Shown: positions 1 to 64,000 of the stretch, piece after piece | Position numbering within the stretch: the stretch's first letter is position 1 | Layout of the letters: every line of letters begins with the position of its first letter | IMG/VR virus record: IMGVR_UViG_3300033144_007170 | Span: 1 to 64,000 of that record | Strand: one strand, 5' to 3' | DNA from: a virus | Length of the DNA stretch: 64,000 bases | Notes under the pieces: generated by a model | What the model saw: the letters and a program-made list of their open reading frames with translations, nothing else | The model's database searches: none | What the model was told of the DNA's origin: nothing | Made by a program: the position numbers and the translations under genes

Positions 1-20
1 GTCATATCAATGCTGCCCAT
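1..20 (-). CDS. 5' end of a gene leaving the window
   Basis: Only the first codons (MGSIDM) are inside the window. The ATG at 20-18 sits seven bases after a clear AAAGGAG ribosome site, so this is a genuine start. Nothing can be said about function. Confidence 0.6.
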
Positions 21-44
21 AAATAACTCCTTTCCCATTTATTC

Positions 45-90
45 TATATAATATAAAGCGTAGACTTAGTTGCGGCTTTGTTATGTGATT
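45..90 (-). repeat. 46-bp intergenic repeat, copy 1
   Basis: Read on the minus strand it begins CATAACAAAGCCGCAACTAA and continues to a TATATTATA tail. A diverged copy lies at 4596-4644. Both sit between a gene end and the next ribosome site. The opening CATAACAAA and an internal GTCTACGC recall the ends of the attC-like sites, so it may be a deleted attC remnant, but the inner L boxes are missing. Confidence 0.45.
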
Positions 91-113
91 TTCTCCTCTG
101 TTTCTATAACAGC

Positions 114-149
114 CCAGACGTTTTATTTAATTTCTAAGCATAACGTCTG
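114..149. repeat. 36-bp exact repeat, copy 1
   Basis: Identical to 5493-5528. It begins CCAGACGTTT and ends CATAACGTCTG, so its ends form a short inverted repeat. It overlaps the R' end of an attC-like site in both places, so the same sequence follows the recombination point of two different sites. Confidence 0.85.
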
Positions 150-196
150 GGCGGAGCCGCCGGTGCTTTTCCGGTCGGCTCCAGTGACCGTTACTC
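138..196 (-). other. attC-like integron recombination site 1
   Basis: Minus strand: R''-like GAGTAAC, then GGTCACTGGAGCCGACCGG, an A-rich loop, CCGGCGGCTCC, GCCCAGAC and R' GTTATGC. The inner arms pair over about 10 bp with a small mismatch. This is the R''-L''-loop-L'-R' order of integron attC sites, and it matches the site at 4294-4351 base for base over CACTNGAGCCGACC and CAGACGTTATGC. The stop codon of the upstream gene (191-463) is inside R'', as in real cassettes. Confidence 0.72.
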
Positions 197-463
197 ATTG
201 AGTAATCCTTTTTCAAACTTTGCTACCATTTCCTTAAATCTGCCAACGTCCGCTTCCTCCATAATCCAACTGCCGAAATGGCCGTACTCACATTTATACC
301 CAAATACATACTTTAAAGCTGACCATATTCGTCTGTACCGGGGAAGTTGATAATCTAAAAAAACAGATGCGAATATCTCAGGTTCTTCTATATTAAGAGT
401 AAATCTTAATACATGTTCAGTCATACCGCATTGACACTCAAAAAAATATGTACCATCTAACAT
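191..463 (-). CDS. cassette-borne small Cys-containing protein, unknown
   Basis: 90 residues starting at the ATG eight bases after AAGGAG; a longer reading to 499 has no ribosome site. The protein opens MLDGTYFFECQCG, with one CxC pair, followed by an aromatic-rich middle and KCEYGH, so a metal site is possible. The stop codon lies in the attC-like site 138-196, the arrangement expected of an integron gene cassette. Similar short proteins occur in phages; I do not know a function. Confidence 0.7.
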   Translation of the reverse strand: MLDGTYFFECQCGMTEHVLRFTLNIEEPEIFASVFLDYQLPRYRRIWSALKYVFGYKCEYGHFGSWIMEEADVGRFKEMVAKFEKGLLNE

Positions 464-476
464 AAAGATTCTCCTT

Positions 477-773
477 TTAAGTTTCCCAATGAGCCCCAAA
501 GATTCTTATGCCTCCAGGAAGAAAGGAGAGGATTGCGATAGCTTCAGCCAGTTCATTGAATACACGAGCAACTTCTCCTTTCTTTTTACTCCCAAAGAGT
601 AGCACGTCTCCTTTCTCGCCTAAAAGTTTTGATATATTTTTTGCTTCAAGTTCCTCAAAATCCTCTTGTTTAGGTTTTCCTCGTTCTATCCACTGTTGAA
701 TTAATAAAGGGACCGCAGTAGATAAAGCTATCTCTATCGAATTCTTATTTAATTCCATCTTATTTAATTCCAT
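477..773 (-). CDS. unknown 98-residue protein
   Basis: The first ten residues are a direct duplication (MELNK MELNK), the DNA being an exact 15-bp tandem repeat, so either ATG could be used. The rest is mixed helical with a Gly-Pro-rich end (FLPGGIRIFG). Its ATG overlaps the stop of the 20-codon dehydrogenase remnant upstream (TAATG). Not recognised. Confidence 0.65.
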   Translation of the reverse strand: MELNKMELNKNSIEIALSTAVPLLIQQWIERGKPKQEDFEELEAKNISKLLGEKGDVLLFGSKKKGEVARVFNELAEAIAILSFLPGGIRIFGAHWET

Positions 774-835
774 TATGTATCCCTTTTTAAATTAGATCCC
801 ACTAACCCCGCCACTCCAGTTATTAAAATATTCAT
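773..835 (-). pseudogene. remnant of an NAD(P)-dependent epimerase/dehydratase
   Basis: A 20-codon frame with a good GGAAGGAAGG ribosome site encodes MNILITGVAGLVGSNL followed by four residues and a stop. The TGxxGxxG glycine motif behind a short beta strand is the N-terminal nucleotide-binding loop of extended short-chain dehydrogenases such as sugar-nucleotide epimerases. Everything after the loop is missing, so this is probably the stump of a deleted sugar gene. Confidence 0.5.
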
Positions 836-859
836 TTGCCTTCCTTCCTTTTCCCTTCT

Positions 860-1273
860 TTAGAGTTTTTTGTATGTCGCTTGAATAGGCCGTAACACTG
901 CAAATAAGCAAGGCTGACGATCTTGCAATCTTACTGGATTCGGTTCATCGTCTTCAAGCGCAAGCCATTGAGGTTTGCCTGCATAGCTTATCTCAGCGCC
1001 AGCATCATCAAGAACTGATATAACCCGTACCTGATAAATAGGTACAATAATGACACTCATATTACCACGCTCACATTCTGCAATAGCCTTGCGTACCCAT
1101 TTCATTACGCCTCCAGTAAAAGGAGGATTTACCCAATTTCTCTTACCCCAATCAATAGTTAACCCATCAAAGTTATCAGGTCTTGGGTGAGGACAAGGAT
1201 CAAAATCAAATTCAAATTCCTTGTATAGTTTTGTCCTCATTTCGGGGGGTGTTTTCCAATACTGTTTTTTCAT
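860..1273 (-). CDS. phage Dam-like DNA N6-adenine methyltransferase
   Basis: 137 residues. The N-terminal [12 protein letters not shown], then DFDPCPHP and the catalytic WVNPPF (the (D/N)PPF motif IV of amino-methyltransferases) are the signature of the short T1-type phage Dam family (Pfam Dam). The order of motifs and the small size fit the family. The protein would transfer a methyl group from SAM to adenine in phage DNA, probably to escape host restriction. The target site cannot be told from sequence. Confidence 0.85.
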
Positions 1274-1284
1274 ATTAATAAATT

Positions 1285-1785
1285 CTACTTTTCTATTCGC
1301 TGAAATATTTCATAAATAAAGTTTATGGCGTATTCGGGTAATTTTATCCTACCCTTATTTTTTTCATAGTATTCCTTTGCGGTATCCCCGAATTTGTATG
1401 CCATAGCCATCCAGTCAATAACCATATGTACACAATGCACTTCCCATTCAACGGGATCTGACGTACTTCTATCTGTCCAATATTCCCAATGATGCGGATT
1501 TTTTAATATGTGATGGTTAAAGGCCTTAGATAGACTGTATTCTGGTTCATGTTCCGTAGGAAAAAATACTTTTCTATATTGTACGAATTCAGCTTCGGAT
1601 AATTTGGATAAATCATGCTCCTCAACTTCACCCCCTATCCAATTATACACATAATCATCATAAATAAAACGCATATCTTTACATTTTAATTGTAGTTCTT
1701 TCCATGCCTTACGAACATTAAGAAGATGCTCTTCTAAATAATCCAGATATTCACGAGATTTTTTTATTAGCTCCAATCCTATCAT
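1285..1785 (-). CDS. DUF5662-family protein
   Basis: 166 residues. The middle contains [11 protein letters not shown], then YRKVFFPT and [17 protein letters not shown]. The HDxSK and HHxxxNxHHWEYW motifs are typical of DUF5662, an all-helical family common in phages and resembling metal-dependent HD-type phosphohydrolases. The actual reaction is unknown. The start overlaps the stop of the upstream zinc-finger gene (ATGA), so the two are translationally coupled. Confidence 0.75.
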
Positions 1786-1979
1786 AAATTACTCTTTAAC
1801 TTTTTTAATCTATTGAGATATCTCCTATGCCTATAACCTTTTTGTTTTATACCGCATTCCTCACAAAATTCTCTATATGTCCCACGCAATTTCGCAGGTT
1901 TTCCGCATCGTATACAAGAGCCTTTTGCTTTCTGTATTAATTGCCATTTACGTTGTCTGGATACGGTTTCTATGCTCAT
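1782..1979 (-). CDS. small zinc-finger protein
   Basis: 65 residues, very basic. CIRCGKPAK and CEECGIKQ give two CxxC knuckles about 16 residues apart, a treble-clef or zinc-ribbon arrangement, followed by a Lys/Arg-rich tail (RHRRYLNRLKKLK). This suggests a nucleic-acid-binding protein. The start and stop overlap those of both neighbours (ATGA at each end). Confidence 0.7.
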   Translation of the reverse strand: MSIETVSRQRKWQLIQKAKGSCIRCGKPAKLRGTYREFCEECGIKQKGYRHRRYLNRLKKLKSNL

Positions 1980-2740
1980 ATTAATAAATCACTATAATCT
2001 TTATATATTCTGCCTCTTAAACTACCACTGCTATGTGCTTGGGTTTTTATTTTTTGCCATTCCGGAAAATATACAGCATCATTATCACCAAGATGGGTAA
2101 CCCTAACTTCATTAACATATGCAGATAACAATTTCTTTTCTCTTAATTTTATAAAAAAGGATGCATCTTCGTAATCATACAATTGTCCTTCTACAGAATA
2201 ACCGCCTACTTTTTCGTAATCTGCCTTTTTAAAAAGCTGACAACCCCCTGCCACATTTACAGTCTGAGCTACCATAAAAGTAAACGGGCCTATACTCATC
2301 GGTAACGTAGTATCAAAAATATGATCGTCGGGAGGCAATGCTCCCCCTAAAACTAAATTATATCTTGGGCTTAAAAGAGAAAAAGAAGGATGTATTTTAG
2401 AAAAGCATTGGTAGGCTTTGGATAAACAAGATACATCATCCGAATTACTGAACATAATATCCCCATCTACAGTAAGTACATAAGGAGTTGTAGTTTCTCG
2501 GATAGCAATATCTAAAGCTTTGGGCTTACCTATATTGGATTTATATTGATATAAAGTATGTTTGCTTTTGGAAGAAAAAGGGGGGGCAGAAACCGATTCA
2601 AGATAGGATTTAGTAGCATCGGTTGAGCCATTATCTATAAAAACTATTTTAAGGTTCGGGTAATCCTGTTTTATAATAGATTCAACTACGTCGGGAACAT
2701 ATCTATATCTATTACAAAATAGAGCTATAAGAGTTAGCAT
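1976..2740 (-). CDS. glycosyltransferase family 2
   Basis: 254 residues from the ATG after GGGGAG; a longer frame would run into the phosphoribosyltransferase gene and is unlikely. The GT-A fold is shown by LTLIALFCNRY, VFIDNGSTDAT (the NDGS-like donor loop) and TVDGDIMF (the DxD metal site). A later YDYEDASFFIKL resembles the catalytic ED region. It would transfer a sugar from a nucleotide sugar; targets in phages include modified bases, virion proteins or host surface glycans. Confidence 0.85.
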   Translation of the reverse strand: MLTLIALFCNRYRYVPDVVESIIKQDYPNLKIVFIDNGSTDATKSYLESVSAPPFSSKSKHTLYQYKSNIGKPKALDIAIRETTTPYVLTVDGDIMFSNSDDVSCLSKAYQCFSKIHPSFSLLSPRYNLVLGGALPPDDHIFDTTLPMSIGPFTFMVAQTVNVAGGCQLFKKADYEKVGGYSVEGQLYDYEDASFFIKLREKKLLSAYVNEVRVTHLGDNDAVYFPEWQKIKTQAHSSGSLRGRIYKDYSDLLI

Positions 2741-2745
2741 ATGCG

Positions 2746-3348
2746 TTATTTCTCCCCTTTTGGGTTTAGGGTAAACGCAACATGGTTTTTGCACAAAGGA
2801 CATTCCTCTGGACTCCAAGAAGATACTGGATGATCGATAAGAGTACCATATTCGATTTTATCGGATAAATCACTACCTCTATCCCACAAAGAAAAAGTAT
2901 GTATTACCTCTCCACCACAAGAATTTACAGCTTCTATAGTTTGTAAAATCGAATTTCCAGTAGTGACTATATCCTCTATTAGAATTACAGATTTATTTTG
3001 TATAAAAGAATCAAAACCTCTACGAAATAGCATTAGCGCATAACCAGATATTTTAATTTTTTCTGGATAAACTAAAGGAATTCCAAGAAGATAAGATAAA
3101 GGAGCACTAAAAATAGCACCTGCAACGGCAGGTCCAGTAATAACTAAATTGTTTAATTGGGGAGTTGGAATAGGCCCAATTAAACTGGAAATTTTAGATT
3201 GGAATTGGGTTAAAATCTTTCGGAATAAAACAGGTTTGGTCAAAATTGAATCTTTATTGATATATAAATCGGAATGTCTTCTACTTCTAAGCTTGAAATG
3301 CCCTTGCAGAATTAAATCAGAATTTTTCAGTTCATTGAACAACGTCAT
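2746..3348 (-). CDS. orotate phosphoribosyltransferase-like protein
   Basis: About 200 residues. GHFKLRSRRHSDLYINKD is the PyrE N-terminal signature and VILIEDIVTTGNSI is the PRPP loop of type I phosphoribosyltransferases. The C-terminus adds a CPLC pair. Known members make OMP from orotate and PRPP, so a pyrimidine salvage role is the simplest inference, though the flexible-loop residues are divergent and another base could be used. I chose the second ATG because GGGAG runs directly into the first. The transcript has a structured leader and its own promoter. Confidence 0.8.
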   Translation of the reverse strand: MTLFNELKNSDLILQGHFKLRSRRHSDLYINKDSILTKPVLFRKILTQFQSKISSLIGPIPTPQLNNLVITGPAVAGAIFSAPLSYLLGIPLVYPEKIKISGYALMLFRRGFDSFIQNKSVILIEDIVTTGNSILQTIEAVNSCGGEVIHTFSLWDRGSDLSDKIEYGTLIDHPVSSWSPEECPLCKNHVAFTLNPKGEK

Positions 3349-3365
3349 CACCATCTCCCTTTTTA

Positions 3366-3379
3366 TGAACTCGTGTGCA
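3366..3379. promoter_or_regulatory. near-palindrome TGAACTCGTGTGCA (copy 1)
   Basis: One of twelve scattered copies of a TGAACWCGTGTKCA motif. This copy is in the leader of the phosphoribosyltransferase transcript, just upstream of its start codon. Confidence 0.55.
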
Positions 3380-3394
3380 TTAGTATCTTAATAT

Positions 3395-3498
3395 AAAAGA
3401 GGATTTCCTTTGGAGGGAGCTTCGTAAAGAGCGGCTATCTTTATTTCAGCTCCCACCGGGAGGCAAAAAAGGAAAGAAGAAAAAAGAGAAAAGAAAGT
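3395..3498 (-). ncRNA. structured 5' leader of the phosphoribosyltransferase mRNA
   Basis: Downstream of the promoter at 3505-3533, the RNA would contain CTCCC-GGT-GGGAG as one hairpin and GGGAGCT...AGCTCCC as a competing longer stem. The two foldings share the same GGGAGCT strand, so they exclude each other, as expected for an attenuator or riboswitch-like switch. No known riboswitch motif was recognised. Confidence 0.45.
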
Positions 3499-3504
3499 TA
3501 AAAC

Positions 3505-3533
3505 ACCATACTTTACTTTTATAGATAAGTCAA
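3505..3533 (-). promoter_or_regulatory. sigma-70-type promoter
   Basis: Minus strand TTGACT, 17-bp spacer, TATGGT. The -35 overlaps the stop codon of the upstream gene. It would transcribe the structured leader and the phosphoribosyltransferase and glycosyltransferase genes. Confidence 0.7.
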
Positions 3534-3982
3534 GTCTTTTCCTTATTTTGCTTATACTTTTTTCGTTCCTTATAAAGCTGCTTATTTATAGCCCTGTGGG
3601 CAAAGCATTTGCCTGAAATCTCTTTAAACTTTATTTGTATTTCCTTTGGGGTGTATTTATTTTCTATAAAATACACCCACATTTCTTTCTCTGTTCTACA
3701 CCCCATTAATAAATGAGGGTATTTGTATTTTTTTCTGTATAAAGAAGAAAGACCTTTTTTTCCTTTGCAATCAAATCCGTATTTTTTAAGGGCAGAACTT
3801 AAAGGCCCCTCCCCTACTCCCAAATAAACAGCCATTTCTACTATAGACATTTTAGGAACAAGCTTACTAAACATTTTATGAGCTGAGCCATCAAATAGAT
3901 ATCTACTCTTTGCTATACCTTCCCAGTCTATTTGATTACGAACTCCTGTTTTAGGAACGGCTATTTTATATTTTTTCATCAA
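3530..3982 (-). CDS. unknown basic protein, possible HTH
   Basis: 150 residues. The centre (SIVEMAVYLGVGEGPLSSAL, then KKYGFDCKG) reads like a helix-turn-helix, and the C-terminus is a Lys-rich helix (YKERKKYKQNKEK). A DNA-binding role is likely but the family is not recognised. The frame ends just before the promoter for the next transcript. Confidence 0.6.
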   Translation of the reverse strand: MMKKYKIAVPKTGVRNQIDWEGIAKSRYLFDGSAHKMFSKLVPKMSIVEMAVYLGVGEGPLSSALKKYGFDCKGKKGLSSLYRKKYKYPHLLMGCRTEKEMWVYFIENKYTPKEIQIKFKEISGKCFAHRAINKQLYKERKKYKQNKEKT

Positions 3983-4279
3983 TTATATTTTTGCCATCTT
4001 ATAATTACAAACATAGTTAAAATCCCCCGACCAATCCTGACCGTCTTCATCAAAACCCTCTTCATCCAACTCAGATTTAGAAGGTCTATTTTTAACCTCA
4101 CACTTAGTTGCTTTTTGATCAATAATACCAGAAACAATGTCTTCAACTTCTTCCGGCCATTCGTTATTATTCTCAAGATAACTGGCTATTATTTCTTTAG
4201 AAGCTATCGCTTGTTCTGATAATGTTGCAAAAGTCTCGAACCCGTTTCCCGCTGGGTCAAATATAAAATATTTATTCAT
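3983..4279 (-). CDS. small acidic protein behind attC-like site 2
   Basis: 98 residues from the ATG after GGAGG; earlier starts lie inside the attC-like site. MNKYFIFDPAGNGFETFAT, WPEEVEDIVSGI and DEEGFDEDGQDW are recognisable features of a small acidic family seen in phages and integron cassettes; the function is unknown. The ribosome site begins only a few bases after R' of the attC-like site, as for a first gene of a cassette. Confidence 0.75.
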   Translation of the reverse strand: MNKYFIFDPAGNGFETFATLSEQAIASKEIIASYLENNNEWPEEVEDIVSGIIDQKATKCEVKNRPSKSELDEEGFDEDGQDWSGDFNYVCNYKMAKI

Positions 4280-4293
4280 AACGCCTCCATAAA

Positions 4294-4351
4294 GCATAAC
4301 GTCTGAATGGAGCCGTCCTGTTTTTAGGTCGGCTCAAGTGATTTGTTATGC
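4294..4351 (-). other. attC-like integron recombination site 2 (best match)
   Basis: Minus strand: R'' GCATAAC, AAATCACTTGAGCCGACC, an 8-nt loop TAAAAACA, GGACGGCTCC, ATTCAGAC, R' GTTATGC. R'' and R' are perfect 7-bp complements and the inner arms pair over 9 positions with one mismatch. The order and the TAACAA...CAAGCCGAC-like and CGGCT...GTTA wording match classical attC sites closely. It follows a 62-codon gene and precedes a new gene on the same strand. Confidence 0.78.
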
Positions 4352-4387
4352 GGTTTTATGTTTTCATCAAGATACAATACCTGTTGA

Positions 4388-4576
4388 CTAATATTTTTTT
4401 CGTGGCTTTATAATCGTTTCGTAAATAAAAAACCCAATATAGCAACAATCAATAACACGAATGTCGTTGATAATTCGGTAAATATAACTACTATTATCCA
4501 TAACCATGCCCAGCCAACCCGTGATCAAAAGAACGGTAATAAGGAGTAACCAAATTATCTTTTGTGCTTTGCTCAT
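4388..4576 (-). CDS. small membrane protein, cassette-like
   Basis: 62 residues with two hydrophobic stretches (IIWLLLITVLLITGWLG and a weaker CCYIGFFIYETI) and a basic tail IKPRKKY. It is predicted to be an inner-membrane hairpin. It has a good AGGTTTC-preceded GGAGG site and ends 36 bases before the attC-like site, so it is likely the gene of that cassette. Confidence 0.6.
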   Translation of the reverse strand: MSKAQKIIWLLLITVLLITGWLGMVMDNSSYIYRIINDIRVIDCCYIGFFIYETIIKPRKKY

Positions 4577-4595
4577 AAGAAACCTCCAAACAATA

Positions 4596-4644
4596 ACTAT
4601 ATTTTTATAATATAGCGCATAGACTTAATTGCAGATTTATTGTG
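4596..4644 (-). repeat. 46-bp intergenic repeat, copy 2
   Basis: Diverged copy of 45-90. It directly follows the stop of 4637-4903, as copy 1 follows attC-like site 1. The minus strand reads CAATAAATCTGCAATTAAGT, then TATGCGCTATATTATA. Confidence 0.45.
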
Positions 4645-4903
4645 TTTTTTTATTCTCTTCTTCTGTTTCTATTTCAACTACTGCCCCAGAAAAAGAAGTA
4701 GTTGCAAGAGCCGTTTTAAGCTCCTCTGTTATTTCAAGCCATGTTTTTATTTTCTCTATAGGAAATTGTACTCCACATTTACACCAAACAATTTTTATCT
4801 CTGTTGTGGCTAACGGAAAACTTACTGCGAACCCACACTTAGCACAAGATACTTTAACATGATTTATTTCTTTCAGATCTGTTACGAGTATTGTTTTTGT
4901 CAT
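4637..4903 (-). CDS. small zinc-ribbon-like protein
   Basis: 88 residues. KVSCAKCGFAVSF and VWCKCGVQF form a CxxC/CxC pair about 20 residues apart, a minimal zinc ribbon. The C-terminus is acidic (EIETEEENKK). Not recognised beyond that; it may bind nucleic acid or protein. Confidence 0.65.
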   Translation of the reverse strand: MTKTILVTDLKEINHVKVSCAKCGFAVSFPLATTEIKIVWCKCGVQFPIEKIKTWLEITEELKTALATTSFSGAVVEIETEEENKKTQ

Positions 4904-4915
4904 AGTTTTTTACTC

Positions 4916-5488
4916 CTATTTTGTTAATATCGAAACTCTCATAGCTTTTTTTCTTGGTCGTTTATTAGCTATAGGCATATCAGAATCCTCAGCAAAATCC
5001 TCTTTTGATAACATTCCAAAGGGTAGCATATGTATTGTTTTGCATCGAGGACAACTTACAGAAACTTTAGAATTATCTTTACATAAAAAACTTTTAACTC
5101 TTTTGAATCTCGAATTTTCCCAACACTTAGAACAGATTGTTTTCCCTGTTATAGAATGTATACGCCATCCAATCTTTTTATCTTTTTTAAATTTAGAATC
5201 CCAATAGATTTTTATAAGAACAAATACAAATGCAAATAAAATAGATACCATAAGAGGCCAAATTACCAGTTCGATTCCAAACGCTATGGTATAATGTAAC
5301 TGATATAAATACTTAAGAAACAAATATATTTTTTTATAGAAAATAACTGCGGGTATTCCGAATACTCCCGCCGCAATAAAGATATCATCTATAATTTCAC
5401 GCTTTTTAAATTTAGATCGCATACCGTATCCAAACATCATCGCCACCACTCCTATAATACATGATTGTGCATTGGACAAATCCATCAC
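4916..5488 (-). CDS. membrane protein with C-terminal zinc-binding domain
   Basis: 190 residues. Two or three hydrophobic segments (about residues 8-22, 37-55 and 65-92) are followed by a cytoplasmic-type part with CSKCWENSR and, 27 residues later, CPRCKTIH, four Cys in zinc-ribbon spacing. It starts 28 bases after R' of attC-like site 3. Function unknown. Confidence 0.65.
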   Translation of the reverse strand: MMDLSNAQSCIIGVVAMMFGYGMRSKFKKREIIDDIFIAAGVFGIPAVIFYKKIYLFLKYLYQLHYTIAFGIELVIWPLMVSILFAFVFVLIKIYWDSKFKKDKKIGWRIHSITGKTICSKCWENSRFKRVKSFLCKDNSKVSVSCPRCKTIHMLPFGMLSKEDFAEDSDMPIANKRPRKKAMRVSILTK

Positions 5489-5492
5489 TACT

Positions 5493-5528
5493 CCAGACGT
5501 TTTATTTAATTTCTAAGCATAACGTCTG
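5493..5528. repeat. 36-bp exact repeat, copy 2
   Basis: Identical to 114-149 and, like it, spans the junction between an attC-like R' box and the following DNA. Confidence 0.85.
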
Positions 5529-5563
5529 AACTGAGCCGCCGATCTTTTCGGGTCGGCTCACTA
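5517..5563 (-). other. attC-like site 3, R'' lost
   Basis: Minus strand TGAGCCGACCCG, loop AAAAGAT, CGGCGGCTCA, GTTCAGAC, GTTATGC. The L arms and R' match sites 1 and 2, but the outer R'' (TAACNAATCACT) is replaced by the end of the upstream ORF, whose TAG stop abuts the L'' arm. It is probably a half-site left by a deletion or gene invasion. Confidence 0.6.
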
Positions 5564-5770
5564 CAATGAACAAAGATTATTAAGTACCTTTTTTGCTGAA
5601 GCATCAGAAGCAAACAAAAGGGCTATTAGAGTCGTCTTTCCTTCAGTTTTAGGTATATTAAATAATTGTTCCGCAATTCGATGTTGCTGCTCATTAAGTT
5701 CTATTCTTCTGCTTTTACAAAAATTTAGAAATGTTGGTAAATCATTCGTAACTTGTCGTCTATATAACAT
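5561..5770 (-). CDS. fragment resembling a terminase/ATPase N-terminus
   Basis: 69 residues. The middle reads RIELNEQQHRIAEQLFN and then PKTEGKTTLIALL, a degenerate Walker A (the first Gly is missing) at the position found in large terminases. It stops right at the truncated attC-like site. It looks like the stub of a longer ATPase, but a self-contained small protein cannot be excluded. Confidence 0.5.
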   Translation of the reverse strand: MLYRRQVTNDLPTFLNFCKSRRIELNEQQHRIAEQLFNIPKTEGKTTLIALLFASDASAKKVLNNLCSL

Positions 5771-5810
5771 AAGAAATCTCCTTCGGCTATTTTATATTTT
5801 TCATCTTGAA

Positions 5811-6413
5811 TTATCTATTAGCTTTAAAAAAAGCTTTTGCGAACCCTTGTGGGGTTACTGCTCTTTTAGCAGCTTGTGTACTACTTGTTATATCTGATAT
5901 GCTTGGCAATTTTCTATTGTTTATTTTAAATCTTGCTTTTTCCTCTTCTGTCAATTCTATTTTTTTTGTTTTAGGAATGTTAAAATATCCCCATAGATCT
6001 GTCTTTTTTGTATAAGGATCTCCGAAATCGCAAGGATCAAAAGTAAAATAAGGGTACCCTAAAAATTGTCTTAATAAACACCTCGGATTTTCTAACGCCC
6101 AAAATTTAAGACCCCCGTCTTTTCGATATAAGGGCTCATATCTACATTCCCATATAACATTTAAACAGGCTCGTACAATTTCCATACCTTCCCGCAAATC
6201 TCTTTCCTTTTTTGCTCTGGTTCGTGCTAATGAAAACATCGTGCACGGGGGAGCTGCAAGAATTCCATATACATTTTTTGGGGGGAGGTATTCTCTCACA
6301 TCATTATCGGGAAGGCTGATCGATATAACGTTATAGCCGGCTTCCGTATATGGTTTTTCCCAACTTCCAGTTCCAGAGCATAGACTTAAAATTGTTTTTT
6401 GATTATTATTCAT
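5811..6413 (-). CDS. DNA cytosine-5-methyltransferase-like protein
   Basis: 200 residues. ILSLCSGTGSWEKPY is SAM motif I, AAPPCTMFSLAR is motif IV with the catalytic Pro-Cys, and WALENPRC matches ENV motif VI. There is no room for a long target-recognition domain, so this is a short phage type: it could be a minimal methylase, a base hypermodification enzyme or an inactive paralogue. With the adenine methylase at 860-1273 it suggests the phage DNA is modified. Confidence 0.75.
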   Translation of the reverse strand: MNNNQKTILSLCSGTGSWEKPYTEAGYNVISISLPDNDVREYLPPKNVYGILAAPPCTMFSLARTRAKKERDLREGMEIVRACLNVIWECRYEPLYRKDGGLKFWALENPRCLLRQFLGYPYFTFDPCDFGDPYTKKTDLWGYFNIPKTKKIELTEEEKARFKINNRKLPSISDITSSTQAAKRAVTPQGFAKAFFKANR

Positions 6414-6731
6414 TTATTTATATTTCCTGGCTCCTCTTTCTTTATCCTGTTTTAATTGTTCTACCATAACGTCAAGCTCTGCTTTTGCTAAAGGCGGAAG
6501 TATTTGTTCAAGGACAGCAGACCATCTGCAACAATTTTCAAGTCTTTCTACTTTTAATTCTAAATGATTTATTCTGATATCCTTAGCTTCTAAAATAATT
6601 TGATTATCTTTTTGTTTGTCCCAAGAGATAACCCCATAAATAGCTAATCCAAATATTAAGAATAAAAATAATAACCATGCAAAACCAGCCAATGCCGAAT
6701 CTCCTTTATTTTCTTTTTCGTCATCCCTCAT
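6414..6731 (-). CDS. single-pass membrane protein with coiled coil
   Basis: 105 residues: a charged N-terminus, one transmembrane segment (FAWLLFLFLIFGLAIYGVI) and a heptad-like helix (INHLELKVERLEN) before a basic tail. The layout resembles i-spanins or membrane anchors, but there is no lysis neighbour here, so no role is assigned. The stop abuts the methylase start. Confidence 0.6.
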   Translation of the reverse strand: MRDDEKENKGDSALAGFAWLLFLFLIFGLAIYGVISWDKQKDNQIILEAKDIRINHLELKVERLENCCRWSAVLEQILPPLAKAELDVMVEQLKQDKERGARKYK

Positions 6732-7105
6732 ACTTCTCCTTCTTGCTCATCCTCAAATGTAAAGTACCCTTTTGATTTTTTATTATCTTCGACATCGGGA
6801 ACTACATAATCCCCTTCGATATCTTCTTTAAAAAAGGGAGCTTTTCTTTTTTGTCTTTCTTTCAATGTCCAAGCCATTTGTGCAAAATGGGCAGTTTTCT
6901 CAAAATCACGTTCTTTTCCAAATCCATTCCATAACCGCAAAGAATATTTCAGCATATTCCATAAAAATATCCTAAGTCCGGTATAATGACAAAAATCATT
7001 GAATTTCATTCCTCCAGACCCGTATTTTGCTTGGGGTCCCTTAAGATAAATCTCCATCATCGCAGAAAATTTTCTCCAGTCCCCTATTCTATCAAATTTA
7101 TTCAC
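6728..7105 (-). CDS. phage protein, possibly DUF3310/DUF5664-like
   Basis: 125 residues. FCHYTGLRIFLWNMLKYSLRLWNGFGKERDFEKTAHFAQMA has the spacing of aromatic, Lys-Tyr and Asp-(x)-Lys-(Thr/Ala) positions seen in the small helical DUF3310-type phage family, but it is a weak match by eye. Start and stop overlap both neighbours by 4 bases. Confidence 0.55.
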   Translation of the reverse strand: MNKFDRIGDWRKFSAMMEIYLKGPQAKYGSGGMKFNDFCHYTGLRIFLWNMLKYSLRLWNGFGKERDFEKTAHFAQMAWTLKERQKRKAPFFKEDIEGDYVVPDVEDNKKSKGYFTFEDEQEGEV

Positions 7106-7395
7106 TTTCCTTCCTCCTTTTTTCTGTTAAAAGAATTACGACATTGCATGCCTATTGGAGGGTGTTCCCCTATAGGAGCATGTACCAATAACCAAATTTT
7201 CCCGAAAAATAAAGCAGAAATTTTCTCCGTGAAAGATAGTTTCCAACAAGACAAAAATTCGTCGTTGCTTACGAAAGAGGGTAATCCTAAGAGCGGGGGC
7301 GCCCCAGGACATTTCTGCTGTACTTTTTTTTGCAGTTCGGGATCTACCTCTGGATTAGGGGGAGTAGTCATTTCTTTAAATTCTATTGGGTTCAT
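7102..7395 (-). CDS. unknown phage protein
   Basis: 97 residues. A proline-rich N-terminus (TPPNPEVDPELQKKV) is followed by SCWKLSFTEKISALFFGKIWLLV, a pattern (WKxSFxEKIxxLFxGKIWLxV) seen in small phage proteins of unknown function. It has a weakly hydrophobic, amphipathic middle. Confidence 0.6.
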   Translation of the reverse strand: MNPIEFKEMTTPPNPEVDPELQKKVQQKCPGAPPLLGLPSFVSNDEFLSCWKLSFTEKISALFFGKIWLLVHAPIGEHPPIGMQCRNSFNRKKEEGK

Positions 7396-7450
7396 TATCT
7401 CTTATCCTTTCTTTCACAGTAATTTGATCTAAGTCCATTATATTATTATT

Positions 7451-7756
7451 TTACTGATCTTCCCATTCTAAAATTACTTTTGTAGTTGGATTAGCCGCAA
7501 TATCAAGGAATTCGTGGGTATTTGTTAATTCGGCGTACTTTTTAGTATTTAATACTGTTCTATGTTTTGCCCCAACCAACCTCCAATCTCCGAGGTATTC
7601 TTCGGGGGTAAATATAATACCCCCAAGACTGGCACTATCTACAATACCTTTAGCGGATAATACACAACATCTTCGCCCACAAGTTATTTCCCTGCATCCT
7701 CCTATTTGTAATACTTCAACTGCTTCTAAAAATGGTAAACCCTTCGGAATTATCAC
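7451..7756 (-). CDS. small protein, DUF2829 (Tad2-like) resemblance
   Basis: 101 residues. FLEAVEVLQIGGCREITCGR and FTPEEYLGDWRLV resemble the two ends of the short DUF2829 fold (FxEAlxxLxxGkxvxR ... lxxeDlLAxDWxvv). One branch of that family, Tad2, binds signalling nucleotides and blocks Thoeris defence. The signature Trp after the first motif is absent here, so this is only a fold-level suspicion. Confidence 0.4.
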   Translation of the reverse strand: MIIPKGLPFLEAVEVLQIGGCREITCGRRCCVLSAKGIVDSASLGGIIFTPEEYLGDWRLVGAKHRTVLNTKKYAELTNTHEFLDIAANPTTKVILEWEDQ

Positions 7757-7770
7757 AATAACCTCCTTTT

Positions 7771-8043
7771 CTATAATATAATTTTATTGCTTGGGGATAT
7801 TATTTTTTTCTGAATAATAGTATTTTTATCGTCCAATTCCCCTTCTTTAGCTCTATCTATAAAATGATCTACTACAGCTTTGTTTGCATCGAACAGAATA
7901 CTAAGGGCAGTTCTTAGGTTTGTAGGGATTCCATTTACAACTACGCTTTTATTATCCAAAACTGTTATCCTCATCTGCATAATAGGCTTTGGGATATTCT
8001 TTAAGCCTGGCATATTCATTACTTTATCGTTTTTCTTATCCAT
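7771..8043 (-). CDS. unknown 90-residue protein
   Basis: A short beta-rich N-terminal half (QMRITVLDNKSVVVNGIPT) is followed by a helix (LRTALSILFDANKAVVDHF). Strong ribosome site. Not recognised. Confidence 0.6.
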   Translation of the reverse strand: MDKKNDKVMNMPGLKNIPKPIMQMRITVLDNKSVVVNGIPTNLRTALSILFDANKAVVDHFIDRAKEGELDDKNTIIQKKIISPSNKIIL

Positions 8044-8058
8044 GTTTTAATTTCTCCT

Positions 8059-8343
8059 TTATTTTATTTCTTTAATCCATCTCTGTTTAATAGCAAAATT
8101 ATAGTTAATTTGCCCCAAATCCCGAATTAATATCCCTTTATCGTATTCTCCAGGCAACAATTTCATACGAAGATCATCGGGATGCGGTAATATCATTAAA
8201 ACTCTTACTCTCGTTTTTTTATTTTTCTTTTTAGGAAGGGCATCAAACAATTCTCGTATCTTCTCCTCACCTCTTTCTATATATTCAGCTCTTTTTCTTT
8301 GTGTCTCGTTGTATTCACTTAATCTATTTGGAATATTTAACAT
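8059..8343 (-). CDS. unknown basic protein
   Basis: 94 residues, with a charged helical first half (RLSEYNETQRKRAEYIERGE) and a beta-like second half (TRVRVLMILPHPDDLRMKLL). The start codon overlaps the stop of an 18-codon frame upstream (ATGTTAA). Not recognised. Confidence 0.6.
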   Translation of the reverse strand: MLNIPNRLSEYNETQRKRAEYIERGEEKIRELFDALPKKKNKKTRVRVLMILPHPDDLRMKLLPGEYDKGILIRDLGQINYNFAIKQRWIKEIK

Positions 8344-8393
8344 TTTTTAATTACCTGTCTTCCTAATTCTATTACTTCTCTATTAAATAACAT
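8337..8393 (-). CDS. possible 18-residue ORF
   Basis: A short frame (MLFNREVIELGRQVIKKC) fills the gap between two genes and overlaps the next start codon, which suggests translational coupling. The ribosome site is weak. Confidence 0.3.
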   Translation of the reverse strand: MLFNREVIELGRQVIKKC

Positions 8394-8396
8394 TTT

Positions 8397-8611
8397 CTAT
8401 TTTTCCTTTTTATTATCCGCCTCAGAACTGGCAGGACAAATTAATTCCCCTCGAAAAAAAGTAAAGTTCCCATTGTGGGGCGAAGTAGATTATCCGCACT
8501 TCCTGTAGTCTGTATACGATAATCTTCTTTATTTGCAGACCCTACCCCAAGACTCTCGGATACACTGTCTTCGTATTCAGAAATAGTACGGGGTTTTCTT
8601 TTACCTTCCAT
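8397..8611 (-). CDS. small ORF split by a -1 frameshift at a T7 run
   Basis: The zero frame starts MEGKRKPRTISEYEDS and stops at 8441. At the run of seven T (plus-strand A, 8454-8460) the -1 frame continues FRGELICPASSEADNKKEK to a stop at 8397, giving about 71 residues that read like one protein. The continuation fills the gap to the next gene. Either programmed frameshifting or a one-base homopolymer error explains it. Confidence 0.5.
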
Positions 8612-9344
8612 ATTTTAATACCCCCCAATTATCCAAAAATCTTTCGTACTTTCCTTGGGTATGTTTTGTGTGCACCGAGATACTCCGAGCAGTCAGATAT
8701 TCTTTTGGGATAAGATACATTCTCTTTTGGGTAAAACAAAAGAAAAAATCAACATCGTCTCTTTGTGCTGTAGCTGTAGTTTGAACGGTATGCATATACG
8801 GATATTTCTTAATTGTAGATCTATATAATCTATGAGCAGAAAGAACGTATCCATTAACATGTATCCGGAATGTATAATCTTTTCTGACTATTTTAGCTTT
8901 TTTAAACTTTTTTTTCTTTAAAATAGTTAGGGCATCGAGATAGACCTGATATATCTGACCTTTATAAAAAGGTACTTTCCTGTAATATCTTCCTGGGAAA
9001 CACCCCTGATATTTCCTTTGGTAAATCGACTGAAAATAAATAGAAGCCTGTGCCTTAGTAAAGTTAAAATATTCCCCGACATCTGTGAGAGAGATTAAAG
9101 GATCTTCAAGCATAGTTCTAAGCTGTAAAAAACTTCCTTTCTCTCTATTCTTATCAAATCTGTTCTCAAGGATTGCTATTCTATCCCGCATATTCAAATT
9201 TTTTCTAACTTTTCTTAAAAGATAAACAGATACCCCAATCTTTTCCGCAAGAATATAATCAGGAATCCCTTTATGTTCCTCCCAAAACTTAAGAGGTAAA
9301 TCCTTTAATCTATATTCGATTGAATTTTTTATAATCGTATTCAT
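8601..9344 (-). CDS. HTH protein with nuclease-like C-terminal domain
   Basis: 247 residues. Two helix-turn-helix-like segments (ILAEKIGVSVYLLRKV and LTDVGEYFNFTKAQASIYF) precede a beta-rich end with VQTTATAQRDDVDFFFCFT and MYLIPKEYL. That end resembles the homing-type PD-(D/E)XK nucleases (QVKTA ... DYFxV ... YLIP), but the catalytic Lys is not evident (VQTTAT), so it may be an inactive DNA-binding version. Confidence 0.6.
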   Translation of the reverse strand: MNTIIKNSIEYRLKDLPLKFWEEHKGIPDYILAEKIGVSVYLLRKVRKNLNMRDRIAILENRFDKNREKGSFLQLRTMLEDPLISLTDVGEYFNFTKAQASIYFQSIYQRKYQGCFPGRYYRKVPFYKGQIYQVYLDALTILKKKKFKKAKIVRKDYTFRIHVNGYVLSAHRLYRSTIKKYPYMHTVQTTATAQRDDVDFFFCFTQKRMYLIPKEYLTARSISVHTKHTQGKYERFLDNWGVLKYGR

Positions 9345-9378
9345 AAAACTCCATACAACCAGTTTCTCGTAATGAAAC

Positions 9379-9603
9379 CTATATAACAGATATAAAGTCT
9401 GTCTTTGCTACAGAAACAAAATTTTGGATTTGTTCTCCCAAAGAATTATCTATTTTTGTATCCTGTATTTCTACAAAATCTCCATTCTTATCGGAAAGCG
9501 TTATCCAAATATTCCCACTCTCTACCTTTAAACTTATAGTATATCCTTTGGGCAATAACCGAACAGCTTCTTCCATTGCTTTTTCAAAAATAATCATATT
9601 CAT
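9379..9603 (-). CDS. unknown 74-residue protein
   Basis: Start chosen at the ATG overlapping the stop of the upstream gene (ATGA). Alternating beta strands (YTISLKVESGNIWITLSD) suggest a small beta-sheet fold. The stretch around its start (GGAGTTTTATGAATA) is nearly identical to that of the next gene downstream at 9344, so the translation-initiation region was duplicated. Confidence 0.6.
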   Translation of the reverse strand: MNMIIFEKAMEEAVRLLPKGYTISLKVESGNIWITLSDKNGDFVEIQDTKIDNSLGEQIQNFVSVAKTDFISVI

Positions 9604-9731
9604 AAAACTCCATACACCCAAGCGATTCCTACAGCAGTCCATCCTAATATAGCTTGGGCCTTTTGACTGGATATATTTAAGAGAAGATTAACTGCAATTA
9701 CTATCCCAAAACCAATCTCTAAGCTACTCAA
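9600..9731 (-). CDS. small membrane protein
   Basis: 43 residues starting at TTG, just after AAAGGAGGTGAAT. Two hydrophobic stretches (FGIVIAVNLLLNI and ILGWTAVGIAWVYGVL) suggest a membrane hairpin. First gene of the transcript from the promoter at 9763-9791. Confidence 0.6.
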   Translation of the reverse strand: MSSLEIGFGIVIAVNLLLNISSQKAQAILGWTAVGIAWVYGVL

Positions 9732-9762
9732 ATTCACCTCCTTTTTTTCTCTCCTAAGAATC

Positions 9763-9791
9763 TATATAACAGATATAAAGTATAATGTCAA
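9763..9791 (-). promoter_or_regulatory. sigma-70-type promoter
   Basis: TTGACA, 17 bp, TATATA with a TG before the -10. A motif copy (9802-9815) lies ten bases upstream of the -35. It serves the small-gene run starting at 9731. Confidence 0.75.
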
Positions 9792-9801
9792 TAACAAAAT
9801 A

Positions 9802-9815
9802 AGAACACGAGTTCA
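9802..9815. promoter_or_regulatory. near-palindrome AGAACACGAGTTCA (copy 2)
   Basis: Intergenic, immediately upstream of a promoter, the position of an operator or activator site. It is the reverse orientation of the TGAACTCGTGTTCA form. Confidence 0.55.
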
Positions 9816-9853
9816 ATAGGCACAGAAGAATCTAATAATAACCAGCGGAAAAT

Positions 9854-9928
9854 TGGTAGCCGCATCAAGATTTGAACTTGAGTCGCCCGCTTATAAGGCA
9901 GGTGCTTCTACCATTGAGCTATGCGGCT
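9854..9928 (-). tRNA. tRNA-Ile(UAU), CCA encoded
   Basis: Acceptor AGCCGCA/TGCGGCT, then TA at positions 8-9, D arm around GCTC-AATGGTA, anticodon stem CCTGC/GCGGG with loop CTTATAA (anticodon UAU), T arm TCAAG-TTCAAAT-CTTGA, discriminator A and CCA. The anticodon reads AUA, a codon used often in this AT-rich genome and often scarce in hosts. It lies directly behind its own promoter. Confidence 0.9.
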
Positions 9929-9950
9929 TTTCCGTTTTTAATTTAAAGAA

Positions 9951-9979
9951 ACCATAGCATAGATTAATTCCATTGTCAA
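9951..9979 (-). promoter_or_regulatory. tRNA promoter
   Basis: TTGACA, 17 bp, TATGGT. The predicted transcript start falls about 15 bases before the first base of the tRNA, so this promoter serves the tRNA directly. Confidence 0.75.
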
Positions 9980-10240
9980 CAACTTAAATTTTTAGATAGA
10001 AGAGAGAGGAACCCTTACCTACAGACCTAAATTTTTAGATGAAATAGAAGGGTGCTTTACATAGTACAGATTAATAGTCCACAATTTGAATTTTTTAGTT
10101 AAAATATGAAGGGGTTCATGCGAGGTACTGAGCGTATCCGTTTTGCAAAAAAAGAAGAGGCGGGGGTCTCCTGTAGGATACACTGACAGTATTGTCATGT
10201 GTCACTGGTGGCAGTATGTCAGTAGTATCATGTCAATAGT
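9980..10240. repeat. repeat-rich non-coding stretch
   Basis: No credible gene. Three direct repeats of about CTAAATTTTTAGATNNNAT (near 9983, 10028 and 10084) are followed, at about 10180-10250, by six or more TGTCA/TGACA words in both orientations. Regular iteron-like spacing between promoters is compatible with a replication origin or a multi-site regulator-binding region. Confidence 0.5.
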
Positions 10241-10254
10241 GTCAGGACTAAAGG

Positions 10255-10290
10255 ACAAACAAAAGGCGCAAGCTGTATAAGCCTTGCGCC
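10255..10290 (-). terminator. intrinsic terminator of the small RNA
   Basis: Stem GGCGCAAG/CTTGCGCC with a ten-base loop, followed on the minus strand by TTTTGTTTG. Orientation is minus only; the plus side lacks a T tract. Confidence 0.8.
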
Positions 10291-10345
10291 CGTCTTTCTG
10301 TCTATCTAATACTAATCATCTCACATAAGCTACCTCCCTTTGGCC

Positions 10346-10375
10346 GTTAAGATCCATTAAAACAAGGATTGAAAC
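10346..10375 (+). repeat. solitary CRISPR-repeat-like unit
   Basis: Exactly 30 nt, beginning GTTAAGATCC and ending AAGGATTGAAAC. It has a 5-bp stem (GATCC/GGATT, one wobble) around a ten-base loop and the ATTGAAAC handle common in type I-B/III repeats. There is only one copy and no spacers or cas genes. The detected promoter transcribes the opposite strand. Confidence 0.4.
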
Positions 10376-10384
10376 ATTAATCTT

Positions 10385-10413
10385 ACTCTAACATAGAAAT
10401 TTGGAAAAGTCAA
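10385..10413 (-). promoter_or_regulatory. small-RNA promoter
   Basis: TTGACT, 17 bp, TAGAGT. The predicted start is near 10378, at the edge of the CRISPR-repeat-like segment. Confidence 0.65.
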
Positions 10414-10430
10414 GCTTTTTGATATAAAGT

Positions 10431-10526
10431 TTACAGTGAACGTAAAGAAATTATTGCCGCCACCAGCGTAATCATAGCACAAACGGCATAAACAGAAGCT
10501 GGGCTTACATTAATAACAATATCCAT
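10431..10526 (-). CDS. 31-residue membrane peptide
   Basis: Strong AGGAGGGTAG ribosome site. One transmembrane helix (VYAVCAMITLVAAIISL) with an outside-in N-terminus and a single Arg near the end. Last gene of the 13.9-10.4 kb operon. Confidence 0.55.
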   Translation of the reverse strand: MDIVINVSPASVYAVCAMITLVAAIISLRSL

Positions 10527-10556
10527 GGTACTACCCTCCTTTTTTGACTCCCTGAC

Positions 10557-10970
10557 TTAAATATCTAAGGTTTGAATCTGATCGGACTTATTACGGTATA
10601 ACAGCCTGCTCTCCTCCTGAAGTTTTTCTACGACCTGCTCTGATGAAAGAACCTCAACGGTCTCCGTACATGCCTTACTTCTACACTCTGCAACCCATGC
10701 CCGTACCTGGTCTATCCGATCCTGCAGGACTTTTGCGATCTCAGCAGCAGATTCGGTATAATCTAACTTAGAGAAAGTAAAATATTTCTTGTATTCTCCG
10801 AAATTGAGGGTGTCCGAACCACCACCGAAAACACCGAACCCATACTCCCCGCTCGTTCCCGTAATTTTGCGGGATGTCCGCCCGCCTGGCCTCTTAATCC
10901 ATACTCCGTCAATTTCTATCTCTATCTTAGTTTTCCCTTCTTCTGTCACTGTTTTTCTCAGTTTTAGCAT
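10557..10970 (-). CDS. unknown 137-residue protein
   Basis: The N-terminal half is beta-rich with a Gly-rich turn (FGVFGGGSDTLNFGEY); the C-terminal half is helical (AAEIAKVLQDRIDQVRAWV). Not recognised. Base composition is visibly higher in G+C than the replication genes, like the rest of this operon. Confidence 0.6.
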   Translation of the reverse strand: MLKLRKTVTEEGKTKIEIEIDGVWIKRPGGRTSRKITGTSGEYGFGVFGGGSDTLNFGEYKKYFTFSKLDYTESAAEIAKVLQDRIDQVRAWVAECRSKACTETVEVLSSEQVVEKLQEESRLLYRNKSDQIQTLDI

Positions 10971-10999
10971 CTGTTTATCCCCTTTTTCCTAAATTGTAG

Positions 11000-11182
11000 T
11001 TATTTCAGTAAACTTCCTGATTTTATGGGCTCTTCTCCATCGTCTCCTGTCACGGTGTACCGGATATCTGCATCATCAAAAGGGGAAGGCCAAAGCTCGT
11101 AAAGAAAGTTCCCTCTCTTCAGTGTTAGGAAGTGTATTTCTTCCCCTTCATGGTGCATTGTGCCTGCAAAGTCTTTTTTCAT
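11000..11182 (-). CDS. unknown 60-residue protein
   Basis: Small beta-rich protein (HFLTLKRGNFLYELWPSPFDD; DIRYTVTGDDGE), probably a single sheet. Good spacing within the operon. Not recognised. Confidence 0.5.
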   Translation of the reverse strand: MKKDFAGTMHHEGEEIHFLTLKRGNFLYELWPSPFDDADIRYTVTGDDGEEPIKSGSLLK

Positions 11183-11254
11183 TGTTTGGTCTCCTGTATA
11201 GCTGATTTTATCAGTTTTGTTATAGGTTTACCGGTATTTCCTATTGTCCCTCTC

Positions 11255-11629
11255 TTACGCTCGTATAAAGTAAGAAACTCCATCAAAATCTACTTCCATA
11301 TAGTCCTGTTTGATTTCTCTGGCTACTCCCTCCCAATCAATATGAATTTCAATGTACCAGGGCAGTTTTTCCGGTATGTCCCCGGTATCCTTACATAATT
11401 CCTCGCAATAAGCTGTGAAATAGTCTTCATTGATAAAAACTTCCCCATATTCCCAGTCTGGGGAGCTATTTGCTTCTATCTCCAAATTTTTTAAGGCTGA
11501 CAGCTCTTCTTTCTCCTCTTCAAGGTCCCGATCCGCTTCTGCTCTTTCAATTTCATCTTCCAGCTCCGCAATCCGCTCAAGGATATCCCTGCTATCAATA
11601 ACATCATCAGTATTGTCTATTTTATTCAT
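11255..11629 (-). CDS. acidic small protein with ArdA-like C-terminus
   Basis: 124 residues: an acidic coiled-coil N-terminus (RIAELEDEIERAEADRDLEE), then a domain ending DWEGVAREIKQDYMEVDFDG and SYFIR. The Glu/Asp-rich DWxxxAxxxxxDY...DGxxYxxR ending resembles ArdA-type DNA-mimic anti-restriction proteins, but also a common unnamed phage family. The net charge is strongly negative. Anti-restriction is only a possibility. Confidence 0.5.
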   Translation of the reverse strand: MNKIDNTDDVIDSRDILERIAELEDEIERAEADRDLEEEKEELSALKNLEIEANSSPDWEYGEVFINEDYFTAYCEELCKDTGDIPEKLPWYIEIHIDWEGVAREIKQDYMEVDFDGVSYFIRA

Positions 11630-11644
11630 ATTTTCACCTTTTCC

Positions 11645-11953
11645 TTATATTTGGTATTGCCTGAGTCTCATATACTTATCCAGCTCCCGGATAGCGCCCT
11701 TACCCAGCGGCAAACTATAAGTTTTGAACTTATCTTGCACTAAAACCGTAAAACCTTCGGTTCTGGTGTCAATCGTAACTCCTGAACACGTGTACACTCC
11801 CGAAACACCCGGAAGCCACTTTCGGCGCTCAAGGGCTCGGCAAAAAGACTGCACTGCTCTTGATTTCCGGCCTTCAGAGCTCAATTTCATTGATCCACCG
11901 TTGTTGCTCCGGATTGCCGCCCGGAACCCTGAAATAACTGCACTTAGCATCAT
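11645..11953 (-). CDS. unknown basic protein
   Basis: 102 residues from the ATG that overlaps the upstream stop (ATGA). An N-terminal helix (MMLSAVISGFRAAIRSNNG) and a beta-rich end (GVTIDTRTEGFTVLVQDKF). The motif copy at 11783-11796 lies inside the coding sequence. Not recognised. Confidence 0.55.
   Translation of the reverse strand: MMLSAVISGFRAAIRSNNGGSMKLSSEGRKSRAVQSFCRALERRKWLPGVSGVYTCSGVTIDTRTEGFTVLVQDKFKTYSLPLGKGAIRELDKYMRLRQYQI
11783..11796. promoter_or_regulatory. near-palindrome TGAACACGTGTACA (copy 3)
   Basis: Perfectly self-complementary core ACACGTGT. Inside a coding sequence. Confidence 0.5.
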
Positions 11954-12165
11954 ATTTTCGCCCCCTCTGAATAATCTACACAATAAAACTGTTTATTCTC
12001 CCGCTTCAGCAACTCGTTACATTGTTCTACACTTATTTCGGTACCGAACCCGCCTTTTTGGCTTTTATGGTAGGTCATCAATAAAGAAAAGGCATTTTTA
12101 TCAGAATTTCCGATATTAGAGAACAAGGCTCGGAAATCTTTGTTGAAGTTGCATACTATTTTCAC
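11950..12165 (-). CDS. unknown 71-residue protein
   Basis: A mixed helical protein (FNKDFRALFSNIGNSDKNAF; EISVEQCNELLKRE) with a polar end. Coupled to the next gene by a 4-base overlap. Not recognised. Confidence 0.5.
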   Translation of the reverse strand: MKIVCNFNKDFRALFSNIGNSDKNAFSLLMTYHKSQKGGFGTEISVEQCNELLKRENKQFYCVDYSEGAKI

Positions 12166-12245
12166 TTTTACCCCCCTGAACTCACTGTTATCAGGCCTTC
12201 ACAACCCGACGTCCTGACATGCCGTATGACAGGACTTTTTCGGTT

Positions 12246-12515
12246 TTACATGCCTGAGTATGCCTCGATTTCCTCGGTTTCAGTGTCAATACAATCCTCT
12301 ATCTCATATTCACCGAAAGGATCGTTGTTTACTCCCTCTTCCGCCAACAAATTCAGATAATTATGAAAAGATTGCTTTGCTTGCTTCAGTCTTTCGTTTG
12401 ATTCATCAAAAATTTTCCTACAATACACATAAGACTGTAAATAACCCGTTATCTCCCCGCCCTGGTATGTCCTATATTGCTCTGCTGTCATATCTTTAGG
12501 TGCCGCATGTATCAT
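12246..12515 (-). CDS. unknown helical protein
   Basis: 89 residues, long helix (YCRKIFDESNERLKQAKQSF) and an acidic C-terminus (CIDTETEEIEAY). Not recognised. Confidence 0.5.
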   Translation of the reverse strand: MIHAAPKDMTAEQYRTYQGGEITGYLQSYVYCRKIFDESNERLKQAKQSFHNYLNLLAEEGVNNDPFGEYEIEDCIDTETEEIEAYSGM

Positions 12516-12519
12516 GATA

Positions 12520-12861
12520 TTACCTCCCGTATTGCTCTATGCTATATCTGTCTGCCCGCCCGTATGCCGCAATAACTTCTTGATCGGCCTGTATTACTTT
12601 GACGGGGCGGCTCCAATCCGAATCCGATAAAAATGTAGCAATAATATTATTTGCTTTGCGGATAGACGAAAAGCGGCCTTGGAAAAACCCTATTCCTGAT
12701 TGTATATGAGTTAAGCTGTAAGATTTTACACCACATTCAGCATCACTATAATGTATAGTGATTGCCAACCCCCTTACGTTGCTTTTATACCCGTATACCA
12801 ATATTTCCTGGCCGGTACCCGACGGAGTCTGAAGTCTAATCATAAACATTTCTTTTTTCAT
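12520..12861 (-). CDS. unknown 113-residue protein
   Basis: ATG start after GGGAGGGG; a GTG two codons earlier is possible. Beta-rich (EILVYGYKSNVRGLAITIHY) with a polar helical end. Not recognised. Confidence 0.5.
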   Translation of the reverse strand: MKKEMFMIRLQTPSGTGQEILVYGYKSNVRGLAITIHYSDAECGVKSYSLTHIQSGIGFFQGRFSSIRKANNIIATFLSDSDWSRPVKVIQADQEVIAAYGRADRYSIEQYGR

Positions 12862-12881
12862 TGTCACCCCTCCCTTCTGAT

Positions 12882-13274
12882 TTACAAAGTTTCGCTCAAT
12901 GCGTACTCATACGTGGAGTATAGATAATCTTTCACCCCAAAGGACTCAATATTACTGCTGAAATTCCCAATAATATTGATTTCATAACCAAATTGCAGGG
13001 AGGGTGTTATAATTACCCTGTAATCAACCCAGCCTGCATAATACCCATTTTCGTCCATTACATGATATGAGTTATGGAGTACAATCCGATCCGGCTTAGA
13101 TTTCTCATAATCAAGGGTAGTCTTCCTGTCTATCCCAGATCCGTGCGGCAATCTATGCTCTATAATTGCCTCAATGCTGTATTCATGGGCGCCCTGCCCA
13201 TTATCATTTTTATTTTTTATATGATTTAAGCGGGCCCGAATAAGCCCGGAAAGCCGCTGTATTACCGTCTGCAT
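12882..13274 (-). CDS. unknown 130-residue protein
   Basis: Begins with a helix (VIQRLSGLIRARLNHIKN) followed by beta-strand segments (WVDYRVIITPSLQFGYEINI). Strong ribosome site. Not recognised. Confidence 0.5.
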   Translation of the reverse strand: MQTVIQRLSGLIRARLNHIKNKNDNGQGAHEYSIEAIIEHRLPHGSGIDRKTTLDYEKSKPDRIVLHNSYHVMDENGYYAGWVDYRVIITPSLQFGYEINIIGNFSSNIESFGVKDYLYSTYEYALSETL

Positions 13275-13285
13275 TATTTTCCCTC

Positions 13286-13381
13286 CTATATAATAAGATA
13301 TAGACCTAACAAAATCAGCCCGACAAATGCCAGCTTACAAAAAACTACATCCCAAACAAAATTGATCAAATCTATTAACAT
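13286..13381 (-). CDS. 31-residue membrane peptide
   Basis: GGGAGG ribosome site and almost entirely hydrophobic (KLAFVGLILLGLYLII). One membrane helix. It fits exactly between its neighbours. Confidence 0.55.
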   Translation of the reverse strand: MLIDLINFVWDVVFCKLAFVGLILLGLYLII

Positions 13382-13398
13382 TTTTTAACCTCCCTATT

Positions 13399-13566
13399 TT
13401 ATTTTTCTTGTGTTTCAGACCACGCCATAGGATCTACCCATACAACCCGGACTATTGCATACCCTGGGGGATTATGAAAAGTATCCCCGATAATGCTGCT
13501 ATAGTGCGCCTGGTTGAAGTCACAATCCGTTACCCTATACCGTTTTTCTTTCCCGCCGCTATGCAT
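13399..13566 (-). CDS. unknown 55-residue protein
   Basis: Start overlaps the upstream stop, after AGGAGG. HSGGKEKRYRVTDCDFNQA and YAIVRVVWVDPMAW suggest a small beta fold. Not recognised. Confidence 0.55.
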   Translation of the reverse strand: MHSGGKEKRYRVTDCDFNQAHYSSIIGDTFHNPPGYAIVRVVWVDPMAWSETQEK

Positions 13567-13732
13567 GCCTTAATAACCTCCTATCCATACGCCCCCTTAA
13601 TATTTCAGCCGCTAAAATAGTATCATACACCACATCCAGGCAATCCCGATCTTTCGCCAGTTCCAAGATCTCATGAACTATCTTGTGGGTTCCTGGGGAT
13701 GTCAATATTTTTTGTTCTTGCTCTTTTGTCAC
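13559..13732 (-). CDS. unknown 57-residue helical protein
   Basis: GTG start five bases after AAGGAGG. Helical (HKIVHEILELAKDRDCLDV and TILAAEILRGRMDRRLL) with a basic end. Coupled to the next gene by overlap. Not recognised. Confidence 0.55.
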   Translation of the reverse strand: MTKEQEQKILTSPGTHKIVHEILELAKDRDCLDVVYDTILAAEILRGRMDRRLLRHA

Positions 13733-13742
13733 GGTGACCTCC

Positions 13743-13895
13743 TTATTTTTTCAGATTAAGTATTTCTTTTTTAGTTGCTCTCCGGGTCCCTGACTCGGTA
13801 GCTACGTAATATACCCCTTTAAGAGCAAAAACAGCGTGTCCGGTATGATATCCTGTTTTTGTTCTATTCCCCTTATATTGCTCAATTTTTTTCAT
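13743..13895 (-). CDS. first gene of the operon, unknown 50-residue protein
   Basis: AGGAGG ribosome site 5 bases before ATG. Basic (MKKIEQYKGNRTKTGYHT) with a beta stretch (HAVFALKGVYYVAT). Lies directly behind the promoter at 13929-13957; likely an early-expressed gene. Confidence 0.6.
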   Translation of the reverse strand: MKKIEQYKGNRTKTGYHTGHAVFALKGVYYVATESGTRRATKKEILNLKK

Positions 13896-13928
13896 ACGGC
13901 CTCCTTATAATTGTTAATCTTGCCATTG

Positions 13929-13957
13929 TATATAGCAGGACTCGTGCCAGTTGTCAA
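13929..13957 (-). promoter_or_regulatory. operon promoter with possible operator in the spacer
   Basis: TTGACA, 17 bp, TATATA with TG before the -10. The spacer has unusually high G+C for this genome and contains GGACTCGTGCCA, about three mismatches from the TGAACTCGTGTTCA motif, so the promoter may be controlled by the same DNA-binding protein. It drives genes from 13895 down to about 10431. Confidence 0.75.
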
Positions 13958-14096
13958 TATAAAAGTAGGCTCCTAACTAACTACGTAAAATCGTTACTGA
14001 AATTAATACTTAAACGGTTTCTTAATCAGATTCTTAAAAATAAGTGTACAAGATTCAGACAGAAATTTTAAGGACCGTACACTTTTAGAAAGGAAA

Positions 14097-14486
14097 TTGA
14101 ATAAAATAAAGGAGTTGTGGAAAGAAAAGGGAAATTCTGGATTCTGTACAATTTTTGCACAGGGAACACGTGTTCAGAAAATGCTTTCTGTTGAAACTAT
14201 ATCAGGTGAAACAATTTCAGTAGAAGTATTCTTTACTGAGACTATTTTAATAGAAATAATTTCAGTTGCAATCATCTCAACTGAAGTATTTTTTACTGAA
14301 ATAATTTCAGTTGAGATCTTTTCACCTGAAGCCATCTCAACTGAAATGAAATCCAAATCGGAACCTACCCCAGTCGAGAGCCTCAAATTGGACAGAATTT
14401 TTCAGATCCTCAAACTGGAACCCACTACAGTCGAGGAACCTGAATTGGACAGGATTTTTTTGATTCCTAAACTGAAACCTAATTAG
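14097..14486 (+). repeat. 15-bp tandem repeats, open on both strands
   Basis: About a dozen degenerate 15-bp units built on TTTCAGTTGAAAT and its near-complement. The plus frame (129 codons, TTG start) gives five-residue units of the form x-I-S-x-E; a minus frame at 14174-14386 gives the same type of unit because the repeat is nearly palindromic. The plus frame has a purine-rich site but would be a rare plus-strand gene. It could be non-coding, such as a protein-binding array. Confidence 0.45.
14163..14176. promoter_or_regulatory. near-palindrome GGAACACGTGTTCA (copy 4)
   Basis: Perfect 12-bp palindrome GAACACGTGTTC, at the left edge of the 15-bp repeat array. Confidence 0.55.
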
Positions 14487-15050
14487 AGCCAAAGAGCAGC
14501 CAAGAGACCCTATTATGCCTGATTAGCAAAATCCTTACATAGATTAGAGATATCTAAGTGGGCCTCGCAAAAGCTCTCTGAGCAAAATTTTTATTTGGAA
14601 CGATATTAATAGCTTACGCATACTGCTCATTTGAGCATAATAAACCCCCAATTATAAGCACACAAAAGCAGGTTCAATTTTCGTAGATTTTCTCGGAATC
14701 TTAAGTAGAAACCTAATTTTAGTCGAGAGATCCAAATTGGACAGGATTTTTCGGAAATCCACAGGGTGCAAGGAGAAGGAGGAGGGGGGGGTGCAAGGAG
14801 AAGGAGGAGGGGGTAGATTATGTATAAGATTAGACTGTTTGAGGGCTTTAATGACTATAGATAGTGTATTTACAGGGGTATGGGGGGTAAATATATCTTT
14901 AGGATAATTGAGGAAGGGTGTTTTTACTTTACCATTTAAAGATATAGCATAGAAGTTTATAGGGGGTATTAAGTTTTCTCTTATAGTAAATACCTCCGCC
15001 GGCGCCATAACCTACGGGCGTTTATGTAATACATAATACCTTCTTACCTC
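14487..15050. other. poorly coding region with short repeats
   Basis: No convincing gene. A 118-codon minus frame (14652-15008) has no ribosome site and crosses a repeat. Present are degenerate copies of AGTCGAGAG...CAAATTGGACAG (near 14371, 14431 and 14722), and near 14981-15034 a 17-codon frame after AGGAGG that looks like the stump of a gene. Confidence 0.5.
14766..14813. repeat. two-unit purine-rich tandem repeat
   Basis: Two copies of a ~24-bp unit beginning GTGCAAGGAGAAGGAGGAGG. Purine-only runs like this can be slippage products or binding sites; no function is evident. Confidence 0.8.
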
Positions 15051-15054
15051 CTTT

Positions 15055-15183
15055 TCATATTTCTGTTAAGATAACATACAACCCCACACAAACCGCCCCC
15101 AAAGACAAACGCCATAATTGATGGGTTGATTGCCCGTAGGAGATGAAATAAATTGCGCTGTATAATAAAATTGCGTTTAGCAT
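15055..15183 (-). CDS. 42-residue membrane protein
   Basis: Two hydrophobic stretches (ILLYSAIYFISYG and LSLGAVCVGLYVILTEI). The start overlaps the upstream stop codon. A holin-like shape, but this size also fits many small phage membrane proteins. Confidence 0.5.
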   Translation of the reverse strand: MLNAILLYSAIYFISYGQSTHQLWRLSLGAVCVGLYVILTEI

Positions 15184-15488
15184 AATAGTCCTTTCTGTTT
15201 GGCGCTATCTTTGGCCGCCGTGATTTCTTTCTTCATATCTTTTGAAATAGTTACTCTGTGTATTTCCCCCCGATCATCTGTGATCTCAAATTTAACAAAA
15301 TGAAGATATTCTATTATTTCAACTTTAGCCTTCGTGGTTCTGCCCGCCTTAGTTTGTTCCTCCCTATATTCTTTTGGAGATATAGGAAGAACCGTAAAGT
15401 ACCCCGGGCCTTCTGTATTTTGAAAATTCAATACGATACAATCAAATTTACGAATCTTCTGATATTCTCGGCCTTCAAATATAACCAT
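15177..15488 (-). CDS. unknown 103-residue protein
   Basis: Start at the ATG after GGGAGGG; the longer frame would overlap the upstream gene. Beta-rich (KFDCIVLNFQNTEGPGYFTV) then a helical, Lys-rich end. Not recognised. Confidence 0.55.
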   Translation of the reverse strand: MVIFEGREYQKIRKFDCIVLNFQNTEGPGYFTVLPISPKEYREEQTKAGRTTKAKVEIIEYLHFVKFEITDDRGEIHRVTISKDMKKEITAAKDSAKQKGLLC

Positions 15489-15522
15489 TTTATTTACCCT
15501 CCCGTTTAATACAACTGATATT

Positions 15523-15810
15523 TTAAAATTTCCGGTGTAACGAATTAATAAAGTCCCATACCTCTTTATCAAATACTGTTTCCATTGCCTTTTCAAAAAT
15601 AAAATGTGTTGCATCATCGTTGACCCAACCGTCTTGGGAAAAATCTTCTACATATTTTTGACATATAATCTGAAGGGGTTTAAGGTTTGGCGCAAGTGTC
15701 GGTTTTGGTAAAGCCTGCACCCGCTCTTCCTCTTTACGCTTATTTATTTCTGCTTGTAATTCTTCTATACTCATATTCTCAAGCAAAGGTCCTTGTTTCC
15801 ATTCAGTCAT
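15523..15810 (-). CDS. unknown 95-residue protein
   Basis: N-terminal helix (MSIEELQAEINKRKEEERV), Pro/Lys linker, then aromatic-rich segment ending ETVFDKEVWDFINSLH. Not recognised. Confidence 0.55.
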   Translation of the reverse strand: MTEWKQGPLLENMSIEELQAEINKRKEEERVQALPKPTLAPNLKPLQIICQKYVEDFSQDGWVNDDATHFIFEKAMETVFDKEVWDFINSLHRKF

Positions 15811-15811
15811 G

Positions 15812-16093
15812 TTATCTCCTTTTCTTAATAAAAATTAAACAGGTTAGTCCTTCTGAATCTATTACTATTTTAGGCTCGGCAATACGGACGTTTAAAAAAA
15901 GAGCTTTTCCCGCCAACTCCCCCTGTAGTCTCAGGTCGGCAAGAATATTCTTATCCTCATCCCCCGTATACACAGGATCCTCTGCACCCAGTAATTTACC
16001 CCAATTAATAGACATTAAATCTTCTTCTCTCACTGTAATTTCATCTTCCTTCCCAGTATTGGGTATAAGTTTTATTTTTGGGTATGCTGGCAT
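15812..16093 (-). CDS. unknown 93-residue protein
   Basis: ATG after AAAGGAGGCATAAA. Mixed beta/helical (YPKIKLIPNTGKEDEITVRE; GELAGKALFLNVRIAEP). Not recognised. Confidence 0.55.
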   Translation of the reverse strand: MPAYPKIKLIPNTGKEDEITVREEDLMSINWGKLLGAEDPVYTGDEDKNILADLRLQGELAGKALFLNVRIAEPKIVIDSEGLTCLIFIKKRR

Positions 16094-16094
16094 T

Positions 16095-16364
16095 TTATGC
16101 CTCCTTTCCTTCTGCTTTGTTAATTGCTTCTTTAAGATCTTTGTAAACATTACCGTCAGCTCTGTCGAGACCCTCTAAAAACCCCTTGGCTGCTTTACAG
16201 GCTATTAGTAATTCCGGAGCGCCGCCGATTAAATTACCATACTCTTGATAACACGGGGACAGGGTACAAACAGTTTTAGGTATCGGTTTACGCCCTATAT
16301 CTCTTACTGTAAAACGAATATCGTCGTATTTCCATGCTTTATTATAATCCCAATAAGATAACAT
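16095..16364 (-). CDS. unknown 89-residue protein
   Basis: ATG chosen at MLSYWDYNKAW after AGGAGAG. Contains PKTVCTLSPCYQEYG and a C-terminal helix (LLIACKAAKGFLEGLDRADG). Stop abuts the next gene. Not recognised. Confidence 0.5.
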   Translation of the reverse strand: MLSYWDYNKAWKYDDIRFTVRDIGRKPIPKTVCTLSPCYQEYGNLIGGAPELLIACKAAKGFLEGLDRADGNVYKDLKEAINKAEGKEA

Positions 16365-16365
16365 T

Positions 16366-16575
16366 TTAATTTTTTCTCCTCTCCTCCCCTTCTTTTTCTT
16401 CTTCAGATAAAAGGTTGACTGGATACTCATTTATGCAGCCATAATCGCCGTGAGTTTCCACTATTTTGAAGACCTTGTCGCCTAACAATCGATCCGACAA
16501 CGCTTGATTTTTATCTGTATAGGTTCCGACTAACTGTCCATGCCTTCTTATCATGTACTTACACATATTGTTCAT
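16366..16575 (-). CDS. unknown 69-residue protein
   Basis: Short protein with KYMIRRHGQLVGTYTDKNQA and an acidic, Lys-rich tail (LLSEEEKEGEERRKN). Not recognised. Confidence 0.5.
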   Translation of the reverse strand: MNNMCKYMIRRHGQLVGTYTDKNQALSDRLLGDKVFKIVETHGDYGCINEYPVNLLSEEEKEGEERRKN

Positions 16576-16608
16576 ACTGGATACTGGGCCGCCCTCCTTT
16601 TTTTCTTC

Positions 16609-16622
16609 TGCACACGTGTGCC
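16609..16622. promoter_or_regulatory. near-palindrome TGCACACGTGTGCC (copy 5)
   Basis: Intergenic, perfect 12-bp palindrome GCACACGTGTGC between two small genes. Confidence 0.5.
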
Positions 16623-16623
16623 T

Positions 16624-16974
16624 TTATATCGTAAAAGTCTCTTCCCCGTTCCAGTCTTTGTTTTCGTCTGCTAAGTTTCTATTCACTGCCTGTAAGATAT
16701 ATCCACATAAAGTTATTGTCTCTTTTTTGGATTCCCATTGTTCTGGAGATATAATATCCCCTATAGCTAAGAAATTAAAATCTGTCCTTCCCTTAAGGCT
16801 CCTATACGCTACCCTCCCCGATAATTTTACTTTGGGGGCATACCACACACTTTGGTCCGCATCTTCTGTATAGGGTAAAGGCAGTTGATTGTATCTTAGC
16901 ATTTTAATTTTGGTTATTTTCATCCTTTGGGCTCCCCGAACTATTACTTTCTTTGCTTCTATTTTAATCGCCAC
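16624..16974 (-). CDS. unknown 116-residue protein
   Basis: Basic, beta-rich (IKIEAKKVIVRGAQRMKITK; WYAPKVKLSGRVAYRSLKGR). Not recognised. Confidence 0.5.
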   Translation of the reverse strand: MAIKIEAKKVIVRGAQRMKITKIKMLRYNQLPLPYTEDADQSVWYAPKVKLSGRVAYRSLKGRTDFNFLAIGDIISPEQWESKKETITLCGYILQAVNRNLADENKDWNGEETFTI

Positions 16975-16995
16975 AATATATCTCCTTCCTTTTTC

Positions 16996-17322
16996 TTATC
17001 TACTTTTCAATCGACGTATTTGCCTATTTCTTTCTTCTATGGTATTTTTTAGAGTTTCTATGAGCTTTTCTTTTTTCTCTACTTCTTCTTCATATGCTTG
17101 TAGTATAACTTTTATGTTTGTATGAGAATCCATTTTCTCTAATTCTTCTTCATATTGTAGTATTAATAGAGGATAATCTGGCAAGGGACACCATTCAGGA
17201 ATACAATCGCTCCTTTTTAAGGTCTTAGAAATTTTTCCGCAATTGGGCTCATTCTGAGCGCCCAAAAACCAATGCTGGCATTTTGAGCATTTTAATATTT
17301 TCATAATTTTCATAATTTTCAT
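16996..17322 (-). CDS. zinc-knuckle plus coiled-coil protein
   Basis: 108 residues. CSKCQHWF and later CGK and CIPEWCPLPDY give Cys pairs near the N-terminus, followed by a long heptad helix (EEEVEKKEKLIETLKNTIEE) and a basic tail. Also note the repeated MKIMKIMK start. Role unknown. Confidence 0.55.
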   Translation of the reverse strand: MKIMKIMKILKCSKCQHWFLGAQNEPNCGKISKTLKRSDCIPEWCPLPDYPLLILQYEEELEKMDSHTNIKVILQAYEEEVEKKEKLIETLKNTIEERNRQIRRLKSR

Positions 17323-17340
17323 AAGACACCTAATTTTAAT

Positions 17341-17499
17341 TTATAGAGTTAAATCTGTTCTGTGCATTAAATACATCCCGACCCTTGTCAGTATATAAAA
17401 CGGAGGCGTTACTGTTGTGTCTATGGATAATAATAGTTTTCCCAGACCGGCAAACATACCCCACGATATTATGTATAATATTTCAGATAGGTGTTTCAT
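17341..17499 (-). CDS. 52-residue membrane-associated protein
   Basis: Overlaps the stop of the upstream gene. An N-terminal hydrophobic helix (SEILYIISWGMFAGLGKLLL) and a second half with a polar helix (YILTRVGMYLMHRTDL). Not recognised. Confidence 0.5.
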   Translation of the reverse strand: MKHLSEILYIISWGMFAGLGKLLLSIDTTVTPPFYILTRVGMYLMHRTDLTL

Positions 17500-17773
17500 A
17501 ATTTTGTTTTCTTTTTAATGCAATCCATCGTTTAACTATTTGTTCGGAGCCCCAACAATTTATAGGAGTTTTGCTGTATAAATAAGATGCGTATGCTTGA
17601 ATATTTCTTAGATTCTCCTCATCCGCTTCCTCTAATGCCCCTACCAAATCATTCTCAAATATTTTGGTTAGAAAATCTCCAGGGTATATTCCTTGGTCTA
17701 TATATCTTCGTATTCCCGGCATCATTCGTTCTGGAATATGCCATTCCCGAAACCTGTAAATTTTATCTGACAT
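17483..17773 (-). CDS. unknown 96-residue protein
   Basis: ATG at MSDKIYRF after GGGAG; earlier starts would overlap the upstream gene. Helical, with RRYIDQGIYPGDFLTKIFEN and a Trp-rich end. Resembles small phage proteins ending in ALKRK but not assigned. Confidence 0.5.
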   Translation of the reverse strand: MSDKIYRFREWHIPERMMPGIRRYIDQGIYPGDFLTKIFENDLVGALEEADEENLRNIQAYASYLYSKTPINCWGSEQIVKRWIALKRKQNYETPI

Positions 17774-17786
17774 TTGACTCCCTTCT

Positions 17787-18017
17787 TTATACTTTCTGCA
17801 CATACGATGATCCATTACTTTCCTCTATGAGTTCAAAATGAGAGTCCTTTGCGGCATTTATTAATAACCCTAACGCTTCCAGAGTTATAACATCCACAGC
17901 ATCTCCCAACACCTCTTCGGAACTATAATCCAAAGTCAGTCCGGCTTTACCTACATTGTCTAAAGTTCCATGTATTCTTACATCTGCTATCTCTACTGTA
18001 ACTTTTAATTGTTTCAT
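17787..18017 (-). CDS. unknown 76-residue protein
   Basis: Alternating strands (KVTVEIADVRIHGTLDNVGK) and a helix (VITLEALGLLINAAKDSHFE), a possible small alpha/beta fold. Not recognised. Confidence 0.5.
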   Translation of the reverse strand: MKQLKVTVEIADVRIHGTLDNVGKAGLTLDYSSEEVLGDAVDVITLEALGLLINAAKDSHFELIEESNGSSYVQKV

Positions 18018-18046
18018 TTTAATTATTCCCTTTTCACTCGTTAGGT

Positions 18047-18346
18047 TTAAAAAGCTAAAGCTTCAAGTTTATGTATTTGTTTTTTCAAAGATTTAACTTT
18101 TTTCGTTTTCATCTCAATTGCTTTTTTGGTAGCAGCGCTCAAAGTATAATGCCAATCTTTCCCTTTCCCGTGATAGTATAGATGCCCTTCTTCTGAATCT
18201 TTGACCATCCCTGAAACAGAAGTTAATTTTACTCTTCTCTTTTGAACGCCTTTAGTAAGCGCATATTTTGTTACGTATACTTCTAATAAATCATTTTCCA
18301 TTTTCTCAGATCCCTTTTTTCTTAATGTTTTTTGGTATCCTGGCAT
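18047..18346 (-). CDS. unknown basic protein
   Basis: 99 residues. Beta segment (YVTKYALTKGVQKRRVKLTS) followed by a Lys-rich helix (MKTKKVKSLKKQIHKLEALA). First gene after the promoter at 18395-18423. Confidence 0.5.
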   Translation of the reverse strand: MPGYQKTLRKKGSEKMENDLLEVYVTKYALTKGVQKRRVKLTSVSGMVKDSEEGHLYYHGKGKDWHYTLSAATKKAIEMKTKKVKSLKKQIHKLEALAF

Positions 18347-18394
18347 TCTTTACCTCTCTTCTTTCCGTTTAATGTAAAATCTCAATTGTGGTTA

Positions 18395-18423
18395 TACATA
18401 ACATAGATAAAAATAAAAGTCAA
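18395..18423 (-). promoter_or_regulatory. sigma-70-type promoter
   Basis: TTGACT, 17 bp, TATGTA with the shared CTATG just before the -10. It serves the run from 18346 leftward. Confidence 0.75.
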
Positions 18424-18577
18424 CAAAAAAGATATATCTATTTAAAGCGCTTATAAGAAGAGTTTTTCTAAAAGGTATATACAGATATAAGGTTACTAAA
18501 GAATGTCGTTTATTTGATAGGATCAGATAGATTTTTAATAGGATTTGAATTTTGTTAGTATAGGATTCTCGAATAAA
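18424..18577. other. AT-rich intergenic region
   Basis: No gene seen between the promoter at 18395 and the end of the next gene. The region upstream of the promoter is A/T-rich, as at 45324-45458, and may be an UP element or spacer. Confidence 0.4.
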
Positions 18578-18772
18578 CTAACTTTGTTCATAAGATTTGC
18601 CAAAATAAGATTTAAATTTTCGTCTTTTGGTTCGCTTTTTTAATAAAAAATCCATATCGGCTATTTTTTCGGGTATAAAAAAAGGAAATGCTGTATCTGA
18701 ATTATTAATATCTTCTACCGCAGAAGAAGATTCTGTACCCTCACTATCAATAATATAAACAACAGTTACCAA
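18578..18772 (-). CDS. unknown 64-residue protein
   Basis: TTG start overlapping the end of the 13-codon frame upstream, behind GGGGG. Acidic first half, very basic end (KKRTKRRKFKSYFGK). Possible nucleic-acid-binding tail. Not recognised. Confidence 0.45.
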   Translation of the reverse strand: MVTVVYIIDSEGTESSSAVEDINNSDTAFPFFIPEKIADMDFLLKKRTKRRKFKSYFGKSYEQS

Positions 18773-18807
18773 GATTCCCCCTCAGCTTTTTTACCAGAAA
18801 AATTCAT
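18766..18807 (-). CDS. possible 13-residue leader peptide
   Basis: MNFSGKKAEGESW after GGGAGG. Its TAA overlaps the TTG start of the next gene, so it may function in translational coupling rather than as a product. Confidence 0.3.
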   Translation of the reverse strand: MNFSGKKAEGESW

Positions 18808-18824
18808 ACGCACCTCCCGAATAA

Positions 18825-18917
18825 TTAACAATTACAGAAAAACATAATAATAAATACCGCAACTACCTCTAAACAAACCACAAAGTGATTGCCCAATAAA
18901 TAAATCAGTATCCCCAT
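18825..18917 (-). CDS. 30-residue membrane peptide
   Basis: AAAGGAG ribosome site. One hydrophobic helix (VVCLEVVAVFIIMFFC) with Cys residues at the end. A small membrane protein of unknown role. Confidence 0.5.
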   Translation of the reverse strand: MGILIYLLGNHFVVCLEVVAVFIIMFFCNC

Positions 18918-18933
18918 AGATTAACTCCTTTTA

Positions 18934-19221
18934 TTATTCTGCATCAATTTTTTTTAAGTCTTCTGCAAGACGTTCTAAAAAGGACGCTTCCCCATCATCC
19001 CCTGACAATAACCTGTCTATACGCTCCGCATAGGTATAGGCGATTTTAAGCGCTCTAACGCCTTCTATGAAATGTTTAATAATTTCCGGAGGAAAATGAT
19101 ACCCGACTTCATCCCCCCATCTGTCCTTTTCCTTGCGCTCGTTATTATCTATGATATTTTCAATATCCTCTGCCATAGCATAGATACGATATTGATTATA
19201 ATCAAAATGGCCGCCGCTCAT
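18934..19221 (-). CDS. MSGGHFDYNQYRI-family phage protein
   Basis: 95 residues. The opening MSGGHFDYNQYRI and the ending AERIDRLLSGDDGEASFLERL are characteristic of a widespread phage family of unknown function; both ends are conserved here. The long middle is helical. Ribosome site strong. Confidence 0.75.
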   Translation of the reverse strand: MSGGHFDYNQYRIYAMAEDIENIIDNNERKEKDRWGDEVGYHFPPEIIKHFIEGVRALKIAYTYAERIDRLLSGDDGEASFLERLAEDLKKIDAE

Positions 19222-19240
19222 TTTATATCCCCTTTTTTTT

Positions 19241-19564
19241 CTATTTAGTTAAATCTTTCGCTTTATCTAAATCAACTTCTTCTGAAATACCAAAAGGCGT
19301 AAATTCCGTTTCTTCCACAGGCTCCGTTACAGATTTAGGAAGCCTAAGCAAAGGCGGATCAGTAAAAAGCGCCAACAACTTCATATACGCTTCAGCACAA
19401 ACGGCTTGCACCCTTTCTTTATCCGGAAGCGACATAGAAGATTCATAATTTGTCTGCATTGCTGAGGCCCCATAAATTTTTCCGTTTATTTCAACGGAAG
19501 GGCCTACAATAACCACTTTTTTGTTTCGGGACCGATCTCTCTTTTTTGTTTTTTTCTCTGGCAT
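19241..19564 (-). CDS. unknown 107-residue protein
   Basis: Start at MPEKKTKKRDRSRN after GGGAG. The basic N-terminus is followed by a beta-helix mixture (VVIVGPSVEINGKIYGASAM; VQAVCAEAYMKLLALF). Not recognised. Confidence 0.5.
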   Translation of the reverse strand: MPEKKTKKRDRSRNKKVVIVGPSVEINGKIYGASAMQTNYESSMSLPDKERVQAVCAEAYMKLLALFTDPPLLRLPKSVTEPVEETEFTPFGISEEVDLDKAKDLTK

Positions 19565-19580
19565 ACACTCTCCCTTTTTC

Positions 19581-19594
19581 TGCACACGCGTTCG
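19581..19594. promoter_or_regulatory. near-palindrome TGCACACGCGTTCG (copy 6)
   Basis: Intergenic, between the genes ending at 19597 and starting at 19564. One base differs from the core (ACACGCGT). Confidence 0.45.
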
Positions 19595-19596
19595 TT

Positions 19597-19833
19597 TTAT
19601 TCTTCCAAGTTTCTTTCTAAACTATCTATCAACTCGACCTGTAAGGCCTCGATTTCTTTATAAAGCCTATCCTTTTCCTTTTTTAATTCCTCAATTAATT
19701 TTTGAACCCGGTACGCCGCATCCTCTCTAAATAATATAGGAGCTACATGAGGAGCCCTGTCGTAATATCTTTTTAAGATACATAAAATTTCATTTATTTG
19801 TACGGTATCTATTTGTACGGTATCTTGATTCAT
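19597..19833 (-). CDS. unknown coiled-coil protein
   Basis: 78 residues from MNQDTVQIDTV (a 12-bp repeat duplicates TVQI). A long acidic-basic helix (VQKLIEELKKEKDRLYKEIE) covers half the chain. Not recognised. Confidence 0.5.
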   Translation of the reverse strand: MNQDTVQIDTVQINEILCILKRYYDRAPHVAPILFREDAAYRVQKLIEELKKEKDRLYKEIEALQVELIDSLERNLEE

Positions 19834-19985
19834 ACTTTTCCCTTTTTTTTTCTTATTGCCAAAATTAAGAGAATGGTAATAAATAAAAGCAAGGCTACTG
19901 CCGGAAATAGTATAAAACAAAAAAAGCTAAAAACAAGTAGAACTCCTATTACTATTCCCCATAATATTGCTTTTAATACACCCAT
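19830..19985 (-). CDS. 51-residue two-helix membrane protein
   Basis: ATG at MGVLKAILWG. Two hydrophobic helices (WGIVIGVLLVFSFFCFIL; VALLLFITILLILAI) and a basic end RKKKGKV. Long upstream reading through the pentapeptide gene is an antisense artefact. A 4-base overlap couples it to the next gene. Confidence 0.55.
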   Translation of the reverse strand: MGVLKAILWGIVIGVLLVFSFFCFILFPAVALLLFITILLILAIRKKKGKV

Positions 19986-19995
19986 TTTTATTCCC

Positions 19996-20346
19996 CTAAA
20001 AATCAGTTTCGGAAAGATTTGCACCGGAAAGATCAGCACCGGAAAGATCAGCCATGTAAAGGTTTGCGCCGGAAAGATTTGCACCGAAAAGATCAGCACC
20101 GGAAAGATTTGCACCGGAAAGATCCGCCGTAGAAAGATTTGCACCGGAAAGATTTGCACCGGAAAGATTTGCACCGGAAAGATTTGCACCGGAAAGATCA
20201 GCACCGGAAAGATCAGCCATGTAAAGGTTTGCGCCGGAAAGATTGATTTTTACTTTGAGCGCTGCTACAACTGCCGCTTTGAGTGTTTTGGCTTCGACAT
20301 CTAATATCAGCCTATTGCTGACCCGGTGTCTTATTTTAATTTCCAT
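19996..20346 (-). CDS. pentapeptide-repeat protein
   Basis: 116 residues. A 35-residue lead ([20 protein letters not shown]) is followed by about 16 tandem pentads of the A-(D/N)-L-S-G type, e.g. [11 protein letters not shown]. Such proteins form a right-handed beta helix that can mimic DNA and protect gyrase or bind polymerase. The same lead segment is common in phage pentapeptide proteins. First gene behind the promoter at 20409. Confidence 0.9.
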
Positions 20347-20408
20347 ACTTGCTCCTCCCTTTTTAAACCTCTAAGTATTTATTTAGACATTTTTGCTTTG
20401 TTAAAGAG

Positions 20409-20437
20409 TACATAGCATAGCTAAGAGTAAAAGTCAA
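20409..20437 (-). promoter_or_regulatory. sigma-70-type promoter
   Basis: TTGACT, 17 bp, TATGTA preceded by TG. Directly downstream of the large terminase stop, it starts a new transcript at the pentapeptide-repeat gene. Confidence 0.8.
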
Positions 20438-20441
20438 CAAA

Positions 20442-22448
20442 TTAAATTATTCTTCCTTTATCAGTTCTTATTCTCCGCACTTCCGGTTTATTGGCCCCTA
20501 ATTTATTTTGTCCTTGGGGTCTATGGCCTTGGGTTTTCGGTCTCCCGCCTAACCCGTCCGAGGGCCTATACGAAGTGCGGGCGTGGGAGAATCTGTAAAC
20601 AACCCCCGCAACACAATCAGCTATATCTTTCGTACCGTCTGCGGGGTGATCTATCTTGCCGGTTTCGGGATCTCGAAGTAAATTCCTTATTTCTTTTAAT
20701 AATATAGGATGGTTAGGGTATAACATTCTCTCAGTAAGAATCGCAGTTTTGAAGTCGAGATAGGGTTGTGGGGTTCGATCTACACTTTGTACTGTACTGG
20801 ATATTCTATGGTTCCGAAAAGATTGCATCATCATTGCACTTTCATAGGAATCAAAAGTAACGAATGCAATGTTTAAATACCCTTTTAAAAATAAAATTAA
20901 ATCCCGTATCGAAAACAAATTTATTTCTCTATTCGGAGGAGGAACTATTGAAACAGCCCCGTCTATACAAAATATAGGTAGAATTTCACCCTCGGTAGTT
21001 TGAAGATCTTCAGATTTAGATTTTTGAAAATCAAATATTCGACCTATGCCTAACCCAGCACTATCCCCCGTAAGGGCTAAATCTATATGCGCCCCCATTT
21101 TTGTATGCGAGTCGAGGTGTTCTGATATATATTTCATATTTACCATAGATTCGCTTGTTTCAAACGCCCTTTGGTCCATTTCGTCAGCTACGAATAACTG
21201 TTGGCCCTCAAAAATTTCAGAATGTTTTTCTGCCGCCAAGGTAATCTTTTCAACATTCCGTATAAATTTGGACACACTGCCCACTGCGATTCCAGCTATA
21301 TCTCTTAGAGAACCTTCAAAATCATCCTCAAATCTCACTCTAAAATCGACTGGGGCTTCTATAATCTCCGCCCCTAAAGAAGGCTCTTCCTCTTTTGCCA
21401 AAATTTTACCCATAGTATTTTCATTAGGAAGTTCTATTCTAAAAGTTTCTTTGCTATACCTATCGCTCGGCAGAGATTCCCATTGTGCCATACTCATAAC
21501 AAAAGTAGTAACTTCTTGCCCAGCAGCTTTTTTAGCATTAACCTCCTGTATTTTTCTGTCTATAAAATTTCCAGGCTGACTGGCAGAACCAATAAGAAAC
21601 AATTTTCCCGGTATCTTACCCAAAATTAAAAATCGGGATTCTATACGACGAATAACTTGATTATAGGATGCAGCAGCTTGATCATAAATACCTTCTTTCC
21701 GCCCTATTTTTTTAGAGCTTTTTACTACAGGACGAAAAGAAAGCTCATCCTGAGCCCCCCCATAGATGTTTAGTCCCAGTGCCGCAGTATCCATACTGGA
21801 TAACGGCATTACTATTATATCATTGGGAAAATGTAATTTTGTTTTTATTTTAGGATCAAAAGGAAATTGTTTTGTGAAATAAGGACTTAAAGCTATACGA
21901 GCTTTAAATTGATTGAACATAACAGCTTTGGCTAACTCAATACTCGCCGATTGCATCATAAAAATTATTGAGGAGCCCGGAGCAAGTCCAAATTCCAACT
22001 GGGGAGAATAGTAAGAGGATAGATCATATATAATATAAGAAAGAGAAAGATCCGTGAAGTAATTTTTACCTGTCCCTATTCCCCCGCCTAAAATTACTTC
22101 ATGGTATTTATACGGATCTTCAAATAGCCTTTTTAATTCTGATAATATGGCGGGTCGAACAAAATCTTTTTGCCCCATATAATCAGAAGAGCATACAAAA
22201 GTTTCAATGTCTACAGGTTCAAATTTACGCCCAGGGCGGGCACCGAAATTTTCTATCCCGTGCTGCAATAAATGACGAAGAGAATAAATCAACTCATAGG
22301 CAAACTCCTGACTAATGTAATCCCCGGAGCGTACCTCAAGTCCGTTTCCTATTCTATTTGTTAATAATTTTTGTACAGAATTTGATACACCAGAGTCTTT
22401 CAGGGACTTTTCAATAAGATCAAGAACTACTAATTTCGATAATCTCAT
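20442..22448 (-). CDS. large terminase subunit
   Basis: About 668 residues, from ATG at MRLSKLVV inside the small terminase gene; longer frame starts at 22481-22487 are possible. ATPase Walker A GGGIGTGKNYF lies near residue 125; NIYGGAQDELSF is the Walker B/catalytic Glu. The C-terminal nuclease shows HIDLALTGDSAGLGIGR, AFVTFDSYESAMMM and DGTKDIADCVAGV, the three acidic motifs of TerL nucleases. It would cut and pump DNA into proheads with the small subunit encoded just upstream. Confidence 0.9.
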   Translation of the reverse strand: MRLSKLVVLDLIEKSLKDSGVSNSVQKLLTNRIGNGLEVRSGDYISQEFAYELIYSLRHLLQHGIENFGARPGRKFEPVDIETFVCSSDYMGQKDFVRPAILSELKRLFEDPYKYHEVILGGGIGTGKNYFTDLSLSYIIYDLSSYYSPQLEFGLAPGSSIIFMMQSASIELAKAVMFNQFKARIALSPYFTKQFPFDPKIKTKLHFPNDIIVMPLSSMDTAALGLNIYGGAQDELSFRPVVKSSKKIGRKEGIYDQAAASYNQVIRRIESRFLILGKIPGKLFLIGSASQPGNFIDRKIQEVNAKKAAGQEVTTFVMSMAQWESLPSDRYSKETFRIELPNENTMGKILAKEEEPSLGAEIIEAPVDFRVRFEDDFEGSLRDIAGIAVGSVSKFIRNVEKITLAAEKHSEIFEGQQLFVADEMDQRAFETSESMVNMKYISEHLDSHTKMGAHIDLALTGDSAGLGIGRIFDFQKSKSEDLQTTEGEILPIFCIDGAVSIVPPPNREINLFSIRDLILFLKGYLNIAFVTFDSYESAMMMQSFRNHRISSTVQSVDRTPQPYLDFKTAILTERMLYPNHPILLKEIRNLLRDPETGKIDHPADGTKDIADCVAGVVYRFSHARTSYRPSDGLGGRPKTQGHRPQGQNKLGANKPEVRRIRTDKGRII

Positions 22449-23115
22449 CGGATCTCTGCTGATCTTCGTTTCCGGGCTCATATGCAATTCTCGCTTTTTT
22501 ATTACCTTCTTTTAAATTCTCTAAAATATTACCTAATGCCTCTACTACAGAATCCTTCTCGCCGCCTATTTTATCCGTTAATAAAGAATGCCCTGATTCT
22601 ATATTAGCGTGTACAGATGCAATCCCCAGAGTCTTGGGCGCACGGTACACGAACCCCAAACCCTGTAAAGCTTCTATCAGTTCTTTTTCTATTTTCCAGG
22701 AAGTTGCATAATTACCTTCCTTTAACGCTTTTCTTGCGAGGTTCTTCCCTTTTTGGACTAATCTACCGGCTACTTCAAATAGATCTAAGCCCTTCATGAT
22801 ATGAGTCCGGTCTTCCGATAATATTTTTAAATCGTTGGATATAGTCCTAATAGTTACTTGAAATAGTCCGGCTATTTCGTCTTCAGTATATCCCTCAAGA
22901 CGTAAATAAGCTACCACGGGTCTTCTATCCTCTGCTTTAAGCTCCGAAGGTTGGATTGTCCCTTCTCTGATCATATTAACAACCTCGGCAGCATTTTTAT
23001 AGACTCTTTCTTCGTCAGGGGAATTTGGCTCTAACAGTTTTCCATATCTATTCTGAGCTTTTGTACTAAATTCACGAGGAGTCATAATATTAAGCTTATC
23101 GGATTTTTTTGACAT
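22420..23115 (-). CDS. small terminase subunit
   Basis: 231 residues. EDEIAGLFQVTIRTISNDLKI is a clear helix-turn-helix, followed by helices typical of small terminases and a charged C-terminus. It overlaps the large subunit by 29 bases and is next to it in the usual order. It would recognise the packaging site. Confidence 0.75.
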   Translation of the reverse strand: MSKKSDKLNIMTPREFSTKAQNRYGKLLEPNSPDEERVYKNAAEVVNMIREGTIQPSELKAEDRRPVVAYLRLEGYTEDEIAGLFQVTIRTISNDLKILSEDRTHIMKGLDLFEVAGRLVQKGKNLARKALKEGNYATSWKIEKELIEALQGLGFVYRAPKTLGIASVHANIESGHSLLTDKIGGEKDSVVEALGNILENLKEGNKKARIAYEPGNEDQQRSDEIIEISSS

Positions 23116-23173
23116 TTTGCTTTTATATCTCTCTACTTGTCTTAAAGTTTGTTATTTTATATCTACAAATAGA

Positions 23174-23599
23174 CTATACTATTTGTCGTTGCATCTTTTT
23201 GCTTAGGTTAAATCCTTGCCATATTAATTTTATCCTACCCCAAAAAGATAAATTAATATGATAAGAGATAAATTTCTTGTATTTTTCTATTTCCCTGCGC
23301 TGGTATTGTATATTATCCAGAAGATTCTCGTTTGCCTCTTTCATAGTCTTCCAAGCTTCCAAAGGAATACCCAATGCATTTCTTACTTGCTCTGAAAGAC
23401 CTATTGAAAAGCGTCTTCCGTCGGGAGTTATATAAATATCCGCATACACTATTTCTCTTTTAACTTCTATTTTAGTCGGCTCTTCCCCTGCTGTAACAGC
23501 CCTGAGAAAATCGGGGTTATCTATAGATTGGAGTTCAATACTACTTCTGTCTATCTCAGTTAAAATTACTTTCTCTACAAAAATATGAATATTTTTCAT
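23174..23599 (-). CDS. unknown 141-residue protein
   Basis: Beta-rich start (HIFVEKVILTEIDRSSIELQ), then a helix (ENLLDNIQYQRREIEKYKKF) and a WGRIKLIWQGFNLSK end. Not recognised. Confidence 0.5.
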   Translation of the reverse strand: MKNIHIFVEKVILTEIDRSSIELQSIDNPDFLRAVTAGEEPTKIEVKREIVYADIYITPDGRRFSIGLSEQVRNALGIPLEAWKTMKEANENLLDNIQYQRREIEKYKKFISYHINLSFWGRIKLIWQGFNLSKKMQRQIV

Positions 23600-23602
23600 A
23601 AT

Positions 23603-23869
23603 TTATCCTATTTTCCAACAGATTAAACATAGTTTTTCAAAGCCTGGATATATTTCTCTTCTTTTACATCTTTCGCATAATTTTATACCTTTTTTATTTT
23701 CTAAAGCTCCTCTATTGATATAATAGTGTCTATCCTTGCCTTTCGCTATGTCATAACATACAGAAGGGGGGATTCCAAGCCTCCGAGATACCGCCCAAGG
23801 CTTCATTCCTTTTTTTAATAATCGCTTGATGGCTTTTTGGTCTACCGAAATATGCTGTATAGTACTCAT
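23603..23869 (-). CDS. HTH and zinc-finger protein
   Basis: 88 residues. AIKRLLKKGMKPWAVSRRLG is a helix-turn-helix beginning and CERCKRREIYPGFEKLCLIC gives two CxxC pairs. A small DNA-binding regulator is likely. It sits upstream of the terminase genes. Confidence 0.65.
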   Translation of the reverse strand: MSTIQHISVDQKAIKRLLKKGMKPWAVSRRLGIPPSVCYDIAKGKDRHYYINRGALENKKGIKLCERCKRREIYPGFEKLCLICWKIG

Positions 23870-23870
23870 A

Positions 23871-24605
23871 TTAAGAATTCTCTTCTTTATTTTCTTCAGA
23901 AATTATTAAAGTTACTCCATAATTTCGTTTACAAAAATCTATTATTCCTTGTAGGGAGGTTTGACTTGTTTCTCCTTCGTTAGCCATAGCCCATTCCTGC
24001 GCTATATACTCAAGCGCAGAACTTGTACTTTCTGTATTAAGTCTTTTTTTAGCCTCGTCTATTGCGTCTAAAATAACAGAGGCTTCCGATGCAGAACATT
24101 CCGCTATAAACCTATGGGTTTCGGGCTTTGAAAGTACTACCGTACCGTTCTCAATTAATTGTTCTTTTAGGCCTCTAACACTTTGGCCATCCGCTATACT
24201 CAATAAAGAATCTACGTTCTTAGAAGTTATATGAGGCAAAAGTTCTCTCATTTTACCCCAGCCGAGTTGCTTTGCCCTCACCATAGAGATATTGTGCTCC
24301 TTCATCTTGGAAATTATATTTACAGAAGTCATTGCAGAACGATAGCCTACATCTAATTCAGATTCGGTGTATTTTTCAAAAGAAACAAATCCAAATTCCC
24401 TCCATTGTTCTTTGTGATAGATAAGGTGTAAAACTTCTGCAAGTTCTATAGCAGTTTGATTCATACTGCCTCGCAAAGATAGAGCTTTAGATCTCACCTC
24501 ATCGGGCGCTAAAGTAGCTATATCTATGCAATTATCTTCCTGTAATTCGTTTTTGGTCTTCGGGTCATCTTGTTCTGTCATATTTGTAATAACATCCACT
24601 TTCAA
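23871..24605 (-). CDS. DUF3102-like/ParB-like DNA-binding candidate
   Basis: 244 residues, TTG start just after AAAGGAGAC. The middle (SFEKYTESELDVGYRSAMTS; MRELLPHITSKNVDSLLSIA) resembles DUF3102-type phage and plasmid proteins, with ParB-like helices. ParB's CTPase motifs are not visible. It is one candidate for the protein that reads the scattered TGAACWCGTGTKCA sites, which is an inference only. Confidence 0.45.
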   Translation of the reverse strand: MKVDVITNMTEQDDPKTKNELQEDNCIDIATLAPDEVRSKALSLRGSMNQTAIELAEVLHLIYHKEQWREFGFVSFEKYTESELDVGYRSAMTSVNIISKMKEHNISMVRAKQLGWGKMRELLPHITSKNVDSLLSIADGQSVRGLKEQLIENGTVVLSKPETHRFIAECSASEASVILDAIDEAKKRLNTESTSSALEYIAQEWAMANEGETSQTSLQGIIDFCKRNYGVTLIISEENKEENS

Positions 24606-24763
24606 GTCTCCTTTTTACAAAAAATACTATCCCAATTCCTAAAAATCCACAATATGCCAAATATAAAAATCCAAATTTGTGCTATTCCCCTCCCAAAACC
24701 CACAGCCAAAAAAATTATAAAGACAGATACCCCACATAAGATAGATTTGATATCAATTCTCAT
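24602..24763 (-). CDS. 53-residue membrane protein
   Basis: Two hydrophobic helices (SVFIIFLAVGFG and IWIFIFGILWIF) joined by an Arg turn. It starts at a TAATG overlap with the AAA+ gene and ends in the start of the next, so it belongs to that operon. Confidence 0.55.
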   Translation of the reverse strand: MRIDIKSILCGVSVFIIFLAVGFGRGIAQIWIFIFGILWIFRNWDSIFCKKET

Positions 24764-26316
24764 TAGGTCTTTCGTATCTTTCTTGTTTTCTCTAAAATAT
24801 TATTGGTTGCCGATTGTTTTGATACCTGCCGAGTGCGGGTTGTTATCCATTCCCGTATTGCTGCTATCTTTTCTTTCTGAGATTCACTTTGCGGTATCGT
24901 TTCTTTTATAGAATTTAAAATATCCTCTGTTGTAAACTCCCGTACCCCCTCAGAAAAAGCAGTTGCCATTGCATCCTCGATAGCCGCTTCTATCTCGGCC
25001 CCGGTGAATCTATCGGATTGACGGGCTAAAAGCGCACAATCGTAATCTACAATATCTCGATTTCTTTTTTGGATATGTATAGCAAATATTTCTTCTCTCT
25101 CAGAACAAACAGGTAAATCTACACCAAATATTTCGTCAAATCTACCTTTTCGCATTAATTCAGGAGAAATTAAATCAACATTATTTGTTGTAGCAGTCAC
25201 ATACACCGGACGAGTTTTTTCTTGCATCCACGTCAAAATAGTTTGTATAACTCTTGCGCTGGATTCAGAGCCCCCCCCTCCAGAAGATCCGGATACAGCC
25301 ATAGATTTATCTATTTCCTCTATGCGTAAAACACAAGGCGCCGCTGCTTCCGCTACTCGGAATGCTTGACGTACTGCGCTCTCAGACTGCCCCTGCCATT
25401 TACGAAACACTTTTCCTACATCAAAAGAAATCAAAGGTAACCCAAAAATAGAAGCCAATACTTCACAACATAAACTCTTACCGCATCCAGCAAGCCCGCA
25501 AAAAAGCACCCCTTTAGGAAAGCTAAGTCCGTATCTTATAGCCTCCGGATTGAAAGCATTCTTTCTTTTTTCCGCCCAAGGCTTAAATTGATTGAAACCG
25601 CCCAAAGTATTTGAATTTTCTCGTACCGGTATTAATTCCAGTACATCCGATTGTTTTATAACTTGTTCTTTTTCAGCATAAATAGTTTGAATGTCTATAG
25701 ACTTTGTTTTTACGATAGATAAAGCAAACGCATTCTCTCCTTGAATTGCAGTCATTCCGAGAGCGGCATCGGAAGCTTTCTCAAGTAAAACATCCTGGTC
25801 TTTTTTATTTTTAGGTAAGTCCATCCCTTCTTTATAATTAGATGCCATTTCAGAAAAAAGGGAATAGAAAAACTCTTTTTTGGGCAAGGGATAATCGTAT
25901 ACGGTGACCAAATCTTTTATCTCAGGCGGAAATTCAAGCTCGGCCCCTATTAAAATAATATAGGAACCTTTTATGCGGCAAATCATTGCCGCATCTTTTA
26001 GATTTTGAATCGCCAAGAAATTTGAAATGAATTGTCGGATATTGTGAAGGATTAGAACCCCGGTATCTTCGGAAGCAGTAAGATAAGTCAAAGCACTGCC
26101 CATATCTTTTATATTTTTTATATCGGGATTTTGATAGGCGGTCCCGTTTATTATAAGTCCCTTATTTGCCGACCATTCCCCTACCCAGCAATCAGATAAA
26201 TTAGCCTTCTCAGTGGCTTCCATTATATATTTTACCGCTCTGCTATCCTCAGAAGTACGGACATAGATTAAAGGAACACAGGCTTTTAAATAATGTTCTA
26301 ATTTTGTCTCGACCAT
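24763..26316 (-). CDS. Ycf46-like AAA+ ATPase
   Basis: 517 residues. The Walker A GLAGCGKSLCCEVLAS is near residue 275, the Walker B is CVLRIEEID, and the second region contains MRKGRFDEIFGVDLP and ITTRTRQ. The N-terminal 250 residues, with VPLIYVRTSEDSRAVKYI, and the C-terminal motifs match the chloroplast/cyanobacterial Ycf46 type. Its partners DUF1257 (Ycf35-like) and DUF2997 lie at 42.5-43.1 kb. Function in phages is unknown. Confidence 0.8.
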   Translation of the reverse strand: MVETKLEHYLKACVPLIYVRTSEDSRAVKYIMEATEKANLSDCWVGEWSANKGLIINGTAYQNPDIKNIKDMGSALTYLTASEDTGVLILHNIRQFISNFLAIQNLKDAAMICRIKGSYIILIGAELEFPPEIKDLVTVYDYPLPKKEFFYSLFSEMASNYKEGMDLPKNKKDQDVLLEKASDAALGMTAIQGENAFALSIVKTKSIDIQTIYAEKEQVIKQSDVLELIPVRENSNTLGGFNQFKPWAEKRKNAFNPEAIRYGLSFPKGVLFCGLAGCGKSLCCEVLASIFGLPLISFDVGKVFRKWQGQSESAVRQAFRVAEAAAPCVLRIEEIDKSMAVSGSSGGGGSESSARVIQTILTWMQEKTRPVYVTATTNNVDLISPELMRKGRFDEIFGVDLPVCSEREEIFAIHIQKRNRDIVDYDCALLARQSDRFTGAEIEAAIEDAMATAFSEGVREFTTEDILNSIKETIPQSESQKEKIAAIREWITTRTRQVSKQSATNNILEKTRKIRKT

Positions 26317-26337
26317 AATTTCTATGTCCTCTCTAAA

Positions 26338-26553
26338 TTATTTCCATCGTAACCCATGCTGCGCCAAGCCTGTACATAATAGAGCCATCACCAAGGTCGC
26401 TAGGCCTCCCATTAAACCTGATGTCCAACAAAATATACGATCAAATCTCAAAGAATAACGGGCTGTAGCAGAGAATTCTTTCTGTACATAGGCAAGAAGA
26501 ATACCTGCCGCAAATACCCCACAAATAACATGAACAATTATATAATAAATCAT
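26338..26553 (-). CDS. 71-residue two-helix membrane protein
   Basis: MIYYIIVHVICGVFAAGILL and GLMGGLATLVMALLCTGLA are hydrophobic helices flanking a polar loop with Arg. It is placed just upstream of the AAA+ gene. Not recognised. Confidence 0.55.
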   Translation of the reverse strand: MIYYIIVHVICGVFAAGILLAYVQKEFSATARYSLRFDRIFCWTSGLMGGLATLVMALLCTGLAQHGLRWK

Positions 26554-26571
26554 TTCGACCCCTCTTTTTTC

Positions 26572-26790
26572 TTACTCTTCACAAGAAAGTTCTGTAAGTA
26601 CTGTATTTCTTAAAGAACTTTCTTGGAGTACCCCGTCCTCAAATTCGACCACTGCCATAGGACCGGCGGAATCGCTTCCTGCGAAAATCCCATGAATGAA
26701 ACAATTTCTTTGTTTTTCCTTTATAGTGCCGAAAGGAATAGTGGGATCATATTCAACATAACTTTTAACATACCCTTTCCGTGGTTTCAT
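26572..26790 (-). CDS. unknown 72-residue protein
   Basis: ATG at MKPRKGYVKS after AGGAGG. Short beta-rich protein (AVVEFEDGVLQESSLRNTVL). Not recognised. Confidence 0.5.
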   Translation of the reverse strand: MKPRKGYVKSYVEYDPTIPFGTIKEKQRNCFIHGIFAGSDSAGPMAVVEFEDGVLQESSLRNTVLTELSCEE

Positions 26791-26852
26791 TTTTCCTCCT
26801 GTTATTCTCTTTTTTCTAATCTGCATATCCCTGTAAAGTTTTTATATAGCAA

Positions 26853-27329
26853 TTAAGCCTTTTCTAATCCTTCCCCATAAGTAAGAATCCCAAGAGCATC
26901 CGCAATATTTAAAGTTACTTTAATCTCTGGATACAAGGCTTGGGCTTTCCTTTTAATTAAATTTTTTCGTCGGGCTTTTCGCTGATATGCTGTCATGGAT
27001 GTTGGGTATTTTTGTTTGCCTATAAAATATTGCATCCATTTGGAGGGCGGGGGCCAATGGTGTTTAATATTAAGCGCAAGCAATGCCATTTCAAGATTAC
27101 CTACATGACGAGCAAAAGTAGCCGCAGCGGGGCCTGAATTGCCTTTTACATAACCTCCCACTTTTTCAATATAGCATACAACTTCTTCATACCCATCGGC
27201 TTTATACACAAGATCGTATAAAAAATCATAAATATCTTTAGGGGTCGAGGGCATTTTCTCCGCTCTTGTCTCTCCTAAAAAGCTCCATGCAATTCCGCCG
27301 CTTTTTCCCGGATCTATTCCTATAATCAC
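26853..27329 (-). CDS. RuvC-like Holliday junction resolvase
   Basis: 158 residues from the GTG after AAGGGGG; the frame open to 27365 would overlap the upstream stop. VIIGIDPGKSGG, VVCYIEKVGG and LNIADALGIL are the three acidic RuvC/RNase H-fold motifs (D, E, DxxD). RuvC-type resolvases cut branched DNA; phages use them to debranch replicating DNA. Confidence 0.85.
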   Translation of the reverse strand: MIIGIDPGKSGGIAWSFLGETRAEKMPSTPKDIYDFLYDLVYKADGYEEVVCYIEKVGGYVKGNSGPAAATFARHVGNLEMALLALNIKHHWPPPSKWMQYFIGKQKYPTSMTAYQRKARRKNLIKRKAQALYPEIKVTLNIADALGILTYGEGLEKA

Positions 27330-27365
27330 CTTAAACCCCCTTCTTCGATTGGCCAGAAGCGCCAA

Positions 27366-27734
27366 TTATAGTTTCGGAGGTAATTGCGTTATACGTAACG
27401 CCCATAAACCATCCTCTCTCTCCCTCCATTCCCCCGCAGTGATCGATTTACCATCATCTGTTTCTACTTCCACAAACCGACCTGCATTGGGATTCGGAGG
27501 GCCGTCAAAAATAATGTTAATTGGTTGATCCATGATATTTCTCCTTTCTGGCCCCGCCATCATATCGTAGGCCCATCCGCAGAGTGCCTCCGAACAAATT
27601 CTCGGAAATTTAGCATTGACGCAAAAAGAGCATTGTTGTCCGGATTTTGATTCAAAATGAAGCCATACTTTATCGGGCTTTCCACTTAATTCTACTCCAT
27701 CGCACACCTTGTATAACGTATCTTTATTTTCCAT
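27366..27734 (-). CDS. unknown 122-residue protein
   Basis: Start at MENKDTLYKV because the longer frame runs through the promoter. Cys-containing beta protein (WLHFESKSGQQCSFCVNAKF). Ends ITQLPPKL just before the RuvC-like gene. Not recognised. Confidence 0.5.
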   Translation of the reverse strand: MENKDTLYKVCDGVELSGKPDKVWLHFESKSGQQCSFCVNAKFPRICSEALCGWAYDMMAGPERRNIMDQPINIIFDGPPNPNAGRFVEVETDDGKSITAGEWREREDGLWALRITQLPPKL

Positions 27735-27759
27735 TTTTCCTCCTTTTAAATTTAAAATA

Positions 27760-27788
27760 AAGATAGCATAGATAAAATCCAAAGTCAA
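27760..27788 (-). promoter_or_regulatory. sigma-70-type promoter
   Basis: TTGACT, 17 bp, TATCTT with TG upstream of the -10. It transcribes from 27734 through the RuvC-like, AAA+ and terminase genes. Confidence 0.7.
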
Positions 27789-28000
27789 CAATTAAAAATC
27801 TTTTTTATTTTTTCGACTGTTTGTTGTCTTTTTTGTTTTCTTCTTAAAGCCATAGCAAAAACCTTTTTGCGCTTTTCTATTTTTCCGCAATAGAAACATA
27901 TAAAGTTATCTTTATTTAAAGGATCTTTTTTCCAAGAACGGCACTTAAATATTTTACATCCAATTCCTTGCAAAATTCCATATAATTTATTTGAAATCAT
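27785..28000 (-). CDS. unknown basic protein
   Basis: 71 residues, one FICFYCGKIEKR Cys pair and a Lys/Arg-rich stretch (RRKQKRQQTVEKIKKI). Suggests nucleic-acid binding. The end overlaps the promoter. Confidence 0.5.
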   Translation of the reverse strand: MISNKLYGILQGIGCKIFKCRSWKKDPLNKDNFICFYCGKIEKRKKVFAMALRRKQKRQQTVEKIKKIFNC

Positions 28001-28844
28001 TTCTATCCCCCAATTCCTTGCATTGCACTATAAAAGGACAATTTTTATCTTTACAGTTTATACGCCTTGGTGGAATTTTATCTTCGTCGATCCCTTTTTT
28101 TATCTGCATTAAAAGTTCTGTAATAGTTTCTTCGAGAGTCGGAGTTAATACTACTTTAATTGTTCGGATAGGGGCTTTGTAAGACATTTTTTTTGAGATG
28201 TAAAAAAGATACCCCGTAGTCGTATCTACATTTTTAGGCAGGGACTCATCATATTTAGCGGATAATAAATAAGTAGCGAGTTGCATTATATCGTTCCCCC
28301 TCGGTTCTACTTTATCATCCGCAACTCCTTTGATATCCCCCATTCTATAACGAACAGGATTCCCTATAGGTAAAAATAAATCTATATGGCCGCTTAAATA
28401 AAAAGGATTATCGAGAATAAAAGAATGTTCCCTGTATTGAATAGCTCTATTAGAGGCCCCGCATCCCGGACATCCGCCTTTCGGTCTTACCCCAAAATTA
28501 AATTCGTACCCGCATCCCAAACAATGCCACCGCCCTATAATATTTGGGAATAACGATTTATTATTTTGAAAATAATGGTGTATTGCAGTTCCTATATTAA
28601 AAATTATGCGTAATGGATTATGTATAAATTCGGATTTTTTTATATTGCTATTCATACCCAAAACCCATTCCCGGGAACACAGAGAACCTATTTGAGAACA
28701 TCTGGGATAGTCATAATAGAATTCTTTAGTCTCCCCCGTAATCTTACATAATGCTTTTGTTAAAGCTACTGGATCTTTTATATTATCTACTGAAAGCGGT
28801 GGGTATGCCCCCTCTACTCTTACCATTCTGCTCATAAATTTCAT
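27987..28844 (-). CDS. Cas4/RecB-like PD-(D/E)XK nuclease with zinc ribbon
   Basis: 285 residues. IGSLCSREWVLG gives the single upstream Cys, GTAIHHYF the helix with His, SGHIDLFLPIG and RYRMGDIKGV the PD-(D/E)XK core, and CKDKNCPFIVQC the C-terminal Cys set that with the first Cys holds a 4Fe-4S cluster in Cas4. A CxxC...CPGC ribbon is inserted near residue 105-125. Likely a 5'-3' exonuclease for recombination. Confidence 0.8.
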   Translation of the reverse strand: MKFMSRMVRVEGAYPPLSVDNIKDPVALTKALCKITGETKEFYYDYPRCSQIGSLCSREWVLGMNSNIKKSEFIHNPLRIIFNIGTAIHHYFQNNKSLFPNIIGRWHCLGCGYEFNFGVRPKGGCPGCGASNRAIQYREHSFILDNPFYLSGHIDLFLPIGNPVRYRMGDIKGVADDKVEPRGNDIMQLATYLLSAKYDESLPKNVDTTTGYLFYISKKMSYKAPIRTIKVVLTPTLEETITELLMQIKKGIDEDKIPPRRINCKDKNCPFIVQCKELGDRNDFK

Positions 28845-29341
28845 TATTTACAGATCCTTTCCAAATCTACGGTTTTTCTCTTAGGGAGATATCCGATTAA
28901 ATAATGTACTATTTTATTAGATTTATTTGGGGATAATCTCGGTAATGTATTGGGGGGTATTTCGCAATTAGGAATAGTAGCGGATTCCGTCCCAAAGGAA
29001 CAATACTTTCGGGGGCGGGGTCCGTAAGTAAGGTCGTCTTCTCTCATAGCATATACAGCTATGCCTTTCCCTTCGTCCCTCCAGCTCTCCATCTGCTCTC
29101 TGTATAATTCAGGTATTTCAGTTTCCTCCAAAGATTTATAGGTTAAGCATCCGTATTTATTTATTTCTTCTATCTCCCCTAAAGCTTTATCTGATATTAC
29201 CCAAGAAGAATAACTACTCTGGCAAGAGGTATGTTTGCATAATTCAAAATTAGAGCATACCCTACCTTGAGTATCTCTTATTTCTCTTAAAGCCTTTACC
29301 GCTATTCTTAATTTTTCTCGGTAATCTATAGATTGTTTCAT
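28844..29341 (-). CDS. unknown 165-residue protein
   Basis: A Cys-containing region (VCSNFELCKHTSC) and a basic second half. Starts after AGATAAATAC and overlaps the Cas4-like stop. Not recognised. Confidence 0.5.
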   Translation of the reverse strand: MKQSIDYREKLRIAVKALREIRDTQGRVCSNFELCKHTSCQSSYSSWVISDKALGEIEEINKYGCLTYKSLEETEIPELYREQMESWRDEGKGIAVYAMREDDLTYGPRPRKYCSFGTESATIPNCEIPPNTLPRLSPNKSNKIVHYLIGYLPKRKTVDLERICK

Positions 29342-29354
29342 GTATTTATCTAAA

Positions 29355-29561
29355 TTATCTACTTCTATCTAAAGTTCTCTGTACTTGTCGCATAGCCCGA
29401 TCAAGATGTTCCATTTCCATATTATCTATCACAGTTTTCATTGGTAAGTCTAAATTTCCTTTTGCATACATTCTTTTGAACATAAGTTTTTGTTTTTCAG
29501 TACATTTAGCCAAATTTCTCCTTAAATCCTGTTTTGCGTAATCTTGCAATTTCTTATTCAT
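29355..29561 (-). CDS. small helical protein
   Basis: 68 residues from MNKKLQDYAKQDLRR, preferred over the ATG three codons earlier. All helical and basic (EKQKLMFKRMYAKGN). Not recognised. Confidence 0.5.
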   Translation of the reverse strand: MNKKLQDYAKQDLRRNLAKCTEKQKLMFKRMYAKGNLDLPMKTVIDNMEMEHLDRAMRQVQRTLDRSR

Positions 29562-29700
29562 ATAAAACATCTTCCATAACTTTATTTATGGCTAAAGTTA
29601 TCTTAGCCCTCGTAGTAGGATCTTGTTTTAATTCATTCACCTTTTTTTCTAATTCCCCACTCATTTTACTAATAAGTACCTTCGCTAATTTATTATGCAA
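29554..29700 (-). CDS. 48-residue helical protein
   Basis: TTG start is the first possible in frame, or the internal ATG. Helical (HNKLAKVLISKMSGELEKKV; KITLAINKVMEDVLYE). It overlaps the start of the next gene. Not recognised. Confidence 0.45.
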   Translation of the reverse strand: MHNKLAKVLISKMSGELEKKVNELKQDPTTRAKITLAINKVMEDVLYE

Positions 29701-29730
29701 AGCATCTTTGATGCTATTTTTAGAATTCCT

Positions 29731-29946
29731 CTAAATAGCTTCTTTAAAAAGTAAAGACCATTCTCCCACATAGTATAAACCTCTGGGACCCCGCCCAGTA
29801 GTATAATAATTCGGAATTTTATCCCTGCCGTCTATAGATACAGCTTCCCCTTTTTTGTTTAATATATATTGTACTCTGGTAAATTCACTCTGTATTCCCC
29901 TACAATTGCCGTTTTTAAGTTCTATTAAAGCTTCTTTTATTTTCAT
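29731..29946 (-). CDS. unknown 71-residue protein
   Basis: Starts in the end of the nuclease gene. Has KIPNYYTTGRGPRGLYYVGEW, a small basic beta protein. Not recognised. Confidence 0.5.
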   Translation of the reverse strand: MKIKEALIELKNGNCRGIQSEFTRVQYILNKKGEAVSIDGRDKIPNYYTTGRGPRGLYYVGEWSLLFKEAI

Positions 29947-30437
29947 CTAAATAATTCCTTCATCCAATAGGGAATTAATATTATAGGTTCGTCTATTGTC
30001 CTTACTGCTTCAAGGTATTTTCTTTTTCCGCCCAAAGCCCAAACTCCTTTTACTTCAACAAAAGTTCTTGCTGCTGGAATATAAAAATCCGGAGTCCAAT
30101 GTTTTGTTCCGTCAAATAAATCCAAAGTTACTTTCTCATACCAAAACCCAATCCCCTTTTTTATAAAATATTTTGCTACTAAAACCTCAAATTGGGATCT
30201 AAATAGCTTTTTTAAAGAATAAGAATATACGGGATATTCATCAGAAACCATAGGATTTTTTGTATGCTTTCTTAAAAGACGTTCTGTTCCCGCTTCTGTA
30301 TATTTCCTAAGTAATCTATTCGATATACAATCGGGACTACAGTATACATCAGCTTGCCCTGGAGTATCCTTCCATACTTTAGGGGATCTTATTATAGGAT
30401 TCCCACATACACTGCATATTTTTTCGGGTGATTTCAT
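29943..30437 (-). CDS. zinc-finger PD-(D/E)XK endonuclease
   Basis: 164 residues. CSVCGNPII and a later YCSPDC form a zinc finger. FRSQFEVLVAKYF, TKHWTPDFYIP and TFVEVKGVW supply the E...PD...ExK catalytic set. The order fits T7 endonuclease I/VSR-like nucleases. Probably a branched or mismatch DNA nuclease. Confidence 0.75.
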   Translation of the reverse strand: MKSPEKICSVCGNPIIRSPKVWKDTPGQADVYCSPDCISNRLLRKYTEAGTERLLRKHTKNPMVSDEYPVYSYSLKKLFRSQFEVLVAKYFIKKGIGFWYEKVTLDLFDGTKHWTPDFYIPAARTFVEVKGVWALGGKRKYLEAVRTIDEPIILIPYWMKELFR

Positions 30438-30449
30438 TTTAATTAGATT

Positions 30450-30671
30450 TTATTTAACGACCAAGGAGTCGCCTGAACGTTTAAGTTTCATTACCGCCTT
30501 CTGTGCTTCTTCAATAGATATAGATTCCTTTATAAGAGATACTTTTTTCCACAAGGATATATTCTCTTCTTGGAATGCCCTAAAACAAAATAATTTTATT
30601 TCTAATCCATGTTCGGGACACTGAAACCCATACCCCAAATCCTGTAATTCCCCTGAAGATTTCTTTTCCAT
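30450..30671 (-). CDS. unknown 73-residue protein
   Basis: A single CPEHGLEIKLFCFRAF segment and a basic C-terminus. Not recognised. It links the RecA gene to the nuclease gene. Confidence 0.5.
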   Translation of the reverse strand: MEKKSSGELQDLGYGFQCPEHGLEIKLFCFRAFQEENISLWKKVSLIKESISIEEAQKAVMKLKRSGDSLVVK

Positions 30672-30672
30672 T

Positions 30673-31758
30673 TTACCCCCTATTTAAAATCAAAGATTTT
30701 GCCTTATCTATTATTTGTTTTTGGAGAGAATAATATACTTTTTCATCCGCTCTAAAAAGAGATAGAATATCGGATTTAGTATACTCAGTTCCTTTATAGG
30801 AATATTTTTTCTTACTCCCGTTAGATATAAAATCAAATTGTATAGCTTTGCTTAATACAGTCTCCCAATCCATTACAGTACCTCTTCTGAACTCGTGTTC
30901 ATTTGAAGTAACTACTGTAAATTCCGCCGCCCCTGCCAAAACCAAAAGTTTCTTCTTACTGGCAGCGCTTCCCAGAGATACACTAATTTTTGTATGTTCA
31001 GGGAGTCCGGTAGAATCTATAAGTTTAACTGCCCTTCTCCCAGTTCTTCCTGATAATGTAAAATCATGTTTACTCGCATTACCACCTGGAGCTTCTTCGG
31101 AAGGCTGCCCAAACTTAGCAGGTTTTGCTCTTAATTGGTTTAACATTAAAACAGCCACCCTATGCCCAATTTTTCTTTCCTTCATTAATAGGGTTTTGCC
31201 TTTTCTTATCATATAGGAAACAAGACGGGCTTGGGTCATAACATAATTATCTTCAGCACTTCCCGCCATTTCTGCGTTTGGAGTCAGGTCTGCAATACTA
31301 TCTAAGATTATAAGTCCTACATCCTCCGCCCGTATTGCAGAATGATAAATATCTACATACTCTTCCCCTGTAAGACCGTAAACTATATCTGTGTCTTCCG
31401 GAACTCCTATATCCTCTGCCCAACTCCAATCAAATGACCCTTCTGCGTCAATAAATAAAGTCTTTAATTTTAAAGATCTTTCCTTACACGTACAGTCCCA
31501 CTCATAGTTATAACACCTGTGACAGAGCAAATTGGACTGTATAATCATCTTTTGTGCTATATAGGTCTTCGAGCTTGACGGCGGCCCCCAATAGGAAGAA
31601 GTGGACCCTACAGGCGCCCCGCCCCCTATACAAAAATCAAGAGCAAAAATTCCGGTAGGTATCCTTGGAAAATCTCTTGGAGCAGAATTTGCTTTGAGAA
31701 AAGTACCTTTTCCGTATTTCTCTTCCCCTGCTTTAATAACATTAGATAATTTAGCCAC
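30673..31758 (-). CDS. RecA/UvsX-like recombinase
   Basis: 361 residues, GTG start. WGPPSSSKTYIAQKM is the Walker A, GLIILDSIADL the Walker B and VAVLMLNQLRAK the L2/filament region. A CxxC...CxC zinc-like insert is in the middle and a C-terminal domain resembles UvsX. It would form filaments on ssDNA and drive homologous recombination and repair. Its start overlaps the stop of a small frame-shifted gene. Confidence 0.9.
   Translation of the reverse strand: MAKLSNVIKAGEEKYGKGTFLKANSAPRDFPRIPTGIFALDFCIGGGAPVGSTSSYWGPPSSSKTYIAQKMIIQSNLLCHRCYNYEWDCTCKERSLKLKTLFIDAEGSFDWSWAEDIGVPEDTDIVYGLTGEEYVDIYHSAIRAEDVGLIILDSIADLTPNAEMAGSAEDNYVMTQARLVSYMIRKGKTLLMKERKIGHRVAVLMLNQLRAKPAKFGQPSEEAPGGNASKHDFTLSGRTGRRAVKLIDSTGLPEHTKISVSLGSAASKKKLLVLAGAAEFTVVTSNEHEFRRGTVMDWETVLSKAIQFDFISNGSKKKYSYKGTEYTKSDILSLFRADEKVYYSLQKQIIDKAKSLILNRG
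30888..30901. promoter_or_regulatory. near-palindrome TGAACTCGTGTTCA (copy 7)
   Basis: Inside the recombinase gene, encoding SNEHEF on the minus strand. Perfect GAACTCGTGTTC 12-mer. Confidence 0.55.
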
Positions 31759-31917
31759 TTTCTTTTCCTTTTTTTCTCTTTAATAAAAAATAAGCGGCTA
31801 TGCCCCCTCCCGATATTCTATAATAAAGCTTACAACGATCTGGAAAAGGGGCTTTGCCATAGAAAACACAATCGACTATACAAAAAAAATAAATAAAATA
31901 CTAAATAAAATAAACAT
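31751..31917 (-). CDS. small ORF split by a -1 frameshift at a T8 run
   Basis: An ATG after GGGAGGGAGGAT gives MFILFSILFIFFV and stops. At the T8 run (plus-strand A, 31882-31889) the -1 frame continues CIVDCVFYGKAPFPDRCKLY and, to its stop at 31751, KRKKGKESG. The joined 55-residue product would have a hydrophobic leader and a Cys-rich body, and its stop overlaps the GTG start of the recombinase. Frameshift or homopolymer error. Confidence 0.5.
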
Positions 31918-32001
31918 ATCCTCCCTCCCTATACTACTTTATAGGATTCCTTTTCCTTCCATACGACCACTGTCTTCATATTTTTCAGGCCCTTTTGCTA
32001 C

Positions 32002-32211
32002 CTATACCTTGATCTTCCGTCGGGGCTTCTCTTTCAATACTGTTTCTAATTGAGGCTCGTCAAAAGACACCTCCTTAGGTAATTCACCGTCTTTGTTTAT
32101 CACTGGTTGAACGCTAATTCTATCGCACCCCTGTAAATAACTATGACGGGCGACTGCAATTCCCTTAAATCCAGATACACTATCTTCTACTCTCTCTCCT
32201 AAAGTTACCAT
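32002..32211 (-). CDS. conserved phage protein, unknown
   Basis: 69 residues from MVTLGERVEDSVSGFKGIAV after GGAGG. The pattern LGxxVxDxVxGFxGIA...RxSYLxGCDRISVQP is common in phages; it looks like a small beta barrel. Function unknown. Confidence 0.65.
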   Translation of the reverse strand: MVTLGERVEDSVSGFKGIAVARHSYLQGCDRISVQPVINKDGELPKEVSFDEPQLETVLKEKPRRKIKV

Positions 32212-32235
32212 AATACATTCCTCCTTTTTCATAAT

Positions 32236-32601
32236 TTATTTTCCCTCTATTTCAATTCCTAATATTTCCGCTGCTCCCCTTAATTGATATAGAGTAAACC
32301 TCCCGCTATTACCTGAATAATCGAATGTTTTTTGGAAAGCTTCTCTATAGACTACAGCTTTTTTCTCCTCTTCCCATACTTGACGATTTTCATATAAGGC
32401 ATAGTTAGAACTGTAATCTGTCTTTTCTCTCCAAGTATCAATATAAAATTGTAGCTCAAAATAGGAATCGACTTTTTCTTTCGTAGAAAAATATTTTCTA
32501 CCCACTTTAACGACAATACAATTTCGGGGTTCCTTGGCATTTCTTACATTAATGCCAGCATTAACAAGAAATAATACATCCCCCTTTTTTGGTTTTCTCA
32601 T
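32236..32601 (-). CDS. conserved phage beta protein, unknown
   Basis: 121 residues. DTWREKTDYSSNYALYENRQ is a strong common phage signature. Not recognised functionally. Confidence 0.55.
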   Translation of the reverse strand: MRKPKKGDVLFLVNAGINVRNAKEPRNCIVVKVGRKYFSTKEKVDSYFELQFYIDTWREKTDYSSNYALYENRQVWEEEKKAVVYREAFQKTFDYSGNSGRFTLYQLRGAAEILGIEIEGK

Positions 32602-32612
32602 AATCCTTTACC

Positions 32613-32936
32613 CTATACTACTTTATTTGCACGGCCCAATTCGGATAATTTCTTATCCATTTTATTATCCATCCATCCTGCAACTTGTTGCTCTACGTTA
32701 TCTATTTCTTCTACATAACAAGGAATTTTAGCCGTAATATCCAACCGAATAAACTCAAAATTCCCCATATTTTTTGTAATTCCCATACTTCCGCCAATAT
32801 ATGCGGGATCTGTCTCAAATTTTCTGACTAATATAGTTTCCTCTTCAGAATAATCTTCTAATACTTTATCCAATCTTGTTCTTCGTACTGTAATTAATGC
32901 TTTTCCTTCTAAAATCTTATTCTCATTTTCTTTCAT
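32613..32936 (-). CDS. unknown 107-residue protein
   Basis: EGKALITVRRTRLDKVLEDYS and FEFIRLDITAKIPCYVEEID suggest an alpha/beta protein of unknown role. Starts about 25 bases downstream of the 347-nt structured RNA. Confidence 0.5.
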   Translation of the reverse strand: MKENENKILEGKALITVRRTRLDKVLEDYSEEETILVRKFETDPAYIGGSMGITKNMGNFEFIRLDITAKIPCYVEEIDNVEQQVAGWMDNKMDKKLSELGRANKVV

Positions 32937-32960
32937 ATCTCAGTTCCTTTTTTTGTATGT

Positions 32961-33307
32961 GTCAGGGAGCAGGACTCGAACCTGCACGAGATACTGCCCT
33001 CCGCGGACAGCCTCTCTTTTACACTGTAGTTTTGCAATATTTTTTATGCTTTTTCACTGATTAGGCTACTTCGGCATATCAATATTGGGGCCTCTTACGG
33101 CCCCTCCTAGACTCAAGTAATCAACTCTATATCCTTCGCAGCAATGTACTTATTGCGTATACCAATAACAAATTGAATCGAAAACTCGTAATGTATCCGT
33201 TTAGCAGCCTAAGATACGTCTGTTTTCGCTCGTTATAGTTACTGCTCCTATTACTCTTAAAGGGAATTGTGACCCCAACTCAATTTATTAATTCCGCCAT
33301 CCCCGAC
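32961..33307 (-). ncRNA. tmRNA-like structured RNA (or tRNA-like RNA)
   Basis: 347 nt. The 5' end GTCGGGGA pairs with the 3' end TCCCTGAC over 8 bp, and directly inside the 3' strand is a perfect T arm (GCAGG-TTCGAGT-CCTGC). That is tRNA-like geometry with about 300 nt inserted, the arrangement of tmRNA. A frame at 33230-33201 (AGC start) would give SENRRILGC, about 79 nt from the 5' end, where the E. coli tag starts near nt 90. The usual D-region GGxTTCGAC and an LAA end are absent, so confidence is limited. A split tRNA-Leu-like RNA is an alternative. Confidence 0.45.
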
Positions 33308-33310
33308 ATA

Positions 33311-33979
33311 TTAAAATTTTGCTCTAAGCTGTACTGTTTTTTTATCCGCTCTCAATGCTGTCTTCTCCATCCACTTCATAGCCTGCACTAAACTCGCATC
33401 CGAAGTCGCTTTCATAGCAACTTCTGGTTTTTCCCAAAAACAAAATAATACTGCCTGCATACGGTATGGAGTTGTATACTGACGATGATACTCGGAAGCT
33501 CTTTGTAATAATCTTAATTGATCTTTAGTATACATTCTCCAGCGCCCCACTGCTTTGTAAGATGCTTCGGGAACTAATCCGTTTCTGATAAGGTCTCTAA
33601 AATAAGATATTGAAATCCCCATTGCATCGGCGGCATACCGAATACTGTACAGTCTTTGTCCTTTTTTCGTCCGTACAATAGTACGGTTGCTCTTTCCGAC
33701 GTTTACTTTATTTCTATGGTACCACTCTGTTGACTTTTTTCTGTGGTATTCTCGAACCTCCTCCGATTCATTATATCGTTTTGCCTTTTGTACTTTTATT
33801 CGTTCCTTGTTGGTTTGATAATATTCAGAATGATAGGAACTCCTGTCAGAAAGACATTTTTTATCATTATCTAATTTTATTGAGGGCCGGAGAGAATGAC
33901 GTATTTTTTTCGGCGGTATTATCTCCATATTCGATTGTTGACTTGATGCAGTTGTGACTTCTTTTTCCATTATATCCAT
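33311..33979 (-). CDS. MerR-type HTH DNA-binding protein
   Basis: 222 residues. The middle RLYSIRYAADAMGISISYFR and RWRMYTKDQLRLL are a winged HTH of MerR/excisionase type. Flanked by very polar segments. Probably a transcription factor or DNA-organising protein encoded directly upstream of the structured RNA. Confidence 0.65.
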   Translation of the reverse strand: MDIMEKEVTTASSQQSNMEIIPPKKIRHSLRPSIKLDNDKKCLSDRSSYHSEYYQTNKERIKVQKAKRYNESEEVREYHRKKSTEWYHRNKVNVGKSNRTIVRTKKGQRLYSIRYAADAMGISISYFRDLIRNGLVPEASYKAVGRWRMYTKDQLRLLQRASEYHRQYTTPYRMQAVLFCFWEKPEVAMKATSDASLVQAMKWMEKTALRADKKTVQLRAKF

Positions 33980-33983
33980 ACCT

Positions 33984-35330
33984 TTATGCTATAATTAATT
34001 CCCCTTTTACATCAGAATGTCGATACTCCGACATTCTGCCACGATACCAATTTTGACATTCGTTAATATCATTATCTACCAAATCTATAATAACAGGACG
34101 TTTCTTACCTTTATATAATCTTGAAATTCTTCCTATGGATTGACGTACTCTTGATTGAGGCGTAGCAAATACTAATCCGGCTAAATCTGGAACATCCATA
34201 CCTGTAGAAAACATGCCGAATGTAGCGTAGATTATTCCACAGGTTTCAAGGATATCTCGTTTTTCCTCTTTTGTAGTTTTACTTATAAATAATCCCGGTT
34301 TATGTGCAGGATGTGTTTTATTTAACATATATTTTAATTGTTCTATTCTATCTGACAAAACCAATACCCTCCTACCAGATAGAGCTAATTTTATAATTAA
34401 AGAAACTAAAATATCACTCCGATCTGTGTCTTCAGCCAAAGCACTTATAATAACTCCCCTTTTTCGTACCTTAGCTAATTGATATGTCCAACTTGGAATA
34501 AATCTGTTCGCCCCTTTATATCCGATAACTATAATTTTAGGTCTATTCTCTTCTTCTCTATCCGATTCTAAAGAAATTAGCTTTTCTCCAAGATGAAGAC
34601 GAAAAACTATATCCATCCCATCAGGTCTATCTAAGGTTCCGGAAGCTCCTATCCGATACTTAGCAGAAAACATTGAAACTGCTTTACTGAATTGCTCAGC
34701 CCCAGTCCTATGTAATTCATCGTATACAATTACACCGAAATGTTTCTTAAAATCTTCTCCGTATTTATCTTTACACACAGACTGGATAGTCGCTAATGTT
34801 ATTGGTTTATCTTCATAATCTATTATATCGGCTTGTACATGCCCGATATCTTGTTTACAGTGTTTAGTATGCTCTACTATCATATCCTTCCATTGCTCCA
34901 GAAGGCTGGTAGTAGGAACTACCACAAGAACATTCATCCCTATATGCTCAAGGAATTTAAGAAGCATGACCGTCTTCCCGCTTCCTGTGCGTGCTTTTAG
35001 AATAAATCCAGTTTTCCCAATTGCTACAGAATCCATAAATTCTTGGTATAGCGGCAGTTGATTATCCCTAAGCTGAGAAATGAACTCGTGTTCAGAAAAA
35101 ACGCCCTCGGAGATATCTATCTTTAGGTCTTCTATTTGAGCACAATCTACTCCATAATACCGAGGTATGCCGAAATAGCCCTTCTTGCTTTCATCATACA
35201 TAGGAACAGAAGCTAAATCTTCATACTTCGGCCTTGCTGTTAATTTAGCTCTTAGCTTTTTTATCGGGGCCTGCAATTCATCTATAGAAAGAAATAAATG
35301 GGTCCCCAATATTCCTTTTGTATAACTCAT
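33984..35330 (-). CDS. UvsW-like SF2 helicase
   Basis: 448 residues. ARTGSGKTVML is Walker A, VIVYDELHRTGA the DExH box (motif II), SGTLDRPDG motif III and QSRVRQSIGRISR motif VI. The layout matches UvsW/RecG-like phage helicases, which regress replication forks and remodel recombination intermediates. Confidence 0.9.
   Translation of the reverse strand: MSYTKGILGTHLFLSIDELQAPIKKLRAKLTARPKYEDLASVPMYDESKKGYFGIPRYYGVDCAQIEDLKIDISEGVFSEHEFISQLRDNQLPLYQEFMDSVAIGKTGFILKARTGSGKTVMLLKFLEHIGMNVLVVVPTTSLLEQWKDMIVEHTKHCKQDIGHVQADIIDYEDKPITLATIQSVCKDKYGEDFKKHFGVIVYDELHRTGAEQFSKAVSMFSAKYRIGASGTLDRPDGMDIVFRLHLGEKLISLESDREEENRPKIIVIGYKGANRFIPSWTYQLAKVRKRGVIISALAEDTDRSDILVSLIIKLALSGRRVLVLSDRIEQLKYMLNKTHPAHKPGLFISKTTKEEKRDILETCGIIYATFGMFSTGMDVPDLAGLVFATPQSRVRQSIGRISRLYKGKKRPVIIDLVDNDINECQNWYRGRMSEYRHSDVKGELIIA
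35081..35094. promoter_or_regulatory. near-palindrome TGAACTCGTGTTCA (copy 8)
   Basis: Inside the helicase gene, encoding SEHEF on the minus strand. Identical to copies 7 and 9. Confidence 0.55.
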
Positions 35331-35332
35331 TA

Positions 35333-35599
35333 CTATTCAAAAATTCCTAATTTTTCATACATTTCAGTTAATGCGGGATATAATGCATTATACAATTTTT
35401 CGATTGCCCTAAGTTGTGCTATCTCTAAAGTTTTTGCCGGAAGACGTACCCACTCAAACAGTCCATCACAATAACACACCCAAGGATTTTCCTCTCTGAT
35501 AACAAGTCGGAATCTTCCGAAATATATCTCAGAGTATTGTTTTCTATTAATTGAGGATATCGTATCTTTCCATTTAGGTTGTATAAATTTTGTATGCAT
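35333..35599 (-). CDS. paralogue 1 of a three-gene tandem family
   Basis: 88 residues. FGRFRLVIREENPWVCYCDG and a C-terminal helix LRAIEKLYNALYPALTEMYE. It shares the strand-WxxxCDxLF-strand-helix layout with the next two genes. Unknown role. Confidence 0.55.
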   Translation of the reverse strand: MHTKFIQPKWKDTISSINRKQYSEIYFGRFRLVIREENPWVCYCDGLFEWVRLPAKTLEIAQLRAIEKLYNALYPALTEMYEKLGIFE

Positions 35600-35841
35600 T
35601 ACTCATAGCCTTCGGATAATTCAGTAAGAGCTCCCTGTAAAATTTTCTGCAATTCCATCACAGCATATTTTTTTCTTTCTAAAAGATCTTTGCCTTTTAT
35701 AGGCAAATCGTAAGGCAAACCTTCACAAGAAAGCAACCAACATTTTTTATTAAATTGAATACCTGGCCGAAGATATAAATCAATGTCTCCGAAAGTAGCT
35801 ACAGTAATCTCGGTCCCTTCTTCAGTTTCCCATTTGGCCAT
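35599..35841 (-). CDS. paralogue 2 of the tandem family
   Basis: 80 residues from MAKWETEEG after GGAGG. CWLLSCEGLPYDLPIKGKDL and ELQKILQGALTELSEGYE align with both neighbours at the Cys and the C-terminal helix. Confidence 0.55.
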   Translation of the reverse strand: MAKWETEEGTEITVATFGDIDLYLRPGIQFNKKCWLLSCEGLPYDLPIKGKDLLERKKYAVMELQKILQGALTELSEGYE

Positions 35842-35866
35842 TATAAATTCCTCCATTTTGTATACA

Positions 35867-36151
35867 TTACTTACAGCCCTTCGATATTTCATCTAAAGCT
35901 TCTCGGAGAACGATTTGTAATTTTGCTATAGCTTCGCATTTGGCTTCCGAAAGTTTTTTTCTTTTTGAATAGGCAAAAGTATTAAAACATAGATAAGTAT
36001 TATCAAATAAACTATCACAAGATAAATACCAAATAAAATTCCGTTTATCTTGTGACATATAATGATGAACTCTAAGAATAAAGGCTCCTATTATAGCCTC
36101 AGAACATATAATACCACCGTGTCCGTCTTTATAATTCACCCACTTAGCCAT
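35867..36151 (-). CDS. paralogue 3 of the tandem family
   Basis: 94 residues. WYLSCDSLFDNTYLCF and IAKLQIVLREALDEISKGC. Its stop overlaps the SSB-like start. Confidence 0.55.
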   Translation of the reverse strand: MAKWVNYKDGHGGIICSEAIIGAFILRVHHYMSQDKRNFIWYLSCDSLFDNTYLCFNTFAYSKRKKLSEAKCEAIAKLQIVLREALDEISKGCK

Positions 36152-36921
36152 TACAAGAATCTCCCTATGTCTGCTTTTTCCGAAGGAGTTGCATTACTAT
36201 CACTTTCGGTACTCTCACTCCCAACAGGAGGTGTACCACCAATAATAGCCAAAAGATCGGCGGCGGGTTTGGGATTAAATACTTCCCTACAATTAAAGGG
36301 TTTAATCCATTCGTTTGAATCTATTTCTTCCATTCCATTTTTACCCATAACTGTTTCAGGGGCAAAAGCTTTTAATTCCTCTTCCGTACATCTTTTAATA
36401 AACTCAAAATCAGAACCGGAGTTATTATCTTTATCCCCAAATCTTGATATCTCAAAAGTACACCCAGTCAGATTACTCTCTCTCTGCTCTTTCTTTTTAA
36501 GAATTTTATTTCGAGCCGAAGATTTAAACACAGCAAGGCGTTTTGAGTTTTTGATCCGCATTCCTGCATTAGGCCCCTTTTTAAGTATGTATTCCGAATG
36601 ATCTATGCCTGTAAATACTACGGCATAATAGCATATATTGCCCGCATCGCATAAAGGACAATTATCGAAATCTGAAAGACAGGTCTCGAAGTTAACCCAA
36701 GATCCAGCTATAAACAATTGGTGTTCCCTAATAAAAAAGCCTTTGGTATCCAAAAAAGTAAATTTTATAGAACTGTCTGGAGGCATCCATAACCTTCTCT
36801 TTTTGGCTATTACATTTTCATCTCTGGATTCCGCCCGTCTCTTGGCAGCTTCCTCATCTACTTTTTTTCCTTCTATCTCCCCTTCCTCTCCTGTCTTAAA
36901 CCAATTTTTATTACCACTCAT
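36151..36921 (-). CDS. gp32-like single-stranded DNA-binding protein
   Basis: 256 residues from MSGNKNWFKT. The core has KKRRLWMPPDSSIKFTFLD and CPLCDAGNICYY, the zinc region of T4-type SSB, and the C-terminus ends acidic/hydrophobic ADIGRFL, as in SSB tips that bind partner proteins. Its place upstream of a DnaG-like primase and DnaB-like helicase fits. An OB fold is likely but not proven by eye. Confidence 0.65.
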   Translation of the reverse strand: MSGNKNWFKTGEEGEIEGKKVDEEAAKRRAESRDENVIAKKRRLWMPPDSSIKFTFLDTKGFFIREHQLFIAGSWVNFETCLSDFDNCPLCDAGNICYYAVVFTGIDHSEYILKKGPNAGMRIKNSKRLAVFKSSARNKILKKKEQRESNLTGCTFEISRFGDKDNNSGSDFEFIKRCTEEELKAFAPETVMGKNGMEEIDSNEWIKPFNCREVFNPKPAADLLAIIGGTPPVGSESTESDSNATPSEKADIGRFL

Positions 36922-37111
36922 GTATTTTCCCCTTTTCTTTTGTTTGTCGAAGATCTCTACCGCATATCCCACAATACCGAGATCCTACCTTTTCTGTTTG
37001 ACCCTTGCACTGAGCGCAAGGAGCTTTAGTGCAAGATTGCTCAAATAATCTATCAATATACATTTCATATCCAAAATCATCGTGAAAATCTTCTCGTTGT
37101 TCTCTCTTCAT
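36911..37111 (-). CDS. small double zinc-ribbon protein
   Basis: 66 residues. CTKAPCAQCKGQ and RYCGICGRD give paired CxxC motifs; the rest is acidic. It overlaps the SSB-like gene start. Confidence 0.6.
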   Translation of the reverse strand: MKREQREDFHDDFGYEMYIDRLFEQSCTKAPCAQCKGQTEKVGSRYCGICGRDLRQTKEKGKIHEW

Positions 37112-37146
37112 CTGATCTATCCTCTTTAACTATAAAGGTATAATAA

Positions 37147-37277
37147 TGTGCGCCACCCTGCCAAAAAGTGATGGAATCGAACCACCGTAAAACGTAATAA
37201 TTTCGGTAATGATCACTCCCGCCATTATCCAATAGCTTATTTCCTCAATATACGGGATCGAACCGTAATGGCGCACA
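37147..37277 (-). ncRNA. structured RNA with two T-loop hairpins
   Basis: 131 nt closed by a perfect 9-bp stem (TGTGCGCCA/TGGCGCACA). Inside are two hairpins with tRNA T-arm form: TACGG-TTCGATC-CCGTA (37251-37267) and GGTGG-TTCGATT-CCATC (37170-37186). The rest contains AGTGAT/ATCACT pairing. Neither anticodon arm nor acceptor fits a tRNA. Double T-loop RNAs are unusual; I know no such class for this layout. Confidence 0.55.
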
Positions 37278-37286
37278 AAGTTACAA

Positions 37287-37321
37287 TAAAATTTTTGTTA
37301 TGCACTATATCAAAAATTTTA
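37287..37321. other. AT-rich inverted repeat
   Basis: TAAAATTTTTG and CAAAAATTTTA, perfect over 11 bp, with a 13-base loop. It separates the two structured elements and could be a bidirectional terminator or processing stem. Confidence 0.5.
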
Positions 37322-37405
37322 GGGGGTCTGTAGCGCAAAGGGTACATGGTGCCCCAAGCTAACCGTTTAAAGTTTCCCATGAAGTTTTAAAAAGTTCCGA
37401 CCCCC
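37322..37405 (-). ncRNA. 84-nt tRNA-sized element closed by GGGGGTC/GACCCCC
   Basis: The ends pair over 7 bp, as for a tRNA acceptor. Inside is a GGGTAC-ATG-GTGCCC hairpin (plus-strand reading). No T loop or anticodon loop is visible on either strand, so it is not a canonical tRNA. It directly precedes the 131-nt element in the minus reading and may be a degenerate tRNA or another RNA. Confidence 0.4.
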
Positions 37406-37409
37406 TTCT

Positions 37410-38456
37410 TCATAATAAAATTTTCTTACTATACACTTTATCGAAATCTGCTTTTGATTCCAATCCCCCGGCGTCTTTTATCCCTACTATTTTCCAATCT
37501 AAAGCGAATAAAGTGGAATACCCCTTAAGATATTTTTTTGCTTTTATTTGATTTTTTAATCCTGGAATATCCGCATCAAATCCTAAAATAACTACATTAT
37601 GGTAAAGCCGGTCAAGTTGTGCTTTTTGTATGCCTCCTCCAGAAGCTATTGCGTTATATATTCCAAGAGTATGTAATCTTAATACGTCCGTTTCGGATTC
37701 TACTATAATAACAGGTTCTTTTGTAAGAAACTGTTCTCCAAAAAATCTTGAGGAGTCTCCCCAAAAGTCCCTGCTGGCTTTTGGTTTCCGCATCGCCTCA
37801 TCTTTCCATTTATTTTGTGCATATGTATGCGATATAGAAAAAAACACTTTCGATAATCTTGATCTTGCTCGTAACCACCAAACTTTATTTTCTCTGTCTA
37901 TTCGGGGAAATATTATTAAACTATCCTCATTGTCGCATCTTAAATTAAAATGTTCTTGCGTGGCTCTACCTATGCCTCTCTTATCGCTTAAAAAAGAACT
38001 GCATTTTTTTACTATGAACCCACAGTGACTTTTCAACAAAGGGAACTTATCTAAAACTATCTCAGGTACTTCTGTTTTCTGCACTGTTTTCTCCCCCCTA
38101 TTTTCCCATTGCGGTAAAGATGCAAAAACTTTATCTGTATTTGAAAAAATCTCCTGTTTCCCGTATATCTCCATTGCTTCCGGCCACCCTGGGATATCAA
38201 GCATCCAAAGATTATGAATTAACCCAGAAAGAGGAGCTGGATCGGTGCAGGTAAAACATCTATATAAAGATTCCCCTTCCCGATTGACTAAAATACCGAA
38301 AGAGGGATGCCTATCTGTACCTTTTTCATGGGAAACAGAAGCTAAGGGACAGGAGGAATTAACCCAATCCCATTGATAGGAATTCCAATTATCCAAAACA
38401 GAAGTCCTTCCCATACCCAACGCATGCAATAACTGCACAATGCCGCCTTTATTCAT
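37410..38456 (-). CDS. DnaG-like primase
   Basis: 348 residues. A zinc-binding N-terminus (CPLASVSHEKGTDRHPSF and LYRCFTC), and a TOPRIM core with EPVIIVESETDVLRL and NVVILGFDADIPGL, then KDAGGL. This is the T7/T4-type phage primase layout without the helicase domain, which is encoded separately at 39179-40489. Confidence 0.85.
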   Translation of the reverse strand: MNKGGIVQLLHALGMGRTSVLDNWNSYQWDWVNSSCPLASVSHEKGTDRHPSFGILVNREGESLYRCFTCTDPAPLSGLIHNLWMLDIPGWPEAMEIYGKQEIFSNTDKVFASLPQWENRGEKTVQKTEVPEIVLDKFPLLKSHCGFIVKKCSSFLSDKRGIGRATQEHFNLRCDNEDSLIIFPRIDRENKVWWLRARSRLSKVFFSISHTYAQNKWKDEAMRKPKASRDFWGDSSRFFGEQFLTKEPVIIVESETDVLRLHTLGIYNAIASGGGIQKAQLDRLYHNVVILGFDADIPGLKNQIKAKKYLKGYSTLFALDWKIVGIKDAGGLESKADFDKVYSKKILL

Positions 38457-38897
38457 TTATTTCTTTTTACCTATTTTGACTGTAATGCTGGCATTAGGTA
38501 TTGTTTCCGCTATTTTATCAAAAAAAACAGTGCCTAATTTCTTCCGGGCATCCGCTACTTTTACAGACACCATACCTAAAAATTCAGGGCTTCGTCCCAA
38601 CTCCTCTAAAAGATTTCGCAGATCGAGAGGTTCCATAGTTGAAGTCGCCCTACCTAAAAGTTTTACCGTCCCCTTTTCCCCGTAAAAAGATTCTCCAGGT
38701 ACCCCCGCCCCCCTAAAAAAACTTTTAAAGGCTTTTGCCTTTTTTTCTATTCTATCTAAATCCTCTTTAACGGAAAGAGCCATATCAACTATATCTGATA
38801 CAGACATATCCTTTTCTATTCCTATAGATTTAAGAAACCTAATCTTAGCCCTCTGGATATTAATAATTTCTTCTTTTGTCACTTTCTTTTGTTCCAT
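38457..38897 (-). CDS. unknown 146-residue protein
   Basis: Long helices in the first half (KEDLDRIEKKAKAFKSFFRG) and a basic end ITVKIGKKK. Sits in the primase-helicase run; may be a helicase loader or accessory factor, but there is no clear motif. Confidence 0.5.
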   Translation of the reverse strand: MEQKKVTKEEIINIQRAKIRFLKSIGIEKDMSVSDIVDMALSVKEDLDRIEKKAKAFKSFFRGAGVPGESFYGEKGTVKLLGRATSTMEPLDLRNLLEELGRSPEFLGMVSVKVADARKKLGTVFFDKIAETIPNASITVKIGKKK

Positions 38898-38912
38898 TTC
38901 CGCCTCCTTAAT

Positions 38913-39104
38913 TTATTCTAATACTTCTACTTCATGGATATGCCAATACGCTGCACGACTATATTCTTTATAATCTGTGTAATACCAAGAAATCGCTTCC
39001 CAATACTTTTTCTTGGAATTCTCCATTTCCGTTATGGCTTTTGCTTCATCCTTTAAAACAACCGCCTGCATACTGTCATTCATACAAATTATATAGGCTA
39101 TCAA
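38913..39104 (-). CDS. unknown 63-residue protein
   Basis: Aromatic-rich end (YWEAISWYYTDYKEYSRAAY). First gene after the promoter at 39142. Not recognised. Confidence 0.5.
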   Translation of the reverse strand: MIAYIICMNDSMQAVVLKDEAKAITEMENSKKKYWEAISWYYTDYKEYSRAAYWHIHEVEVLE

Positions 39105-39141
39105 GGCAATTCCCTTTTTTATTTATTTTTGATTGAAATTA

Positions 39142-39170
39142 TGTATAGCATAGGATTAAATTTAAGTCAA
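39142..39170 (-). promoter_or_regulatory. sigma-70-type promoter
   Basis: TTGACT, 17 bp, TATACA, with CTATG before the -10. It serves the primase run. Confidence 0.75.
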
Positions 39171-39178
39171 CATCTATT

Positions 39179-40489
39179 TTAAATAAAAGCAATAGGCATA
39201 TTATCTCTTTCATTACCGAAATTTTCTTCCGCATCTTCGAGTTCAAAATCATTAGTCATGCCAGATAAAACTGTGTTTTGGGAAAAGACCATCCTATTGA
39301 AATCCAATTCTATTCGTATTTTTCCGGTCTCCCCTTCTCTCCCCTTTAATAATTTTAAAGTACGGTATTGTACAGGCAAACTTAATGTAGAATCCTCCAC
39401 TCCTTCAGTATCAAGAGATATTGCTATGGAAGACAATTGCGCTACCCCGTCACTATACGCCACTCCTTCCAAAGTCCCAGGGGCTGTTTTATTGAATTGA
39501 AAAGTTATATATATCGGTATATTTTCGGTTAAAGCTATTTGTTTTAATACTTCTAATACGTGTAAAATCCGCTCCCATCTCTGCCCCCCTTTTGCGGAAG
39601 TTCTAATTAAATAAGCACCGTCTATATAAACAATACTTGGGTGATAATGTTTTATTTGAGCGTATATTCTATCTATCGTTCCAAAAATACCCCCTGACAG
39701 CCATTGAAAGGACTCTTGAGAATCCATAAAAACTACATCTTCCTCTAATCTCCGTATCCCAAAAGAAGACACCCGTCCAAATCTCAATCTATTATAATTC
39801 AGCCCTGTCCGTAATGCAGATAATCTTCTTGCGCATTGGGATATAGGCATTTCCATACTTATAAAAAGAACCTTCTCCCCTATACTATGTGCATGCCTTG
39901 CCTCGTCCAATATAACATAACTCTTACACGTCGAGGGTCTGCCAATTAAAGAAATTATGTCCCCGCCGCCCATTCCTCCAGAAACGAGGTTTAAATAAGG
40001 AAAAGCAAAAGGGATTCCTGGTATTTCTATAGGGTTTTGTTGTACTCTATTATGTAAATCGATTACTTCTTGAGCGGCCTCCTTTATAGATTGTACGGAA
40101 TAATCATTTCTGCTTTCTTCTAATTGGATATAAACATTTTGAATGCATTCTCTGAGTCGTAATAAATCCCTACGCCCCATCGCATCTTGAGCTTGGGATA
40201 GTATAGTCCCAGCTTGTAACAATAACGATCTTTCTTTTACTTGATCTATCCAATAATCTAACGGTTCTATTGGAAAATTGTCCCACGGAACCTTAATGCC
40301 AGAAGAGACTTCTATTGTATCTAAAGTAGGGAGTTCTCCATAAGAAAGATAAAATTGCTCTATCGCCGAAAATACAATACGCTCCTCTCCTTGGAAAATA
40401 TCATTAGTTATACCTTTATCAGATAGGGATACTAAAGCTCCAGGACCTTGATGGATAACAGATTTTAAAAGACCATACCCTACACTCAT
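39179..40489 (-). CDS. DnaB-like replicative helicase
   Basis: 436 residues. GGGDIISLIGRPSTCKSYV is the Walker A of RecA-type helicases, IVYIDGAYLI the Walker B, and the C-terminus has the GxVxxxD arginine-finger style region. The N-terminal 150 residues resemble DnaB's collar. Likely the fork helicase working with the primase at 37410. Confidence 0.85.
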   Translation of the reverse strand: MSVGYGLLKSVIHQGPGALVSLSDKGITNDIFQGEERIVFSAIEQFYLSYGELPTLDTIEVSSGIKVPWDNFPIEPLDYWIDQVKERSLLLQAGTILSQAQDAMGRRDLLRLRECIQNVYIQLEESRNDYSVQSIKEAAQEVIDLHNRVQQNPIEIPGIPFAFPYLNLVSGGMGGGDIISLIGRPSTCKSYVILDEARHAHSIGEKVLFISMEMPISQCARRLSALRTGLNYNRLRFGRVSSFGIRRLEEDVVFMDSQESFQWLSGGIFGTIDRIYAQIKHYHPSIVYIDGAYLIRTSAKGGQRWERILHVLEVLKQIALTENIPIYITFQFNKTAPGTLEGVAYSDGVAQLSSIAISLDTEGVEDSTLSLPVQYRTLKLLKGREGETGKIRIELDFNRMVFSQNTVLSGMTNDFELEDAEENFGNERDNMPIAFI

Positions 40490-40992
40490 ATATTATCACC
40501 GGATTTTAAAAATTCCCTAATTGAAATCATTTCTTCGCATCGGAATAAAGAGGTTACATAAATAAAGGGTTCATTCAAATTATGCCCGTTTATACGAATG
40601 TGCTCTCTTGCGGCCTTTTCTGTAAAATGAGCATTTACAAATTTATTTTCATCTATATAATAAAGTTTTTCATAACCACATACTTCCGCCGCCCCCTTAG
40701 ATAAACTACCCGCCTCTTCTATACGATTATCGGAAGAACGGTACCATTCAAAGGTATCGGAATACTCCTCAGTTAGACCATAGATACGTTCTTTTTCAAA
40801 AACACAGAATAAAGGATTGGCAGTTATTCGATTATCTTGTGTTTTTATTTCATGAGCGATCCCTCTAAAATCTATTTTTGTCTTTCTTTCCGGAATTCTC
40901 CGCTTAGAAGAAAAAAGCGAGGGCGGGGCGGGAGGCGGAGGGGGCTTCTTTTGTATGTTCGGGGGTTGCGGATTAGATTCTTTTTTACTCAT
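40486..40992 (-). CDS. unknown 168-residue protein
   Basis: A proline-rich N-terminus (NIQKKPPPPPAPPSLFSSKR) and a folded part. Its start overlaps the upstream stop. Possibly a loader or adaptor, but no motif is visible. Confidence 0.5.
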   Translation of the reverse strand: MSKKESNPQPPNIQKKPPPPPAPPSLFSSKRRIPERKTKIDFRGIAHEIKTQDNRITANPLFCVFEKERIYGLTEEYSDTFEWYRSSDNRIEEAGSLSKGAAEVCGYEKLYYIDENKFVNAHFTEKAAREHIRINGHNLNEPFIYVTSLFRCEEMISIREFLKSGDNI

Positions 40993-41627
40993 TATTCTCC
41001 TTTCAAAACTATATATTTTGTCATTCTATCTCCAAATAAATCCCTTGCTTGCCACCCAAAAAAATCAACTAAAGGTGCAGAGTGTTCAAGTGCTTCTTTC
41101 TTATTTTTTGGCAATGTTTCACTGTATAAACTACATATAAAAGGTTTCTTTTGCATTTTTCGATCAGTCAGTAATTCTATGATTTTAGGGCGAGCCTTTA
41201 TATACCCCGGATGAATCGCTTCAAAACACGGAAACATTAATAAGGCACAGGTTTGTATAGGTAGTTCATCGTCTGCGGGTAAAAAGGATTGCTTCCCAAA
41301 AGCAAATTCTATGAGCCCCTGCGGGCTTTTTATTTCGGCATTGAGATTTGTAGATAAGACAAAAGTTGCGGCGACATAGGCATACAATGTTCTAATATAA
41401 GTAATGGAATCGGAAAAGCAAACTACCCATTTTCTGCTTTTTGTACATATTTGAGTAATTAAGAACTCGATTCTCTCCTCCATTAATACTGAAGGTTTAG
41501 AAAATACAAAATCTGGAATTTTCCTATCTTTTAAATAATACAATGCCCATCTATAGTTAGACAATTCTGTATCTATCTCCCAAGGTTTTACTACCTTAAA
41601 CAGGAAAGATTTGTTTTCGTTCTGCAT
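40992..41627 (-). CDS. unknown 211-residue protein
   Basis: VVCFSDSITYIRTLYAYVAA and PRKIIELLTDRKM suggest an alpha/beta fold (weakly P-loop-like without a Walker A). Not recognised. Confidence 0.5.
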   Translation of the reverse strand: MQNENKSFLFKVVKPWEIDTELSNYRWALYYLKDRKIPDFVFSKPSVLMEERIEFLITQICTKSRKWVVCFSDSITYIRTLYAYVAATFVLSTNLNAEIKSPQGLIEFAFGKQSFLPADDELPIQTCALLMFPCFEAIHPGYIKARPKIIELLTDRKMQKKPFICSLYSETLPKNKKEALEHSAPLVDFFGWQARDLFGDRMTKYIVLKGE

Positions 41628-42051
41628 TCAGTAAAGAAGTCTCCTTTTTTCTATCTTCGGTTAAAAAAGAAATAATATCGTTTTTACAGTAAAGAAATGC
41701 TCTAAGATTTGGGCGAGTCGGCATAGCCATTTTTTTATTCTCTACTGTACTGAACTCGTGTTCAGCAATATCATCCACCCATCGGATTACCAAATCTTTT
41801 GCTATATCCGCAATTTTCTGTGTATCTGCTTTCTGAGAAAGTTGCTTAATAAGATGATTTAACATCCCCTGATCTTTCTTTGTTATGCCTGCGGGAACCC
41901 CAAATCCTTCTTCTTTGAAGTGTCTCTCAAAAATACTAATAAATAATCGGGAAGTCATAGGTTTTTGCAGTTTCTTTACAAATTTAGCAATTTTCGCATT
42001 CAATGCTTTCTGCTTTCCTTGGAGAATAGCCTCCCTTAGAGTAAGCTTCAA
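41596..42051 (-). CDS. unknown 151-residue protein
   Basis: TTG start after AGGGGAAATAA; 68 bases overlap the upstream gene, unusual here. Helical and basic, with AEHEFSTVENKKMA encoded at the motif copy 41751-41764. Not recognised. Confidence 0.5.
   Translation of the reverse strand: MKLTLREAILQGKQKALNAKIAKFVKKLQKPMTSRLFISIFERHFKEEGFGVPAGITKKDQGMLNHLIKQLSQKADTQKIADIAKDLVIRWVDDIAEHEFSTVENKKMAMPTRPNLRAFLYCKNDIISFLTEDRKKETSLLNAERKQIFPV
41751..41764. promoter_or_regulatory. near-palindrome TGAACTCGTGTTCA (copy 9)
   Basis: Inside a coding sequence, encoding AEHEF. Identical to copies 7 and 8. Confidence 0.55.
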
Positions 42052-42319
42052 TTATTTCCCCTAAATGCTTATTTAAATATTGTATTTCCCATTCTAATGC
42101 ATCCGTTCTATTTATAAATCCATTTTGTAATAATATAACATTTGAAAAATAAGGAGGAATTCCCGCCACTGCCCAATATCCCCTATCGTTGTTGAAAGTA
42201 ACAGCAGTTGCTCTTTTTATATTAGGCAAACCTATTCTCTGTAAATTCATTGTATCCGAATACACAGAAGTAACCGTTCCGTCTGGACTTATAATTATTT
42301 TAAAGGGTTTATTTTTCAT
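41984..42319 (-). CDS. unknown protein with conserved phage pattern
   Basis: 111 residues. IIISPDGTVTSVYSDTMNLQ and RGYWAVAGIPPYF belong to a common phage/bacterial domain of the form SPDGxVxxVYSD...IxRAT. Unknown function. Confidence 0.55.
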   Translation of the reverse strand: MKNKPFKIIISPDGTVTSVYSDTMNLQRIGLPNIKRATAVTFNNDRGYWAVAGIPPYFSNVILLQNGFINRTDALEWEIQYLNKHLGEIIEAYSKGGYSPRKAESIECENC

Positions 42320-42482
42320 GGCAATTATTCTTTTCTCTGAATTGGTATTCTTTATCCGCAGCCTTACAGATAGCAGAATTCCGGGGATCGTTTTCTTTTA
42401 TATTCTCAGCCAGCCATCGTAAATAACCACTCGGCAAACTTGTAATATCTTGATTTCTATATTTACCGTAAGGCATAATCAT
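42309..42482 (-). CDS. DUF3820-like small protein
   Basis: 57 residues. MPYGKYRNQDITSLPSGYLR and WLAENIKEN are the DUF3820 core (GKYxGxxxxDLPxxYLxWLxxN). Often found in phages; function unknown. Confidence 0.7.
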   Translation of the reverse strand: MIMPYGKYRNQDITSLPSGYLRWLAENIKENDPRNSAICKAADKEYQFREKNNCHEK

Positions 42483-42522
42483 TTATCGTCTCCCTCTACC
42501 TTCATTTTATCTAATTCCTTTA

Positions 42523-42711
42523 TTAAATTTTTACTGTAATAGAATCAGGGGTTTCTATATAAAATTCCGTTTTCTTTTCGGATACTGCACTTTGTCCGAG
42601 GTTATTAAATACTTCAGTTAGCTTTACACAAGAGGGGCCTACTATATCCCCCACATCCACTTCCACCTTACTACCATCAGGCGAAATTGTTATTTTAAAT
42701 GTTCCTTTCAT
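42523..42711 (-). CDS. DUF2997 protein
   Basis: 62 residues. FKITISPDGSKVEVDVGDIV then CVKLTEVFNNLGQSAVSEKK is the full DUF2997 pattern. In cyanobacteria and some phages it occurs with DUF1257, the next gene here, and with Ycf46-type ATPases. Function unknown. Confidence 0.75.
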   Translation of the reverse strand: MKGTFKITISPDGSKVEVDVGDIVGPSCVKLTEVFNNLGQSAVSEKKTEFYIETPDSITVKI

Positions 42712-43088
42712 AAATAAACCCCCTGTAATACAACGCTACCGTCTTCTTGAATCTCTACAAAATCCACCATTCCTACAGTATTAGCCTGCTGTATTACTGC
42801 TTCGGTTGTGTATTCCCGACATAGCTTTTCGCATTTATCCCCAATAACTTCAGAAAGTTGATTGCGATAATTATCCCACTGTATTTCATAACCTTCTAAC
42901 GTTTGTACTATTGCAGCCTCGCCTCCTCGGTTATTCGTAACAACTGCTATACATTCTATTTCGGAAGTCCAAGCAGATATATACGTCTTTTGGGTTACAT
43001 CTAAATATAGATCTAAATTCTCACATGCTTTCTTTAAAATAGATAAATCCGTTATCTCTATATTTGATATTCTTTCTATACAACTCAT
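42708..43088 (-). CDS. DUF1257 (Ycf35-like) protein
   Basis: 126 residues. MSCIERISNIEITDLSILKK, GYEIQWDNYR and VGMVDFVEIQEDGSVVLQG fit DUF1257, the Ycf35 family. Adjacent DUF2997 and the Ycf46-like ATPase at 24763-26316 complete a known plastid-type trio; its role is undetermined. Confidence 0.75.
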   Translation of the reverse strand: MSCIERISNIEITDLSILKKACENLDLYLDVTQKTYISAWTSEIECIAVVTNNRGGEAAIVQTLEGYEIQWDNYRNQLSEVIGDKCEKLCREYTTEAVIQQANTVGMVDFVEIQEDGSVVLQGVYL

Positions 43089-43101
43089 TTTATTTTCCTT
43101 T

Positions 43102-43203
43102 TTATAACGTTTAAACTGAGCTGCGGCGGTAAAGCCTGTGAATATCTATGGCCTATCCGAAATGGCATGACATTCTTCCGTTGGCTCAAGTGATTGGTTA
43201 TAT
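43102..43203 (-). other. attC-like site 4, long VCR-type
   Basis: Minus strand: R'' ATATAAC, then CAATCACTTGAGCC, about 60 bases of partly paired middle, GCTCAGTTTAAAC and R' GTTATAA. R and L boxes pair in attC order and share CAATCACTTGAGCC with site 2, but the length (102 bp) is like Vibrio super-integron repeats. It separates the Cys-protein genes from DUF1257/DUF2997. Confidence 0.62.
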
Positions 43204-43205
43204 AT

Positions 43206-43841
43206 CTATTCCTGATAAAAACACCCCTGCTTAAAAACAAAGCACTCTTGGCAATCGGCTGCTCTTGTTTCGTTTTTTGTCTCATCTAATGACAGCCAAT
43301 CGCACCATATCCCGCAGCATCTTGCTACTTTTCTTTGGTTAAAATAAAGTTCGGCTTTATTAACAGTTACATCAGGACAACATATTATTTTATTAATTGA
43401 TAGCTTTTTAGCTTCTTCAACAGTGTCGGCATGAAGGCCAATTCTTAAATTATCTATTTGTGGAAAGTTTATATTTCTCCAAAACGATTTGTTTCTTGTA
43501 TAACCGTTTTGTAAAATTCCTATCGCTGATAGTTTTAACATTATATCACTTATTTTATCTGCTATTTCTGGTAGACAATCCCCCCAAGGCCACCAGTATA
43601 AATGCATAAGATTATAATCACACATATCCTCTAATATTTTATTTATTATTGTAGTCGCACTATTATCCTCAAAAAATTTATATGCTCTTCTCTCATGCTT
43701 ATTAGTTTCTTGTGTGGGACAATACAGAAGACAATGCTCGGTTAAATATGCACAAGTACCACCATCTTCCGGTAATCCTACAGGAAAGATTATAGCCGGG
43801 AACATACCATCTAAAAAAACTATTTTATTATTTACGTTCAT
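43206..43841 (-). CDS. Cys-rich, GP88-like protein, cassette position
   Basis: 211 residues from MNVNNKIVFLDGMFP. GGTCAYLTEHCLLYCPTQ is a CxxxxxxCxxxC-type set as in phage proteins with radical-SAM-like folds (GP88 type), and DCQECFVFKQGC closes the chain. Ends 3 bases from attC-like site 4. Function unknown; true radical SAM chemistry is doubtful. Confidence 0.55.
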   Translation of the reverse strand: MNVNNKIVFLDGMFPAIIFPVGLPEDGGTCAYLTEHCLLYCPTQETNKHERRAYKFFEDNSATTIINKILEDMCDYNLMHLYWWPWGDCLPEIADKISDIMLKLSAIGILQNGYTRNKSFWRNINFPQIDNLRIGLHADTVEEAKKLSINKIICCPDVTVNKAELYFNQRKVARCCGIWCDWLSLDETKNETRAADCQECFVFKQGCFYQE

Positions 43842-44067
43842 AAAGTACACCACACTCCCATTGTTGGCAAAATACTGGCCTTTTTTCATAAATAGAACAT
43901 CTGTTAGCTCGTGTTAAAAACTTACACTTTTTTTTAAAAATTATAGAGCAAGTTGCAAAAGAAATTCTCAATCTATCTATAAAAGACAGATTATCGCAAC
44001 AACGAGCACAATAAGCGCACTGAAATAAAATTTTATTCCCTATTTCTATTTTGTGATCACATAGCAT
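43828..44067 (-). CDS. YkgJ-like Cys cluster protein
   Basis: 79 residues. FQCAYCARCCDNL, ANRCSIYEKRPVFCQQWECG match the YkgJ/UPF0153 zinc or iron-binding protein pattern. Overlaps the start of the next gene by 14 bases. Confidence 0.7.
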   Translation of the reverse strand: MLCDHKIEIGNKILFQCAYCARCCDNLSFIDRLRISFATCSIIFKKKCKFLTRANRCSIYEKRPVFCQQWECGVLYERK

Positions 44068-44124
44068 AGTATCTAAAATATAACATCTGGCTGAACATAT
44101 ATGTGTCTAAAGTATAACCTAAAG

Positions 44125-44340
44125 CTATACACGCTTCTCAAAACCGGCGCAAAAAAAGTCTTGGTTTGTCCATATTTCATCAACAAATTCTCCCCCACAG
44201 CCATACCCCATACATCCTAAATCTATATCAAGTAAGTCCTTAATTTTTTCACACTCCGCATCATTCATTTCAGGTTGCTTTACGCCGGACTCAAATTGGT
44301 ATTTTAATGCTTTCCAATGTAAACACTTTAAACACTTCAT
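44125..44340 (-). CDS. Cys-rich small protein
   Basis: 71 residues with MKCLKCLHWKALKY, LGCMGYGCGG and FFCAGF. Metal-binding likely; family unknown. Confidence 0.55.
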   Translation of the reverse strand: MKCLKCLHWKALKYQFESGVKQPEMNDAECEKIKDLLDIDLGCMGYGCGGEFVDEIWTNQDFFCAGFEKRV

Positions 44341-44858
44341 AGTCTTATTCTCCGTATCTGCGAAGTTGCTGGGCTTATAATAGGGATTCCCTTATCTGAT
44401 TCTCTAATAACCATACGCCTGAGCAGCGATTTAGATAACGGCATCTGCTGTTTGTAAAATCCATAGGATGCGGATTCTTTCCCTAAAAGCTCTTTTATTT
44501 CTCTATCCCCCATAAATCTACCTTTGCCCGAAAAATAAGTTTTAGTGTCTGCTTCACATATAGGTAAGATTTTTGTTTCTCTTTCGTGTATATCCAATTT
44601 AAAATAAAAAGAAAAAAATTGTTTCTGTATCCCAAAACCTTCAGTAAGAGTAAATATTTTGAAATAAGGATCATAGGCTTCAAAAAATTCATTCTTCTTA
44701 ACTATTGCATGCCCTTCTCTCAAAGACTGAAAAAATATTTTTTCTTCCATTCCTACGGTTGTAAAACTTGGCAAAAGATGAAATAACAGAAACTTAGACA
44801 CCGATCTTTTTTCTGGGTATTTAGTTACCCCCCCTATAAAATTGAAAGAATACCTCAA
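44337..44858 (-). CDS. unknown 173-residue protein
   Basis: FQSLREGHAIVKKNEFFEAY and ICEADTKTYFSGKGRFMGD suggest an alpha/beta fold. Not recognised. Confidence 0.5.
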   Translation of the reverse strand: MRYSFNFIGGVTKYPEKRSVSKFLLFHLLPSFTTVGMEEKIFFQSLREGHAIVKKNEFFEAYDPYFKIFTLTEGFGIQKQFFSFYFKLDIHERETKILPICEADTKTYFSGKGRFMGDREIKELLGKESASYGFYKQQMPLSKSLLRRMVIRESDKGIPIISPATSQIRRIRL

Positions 44859-44879
44859 ATCAAAATTCCTTTTTTTATT

Positions 44880-44893
44880 TGAACACGTGTGCG
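44880..44893. promoter_or_regulatory. near-palindrome TGAACACGTGTGCG (copy 10)
   Basis: Intergenic, between the genes at 44858 and 44897. Confidence 0.5.
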
Positions 44894-44896
44894 GGA

Positions 44897-45262
44897 TTAA
44901 ATAATATCAATATGCATAATGCCGACTTTATATTCCCCCTCCTGATAAAAATTCAATACCCCTATTTTGTTGTCTATTCCTAAACCAAAAGAATCTTCGT
45001 ATCCTATTGACTTAGCCCATTCTATTGCCAATTCAAAGTTATCCTCAGAGAAAACTTTATTTTGATCTGCATAACAAAGAATAGATTTATTTGTTACAAC
45101 TATCCAAGCAGTTCTATTTTTTGGCGCTATATACCGTTTTTCATCTATATAACCCCTACATTTTGGATTACAAGTAGTAAATTTACATGGAAAATTCACA
45201 CAGGTTATTTCTTCACAATCTTTATAGGAAGTCTCTAATATTTCTCCGTTTTTAGGTGACAA
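44897..45262 (-). CDS. unknown Cys-containing protein
   Basis: 121 residues with KDCEEITCVNFPCKFTTCN and CRGYIDE. First gene after the promoter at 45295. Metal binding is likely. Confidence 0.5.
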   Translation of the reverse strand: MSPKNGEILETSYKDCEEITCVNFPCKFTTCNPKCRGYIDEKRYIAPKNRTAWIVVTNKSILCYADQNKVFSEDNFELAIEWAKSIGYEDSFGLGIDNKIGVLNFYQEGEYKVGIMHIDII

Positions 45263-45294
45263 TTATTTCTCCTCCTTAATTTTATTTTAAACCC

Positions 45295-45323
45295 TCTATA
45301 ACATAGATAAAAACAAAAGTCAA
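45295..45323 (-). promoter_or_regulatory. sigma-70-type promoter
   Basis: TTGACT, 17 bp, TATAGA with CTATG before the -10. It begins the run that leads through DUF1257/DUF2997 toward the helicase genes. Confidence 0.75.
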
Positions 45324-45458
45324 CAAGTAAAATATAAAGCGATTTAAAGAGACTTTTTTAGTGGAGATATAGTAGGATATGTAAAATATAAAAAGTCTGC
45401 TTATTTGATACAATGCCGTCCAATTTTTATAGAATTTATAGTTTGGCATTAAAGCAAA
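45324..45458. other. AT-rich intergenic region
   Basis: No gene. A possible long stem (GACTTTTT...AAAAAGTC) lies at about 45341-45393; no recognised element. Similar in position to 18424-18577. Confidence 0.4.
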
Positions 45459-46370
45459 TTACGATTTAGGAATAATAGGCTTTCTGTTTTCAGGAGAAGT
45501 TTTCTTTGATTTTTTATTGTATCTAACCATTGCCGCTTCTATATTTGTGAATTTATTATATAAATCATTGCCATTATGTATAGCGGGGGTGAATCTTTCT
45601 TTAACATGATTAGAATACCAATCTAATGCAGTATCAATTCGCTCTTCCGAAACTTCCTTATCCAAGACCAAAGTGCGTATAGAAAATAAAAATTTCTGTG
45701 TTTCAGGCACTGTGTATGCAATATTGTTATAGGGACTAAGAATATCTATTATTTTTCCAGTCAAACGGAAAAACAAAGTATCCTCTACTTTTTTTATATC
45801 CGGTATTAAATTTTCCGAAATATTTTTTTCTTTTTTCATATGAGAGGATTTTTTAGGGGAAAAATTTTTTTCGCTCTCTCTCTTTTTTTTATTAATATTC
45901 TTTTCTTTAATTTTTTTATTACTTAGTCTTTTTAGTGCGGTGTTTTCCGCCGCCGAGGTACCCGCTGGCGGGTTTTCAGGGCGTGGCTTTACGGCCTCAA
46001 GTCCTTTATTTTTTAGGGTATTCATATGGTTTTCTATATTAAATTGACCCTGTGCATTAGCATACGCCCAAAACATTCCAACATACTGTTTTGTTTCAGC
46101 ATCCCGATATCTAATCCGCCTTAAATAATCGTTTTGTTCCAATTCTCGAATTCCTGACCTTATTGCATCCCTTCCTTCCTTCATTATTTTTTGTAAAGTA
46201 GTTATATAAGACCGCCAACCGTGCTTATTGGAGAGTAAAATACATAGTATAGCTTTCGCTTTACCGGAGATATCCGGATTTCGTAAAAGATCATTAGGTA
46301 TCTGCGTAAATTTTTCTGTTGGGCTGCAATTAATCGCATCCATTAATCTATTTTCTTTTTTCATTTTCAA
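45459..46370 (-). CDS. replication-initiator-like winged-helix protein
   Basis: 303 residues. FTQIPNDLLRNPDISGKAKA and REGRDAIRSGIRELEQNDYL and RRIRYRDAETK form a winged helix of the DnaD/phage initiator type. The long polar middle and helical C-terminus also fit helicase loaders. The first gene before the next promoter. A role in initiation is inferred. Confidence 0.65.
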   Translation of the reverse strand: MKMKKENRLMDAINCSPTEKFTQIPNDLLRNPDISGKAKAILCILLSNKHGWRSYITTLQKIMKEGRDAIRSGIRELEQNDYLRRIRYRDAETKQYVGMFWAYANAQGQFNIENHMNTLKNKGLEAVKPRPENPPAGTSAAENTALKRLSNKKIKEKNINKKKRESEKNFSPKKSSHMKKEKNISENLIPDIKKVEDTLFFRLTGKIIDILSPYNNIAYTVPETQKFLFSIRTLVLDKEVSEERIDTALDWYSNHVKERFTPAIHNGNDLYNKFTNIEAAMVRYNKKSKKTSPENRKPIIPKS

Positions 46371-46438
46371 TCTCCAAATTAGTATCTTAGTTTTAAATTA
46401 GTTAAGATTATCCAATAATTCGATCTCGTATTCTTTTT

Positions 46439-46762
46439 TTAAGAACTCCCTGTTCTCCAATATCTGCATCTTGTACAACTAAGTATATTATCAAAAACAG
46501 ATTGTATTAGAGATGCTCCGCACTCAGGGCATAGGTTTGTATTTTCTTTTTCTTTTTTCTTATCTTGCATTTCATTCCAAGGATTTATTGTGGGGGCGGT
46601 AATTGCACCATTATTTTTGATGCTGGCCCAAGACCACGATTCTGCCCCCTCTACATGCAATAAAAATTTAATTTCCCCGTCCGGTAGTTCTGGATGATTA
46701 GTAGCCCTGAGAATTTTTTGTACTGCATCGGATATATCTCTTTTTTGCTGTACTGAAAACAT
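46439..46762 (-). CDS. zinc-ribbon protein, unknown
   Basis: 107 residues from MFSVQQKRDIS. Ends CPECGASL and CTRCRYWRTGSS, a zinc ribbon. Its start overlaps the stop of the preceding gene (TAATG). Confidence 0.6.
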   Translation of the reverse strand: MFSVQQKRDISDAVQKILRATNHPELPDGEIKFLLHVEGAESWSWASIKNNGAITAPTINPWNEMQDKKKEKENTNLCPECGASLIQSVFDNILSCTRCRYWRTGSS

Positions 46763-46989
46763 TATGCTCTCCTTTCTTTCTTCTCTTCCCAAGACGGTTG
46801 GGTCCACTCTATACAAAACGCCTTAATTAATATTAATCCTTGATCTATATCTATTTTAGAAGTTGGGCTAATTCTATACTCCTTGTTTTTAAATATAATT
46901 CTTTCTATGTTATTATAGATATTATAGCTTGTTATTTTAGTGTATACATATACCCCCGTATAATCATAAAAATCTATTTGGGTTTGCAT
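46762..46989 (-). CDS. unknown small beta protein, paralogue of 49437
   Basis: 75 residues. SYNIYNNIERIIFKNKEYRI aligns with EYNIYVGIDRIIFRGKEYRI of the gene at 49437-49625. First gene behind the 86-nt structured leader. Confidence 0.6.
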   Translation of the reverse strand: MQTQIDFYDYTGVYVYTKITSYNIYNNIERIIFKNKEYRISPTSKIDIDQGLILIKAFCIEWTQPSWEEKKERRA

Positions 46990-47009
46990 ATTTTATTCCT
47001 CCTTCCAAA

Positions 47010-47095
47010 ACAAAATACCCCCAAGGAATTTATGTACGGCCTGAATAAACCGTCAAATAGCATTACTACTATTTGATTCCTTGAGGGTATTTTGT
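47010..47095 (-). ncRNA. 86-nt three-way-junction leader RNA
   Basis: 20-nt arms (47010-47029, 47076-47095) pair with one mismatch. Inside are CAAATAG/CTATTTG and ACGG/CCGT hairpins, so the fold is a three-way junction. It follows the promoter at 47156 and precedes the ribosome site of the gene at 46989, the position of a regulatory leader. Confidence 0.6.
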
Positions 47096-47155
47096 ATGCC
47101 TCTTTAACATTACAGAAATATTTAGTCGAGTCTATTCAGTTTTTACATAGTTAGG

Positions 47156-47184
47156 CTTATAACAAATATAGATAAGATTGTCAA
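47156..47184 (-). promoter_or_regulatory. sigma-70-type promoter
   Basis: TTGACA, 17 bp, TATAAG. It opens the transcript carrying the structured leader. Confidence 0.75.
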
Positions 47185-47189
47185 TACAA

Positions 47190-47354
47190 TTATTGCTTTT
47201 TAATACTTACCTTTTCTTTTCCTATATAAAAAATATGTTTTCCTGGTTTTAATTTAGATAAAGTTGTTTTTATAAAATCGGATGCTTTCTCACAAGCCGT
47301 TATAGTATCGTATCCTTGATTTTGTAGTATTTTAACTAATTGTTCTTTTACCAT
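47190..47354 (-). CDS. unknown 54-residue protein
   Basis: From MVKEQLVKILQNQGYDTITA. Helix followed by KPGKHIFYIGKEKVSIK. Longer reading is out of frame with the gene upstream. Not recognised. Confidence 0.5.
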   Translation of the reverse strand: MVKEQLVKILQNQGYDTITACEKASDFIKTTLSKLKPGKHIFYIGKEKVSIKKQ

Positions 47355-47358
47355 AATA

Positions 47359-47372
47359 GGAACACGTGTGCC
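47359..47372. promoter_or_regulatory. near-palindrome GGAACACGTGTGCC (copy 11)
   Basis: Lies between the gene starting at 47354 and the stop of the 58-residue gene upstream. Confidence 0.5.
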
Positions 47373-47374
47373 TT

Positions 47375-47551
47375 TTATTTTCTTGTGGGGATTATATAAT
47401 CTATTTCGGTATCTCTTAAAGTTATGGAATAAAACCCCCAGCAAAATATTATAGCATAACCCTCCGGGAATAAAATTGTATATAAAGAGGGCAACCAATA
47501 AAAGATCTTTCTATTTTTTTGTAATACACTTTTAAAGTTTTCTATTTTCAT
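47375..47551 (-). CDS. 58-residue protein with hydrophobic region
   Basis: KIFYWLPSLYTILFPEGYAI and IFCWGFYSITL are hydrophobic; the N-terminus is basic. Possibly membrane associated. Not recognised. Confidence 0.5.
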   Translation of the reverse strand: MKIENFKSVLQKNRKIFYWLPSLYTILFPEGYAIIFCWGFYSITLRDTEIDYIIPTRK

Positions 47552-47553
47552 AA

Positions 47554-49368
47554 TTATTTTTCCGGTTCTACTTCAACTTTATTTTTATTGTTTTCAGCTC
47601 TTATTTTATTAGAGAGAAGCTGATCTTTTGCTTTATTTAAAATTGAATTTAAAGCTTTATTTATATCGGTATTCAAATCCTCAGAATTTTCAGCAGCGGG
47701 CCCTTCTAATAAAACTGTTGGGTTATTAGTGGCGGAAGCGTTACCCTCAAGAACATCTATAAGTTGTTGTAAATCGGCAAAAAATCCTCTATCTAAGAGT
47801 CTGGTAACAATAGCGAGGGGATAATCCCCCCATTCTTCGTCAATTTCTTCAAAGTCTAAGCCTAATGCTCGGTTTGCTATTTCGAGAGATTGGTTAATTG
47901 TGAGTATTCCGGCATTAGACACGGAGTCGAAACCTCTCATCAACCCCTCACCGGTAACTAACGGCGGGCCGCCAGACTTAAATGCCCAATACTTGCTATC
48001 GAGTTCTGTCATTATAGTATTATTATAGATCTCATCTTCAATATTCCGTTCCGGCTCAAATACTTGTTCTTCCGCAATTATACGTGAGTGTTCTATAACG
48101 GCCCTATTATAATCACTTGACCGGCCCACATAGATCATCGGAAGTCTAAAATCCATACGAAGCTTTTCTTCTGTGGATTCTATATATTTTTGGAACATGG
48201 CATCTTCAGCTCTCGCTTCGTTCAGAGGTTTTAAATCTATTCTTGGAACTAATTTATCATCAATTCCGCCCTCCGCTTGGGCTTCCAATAAAAGAATACG
48301 ATTGAAGTTTTGGTATCCTTTTGCTTGTCTCAGCAATCCCTCAATAGTATCCATACTATCCTGAGTCAGTATTCCTCCGGATATCATAATCACCAAAGGG
48401 GGGATGCCTTGGGAGTCGAACAGATCATAATTTATATAATCCGCACTTCTGACTCCAATGACTCCAAGTACATTTCCTATCCATCTCGGAAGTCCATAAG
48501 TATCTGCCCCATTTTTAAAGTGAATAAGTTCTGAAGCAATCTCTTTAACCGGAGCCTCATCTTCAAATTTACCTGTTATAGCATCCATCTGTCGAGGATC
48601 TCCGTATTCCTTGAACCATCTTATATTACCTTTAGCGGCTCCGGGGAGTACCTGAGCAAACCTCCTGAATTTTTTCCGTATAGTTATTGGCTTATCTTTC
48701 CCATTACGGGGAAGTTTTACTGTAATTTCCTGCGGTATTTCCTTTGTGAGAGTTGCAAGACGTATATACTTTGCTTGTGTTGAATATATACAAGCGATTT
48801 CTCCATCTTGAGATCGGGTCACTTCCATATACGCATAACCTAAAACCTCATAATCCACCCGCATTGTTCTCCGTACAGTTTTAAAAGATTGACGTTCGTT
48901 TGCTTTGCGGAAAAAATCCGTAAGTCTTTTTTTATCTTTTTTAGCGTCGTCGGAATCTTTCTTTCCTGTAGGTCCTATATATTTAAAGATAATATCAAAC
49001 CCATCTATATTTTGTACATACGCATCTATATGCGGGGACAGAATAGAACTGGACTCATACATAGAATAAAGCTGTGTCGGGGAGTAAGGAGGTACCATAA
49101 GACCGTATAGATCATAAGAACCCAAAAAGATATCGTCGGGTTGAAGCTGCCGGGAATATACAACTTTTTCCGTAGAGTTAGTTACAGGCGCAGAAGAATA
49201 AAAAGGAGCGGGCAAAGGCAAATTTCTATCTCTTTGTTTTGCTTTGTATGAAGATATATCATTCAATCTCCTATTTAGTCTATGTACTTGACTTTCTTTT
49301 ATTGGTTCTTCCCTATTATCTTTTTGTTTATCTTTTTGTTTAGTTTTTTGTTTAGTTTTCCGTTTCAT
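47554..49368 (-). CDS. phage portal protein
   Basis: 604 residues. The portal core is shown by PRWIGNVLGVIGVRSADYIN, DSQGIPPLVIMISGGILTQD and KLRMDFRLPMIYVGRSSDYN, matching phage portal proteins of the PBSX type. The C-terminus has a long acidic tail. Portals form the dodecameric DNA channel on the capsid vertex. No major capsid or protease genes are in the window. Confidence 0.9.
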   Translation of the reverse strand: MKRKTKQKTKQKDKQKDNREEPIKESQVHRLNRRLNDISSYKAKQRDRNLPLPAPFYSSAPVTNSTEKVVYSRQLQPDDIFLGSYDLYGLMVPPYSPTQLYSMYESSSILSPHIDAYVQNIDGFDIIFKYIGPTGKKDSDDAKKDKKRLTDFFRKANERQSFKTVRRTMRVDYEVLGYAYMEVTRSQDGEIACIYSTQAKYIRLATLTKEIPQEITVKLPRNGKDKPITIRKKFRRFAQVLPGAAKGNIRWFKEYGDPRQMDAITGKFEDEAPVKEIASELIHFKNGADTYGLPRWIGNVLGVIGVRSADYINYDLFDSQGIPPLVIMISGGILTQDSMDTIEGLLRQAKGYQNFNRILLLEAQAEGGIDDKLVPRIDLKPLNEARAEDAMFQKYIESTEEKLRMDFRLPMIYVGRSSDYNRAVIEHSRIIAEEQVFEPERNIEDEIYNNTIMTELDSKYWAFKSGGPPLVTGEGLMRGFDSVSNAGILTINQSLEIANRALGLDFEEIDEEWGDYPLAIVTRLLDRGFFADLQQLIDVLEGNASATNNPTVLLEGPAAENSEDLNTDINKALNSILNKAKDQLLSNKIRAENNKNKVEVEPEK

Positions 49369-49436
49369 AATGACTCTCCAATTATCTGTTTGTGTATATC
49401 CCTTGTTAATTCCCTGTATTTTTTACAGGCTCTTTT

Positions 49437-49625
49437 TTAATCTTCAGTTATTCTAGAGGCCTTAATTAATACTAAGCCTTTATCCCTGTCCATAATGGCA
49501 GGATGGATTCTATATTCTTTACCTCTAAAAATAATTCTATCGATGCCCACATAAATATTATATTCTGTTATTTCGGTTACATAAAGCTTGTTCTTACAAT
49601 CATAAAAAGATATCTGGGTTTCCAT
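49437..49625 (-). CDS. unknown small beta protein, paralogue of 46762
   Basis: 62 residues from METQISFYDCKNK, overlapping a 17-codon frame. EYNIYVGIDRIIFRGKEYRI is near-identical in pattern to the other copy. Duplicate genes 2.6 kb apart on either side of the portal. Confidence 0.6.
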   Translation of the reverse strand: METQISFYDCKNKLYVTEITEYNIYVGIDRIIFRGKEYRIHPAIMDRDKGLVLIKASRITED

Positions 49626-49627
49626 TT

Positions 49628-49681
49628 TCAATCCCCCATAGCTATTTGTTTAGTTTTTTGTTTGGGCTGTTGTTTTCTCAT
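49628..49681 (-). CDS. possible 17-residue ORF
   Basis: MRKQQPKQKTKQIAMGD, Lys/Gln-rich like the N-terminus of the portal (KTKQKTKQKDKQK). Weak start context; a duplication relic is possible. Confidence 0.25.
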   Translation of the reverse strand: MRKQQPKQKTKQIAMGD

Positions 49682-49685
49682 AATT

Positions 49686-49871
49686 TTATTCCTTAAATTT
49701 TAAAGGGCATAAATCCGGAGTACAATTTCCTTCATAGAGATTTGGGTTATCTAGATTAGTGCAGAATTTCAATACGGGTTCTTGTTCTCTATAGTTTTTG
49801 CCTCCGGTTATTTCATTTTCTTCCCATCGAGCACTTAAATACGTGCATCCTTTTCCATACCATGCTTTCAT
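49686..49871 (-). CDS. Cys-containing 61-residue protein
   Basis: MKAWYGKGCTYLSARW and NLYEGNCTPDLCPLKF give five scattered Cys. Possibly metal binding. Not recognised. Confidence 0.55.
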   Translation of the reverse strand: MKAWYGKGCTYLSARWEENEITGGKNYREQEPVLKFCTNLDNPNLYEGNCTPDLCPLKFKE

Positions 49872-49929
49872 AATTTCAGTTCCTCCATAGAATAAAGATT
49901 ATCCCCTATCTGAAATATTGTTTTCTTTT

Positions 49930-50169
49930 TCACAATTTAATTTCTTTTAAAATATCTACCCCTATACATACCGCATTAACCGTAGCAATTAAAGCAGCAA
50001 TACATAGAAGAGAAAGACTTAGAGTTGCAAATCCGAAAACCCACAGGTCCATATAGGGTACATAAATTAAAGAGTTCCCAATTATTCGGATAAAGAAAAG
50101 ACCTGTATAATAGGGGAGAAAGATTATCGTCGAAACTAATAGTATAGAAACTACTGTTTTTCTTATCAT
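49930..50169 (-). CDS. 79-residue two-helix membrane protein
   Basis: VSILLVSTIIFLPYYTGLFF and ATLSLSLLCIAALIATVNAV. Sits just downstream of the polymerase. Not recognised. Confidence 0.55.
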   Translation of the reverse strand: MIRKTVVSILLVSTIIFLPYYTGLFFIRIIGNSLIYVPYMDLWVFGFATLSLSLLCIAALIATVNAVCIGVDILKEIKL

Positions 50170-52751
50170 AATTTCATTTCCTTCATGGAATAAAGAGTAT
50201 CCCCAATTTGTATATCAACTTTCATGGGAACACTTAATTCAAACCCAAAATCTGTAAGAGTATCTACATGCTCCATTCTATATTTTAATTCTTTTGCATA
50301 ATATTCTATTTTATCTTCTTTAACTTCATAAACTAAAGAATCGTGGACAAAATTAACTTCTTTTATGTTTATTTCATCTATAAAACCGCTTTTATACATT
50401 TGGCATCCGCCAAGAAGAGTATAATCAGAACTTGGTCCTTGTATTTTTACATTCACTCCTTCTCTCTCTGTCCTTTTTACTGTTTTTTCATCTTTGGAGC
50501 TGAGATTTCTAAGATATCTATTTCGTCCGAAAATAGTCCGTACTTTACCATCTCTGTACATTTCTTGAATACATTTATCTTGCCATTCTTTTACTTTAGG
50601 GTATAAAGTATGCCAAGCTTCCCACATTTCTTTTGCTTCTTGTATAGATAATTTTATTCCGTAATCATTAAGGGCATATTCTTTCAATCCCGGCACACTT
50701 AGAAGGTAAGAAAGGCCGAAATTAGCAGGCTTGGCTTTTTGCCGTGCTGTTTTTTGCCCAGCTTGGCTTAATTCCTCCCATTTCTTTCCTGTCCGCTCCA
50801 CAAATGTTTTTGCAGTAATTATATGTATATCTTCATTATTTCTATAAGCTTCGAGCATTCTTTCATCTTGAGATTCATGGGCTATAAAACGTAACTCCGC
50901 TTGGGATAAATCTATATTTAATAATTTATATCCCTTCGGGGCTATAAATAAACTCTTAACTATCTTTTTTTGTTTTTTATTTCTGGAAGGAAATACCATA
51001 GTGTTTGGCTTGCGAGCGCCCACACGCCCTGTTACAGTAAAACATATACTCATAGAAGTATGTAATCTGTCGTCGGAAGCTATGTGCTCTTGATAACTTT
51101 TTAGATAGTGCGTTTGGATAGTATGTAGTTCTTCCCTGTTTTCTCTCCATTCTATGAATTCCCGGACTCCTTTTTTGGAATTGTTTTTTATTTGTTTTAA
51201 AACCTCTTTACTTACTTGAGGTACTTTTTTGTTCGGAGTACTCTTTGCTGTAAATGCTTTGGGAGTTAGCCCAAAACCTTCTTCTGAAAAAAGAATATCT
51301 ATTATTAATCTGCTTCTATTCAAATTTAAAACACCTTTTTCATTTACAAATTTGGCATGTTTGTCTTGAATAGCTTGCGGTATTCTTTTTACGCATTCTT
51401 TTTCGCAAATATCTAATTCTTCAAGGACTTCAAGTTCTGCTTTTCTAATGCCCTTTTTATCTATTAGAATCCCATTTTTGGAAATATTATATAAAACAGT
51501 CTCGGATACCGGATGTACTAATTTCATATAATAGTTTGCAGTTCTTGGATCCTTCATCATTTCTTCTCTGACGGCGAGTCCTACTCTTCTCGTACCGTCT
51601 GCGTCCTTAATAGCGTAGAGATTAAACGCTTCTCGATTCTCTCTTAAGGAAAACAACATATCCTCTTTTTTGTAGGTTGCTGAGAATTCTTCTTTCCAGG
51701 CAGGCATTGTTGTAAAGGATTGTACAAGAGATTCCAAAGAATTGTTTAGATGTAATTCTGGATCCAGAGCATGACTTGCAATTTGTGTATCCATTACGTG
51801 ATTAATAATGGGGGGGAATCTGCCAGATTCAAATACATGGCAATCATACCCTATACCGTTTTTGGTATATTTTTTTATGTCGCTACGAATTAAAAGTTCA
51901 TGCAATTCTTTAACTTTAGTATCGTAATTATCCGACTTTCTGAGAAAAACAGGTACGTCTTCTTTATCCCGATTCCAGACAATACATTTATCATGCTTTG
52001 GTATTTCATCCTCAAGGGGTAGGACTTCCTCCCATAAAACTATGTTATACCCAGTTCTCTCTTCATCTGAAATTGAATAGGATATAAAAACAAAATTGTC
52101 ATCGAACCATCGCAGCCCCTGAGTTTCGGTATCTATCCCGATTGTTATATCTTTTTTATCTAAGATAAACTGAATAGAATTAACTTCTTTATAAGAAGTT
52201 TCTTCGGAAGGGACAGTAAAATTGTTATCTATAAAGTTTCTGAGGGTTCTTAAATCTTGCTGGAATTTCGGCAGATCGCTTTCATTCCGCAATGTTGCCG
52301 AGGGATGCAAAGTATATAATACTTGGCAATTAAACTCTTCGGAGAAGGCCCAATTACCCCGTCTTTTCTTTATCCCGGTTATAGGTGTACCCATAACGGA
52401 ATGAGAAGCGATCCCCCCGCAAGCAACAATAACTTTGGGTTTTATATATTCTATAGTAGTTTTAAGGGCGCCTCTACAACTTTTTAAGATTTGTTTGATT
52501 TGAGAATCAGAAAGAGAGTTTTTATTTAGTATGCACCGTGAGGCATTCAATACAAATACTTCTTCTCTTTTGAGTCCTATTTTATTAAGTTCCGTTTCCC
52601 ATCTCTTTCCTGCTTTGCCCACAACAGGTCTTTTTTCCTGAAGTTCGGTATAGCCGGGAGATTCAAAAGTAAATAGGATGTCTGCTTCCAGATTGCCCTC
52701 GAACTTCACTTCTTGATTTCCGGCTGATATACAATCGCAATTTTTTGACAC
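50166..52751 (-). CDS. uracil-DNA glycosylase-DNA polymerase A fusion
   Basis: 861 residues. The first 170 resemble family-4 UDG (FESPGYTELQEKRPVVGKAG; VLYTLHPSATL). Then a 3'-5' exonuclease part (TIGIDTETQGLRW) and a family A polymerase: LLNIDLSQAELRFIAHES (motif A), KTARQKAKPANFGLSYLLS (motif B) and VNFVHDSLVYEV (motif C). It would copy the phage genome and scan for uracil. The fusion is rare but seen in some phages. Confidence 0.93.
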   Translation of the reverse strand: MSKNCDCISAGNQEVKFEGNLEADILFTFESPGYTELQEKRPVVGKAGKRWETELNKIGLKREEVFVLNASRCILNKNSLSDSQIKQILKSCRGALKTTIEYIKPKVIVACGGIASHSVMGTPITGIKKRRGNWAFSEEFNCQVLYTLHPSATLRNESDLPKFQQDLRTLRNFIDNNFTVPSEETSYKEVNSIQFILDKKDITIGIDTETQGLRWFDDNFVFISYSISDEERTGYNIVLWEEVLPLEDEIPKHDKCIVWNRDKEDVPVFLRKSDNYDTKVKELHELLIRSDIKKYTKNGIGYDCHVFESGRFPPIINHVMDTQIASHALDPELHLNNSLESLVQSFTTMPAWKEEFSATYKKEDMLFSLRENREAFNLYAIKDADGTRRVGLAVREEMMKDPRTANYYMKLVHPVSETVLYNISKNGILIDKKGIRKAELEVLEELDICEKECVKRIPQAIQDKHAKFVNEKGVLNLNRSRLIIDILFSEEGFGLTPKAFTAKSTPNKKVPQVSKEVLKQIKNNSKKGVREFIEWRENREELHTIQTHYLKSYQEHIASDDRLHTSMSICFTVTGRVGARKPNTMVFPSRNKKQKKIVKSLFIAPKGYKLLNIDLSQAELRFIAHESQDERMLEAYRNNEDIHIITAKTFVERTGKKWEELSQAGQKTARQKAKPANFGLSYLLSVPGLKEYALNDYGIKLSIQEAKEMWEAWHTLYPKVKEWQDKCIQEMYRDGKVRTIFGRNRYLRNLSSKDEKTVKRTEREGVNVKIQGPSSDYTLLGGCQMYKSGFIDEINIKEVNFVHDSLVYEVKEDKIEYYAKELKYRMEHVDTLTDFGFELSVPMKVDIQIGDTLYSMKEMKL

Positions 52752-52999
52752 TATAGAACCCCTTTAAAATTTCTATAAAGGATTTCGTTTTTAGAAATAC
52801 ATTTTTCGTTCCTTACAATAGTATTTAATTCTGAAATAGAATTAAAAGAAGCGCAACCCTTCCCCACATGAATAAAGCCATGCAGTTTTGAGTCCCCCCC
52901 ATCATAAGTTGTGACGTCAAAGGATAAATCATGTAATTTAGGTACTTGTTTTTGAATGTCTTTGTAAATTGCCATAAGGTAACTTTCTATTTTATCCAT
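52751..52999 (-). CDS. unknown 82-residue protein
   Basis: Ends KNEILYRNFKGVL, a tail shared with the genes at 56373 and 57178, and overlaps the polymerase GTG. KHGFIHVGKGCASFNSISEL suggests a small alpha/beta fold. Not recognised. Confidence 0.5.
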   Translation of the reverse strand: MDKIESYLMAIYKDIQKQVPKLHDLSFDVTTYDGGDSKLHGFIHVGKGCASFNSISELNTIVRNEKCISKNEILYRNFKGVL

Positions 53000-53023
53000 G
53001 TTTTCTTTTCTCCTTTTTGTTTT

Positions 53024-53193
53024 ATTATCTATCTAAAAAGGAGCACGACCACACATATCTTGGTTTTTGCTGCGGCATGACTTGACCGAATATACCAAGT
53101 TTTCGACCCCCGTCCAGACTTTCGTTGCTGACCTTCCCAGCAAGATCTGTGAAAATTTTTTTTAATGTCTGCGCTCCTTTTTAGATAGATAAT
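53024..53193 (-). ncRNA. 170-nt leader RNA closed by a perfect 21-bp stem
   Basis: Arms 53024-53044 and 53173-53193 are exact complements (minus 5' arm begins ATTATCTATCT). The 128-nt inside contains TTGCTG/CAGCAA and CTTGGT/ACCAAG pairings, with an alternative CTTG/CAAG, so a pseudoknot is possible. The promoter at 53206 is only 13 bp upstream, so the RNA starts near the arm. It precedes a small gene and the polymerase. Confidence 0.65.
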
Positions 53194-53205
53194 TAATTTA
53201 AAGAC

Positions 53206-53234
53206 TACTTAACATAGATAAAACTAAAAGTCAA
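53206..53234 (-). promoter_or_regulatory. promoter of the 170-nt leader
   Basis: TTGACT, 17 bp, TAAGTA. The predicted start near 53199 is just before the 21-bp arm, so the arm is the 5' end of the transcript. Confidence 0.75.
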
Positions 53235-53238
53235 CAAA

Positions 53239-53508
53239 TTATTTCAGCCAAATTTCATCTTCCACCATTATTTTTAAAATATCGCCGTGGCACGCTAATG
53301 GCTTACACCAACACCCTAATGTTTTTCCTATAAGCTCAGGCAAGGCTTGAATAAGGTCGGATCTGTACATTATATAGGCTTCGTATTTAGATATAACTTC
53401 GTCTCTCGTTCCGTCTTTACCTATTCTAAATGGATTTTCCCATTTAGAAGGTCTTCCGATATAAACATCATAAGGTTCTTTTTTACAGTGTACGACTTTT
53501 ATAGACAT
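53239..53508 (-). CDS. DUF4326 protein
   Basis: 89 residues. YIGRPSKWENPFRIG, then GKTLGCWCKPLACHGDILKI is the DUF4326 signature (IGRxSKWGNPF ... LGCWCxPxxCHGDVL). Common in phages; possibly a nucleotide-binding or base-related function. Confidence 0.9.
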   Translation of the reverse strand: MSIKVVHCKKEPYDVYIGRPSKWENPFRIGKDGTRDEVISKYEAYIMYRSDLIQALPELIGKTLGCWCKPLACHGDILKIMVEDEIWLK

Positions 53509-53529
53509 ATATGTACTCCTTTCTATATC

Positions 53530-54642
53530 TTAAGATTTTTCTTTCTTTTTCTTGCAGAGTTCTTTGGCTGTGCGTATCGCCCCCATCCATTTTGGGGTTA
53601 ATAATTCCGCCCTGTATTTTTGTACTACAGCTTCTCTTGCGGCAGTCCCTAAAAACTTTCGTTGTTTTTCATTGTCTATTAAAGCTTTTATATTATTAAC
53701 CCAATCTTCGTTAACATTTTGTACAGCAAGTATGGGGAAATTATCTTCGTATGCTCTTTTATAAGGACCGAAATTAGAGGCTATTGTCGGGATTGAAAGT
53801 AAAGAATAATGAAGCAGTCGAATATTGGATCTTGCGTTTGAAAAATCAGATTCAGATAAAGGGGCAAGCCCTATCGAAAATTGGAGCTTATGCATTAAAT
53901 CCGGGAATTCTGCTACATCAGTGAATTCATAGAAAAATACTTGTTCCGGAAAATCTTTAAGTAGGGAGTCTATTTTATCTCCGATGGTTACAAATTTAAC
54001 ATCCGGATAATCGGTTAAAATTTTATGCATGGGTTCTTCAAGAATCTTTAAATCTTCGGAATGATAGTGGCCGCCTGCCCAGCCCACTATAAAATCCGGT
54101 TGATTGTAGTTTTTCTTTTTTGGCGCATCCCACATTTCAATATCAATATAATTAGGAATAACCTGGATAGGGGTTATAGTATACTCTTCTGCGGATTCTT
54201 TTATCTTTTCCTCAGTAACTACAATTACATCGACAAGTTGCATCATGTTTCTTATATCTTCGGCTACTCTTTCAGTATCCGTGGCTTCATATTCTTTAGC
54301 TTCCGGATAATTAAAAATGTCATCGTCGATATCGAACAGGGTAGCCGTATTTGTCATCCTACAATACTGCACCAGGGCTTCCATAGATCTACCGCCCACT
54401 CTTTGAAACACTACAACATCTGCCCAGTCAATGGTTTCCTTGGTAAATTTAGCAAACATTACGCCACAGTTTGCAGCTTTGGCTCTCGAAAGATACTTAC
54501 TTGGAATTAAAGCTCTTTGATGGACAATAGCCCGTGAGCCCGAACCAAGAAAAAATACATTAGGTACAGAGGGAGAAGATCTATGGAAAAGATCAGAAAC
54601 AGGGTTTGCGGATTGACCGCCGAAAGTAGATTTATTTTTCAT
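53530..54642 (-). CDS. glycosyltransferase (GT4/GT1-type)
   Basis: 370 residues. The C-terminal half has PDFIVGWAGGHYHSEDLKIL and FSIGLAPLSESDFSNARSNI, and the N-terminal half carries VFQRVGGRSMEALVQYC. This is the GT-B fold. The acceptor is unknown; it begins the glycosylation cluster. Confidence 0.8.
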   Translation of the reverse strand: MKNKSTFGGQSANPVSDLFHRSSPSVPNVFFLGSGSRAIVHQRALIPSKYLSRAKAANCGVMFAKFTKETIDWADVVVFQRVGGRSMEALVQYCRMTNTATLFDIDDDIFNYPEAKEYEATDTERVAEDIRNMMQLVDVIVVTEEKIKESAEEYTITPIQVIPNYIDIEMWDAPKKKNYNQPDFIVGWAGGHYHSEDLKILEEPMHKILTDYPDVKFVTIGDKIDSLLKDFPEQVFFYEFTDVAEFPDLMHKLQFSIGLAPLSESDFSNARSNIRLLHYSLLSIPTIASNFGPYKRAYEDNFPILAVQNVNEDWVNNIKALIDNEKQRKFLGTAAREAVVQKYRAELLTPKWMGAIRTAKELCKKKKEKS

Positions 54643-54657
54643 TTGATTTCCTTAATG

Positions 54658-55635
54658 TTATAAAGAGTTTTCATATAAAGTTAGACTATTAAAAATTCGA
54701 TTCTGTCTATTTTTCCCTGTGTGTCTCTTTTTTAAAAAAGAAGAGAAATTCATTTTTTTAAATATATTAGGCTGATTGCACCAAGCTGCAAGGTCGATAT
54801 AAAAATCTGAGTATTCATTATCCCAGCAACTAATATCTCTCATTATGTAAGGCAAACATTGCCATTTTTTTAAATATTTTATTCTTAAAACAGTTTCAGA
54901 AAGGTTCATATTTGGATGGATATAGACAAAAAATTTCAATTGGAACGCTTTTCTCCAACTAAGAAATTTTAATTTATTTTCTATGACCTTTTTATATTCA
55001 ATAGAATCGAAAGCGAATGTATAATCCCCTAAATAATTTAATTTATTTAATAGTTCGCTATTTTCTTTATCTATCAATCTAATATCTAAGCCTTGATTAA
55101 ATTGACAATTGATTTTTTTTGTAATTAATTCTCGCAGAAGAATTTTGTGATTCGGTAAAGCTAAAAAATTATTATCTAAAAATTTAACTTTTTTATGCTT
55201 TACAATATCGTCTATAGTATTTACTTGTCTTAATTTACCCTCTTTTTTAGGTACACAGCAGAAAAAACAATTTCGGATACACCCTCTGGAGATAAAACCA
55301 TAGGAAATATCACACTCAGGGTATAGGGAGTAATCAGGGGCAAGGTTTTCTATTTTATCCGGTAAAGTTTTATAAAGATTTACTCCCGTACCTCCAAAAT
55401 TAATATTTCTACCCCAAATATATTTAGCATTATCTTTAAAAATAACACTACAAAATGCTAAATCTACATTATTTGTTTCTTTTATCTTATGATCAATCTT
55501 TTTTTTATTTGGGTAATATGGAATATTAAGTCGAATTAACTTAACCGTAGCCCCTTTATTTTTATAATATTGTGACAATTTCATTAAAACTATATTGGGA
55601 ATAACTGAATCGGCGTCTATCAATAAGACCTTCAT
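54658..55635 (-). CDS. radical SAM protein with N-terminal domain
   Basis: 325 residues. GCIRNCFFCCVPKKEG is the CxxxCxxC cluster motif. The N-terminal MKVLLIDADSVIPNIVLM may be cobalamin-binding-like. Radical SAM proteins of this kind in phages may modify bases, tRNAs or sugars; no substrate can be assigned. Confidence 0.8.
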   Translation of the reverse strand: MKVLLIDADSVIPNIVLMKLSQYYKNKGATVKLIRLNIPYYPNKKKIDHKIKETNNVDLAFCSVIFKDNAKYIWGRNINFGGTGVNLYKTLPDKIENLAPDYSLYPECDISYGFISRGCIRNCFFCCVPKKEGKLRQVNTIDDIVKHKKVKFLDNNFLALPNHKILLRELITKKINCQFNQGLDIRLIDKENSELLNKLNYLGDYTFAFDSIEYKKVIENKLKFLSWRKAFQLKFFVYIHPNMNLSETVLRIKYLKKWQCLPYIMRDISCWDNEYSDFYIDLAAWCNQPNIFKKMNFSSFLKKRHTGKNRQNRIFNSLTLYENSL

Positions 55636-55638
55636 TTT

Positions 55639-56391
55639 TTATACCTGTGTTTTTTGTTTTGCAAGATTCTTCCGTGAGGAAGCACTACCTTCCATATTAA
55701 TAGAATCGCCTTTTATTTTTCTTCCCTGAGCAAGATACTCAGGAAAATATGCAAACTTTTCTTCAAGAGATAAAGCTCTAAGCAGAAAGCCCCAATCCGA
55801 GGCTCTTCTAAATGCGGCATCCTCTTCCCATAAATAATTTTTATCCCTATGGACAAATGCGATATGGTCTATCCTATTATATAAATGCTCTATCCAGAAT
55901 TGGGTTGCTTTTGTCCATTCTTCTTTTAGATCTAAAAGTTTCCCTGTTAAATTTCCTTCTTGGTCGCATTGATGTATTTCCATAAAATGGAAAGCCAAAA
56001 AAATATGTGGATTTTCGTCGAGATAGGTGACCATTTTTTCGCAACGGTTTGAAAAATATAAATCATCATCTCCGAGATAGCTTAGATATTCAGGGCGTTC
56101 TTCTTGGGGGAGCTTCCATATATACCGAAGTCCTTGATTCACCCCAATAGCTACTCTGTTTGTTTGAGTTCTTTCAGATTCATCTTGGATGGGAATACTA
56201 TTCACAAGCTTAAAAGCAGCAAATTTATCAGAGTAGCTATTTATAATATCCTTAACTTCTTGAATACTCCCATCATCGACAACCACAACCAAAATTTGAT
56301 CTGCAATAGTTTGATTTGCAATACTATTTAGAGCCTCTTTTATAAATCTTGGCCTATTATAACTCGATACAATTACACCCAATTTAACCAT
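55639..56391 (-). CDS. glycosyltransferase family 2
   Basis: 250 residues. VSSYNRPRFIKEAL, VVVVDDGSIQEV and YLSYLGDDDLYF are the GT-A motifs, including DxD. It lies in tandem with the radical SAM and another glycosyltransferase. Confidence 0.85.
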   Translation of the reverse strand: MVKLGVIVSSYNRPRFIKEALNSIANQTIADQILVVVVDDGSIQEVKDIINSYSDKFAAFKLVNSIPIQDESERTQTNRVAIGVNQGLRYIWKLPQEERPEYLSYLGDDDLYFSNRCEKMVTYLDENPHIFLAFHFMEIHQCDQEGNLTGKLLDLKEEWTKATQFWIEHLYNRIDHIAFVHRDKNYLWEEDAAFRRASDWGFLLRALSLEEKFAYFPEYLAQGRKIKGDSINMEGSASSRKNLAKQKTQV

Positions 56392-56603
56392 CTACTACAT
56401 CTCCTTTTAAAATTTCTGAATAATATTTCTTGGTATTTTGCATCTTCTTTAGATTGATGAACAATATAGGTCTTAGCAGGAATCCTATCATTTGACTTTA
56501 TAGCAAGATAAAACCCATCACGGAAATACAAAACTTTAATCCACCAACAATTCTGAGCAAATAATCTATCCCCGAATATTAAAACATCAAACACTGTCAA
56601 CAT
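56373..56603 (-). CDS. unknown 76-residue protein
   Basis: Aromatic- and Arg-rich. KYQEILFRNFKRRC shares the EIL(F/Y)RNF tail with 52751 and 57178. Its start is in the end of the 56587 gene. Not recognised. Confidence 0.5.
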   Translation of the reverse strand: MLTVFDVLIFGDRLFAQNCWWIKVLYFRDGFYLAIKSNDRIPAKTYIVHQSKEDAKYQEILFRNFKRRCSRWLNWV

Positions 56604-56763
56604 CTCCTTTACTTAATAATTTGCGGTATTCCTCTATTAAACAATATGCCCCAATAACCTCAGCGTCGTCCCACTGCGGTAATTTAGTAATATCGGTAAT
56701 TGTAATTAACTGCATAATTCTACTCTCAAATGCATCTATAACTCTATCCTTTAAATCCTTCAC
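56587..56763 (-). CDS. unknown 58-residue protein
   Basis: GTG start after AAGGG. Helical (DAFESRIMQLITITDITKL; CLIEEYRKLLSKG). Stop lies in the next start. Not recognised. Confidence 0.5.
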   Translation of the reverse strand: MKDLKDRVIDAFESRIMQLITITDITKLPQWDDAEVIGAYCLIEEYRKLLSKGDVDSV

Positions 56764-56783
56764 CCTTTATTACATCTCCTTTT

Positions 56784-57095
56784 TTACATTCTAATTCTTC
56801 TCATTGTATTTATTTTTTCTGGAATTGTTACAGATTGTTTAGATTTAATAAGGATATTACCGTAGTTTTTTTTGAATACTTTATACCCACGCATAAAATC
56901 AGATAAATCAATAAGTTTTGTTTTAGGAATAATCATAATTTCCTCTTCTCCGTGACATTGGAGAGTGCACCATGTAAAATTTTCGTATATGTTCCTTCTA
57001 AAAAAGATACAATCTACAGGTTTATTGCAGACACTACAAATAAAAAGACATTTTTTTGCATTTACTATATTATTACACTTTATTTTAAAGGTCAT
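56784..57095 (-). CDS. Cys/His metal-binding phage protein
   Basis: 103 residues with CSVCNKPVDCIFFRRN and TLQCHGEEEIMI. The CxxC ... CHxE layout is a small phage family (paralogue at 57178-57471). Likely zinc. Confidence 0.6.
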   Translation of the reverse strand: MTFKIKCNNIVNAKKCLFICSVCNKPVDCIFFRRNIYENFTWCTLQCHGEEEIMIIPKTKLIDLSDFMRGYKVFKKNYGNILIKSKQSVTIPEKINTMRRIRM

Positions 57096-57162
57096 AAAAA
57101 ATATTTTGATCTATTTTTAATAATTGAGGAGCTCTTTCTTCGCTCTGTAGTTTTTTTGCCAT
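57085..57162 (-). CDS. 25-residue ORF
   Basis: MAKKLQSEERAPQLLKIDQN after GGAGATG; its stop overlaps the next start. Possibly a leader peptide. Confidence 0.4.
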   Translation of the reverse strand: MAKKLQSEERAPQLLKIDQNIFYDL

Positions 57163-57177
57163 CTACAACATCTCCTT

Positions 57178-57471
57178 TCAGAATTTTCGGTATAGTATTT
57201 CTTCTTTTGGCTTACGAAATTTTCGGAATAGTATTTTTCGGCGGTTAAGGCTTCCCACAAAAACAAATTTAGGAATTATATTTTTTGATTGCTCCAATTC
57301 CGTTCTATTATACTCTATGTCGAATTCTTCTATTTCGCTATGACAAAATACGGTGACGTGTTCTATCCTACAGATAATATCTCTATATACTGTAATTTTA
57401 TCTATGTATTTATTGCATAGAGCACAAATGGGCCTTTGTATAAATTCAAAGTAATTTTTATATACAATCAT
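57178..57471 (-). CDS. Cys/His metal-binding phage protein, paralogue
   Basis: 97 residues. ICALCNKYIDKITVYRD and TVFCHSEIEEFDIE match the gene at 56784. The end repeats RKILFRKF and EEILYRKF. First gene after the promoter at 57478. Confidence 0.6.
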   Translation of the reverse strand: MIVYKNYFEFIQRPICALCNKYIDKITVYRDIICRIEHVTVFCHSEIEEFDIEYNRTELEQSKNIIPKFVFVGSLNRRKILFRKFRKPKEEILYRKF

Positions 57472-57477
57472 AAAAAA

Positions 57478-57506
57478 TATATAGCATAGGATTAACTATA
57501 TGTCAA
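57478..57506 (-). promoter_or_regulatory. sigma-70-type promoter
   Basis: TTGACA, 17 bp, TATATA with CTATG before the -10, the strongest match to the local consensus. Separates glycosylation genes from the tail genes. Confidence 0.8.
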
Positions 57507-57511
57507 CATGT

Positions 57512-58204
57512 TTAAAGCAGAAAATTCCGTACCGGAATAATATTGCTTTGGGTAATATCAAAATCGCTACCCACTGTGACTATCCCTACGGGTTTAAAGT
57601 CTGAAGAATAAGAAGAAGGGATTCGTGCGGCATCATATTTAGGAACTGCAACTCCTTCTTCGATAGCTATTTCTGCGAGAGTTGTATCTATACCGATTAA
57701 TACTTTTTTAAAGTACCCTTCGGTTAAAGAAATTGCAAAATTCCCATTCGGCCCGAAGTCCAAAAACAATTCCTTTTTGGTATATATAGTAGTTCCGGAT
57801 ATTAATTTTCCGCCGTATAGTCTGACTTTACTGCCGGAATACGCTTCAAGTCTAAATGCAAATATAGAATCTTTAAGATTAGCGAATAAAGAAGAGAATC
57901 TGTTCAGATCGTCTGCGATTATCGGAGAACCTAAACCATAATACGATATGGTAATATCTTCCCCCGCTTTGTTTAAATGAAAATAAACTATCGATAAATC
58001 ATAATCGATATAGAATTCTGTTTCTGAAGTCGGAGCAGATGTGGATTCCGTATATCCAGGAATTGTAATATCGTAATCTTCGCTTGGTTTCTCTTTTAAA
58101 GTAATAGAGTAAGGCACACTGGTTTTGATCGTATGCTCCTCATTTGATATAGAAACAGCGGAACTTCTTTGGGGGTATTTAATATCGCAAATTAAAGATG
58201 TCAT
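57512..58204 (-). CDS. tail/virion structural protein
   Basis: 230 residues. ITIPGYTESTSAPTSE, EFYIDYDLSIVYFHL and ADDLNRFSSLFANLKDSIFA align with the paralogue at 58249-59010 (FYVDYEDSTIYFYSG; AAEDMNRFANF). Beta-rich structure, likely a tail-tip or baseplate-associated protein. Confidence 0.6.
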   Translation of the reverse strand: MTSLICDIKYPQRSSAVSISNEEHTIKTSVPYSITLKEKPSEDYDITIPGYTESTSAPTSETEFYIDYDLSIVYFHLNKAGEDITISYYGLGSPIIADDLNRFSSLFANLKDSIFAFRLEAYSGSKVRLYGGKLISGTTIYTKKELFLDFGPNGNFAISLTEGYFKKVLIGIDTTLAEIAIEEGVAVPKYDAARIPSSYSSDFKPVGIVTVGSDFDITQSNIIPVRNFLL

Positions 58205-58248
58205 ATCTTATATACCAATTTGTTACCAATTTTATAAAATTAGTAGTA

Positions 58249-59010
58249 TTAATTGTGTATTATCGCTCTTACGTCCTCTATGTTTGAAGAAGATATAGTT
58301 TGTATGGTACCAGCTCCAGCATTTCCATCATCCTGCACAGATACAACGGCACACGGTTTGCAATTCGCCGGAACCGAAGGGATTGTTGCACCGGCTTTTG
58401 TTGAGGCTTCAGACCCCTCAGTAACTATCATATCTTCAGTTGAGGTATTCACTGAAACTAATAATTTTCTCCAATAGAAAACAGTCATAGCAGATACTAC
58501 ATATTCTTGTCCTGCCCCGAATTTCATAATTTCATCAGGAATGAACACAAGTTCAGTTCCGGTATTTATATACCCGCCGGTTAGATTTACATTTGTATCT
58601 ACAGGGTCGCTCGGTTCTATAAGAAAGGAAGTCAGATAATCTTTCACAGAACACAGAAAGTTTGCAAATCTATTCATATCCTCAGCAGCTACTACCGAAC
58701 CCATGCCGTAATAATAAATAGTTACAAGCTCCCCTGCTTGGCCTGAATAGAAATATATAGTAGAATCTTCATAATCGACATAGAATTGATTATCGTTTGT
58801 AGGCATAACAAGGACTTCTGTGAAATCTGTAATGGTAATTCCGGCAGTTTCATACGGTCTTTCCTCAAGATTTACCACATAAGGATAGGCCGAACCAATT
58901 ACTTTTAGTTCAGGGCTGATAAGTTCGTAGGTACTTCTCTTGTCGGTTTTTTCTGTACCGACCGTCCATTTTATTGCTGTTATTTCAGATCCTAAATCAT
59001 AAATCGGCAT
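58249..59010 (-). CDS. tail/virion structural protein, paralogue
   Basis: 253 residues with the FYVDYEDSTIYFYSGQAGE block and MNRFANF helix. Tandem copy of 57512-58204 with 44 bp between, suggesting two related virion components. Confidence 0.6.
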   Translation of the reverse strand: MPIYDLGSEITAIKWTVGTEKTDKRSTYELISPELKVIGSAYPYVVNLEERPYETAGITITDFTEVLVMPTNDNQFYVDYEDSTIYFYSGQAGELVTIYYYGMGSVVAAEDMNRFANFLCSVKDYLTSFLIEPSDPVDTNVNLTGGYINTGTELVFIPDEIMKFGAGQEYVVSAMTVFYWRKLLVSVNTSTEDMIVTEGSEASTKAGATIPSVPANCKPCAVVSVQDDGNAGAGTIQTISSSNIEDVRAIIHN

Positions 59011-59019
59011 GATGTTTTC

Positions 59020-59400
59020 CTATTTTACAGATATTTTATAAAACTGTTTTTTTCCTCTTTGTAGTAACAGCTCCCCATCAACTGCATCCCTCTTGGACAC
59101 GGTATAGGCTATGTCAGTTATAAGTTTTTTGTTAATCCTTAGCCCCTTTTGTTTTATAAGTTTTTTTGCTTCGTTTAAAGATTTGCATAATCCAGAATCT
59201 TTAAACATCTTACAGACCCAAACAGGAAGTTCGAGCTTATATTCTGCCGTTGGATCCTTGGTCTGTTCGGTCGATTCTTTACTGTTTTGAATTTTACGGA
59301 ACTCAACTTTAGTTGTCAGCTCAGCTATTTTTAAATTAGCTTTCCTGTATTCCTTTTTCTCATCCTCAGTCAAAAAATTTATATCTAAAGTAACCTCCAT
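59020..59400 (-). CDS. S4 RNA-binding-domain protein
   Basis: 126 residues. The C-terminus GLCKSLNEAKKLIKQKG and RINKKLITDIAYT followed by GELLLQRGKKQFYKIS matches the S4-type end of tyrosyl-tRNA synthetases. An RNA-binding fold inside a tail-gene cluster is unusual. Confidence 0.7.
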   Translation of the reverse strand: MEVTLDINFLTEDEKKEYRKANLKIAELTTKVEFRKIQNSKESTEQTKDPTAEYKLELPVWVCKMFKDSGLCKSLNEAKKLIKQKGLRINKKLITDIAYTVSKRDAVDGELLLQRGKKQFYKISVK

Positions 59401-59403
59401 GAT

Positions 59404-61326
59404 TTACCCCACTACGTAAAGCCGACAAATAAAATTGTTTGATTCATAATCATCCATCGTGCCTTCAAAATATTGAGTGCCGTCGCCGTACACAACAGGA
59501 GCACCATAAAGAGCCTCTTGATAATCTCCGGTAACTATCAAGCGAAAGAATACGAGCCCACGAGTAAGGGAGCAGTCCCGGCAATCTACTGTTAACTCTA
59601 TATCTAATTTAGAATCGCAGGGCATGTCTCCTAAATCTAAAGGAGTTGCATTTATGGTTTGTTCAGCCCCCCCGTCTATTGAACAAGTTAGCCAATCGCA
59701 AGTAACTACCTCGTACCCGCCGGAAAATTGAGTATTTACATACTCAGCTTTTATCTTAGCATTCTTTAAAGGCTTTTTTCCCACCTGCCCACGGGCCCAC
59801 CATAACTCAAAATTATACACATTAGAAGTTCCTACTCTAAGATAATCTAAAAACAAAGTTCTTAGCGGCCAAGAGTATCCAGAAAGGAGTATTTCTATTT
59901 CGGAACTTGTTGCGGTGTAACTACTTCCTGTCTTTGTCTTAAAACTGAAAGTGTATGGTTTTTTCGCTGCAATATCCGTATTTAGAAATCTATTTGGGTC
60001 CCACTCTGTATTAAAGCTCCAGCGAGCATAACTTAGGGCTTCTACTTCTGTATCAAGCCAATACTTAGAACGGATAGCTGATATTTCAATGCTTAGATCG
60101 TAATAAATATCAGCAGAAATTGCCTGAATATCCGTATTTAAATCATAAAAAGTATCCCCTCTTGCTCGGATATCCGTATTTAAGTCCGATACAATCTGAG
60201 CATTCGTTATTATTTCTGTGTTTAAATCGTAAAGGCTCGATTTCGATGCCTTTATTTCTGTGTTTAAATCGTAAAATACAAAATCAGAGTTCGCTGATAT
60301 TTCTGTATTTAGATCTACATAAGATCTTGCTACGGCCTGAATATCAGTGTTTAAGTCTTCAAAAGAAATATTAAAAGCTGCCGCAATTTCGGTGTTTAAA
60401 TCTAATATCGTTTGTACTGTTGTGGCGGATATTTCTGTTTCTAAATCAAAAAAGATCTCATCACTTGCTTGTATATCCGTTATTAAATCTTGTAGTGATT
60501 CAGAACCGCCAGATATTTCAGTATTTAAGTCGCTAAACTCAGTAAACGGTCCGGGTGCGGCCTGCAATAAATAAACTGGCCTTGATACTTTTTGATATAA
60601 GCCATAGGGCAAATCATTAAATAATGCTACTTGATCTGCCGATGGAGCAAAATCAAAAATACTACTACACTTAATAGTTCCGTCAAAAAATCTACCATTA
60701 GCTAAAACATCTCTGCCAAATCGTAGAGGTTGGGCAGTTGCATATAAAATACTTAATTCGATACTTTTCGTATCAGCCTCTTCACCATCTACATATATTT
60801 TTTGGTCTTTTAAGTCATAAGTCCCAAATAATGTATGATCTCTATGGGTACTTAATGCAGATGTACCATGAACTTCATACCAAGTAACAGAATTCAAAAA
60901 ATAAAAATAGGGAATAGCCTCTGTGCAACGTAAAAAAAATCCTCGAAATGGTTTACTTACAATATGGACTTTATTAGCATCAGCGTCAGTCCAATTATTA
61001 GCGTTGAACTTAACAAAAACCCCAAGTTTGGCTGGCGTGTAATCAGTCCCAATTCCTATTTCTGAATATTGAGAAAAAGCATCGTCTAAAACAATTCCTT
61101 GATCATTAAAAACTGCCCCATTTTTAAGGCTTCCCGCCCGATGAGGATTAACTAAATCACTAAATACATCTCCATATCTTTCCCACATTGGGGATGTGAA
61201 AATAAGTCTGTCAGAATCTATCCCATAAATCTGCTCACAGTTTTTCTGGACAGCATACTGAACATTGGCAGGAGACCCCCAACGAACAGGCGGGATATTA
61301 TAACTATGTCTTAGAAATATTGCCAT
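59404..61326 (-). CDS. tail fibre/adhesin with LamG-like domain and DLNTEI repeats
   Basis: 640 residues. About the first 280 are beta-rich like LamG/ConA lectins (GTYDLKDQKIYVDGEEADTK). Then about a dozen repeats of DLNTEIxA spaced 14-20 residues, e.g. YDLNTEIKASKSSL. The end has a beta domain. Probably a receptor-binding or tail-fibre protein; the repeats could be a stalk that changes length. Confidence 0.7.
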   Translation of the reverse strand: MAIFLRHSYNIPPVRWGSPANVQYAVQKNCEQIYGIDSDRLIFTSPMWERYGDVFSDLVNPHRAGSLKNGAVFNDQGIVLDDAFSQYSEIGIGTDYTPAKLGVFVKFNANNWTDADANKVHIVSKPFRGFFLRCTEAIPYFYFLNSVTWYEVHGTSALSTHRDHTLFGTYDLKDQKIYVDGEEADTKSIELSILYATAQPLRFGRDVLANGRFFDGTIKCSSIFDFAPSADQVALFNDLPYGLYQKVSRPVYLLQAAPGPFTEFSDLNTEISGGSESLQDLITDIQASDEIFFDLETEISATTVQTILDLNTEIAAAFNISFEDLNTDIQAVARSYVDLNTEISANSDFVFYDLNTEIKASKSSLYDLNTEIITNAQIVSDLNTDIRARGDTFYDLNTDIQAISADIYYDLSIEISAIRSKYWLDTEVEALSYARWSFNTEWDPNRFLNTDIAAKKPYTFSFKTKTGSSYTATSSEIEILLSGYSWPLRTLFLDYLRVGTSNVYNFELWWARGQVGKKPLKNAKIKAEYVNTQFSGGYEVVTCDWLTCSIDGGAEQTINATPLDLGDMPCDSKLDIELTVDCRDCSLTRGLVFFRLIVTGDYQEALYGAPVVYGDGTQYFEGTMDDYESNNFICRLYVVG

Positions 61327-61971
61327 TTAGATTCCAGTACACAAAGTATATGCACAAAAAGTATAAACATCAGGACCATCTACATCGTTGTTGGCATTGT
61401 AGATAATTCTAATACGACTAATTGCTAAACAATCTATGGTGATTGCCCACTGAGCGACTACCTCTAAATCCGGATCATCTATATCCATAATGTATGATGT
61501 AGTAATATCCTGTTCATTAGCAAGTCCATCAAGAATTGTAATAGTATCACCACCATCACCTGAATTAGATACTTGAAAAACTACTTCTGAATCGGCCACA
61601 ACAGTGTTTAAAATAAATTTAAACTTTCCATCGTTATCTATCCCTGCTGTTTCAGGATTTGTACATGCAATAACAGTTTCCGCAGCAGGTTCCGTAGCAT
61701 CAAAGGCAAGCGGTGTAACTGGTGTTCCTTGCGGGCCTACCAGCGGCATTTCTATAGTCCAGTCATCTTTAGCTGGCGAGGCTTTCCCTGTAGTCTGGAT
61801 TATAATTTCTGGTTGACCGGTACTTGCAACTGCTTCTCCTAATACCGCCTTAATATATAGCTTGCATTGATACGCAGAACTTACATCAAGTTCGGCCCCT
61901 AACCTAACTGCCCCATTCGCAGTCAGTGCCCATTCATCGAGAGTTGTTTGATCCCCTTTTGTTAATGCCAT
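61327..61971 (-). CDS. tail-associated structural protein
   Basis: 214 residues. Beta-rich, Ser/Thr/Asp, with AYQCKLYIKAVLGEAVAST and WAITIDCLAISRIRI. Next to tail genes. Likely a virion surface protein; no family recognised. Confidence 0.5.
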   Translation of the reverse strand: MALTKGDQTTLDEWALTANGAVRLGAELDVSSAYQCKLYIKAVLGEAVASTGQPEIIIQTTGKASPAKDDWTIEMPLVGPQGTPVTPLAFDATEPAAETVIACTNPETAGIDNDGKFKFILNTVVADSEVVFQVSNSGDGGDTITILDGLANEQDITTSYIMDIDDPDLEVVAQWAITIDCLAISRIRIIYNANNDVDGPDVYTFCAYTLCTGI

Positions 61972-61980
61972 ATTTCCTCC

Positions 61981-62265
61981 TTATATTACCAATTCTGCTT
62001 GAACATCTGTAACAGATATATCCATTTGTGGATGGTTTAAAATATCTTGTTCTGATTTATAGGCATCTATACAATATTGCATTTGATCAATAAATCCAGC
62101 TTCAACACGTGAAGGAGGATCACCTGTTTTATAGTCCTCATTAAAGCTTTGAGAGAATAATTCCTCAGCTTCATCAAAACCCTTTAGTTCCCATACTACA
62201 GAATACTGCCCTTTCATGACTTGATTAACTGATTGTTTTATTATTAATATAGATGTTAATGCCAT
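61981..62265 (-). CDS. unknown 94-residue protein
   Basis: LTSILIIKQSVNQVMKGQYS and FDEAEELFSQSFNED suggest a small alpha/beta virion-associated protein. Not recognised. Confidence 0.5.
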   Translation of the reverse strand: MALTSILIIKQSVNQVMKGQYSVVWELKGFDEAEELFSQSFNEDYKTGDPPSRVEAGFIDQMQYCIDAYKSEQDILNHPQMDISVTDVQAELVI

Positions 62266-62282
62266 AGCATCCTCCTTATTTT

Positions 62283-62801
62283 CTAAACTGTTAAATCTAC
62301 AATTCCAGGATTCCCAGCTCTGTCTTTAATGAAAACAGATACCGTAATCTCACTGTTTAAATCCCAAGCCGTACTTGGAATAAATCTAATTGCATATCTG
62401 TATGGAATCGTTATCGGTAAAAATGTTATTTCGGAACTTTCGGAATTATAGACCACTGAGTTTACTGTTAATTCCAATGATGTTAAATCTATTCCAGAAA
62501 TCAAATCCTCAACAACTACATAGATAGGCCCATAAATACTTATTCCCCCTTCTCCGTCTAATGGGTATGTTTCTGGAAGGATATGAGGGCCTACAGCATC
62601 CACAGGAAATTTAGCCGCTATAGAGGTATTCAAATCCGTATAATAGAATCCTGCGGCTATATCAGAGCTTAGATCATTATATTCTGTATGATAATACTGG
62701 GCGGCAATTTCAGAGGATAGGTCGGCGAGAGAAATGAACTCGTGTGCAGCAGAAATCTCGGTATTTAAAGAAATTAATCGAATACATAATGCCACTATCA
62801 A
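62283..62801 (-). CDS. tail-type protein with DLNTEI-like repeats and Ig-like end
   Basis: 172 residues. NTEISAAHEFISLADLSSEI and LSSDIAAGFYYTDLNTSIAA repeat the unit of the adhesin; the rest is Ig-like (SLELTVNSVVYNSESSEITF). Likely a partner of the adhesin. Confidence 0.6.
   Translation of the reverse strand: MIVALCIRLISLNTEISAAHEFISLADLSSEIAAQYYHTEYNDLSSDIAAGFYYTDLNTSIAAKFPVDAVGPHILPETYPLDGEGGISIYGPIYVVVEDLISGIDLTSLELTVNSVVYNSESSEITFLPITIPYRYAIRFIPSTAWDLNSEITVSVFIKDRAGNPGIVDLTV
62735..62748. promoter_or_regulatory. near-palindrome TGAACTCGTGTGCA (copy 12)
   Basis: Inside the DLNTEI-type gene, encoding AAHEF. Confidence 0.5.
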
Positions 62802-63127
62802 AGAATCTCCAGTAGAATTCCGGGGTTTCCAGAATCATCTCCGCAGTATAGTTCCACATTTATTTCGGTGTCATACTCAAAAGCAGGGGGATTGAAATAA
62901 ATGTGATGTTCCTGTGCCGATATAGTGGTAAAAGTAAGTCGGGAATTACCGTATTCGTACCAAACTCCTGCGTTAAATCTTACTTTAAATGTTGTATCGT
63001 CTATTCCGAAATTTGAGTCAGGGTTGTATAAACGAAATTTCATAGGTCGAGCTACCGGGACATTTTGTTCGTTCCGTCCCGGACTATGATCATGTCTTAA
63101 TAATAGTGGATCAATAAAAACAGGCAT
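62798..63127 (-). CDS. unknown 109-residue beta protein
   Basis: FRLYNPDSNFGIDDTTFKVR and INVELYCGDDSGNPGILLEI resemble a small Ig-like or fibre head. Start is 3 bases after the stop of the 50-residue gene. Confidence 0.5.
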   Translation of the reverse strand: MPVFIDPLLLRHDHSPGRNEQNVPVARPMKFRLYNPDSNFGIDDTTFKVRFNAGVWYEYGNSRLTFTTISAQEHHIYFNPPAFEYDTEINVELYCGDDSGNPGILLEIL

Positions 63128-63129
63128 TT

Positions 63130-63282
63130 TTATTCTCCAGTAAAAACTTTAAATATTTTTCGTTTGATATCAAGTAAAGCCTGGATACAGCGCATTATTT
63201 GATACCCAACTTCTATCAAGAGTTTTTCTTTAAGAGGGAAGGGCAATAATCTTCCTAATTTCAATTTTGCCGGGATATACAT
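63130..63282 (-). CDS. 50-residue basic protein
   Basis: MYIPAKLKLGRLLPFPLKEK then CIQALLDIKRKIFKVF, helical and basic. Overlaps the coiled-coil gene upstream. Lysis-region small gene? Not recognised. Confidence 0.5.
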   Translation of the reverse strand: MYIPAKLKLGRLLPFPLKEKLLIEVGYQIMRCIQALLDIKRKIFKVFTGE

Positions 63283-63386
63283 TTTTCCAAATCCACTATC
63301 TTTTTCTTTAGATCTTTAACTTCTTTTACTAATCCGAATACGATTCGTTTGTAGAAAGCATATTCTGTTTCCCTATATACCCCCAT
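63261..63386 (-). CDS. 41-residue coiled-coil peptide
   Basis: RIVFGLVKEVKDLKKKIVDL is a strong heptad helix. It starts 4 bases after the holin-like gene stop. Could be a small spanin or regulator; no signal peptide seen. Confidence 0.5.
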   Translation of the reverse strand: MGVYRETEYAFYKRIVFGLVKEVKDLKKKIVDLEKCISRQN

Positions 63387-63389
63387 CCC

Positions 63390-63878
63390 TTATTCCTTTT
63401 TACGAGGTTGGCCACCAAACTTTGCCATAGCTCCCTGTACAATGCTTCCCATGTACGGTGCTGCAAAATAAAAACCCAAAATGAGCATGACTGCCCCATT
63501 CATTTTTTCAGCAAAGACCCCGATGACTTGGGCAGATTCTAATAGAGGATTAACATATATGGCATTATCTCCAATTGTTTGCCTCATGGGTTCTACCCAT
63601 ATTCCGGCCACGCTTAAACCCATACAACTTAAATATTGCAATAGCCAAACCACCACGATGCACAGAGCAATTAATCGCCTGGCAAGGTTTTGACCTTTCG
63701 TGCTATCCATCCATGCGATTATCATACTACGTGCAGCCGCACGATCTTTTGCCGCTGCCCCGGCTTTTTCCTCGTCCGTATAGATCAGGGCATCAATCCC
63801 TTTACTAACATTATCTATGACAGCCGTAATCGCTTTATCCGTACCAAATATTTTGCCTAATGTTGATCCTAAAAACAT
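63390..63878 (-). CDS. holin-like membrane protein
   Basis: 162 residues. An N-terminal helix (KIFGTDKAITAVIDNVSKG) is followed by a hydrophobic helix LIALCIVVVWLLQYLSC and another MLILGFYFAAPYMGSIV, in the style of the 3TM/GTA-type holins. Basic tail GGQPRKKE. Likely forms membrane holes for lysis. Confidence 0.65.
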   Translation of the reverse strand: MFLGSTLGKIFGTDKAITAVIDNVSKGIDALIYTDEEKAGAAAKDRAAARSMIIAWMDSTKGQNLARRLIALCIVVVWLLQYLSCMGLSVAGIWVEPMRQTIGDNAIYVNPLLESAQVIGVFAEKMNGAVMLILGFYFAAPYMGSIVQGAMAKFGGQPRKKE

Positions 63879-63882
63879 ATTA

Positions 63883-64000
63883 TTAATACCCCAATATATT
63901 GAATTCTGAGCAGACCGCCCTTAATCCTCCATCTACTTCCGATATGGCCGTCAAGCTTATATATCTTACAGATTGTTCAGCAAACTCCACCAACTGTTCA
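63883..64000 (-). CDS. 3' end of a gene leaving the window
   Basis: Open from the edge to a TAA; encoded end EQLVEFAEQSVRYISLTAIS then DGGLRAVCSEFNILGY. Function unknown; next to a holin-like gene, so an endolysin fragment is possible but not shown. Confidence 0.5.
   Translation of the reverse strand, partial: EQLVEFAEQSVRYISLTAISEVDGGLRAVCSEFNILGY

Follow-up and report, generated by a model that had tools for sequence, protein, structure and literature searches.

A solitary type I-B CRISPR repeat in a phage genome, most likely an anti-CRISPR RNA locus and perhaps antisense to host repeats

Solitary CRISPR repeats and the RNA anti-CRISPRs (Racrs) that derive from them are known already. Racrs are understood as mimics of the repeat, and the mechanism was tested for solitary repeats of subtypes I-C, I-E, I-F and V-A by Camara-Wilpert et al. 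2023 (PMC10651486); all of the tested Racrs are sense RNAs, read in the direction of the repeat, and a sense promoter is often, though not always, present just upstream of such units. Host-type repeats are also found in viral CRISPR mini-arrays (PMC11656645), and ectopic repeats are used, with type I systems, by the CreA RNAs of CreTA modules (PMC8501985, PMC9458426).

The locus described here lies in a window of 64,000 nucleotides at the start of a virus record of 93,556 bp (IMGVR_UViG_3300033144_007170), and it adds a candidate of type I-B to the known solitary repeats. It resembles the Racr units in that a single host-type repeat, matching a known subtype, occupies an intergenic position within a short unit from promoter to terminator, with no cas genes found near it. 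It differs from them in that the repeat is of subtype I-B, outside the subtypes tested in PMC10651486, and in that the predicted promoter points the other way, towards transcription of the complementary strand, whereas no sense promoter above background was found just upstream. Since the tested Racrs run in the repeat direction, a transcript of the opposite strand would fall outside the Racrs as tested. If the antisense layout is real, it is a new variant: an antisense-repeat anti-CRISPR is not described in the literature searched, which covers the subject incompletely.

The comparison with the other two systems is less close. The viral mini-arrays likewise bring host-type repeats into a virus, and four of the viral relatives discussed below (L010, L011, L017 and L133) hold two repeats, but an array or mini-array needs two repeats or more, separated by a spacer, and the one repeat of this locus forms no repeat-spacer-repeat unit. 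CreA shares with this locus an ectopic type I repeat in a small RNA (here a predicted one); the toxin RNA, the pseudo-spacer target and the sense promoter of CreTA modules were not found here. A guide of the CreA kind would be a sense RNA in which the handle is followed by a pseudo-spacer that targets the host Cascade to a gene of the phage or host and so represses it. Although ectopic repeats are put to that use elsewhere, it is a very improbable explanation of this locus, where neither a sense promoter above background nor neighbouring cas genes were found, the 40 nt past the repeat match 12 nt or fewer elsewhere in the phage and in one host-type contig, and no pseudo-spacer partially matching a promoter to be repressed was found in either of these.

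The repeat and the arrays that share it

A preliminary description of this DNA placed a solitary element resembling a CRISPR repeat in the 30 nucleotides at 10346-10375. The 30-mer is present, but the true element is longer, comprising 37 nt on the plus strand at 10339-10375 (TTTGGCCGTTAAGATCCATTAAAACAAGGATTGAAAC). The 37-nt element matches Rfam model RF01320 (CRISPR-DR7) with 38.4 bits, which passes the gathering score of 37; there are no gaps against the model in the hairpin or in the ATTGAAAC end, and both the Cas6 hairpin and the handle are intact. It is intergenic, being overlapped by no open reading frame of 60 or more codons, and the record has no further copy even when three mismatches are allowed; no second TTGAAAC is found at array spacing from it. 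When the record is scanned with the 22-nt core, there are no mismatches at the repeat and five or six at the runner-up sites.

The identical 22-nt core is present in bacterial and archaeal genomes, in at least 115 stretches, and many of these stretches are arrays of 20-60 copies; the 23 nt at 10353-10375 are the portion of the phage repeat that is common to arrays and other viruses. A comparison of the 30-mer with CRISPR repeats, which the preliminary description had proposed as a check, gave a match far from chance: the last 30 nt of the phage repeat are identical at 29 positions to the array repeat of Clostridium liquoris DSM 100320. The preliminary description had also cautioned that the similarity might be fortuitous, and the 5′ 13-15 nt are indeed not clearly repeat-like; nevertheless, the 22 nt without a mismatch as against five at the runner-up, the Rfam score above threshold and the near-identity to a real array leave chance practically no probability. 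The phage element is a genuine solitary CRISPR repeat.

Its subtype is indicated by the cas genes of its relatives. Near the C. liquoris array are Cas3, Cas5h, Cas7/Csh2 and Cas8b/Csh1, which constitute a type I-B module, and further clostridial loci with such arrays carry type I-B genes. In a pooled scan of 33 proteins adjoining other arrays of the DR7 repeat family, the effector genes found were of type I-B, and the 25 families listed included none of any other effector type. A form shared by many type I-B or type III repeats had been attributed to the element, and its relatives bear this out for type I-B.

Arrays of the DR7 repeat family have the 3′ 22-24 nt in common and diverge in the 5′ 13-15 nt. 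The 5′ part of the phage repeat agrees with host repeats at 9 of 15 positions at best, a fit reached by C. liquoris and by one other. No host array was found to have all 37 nt; when 391 clostridial genomes and 208 genomes of the C. liquoris family were searched for the complete repeat, only C. liquoris itself emerged within the set limits. Among 1,278 spacers compared with the phage, the sole long match was to the repeat itself, and the 30-mer had only background matches in cultured phages and plasmids. In a Cloacimonadota array (L061), the spacer that follows the repeat at 1472 carries the same repeat in complementary form (GTTTCAATCCTTGTTTTAATG), as though its source had been a solitary repeat or a different array.

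Viral relatives of the repeat

IMG/VR has 26 stretches with the 18-mer TAAAACAAGGATTGAAAC, and in 24 of them the stem partner TCC is correctly placed; therefore, the 18-mer is CRISPR-derived almost wherever it is present. When 22 viral copies were compared, the 3′ 23 nt were near-invariant and both flanks freely variable, a result to be read as a contrast with the flanks and not as free conservation, because the search patterns fixed most of the 3′ positions. The 5′ halves are host-like in some viral copies and not in others, including the phage repeat at 10339-10375; over 37 nt, the copy in L005 has the same sequence as the repeat of a 47-copy array in a Tenericutes metagenome-assembled genome. 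Only the 3′ half, which includes the Cas6 hairpin and the crRNA handle, is kept by viral copies, and this hints at the requirements of such RNAs.

Several of these relatives have signals in the sense direction. Sense promoters were identified at L015 (p 0.003) and L137 (p 0.005), a sense hairpin and T-run follow the repeat of L139, and the repeat is enclosed by a stem in L004 (1700-1790, plus strand) and L012, in L136 (2759-2781, minus strand), in L137 (1740-1930, plus strand) and, by eye, in L008 (7140-7176, minus strand). Five other copies (L006, L135, L139, L141 and L142) are antisense to their neighbouring genes, and no good antisense promoter was found in any of the five. Among viral solitary repeats with clear signals, the antisense layout of the phage is the exception.

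Other features of the relatives were observed in passing. In several unrelated viruses the long stem is made of the non-conserved 5′ half and downstream sequence (z -3.0 in L004). Mini-arrays, or a degenerate second repeat at array spacing, are seen in L010, L014, L017, L011, L133, L140, L013 and L007. L139 has a tRNA gene (5703-5773, plus strand) about 170 nt upstream of its solitary repeat (5946-5968, plus strand), which is followed by the terminator-like hairpin. In two related viral contigs, L015 (400-560, plus strand) and the same region of L165 (minus strand), the strong sense promoter TTGACA-17-TATATT is followed by the DR7 repeat and then by two further hairpins that resemble the 3′ halves of other CRISPR repeats (CTCCGTAAGGAG..., CCCCGTAAGGGGACATGATTGAAAC); pairing of ATGTAAGTTTCAATC with GATTGAAACTTACAT could enclose the three hairpins in one stem. 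Rfam recognises only the first of the three, and our guess is that the whole may be a multi-repeat mimic.

Transcription signals and strand

On the minus strand, to which the preliminary description had assigned a promoter, a promoter-like sequence with an extended -10 element (TTGACT-17-TAGAGT with TG) is located at 10413-10385, with a predicted start near 10378, only 3 nt outside the repeat, from which the complement of the repeat would be read. The match was assessed by its agreement with the consensus and by its frequency in local shuffles, a good match being one that scores at least 10 with the TG bonus included. A promoter this good occurs with its start no more than about 15 nt from the anti-repeat in 0.9% of shuffles, and within 50 nt of it in 3.3%; consensus matches as such are common, five having been found in that region where 3.6 are expected. 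The evidence for the minus-strand promoter is modest (p about 0.01-0.03). Across the phage, good intergenic promoters seemed at first to be in excess on the minus strand (6 vs 0), but the excess is not significant against shuffles and is not counted as evidence here.

The intrinsic terminator that had been proposed downstream was recovered as a GC-rich hairpin (GGGCGCAAG...CTTGCGCC, then TTTTGTTT) at 10257-10291 on the minus strand, about 110 nt from the predicted start, with a folding energy of -18.3 kcal/mol (z -2.8). A simple terminator scan skips this hairpin because of its long loop, but a laxer scan detects it as one of only eight terminator-like sites on both strands of the 93.6 kb. The coding capacity of the phage is overwhelmingly on the minus strand (26,210 aa vs 1,490 aa), and the last open reading frame before the unit, 31 codons read from the sequence behind an AGGAGG-like site (10431-10526, minus strand), ends at 10431. 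As these upstream genes are on the minus strand, read-through from the operon would also yield antisense RNA, and the terminator may belong to that operon. The strand is the unusual feature of this locus: the genes lie on the minus strand, and the extended -10 promoter and the terminator are predicted to be read from it as well.

Because the operon alone accounts for the terminator and the read-through, and because the 5′ half of the repeat corresponds so poorly to known host repeats, the element might be a functionless relic of a host array, stranded in the 3′ untranslated end of the operon. A relic would drift, whereas here the 3′ 22 nt are unchanged and the flanks are not, in a pattern shared by about 20 unrelated viruses, and this explanation is considered unlikely.

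An ordinary sense Racr, the main rival, is possible, though doubtful. It would be transcribed from the plus strand by a promoter that the sigma-70 consensus misses, and its RNA would be bound and cut by Cas6 and would trap Cas6 and Cas7 in an inactive complex. This is the mechanism tested for solitary repeats of the other subtypes (PMC10651486), and it agrees with the intact hairpin and handle and with the sense promoters or enclosing stems of related viral copies. It is opposed by the minus-strand transcription predicted here. Near the repeat, no plus-strand promoter rises above background (the best scores 8, a value reached about nine times per kb), and neither a stem enclosing the repeat nor a good sense terminator was found.

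The predicted antisense RNA

From the promoter and terminator layout, we infer transcription of a minus-strand RNA from 10378 to 10255, of the 124 nt and the antisense polarity given in the preliminary description. The complement of the repeat falls within its first 40 nt. In the part that precedes the terminator, 186 of 200 shuffles are more folded than the predicted RNA, although the anti-repeat is on average only about 41% unpaired. With whole repeats of the DR7 family, calculated duplexes of the anti-repeat have energies of -42 kcal/mol for C. liquoris and -36 and -39 kcal/mol for two others, compared with -5 kcal/mol for an unrelated repeat.

The locus is most likely an anti-CRISPR RNA locus, perhaps an antisense one. 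We tentatively prefer the reading in which a captured type I-B repeat is read from the minus strand, giving an RNA antisense to host repeats. It is favoured by the genuine solitary DR7 repeat and its near-identity to a repeat of a type I-B array, by the promoter match only 3 nt away, the terminator on the same strand, the minus-strand genes and the lack of any sense promoter above background, and also by the weak folding of the RNA together with its strong calculated duplexes with repeats of the family. Against it count the sense direction of the tested Racrs and of the viral relatives with clear signals, the modest promoter, the terminator that the operon may own, the partial pairing of the anti-repeat, and the fact that conservation of the layout was seen in no phage relative. 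In our judgement, prior knowledge points to a sense RNA and the layout to an antisense one.

With somewhat more reserve, the antisense RNA may be proposed to act as a base-pairing anti-CRISPR that blocks crRNA maturation, potentially across many hosts. It would pair over 22-30 nt with the repeats of the host pre-crRNA, masking the Cas6 hairpin, the cleavage site and the ATTGAAAC handle. Processing by Cas6 would then be prevented, so that mature crRNAs and Cascade would be lacking, or else the duplex would be degraded. Because the pairing would target the half of the repeat that is common to hosts of the DR7 family, one antisense RNA might be usable against many hosts. If this is true, phages have, beside the repeat mimicry of Racrs, a second RNA strategy that relies on pairing and not on a decoy, with host-range rules different from those of decoy Racrs. 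The repeat family assembled here contributes further type I-B candidates.

No relatives of the phage were found in IMG/VR by a neighbouring gene, the terminase or the DNA polymerase, and when the terminase, AAA ATPase and DNA polymerase were compared with those of cultured phages, identities were below 60%, about 24-36% in the best rows. There was no convincing family match for the ten nearest proteins in NCBIfam or for the nine tested in Pfam. Adjoining the unit, at 10185-10250, is a cluster of TGACA/TGTCA words (CACTGACAGTATTGTCATGTGTCACTG...), possibly protein-binding sites. Beyond it, at 9944-10105 on the minus strand, two copies of a 24-nt sequence (9982 and 10025) and promoter-like stretches lead to a gene for tRNA-Ile(TAT) at 9854-9928, the only tRNA gene found, whose promoter outscores every other minus-strand match in the record.

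Follow-up and report, generated by a model that had tools for sequence, protein, structure and literature searches.

What does a solitary CRISPR repeat do directly 3' of a block of very small viral genes, and do the two belong together? The genes, some 13 very small ORFs, form an operon that is read leftward (minus strand) from 13957 in the stretch of viral DNA analysed here (64,000 nucleotides; the window), and an earlier note had described them as a higher-G+C operon typical of early anti-host islands. We regard it as a serious possibility, without holding it to be probable, that we are dealing with an acquired anti-defence island, in which the operon is accompanied by a non-coding RNA gene of its own standing, directed against the host CRISPR-Cas system.

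Composition and gene content of the operon

For its size, the operon (13895-10431, minus strand) is the part of the 64 kb with the highest G+C. This amounts to 0.418, a value reached by 3 of 1211 sliding windows of the same length, and the best window outside it reaches 0.393. The genes were taken from a heuristic caller that is weighted towards the minus strand and that left out the ORF at 11950-12165 (P7) and two 31-aa ORFs. The island genes (n=10) have a mean GC of 0.423 and a mean GC3 of 0.414, compared with 0.354 and 0.290 for the other called genes (n=113), and they differ from the 80 other genes of at most 150 aa in both measures (Mann-Whitney, p = 1e-5 for GC and 1.7e-5 for GC3). Their codon use is deviant as well (p = 6e-4). 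The compositional difference described in the earlier note is thereby confirmed.

All ORFs of the operon lie on the minus strand. The first three, P1 (13743-13895, 50 aa, basic), P2 (13559-13732, 57 aa) and P3 (13399-13566, 55 aa), are without a family and are followed by a hydrophobic 31-aa ORF read from the sequence (13286-13381, MLIDLINFVWDVVFCKLAFVGLILLGLYLII) and by P4 (12882-13274, 130 aa), which has phage relatives. P5 (12520-12867, 115 aa), P6 (12246-12515, 89 aa, acidic, net charge -11), P7 (71 aa) and P8 (11645-11983, 112 aa, basic, net charge +12) are orphans. The acidic, ArdA-related P9 (11255-11629, 124 aa), P10 (11000-11182, 60 aa), the orphan P11 (10557-10970, 137 aa) and a second hydrophobic 31-aa ORF, also read from the sequence (10431-10526, MDIVINVSPASVYAVCAMITLVAAIISLRSL), complete the set. 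The view that most of these genes have no known family is borne out: none of the ten island proteins scanned (the two 31-aa ORFs were left out) reached a Pfam cut-off, P10 had no match in its own Pfam scan, and one of the ten, P9, has a clear PHROG match. A possible role of P5 as a Cas8b mimic was discarded, the PADLOC match to Cas8b being very weak (E 0.04) and probably due to chance. Relatives of P4 were found in 11 phage records, close to the record ends in 3 of the 5 phages examined. Its model, of low-to-moderate confidence (pLDDT 67), has a helix/four-strand/helix arrangement; in a structure search it matched one uncharacterised viral protein (E 3.6e-4), while nothing in the PDB came below 0.001.

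The clear PHROG match of P9 is to phrog_25535, a family without assigned function (1.8e-19), while the match to the anti-restriction family phrog_14321 is weak (E 0.027) and confined to the C-terminal part (103-176 of 183). A tblastn search with P9 recovered phage proteins at 9e-19 and 1e-16, the latter annotated as ArdA, and a four-way alignment of P9 with three relatives contains 32 invariant columns. The ArdA profile PF07275 did not match P9 or the relative annotated as ArdA; two of the three relatives score 23.5 and 17.3, below the cut-off of 27. P9 has a pI of 4.1 and a net charge of -27, and its single-sequence structure model is unreliable (pLDDT 51). The earlier observation that one protein ends like ArdA therefore holds as a distant relationship, seen in tblastn and in the C-terminal part of phrog_14321, and not as a PF07275 match. 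We consider P9 a distant ArdA relative, supported at a distance, and a candidate ArdA-type DNA mimic against restriction enzymes.

A promoter-like site with a TGn extended -10 (TTGACA-17-TATATA, 13957-13929, minus strand) lies on the correct strand, 34 nt ahead of the first gene. Consensus sites scoring at least 12 number 5 in the window and 0-6 in shuffled sequences, which is no excess; the argument for the operon's own promoter, as postulated earlier, is therefore one of position and not of number. The proposed bracketing by RNA elements and repeats is also found: tRNA-Ile(TAT) (9854-9928) and a CRISPR-DR7 repeat (10339-10375) lie on the left, and repeats of period 15 to period 60 (14192-14479) on the right. 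The earlier note mentioned RNA elements without recognising that one of them, the main feature of the locus, is a CRISPR repeat. Composition, promoter-like sites, terminator hairpin (see below) and ArdA relationship are all features that can be read from the sequence. The composition, the operon's promoter-like site, the ArdA-related acidic P9, the P4 relatives and the adjacent CRISPR repeat partly support the suggestion of an anti-host or anti-defence island, with most of the 13 ORFs lacking functional evidence of such a role; early expression of the operon is presumed.

No close relative was found when positions 8000-18000 were compared with phages by megablast, or when viral contigs were scanned with P9, TerL and P11; the best-listed 15 of 351 TerL records, from Vibrio and Rhizobium phages, are 34-36% identical.

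A solitary CRISPR repeat beside the operon

The repeat at 10339-10375 (plus strand in crRNA orientation) lies directly 3' of the operon and was assigned to Rfam family RF01320 (CRISPR-DR7) with 38.4 bits, the gathering threshold being 37; no copy occurred in 100 shuffles. Plastid, miRNA and Listeria families of Rfam matched below gathering and were set aside. The repeat is intergenic, flanked by the stop codon at 10431 and by the tRNA that ends at 9928; no gene-like minus-strand ORF of at least 40 aa covers it, and the sole listed ORF nearby (10357-10482, minus strand) is unsupported. The 93,556-base record holds one copy within 3 mismatches, the second-best match in the window differs at 7 positions, and there is no other repeat within 100 bp, as expected of a solitary repeat unit; the repeat is not part of a mini-CRISPR array, in which two or more repeats would enclose a spacer.

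The last 24 nt (10352-10375) are identical (24/24) to a widespread repeat tail. A scan of genome contigs gave at least 113 stretches with this tail, a good many being long arrays, and it is common to arrays of many bacteria and archaea. Arrays with this 24-mer in C. liquoris and Herbivorax adjoin the type I-B genes for Cas8b/Csh1, Cas7/Csh2 and Cas5b, and in all three loci examined the array is on the same strand as the cas genes, which defines the crRNA strand of the repeat. The match to the C. liquoris repeat extends over 29 contiguous nt. Among the array matches listed, identity over the whole repeat is at best 31/37 (84%), compared with the 90% or more, over at least 90% of a known repeat, asked of a solitary repeat unit, and the first 13 nt agree at best in 7/13. 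The exact sequence GTTAAG plus the 24-mer had no match in genome contigs, none of 391 genomes of the class of C. liquoris carried the longer repeat match within 3 mismatches, and the search of annotated phages gave 10 weakly matching records, none spanning 80% of 40 nt. When 1517 spacers or repeat-adjacent pieces from the fetched loci were used to look for the host, one repeat-derived spacer was the only one with a protospacer beyond the reversed-window control.

A predicted antisense RNA

On the minus strand, 9 nt from the repeat, lies a promoter-like site (TTGACT-17-TAGAGT, 10413-10385) with TATGT before the -10, which belongs weakly to a phage promoter class, and about 110 nt further on there is an intrinsic terminator (10290-10261) with an 8-bp G+C-rich stem followed by TTTT. 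A folding energy of -17.2 kcal/mol was computed for the terminator stretch (10255-10300; z -2.6, with 2 of 200 shuffles doing as well); the terminator is absent from the consensus scan because its loop exceeds the limit of the scan. These elements would delimit a non-coding RNA of 121 nt (10378-10258, minus strand) that carries the reverse complement of the repeat in its 5' part. As a whole, its fold is unremarkable (z -0.5). Downstream of a GGGAGG in this RNA there are minigenes two to five codons long. The DNA itself likewise shows what the repeat is, that it stands alone, and on which strand the strongest promoter-like site near it lies.

The -10 of this site is poor (4/6), and the chance of an equally good consensus site within 3-12 nt is 0.0017 per side. 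With a matrix built from 7 phage sites picked for a shared TATG motif, from which this site was left out, it ranks 9th of all positions with 18.2 bits; the best of 5 shuffles reaches 16.4, the top 9 positions are all on the minus strand, and a plus-strand site has 17.6 bits, just under it. Clear members of the phage promoter class score far higher, at 29.5-34.8 bits. Consensus promoter sites occur at about the number expected by chance (the record has 15 and its shuffles 14.6 on average; the region has 15, against 12.3).

Transcription from the minus-strand site would give an RNA beginning with about AAUGUUUCAAUCCUUGUUUUAAUGGAUCUUAA, an anti-repeat of a type I-B crRNA. Each repeat of the host pre-crRNA could pair with it over 24-29 base pairs without interruption. 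The duplex would include the Cas6 hairpin as well as the 8-nt 5' handle, and might thus prevent processing by Cas6 or loading into Cascade, or itself become a target of RNase III. Read-through from the operon would place the same anti-repeat within its 3' UTR. The computed pairing of the RNA with four host repeats is -37.6 to -44.0 kcal/mol, compared with a mean of -12.3 kcal/mol for shuffled RNA against the C. liquoris repeat. That a phage antisense anti-CRISPR RNA acts in this way, by pairing with pre-crRNA and crRNA handles and not by mimicry towards Cas proteins, is put forward tentatively.

Alternative readings and known systems

Antisense action is the reading of the solitary repeat that we favour as the best, but it is unproven. 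Solitary viral repeats are described as RNA anti-CRISPRs (Racrs) that copy the crRNA strand (Camara-Wilpert et al. 2023, PMC10651486), so that a plus-strand repeat RNA, bound and cut by the host Cas6b, might instead trap Cas6 and Cas7 in an aberrant complex; such an effect has been shown for RacrIF1 (PMC10651486). The repeat is solitary, intergenic and beside an anti-defence-like operon, like the Racr candidates of that survey; its sense 37-mer retains the hairpin; and solitary viral units with the same repeat tail (L010 and L178/L181) have sense-side promoters scoring 11. We nevertheless find this doubtful here, as the best plus-strand promoter score is only 7 over the nearest 80 nt, and further upstream (10252-10281) it is 9 of 12, although consensus scans may miss an unusual promoter on that strand; the leftward terminator spans the upstream side; and the neighbouring genes run opposite, with 38 of 42 ORFs of at least 150 aa on the minus strand. 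A single-repeat crRNA gene, whose guide against a rival element would be the sequence after the repeat, is very improbable: virus-borne mini-arrays in interviral conflict are known (PMC6858448, PMC11656645), but there is no second repeat and no good sense promoter here, and the 24 nt after the repeat have no exact match in viral contigs.

The repeat might also act as DNA, as a decoy integration site for Cas1-Cas2, or be a mini-array or recombination relic without RNA function. Relics are to be expected, since at several viral loci this repeat occurs in mini-arrays (L007/L009, L008, L012, L180), and the first 13 nt resemble no array among the matches listed. Three observations weigh further against the antisense reading and in favour of a relic: the chance number of consensus promoter sites, the weighting of the gene caller towards the minus strand, and the mini-array L008, which has an antisense-side site scoring 11, but 36 nt off. 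At L005 such a site scores 10 at 5 nt; L140, considered as a second antisense case, was dropped as its repeat could not be confirmed. The pattern of promoter plus anti-handle is not enriched in viral stretches (3, against 36 for the reversed-tail control). Since the 24/24 identity argues for recent acquisition or selection, and the repeat is framed by a promoter-like site and a terminator, we consider a DNA role or a relic quite unlikely. It is also unlikely that the operon consists of ordinary accessory genes of foreign origin adjoining the repeat by chance; most of its proteins have no assigned function, as this would predict, but the ArdA relationship of P9 and, in three of five phages, the genome-end position of the P4 relatives speak against it.

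Among the papers listed in our literature searches, judged by title and opening of the abstract and with few subscription papers included, no antisense RNA directed at repeats is named as an anti-CRISPR. If the antisense reading is true, pairing of an RNA with the repeat would add a second principle to that of repeat-imitating RNA anti-CRISPRs, and a single RNA of this kind might work against many hosts, since the 24 nt are shared so widely among arrays. The repeat element is in addition a concrete lead to an anti-defence role of the adjoining genes without a family.

P9 resembles ArdA (PF07275) in its strong acidity and in aligning with an ArdA-annotated phage protein, and differs in being short and in matching the C-terminal part only of anti-restriction phrog_14321. 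The locus resembles Racrs, for which tests on I-F, I-C, I-E and V-A are reported in PMC10651486 ('type i-b' occurs 0 times in its main text), in having one repeat outside genes, with no cas genes seen alongside, near anti-defence-like genes and with a predicted small RNA; here, however, the promoter-like site points along the antisense strand and only 24-29 contiguous nt match a host repeat. With virus-borne mini-CRISPR arrays it shares a viral copy of a host-type repeat, but it has neither a second repeat nor a spacer. The tracrRNA of type II systems is a small RNA with an anti-repeat in its 5' part and a terminator hairpin at its end. The predicted RNA has the same layout, but would pair with a type I-B repeat, without Cas9, and would inhibit rather than mature.

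Composition and layout of the island

The window comprises bases 1-64000 of a virus record of 93,556 bases, and most of its genes run leftward, with 38 of the 42 ORFs of at least 150 aa on the minus strand. The earlier note had described an operon of small genes as compositionally different, and this is borne out for 13895-10431, a leftward operon with 13 ORFs of 31-137 aa. In statistics that use heuristic gene calls biased to the minus strand and including 10 of the 13 island ORFs, the island has the most extreme composition in the window, with a G+C of 0.418 against 0.393 for the highest of any other equal-sized stretch; mean GC3 is 0.414 for its genes against 0.290 for other genes, and their codon use, for which a per-gene check had been proposed, deviates (p = 6e-4). 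Directly ahead of the first gene lies a promoter-like site with an extended -10 (TTGACA-17-TATATA, 13957-13929), which is a candidate for the operon's own promoter that had been claimed. Given the island's composition and this site, the facts of the earlier note are therefore right, and its observation is confirmed overall.

The operon's site is unlike a second promoter class of the phage (TTGACTTTT..TCTATGYTATRTA / TTGACTTTT..TTTTATCTATGYTATRTA), whose eight strong sites in the window (57506, 53234, 45323, 39170, 27788, 20437, 18423 and 9979) are all on the minus (gene) strand. The gene strand also holds 14 of the 15 consensus promoter sites of one scan, and the overall number of such sites shows no excess over shuffled sequence.

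Repeats with inverted symmetry and periods of 15, 45, 57 and 60 occupy 14192-14479, part of a region with reversed GC skew that separates the island from the following leftward-running genes. At 9854-10116, three A+T-rich direct repeats precede a tRNA-Ile(TAT) that has a separate promoter-like site, and a pentapeptide-repeat protein is encoded through a 15-nt repeat array (about 19990-20346, minus strand).

Proteins encoded by the operon

None of the ten island proteins scanned reached the Pfam cut-off, in line with the claim that most of these genes have no known family, and PADLOC gave weak noise only. One protein, P9 (11255-11629, minus strand), matches phrog_25535 over residues 2-122 (1.8e-19). 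Its relatives, found by tblastn in 27 phage records, include one encoded within the terminal repeat of Caulobacter phage C1 (9e-19). The antirestriction family PF07275 matches the Caulobacter (9.5e-5) and Mycobacterium (0.0078) relatives, both under the cut-off, and shows no match to the Citromicrobium relative. P9, whose net charge is -27, is most aptly described as a candidate DNA mimic related to ArdA. The ArdA-like gene end claimed earlier appears to be P9, judging from its weak match to an 'anti-restriction' PHROG (0.027) and a Citromicrobium phage relative annotated as ArdA (1e-16).

Relatives of another protein, P4 (12882-13274, minus strand), occur in 11 phage records, five of which were examined for position. 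In Sphingobium phage Lacusarx a 1.5-kb gap precedes the gene, which is the first in a series of small uncharacterised genes; its distance from a record end is within 3 kb in Brevundimonas phage Kabachok (a circular record), Achromobacter phage 2-1 and Ruegeria phage V16; and in a Rhodobacteraceae phage it sits amid small genes, 1.6 kb ahead of the terminase. Genome ends commonly harbour early genes, and since three of the five P4 relatives examined lie near record ends, early expression is plausible. By itself, the island would be an accessory one of moderate interest; a CRISPR repeat lies 3' of it.

A solitary CRISPR repeat and the strand facing it

Rfam CRISPR-DR7 matches 10339-10375 on the plus strand (38.4 bits; gathering 37). 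Among genome contigs of bacteria and archaea, at least 113 stretches contain the 3' 24 nt of this repeat, ATCCATTAAAACAAGGATTGAAAC, without a mismatch. The 13 nt ahead of this tail are mostly constant inside one locus and variable between hosts, those of the phage matching the arrays found at 7/13 at best; the Clostridium liquoris repeat has 29 contiguous nt in common with that of the phage. The C. liquoris and Herbivorax arrays adjoin type I-B Cas8b/Csh1, Cas7/Csh2 and Cas5b, and a Methanosarcina array with the tail adjoins Cas3. The array strand is the cas gene strand in all three loci, which agrees with a crRNA handle ending in GAAAC. The phage element is a solitary repeat unit: a search of the whole 93,556-base record that allows 3 mismatches gives a single copy, and the second-best match in the window has 7. 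In a Cloacimonadota CRISPR array (L035, 1494-1531), one spacer ends in 22 nt that contain 21 nt of the array's own repeat in reverse complement, as though the spacer came from a repeat-bearing element.

On the crRNA strand, the top promoter score is 7 within 80 nt of the repeat and 9 further upstream. On the antisense strand, TTGACT-17-TAGAGT with a TATGT extension (10413-10385) stops 9 nt short of the repeat. Its score is 11, a level reached by 0.9% of random 80-nt pieces of the window, and a consensus site with this score at 3-12 nt has a probability of 0.0017 per side. With a matrix from seven phage sites chosen for a common TATG motif, this site excluded, it scores 18.2 bits (rank 9 over all positions, both strands), against 16.4 for the best of five shuffles, far under the clear class members (29.5-34.8) and slightly over a plus-strand match (17.6). 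On the same strand, at 10290-10261, an 8-bp G+C-rich hairpin precedes TTTT, and the fold of 10255-10300 beats 198 of 200 shuffles. Together, the promoter-like site and terminator hairpin frame a predicted 121-nt RNA (10378 to 10258) that starts AAUGUUUCAAUCCUUGUUUUAAUGGAUCUUAA and has an unremarkable fold of its own (z -0.5). Its computed pairing with four host repeats is -37.6 to -44.0 kcal/mol, or net -26 to -35 once its own folds are paid for; shuffled RNA against one host repeat gave a mean of -12.3 and a best of -20.9.

Antisense and sense readings among RNA anti-CRISPRs

From these observed sequences and statistics we tentatively read the locus as an anti-defence island, a possibility that we put somewhat below an even chance, in which the ArdA-type protein would counter restriction and the noncoding RNA would counter type I-B CRISPR-Cas by pairing antisense with its repeats. 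That the RNA is transcribed, that the host system is of this type, and that pairing occurs in cells and has this effect, we infer. The antisense mechanism, strictly taken, is rather doubtful. Several results speak against our reading: the repeat-side site has a poor -10, the consensus promoter count is at chance level, promoter plus anti-handle occurs in three viral stretches against 36 for a tail-reversed control, two of the three looking like chance matches inside genes, and two other units have sense promoters. The main rival, a sense RNA anti-CRISPR (Racr) copying the crRNA strand, is unlikely in our estimate and draws on two other units with the repeat tail (L010 and the nearly identical L178/L181). 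Because these have crRNA-strand promoters of score 11, the tail seems, from sequence, to serve there as an ordinary-looking sense unit; at the phage repeat the higher score is on the antisense strand.

The 24-mer is exact in 10 other viral contigs (11 stretches), and its 19-mer tail occurs in 17 viral stretches, these included. No second copy was seen near the repeat in L002, L003, L005, L006 (a distant match, 6 mismatches, opposite strand), L010, L011 (repeat within a long ORF), L177, L178, L179 or L181. Mini-arrays occur in L007/L009, L008, L012 and L180, a degenerate copy beside the repeat in L004, and a poor match in L182. L009 and L012 are one 117,770-base contig (IMGVR_UViG_3300009528_000013) with two separate two-repeat mini-arrays.

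In L178 (about 1630-1800), a solitary repeat follows a sense promoter, and base pairing is possible between its 5' part, CCCGTTCCCGG, and CCGGGAACGGG downstream, after which comes TTTT; the predicted product is a clamped, self-terminating Racr-like RNA. In L010 (390-560), a TTGACA-17-TATATT promoter is followed by the repeat and two more hairpins (CTCCGTAAGGAG, CCCCGTAAGGGG), the last then GATTGAAAC, and a 17-bp inverted repeat encloses repeat and hairpins; this is possibly a single RNA mimicking several repeats, of which Rfam identifies the first only. L005 (705-741, reverse complement) has a solitary repeat with a weak antisense-side promoter-like site 5 nt off (score 10). In the viral contig L140 (2886-2931, minus strand), TTGACT..GGTATGCTATCAT and then GTTTCAATCCCGGCGCGGTCGC, a putative CRISPR-repeat sequence, stand upstream of an ORF and may make up a second anti-handle leader.

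Cas6 products bear 8-nt 5' handles, as a passage of PMC3945376 states, and passages of PMC7465815 hold nothing helpful on repeat strand. In the main text of PMC10651486 the words 'antisense' and 'type i-b' each occur 0 times. Sections of that paper define Racrs and report acr genes enriched within 1 kb of racr candidates. The present locus is a candidate RNA anti-CRISPR locus because its repeat is solitary, and an unusual one because of the strand of the repeat's nearest promoter-like site.
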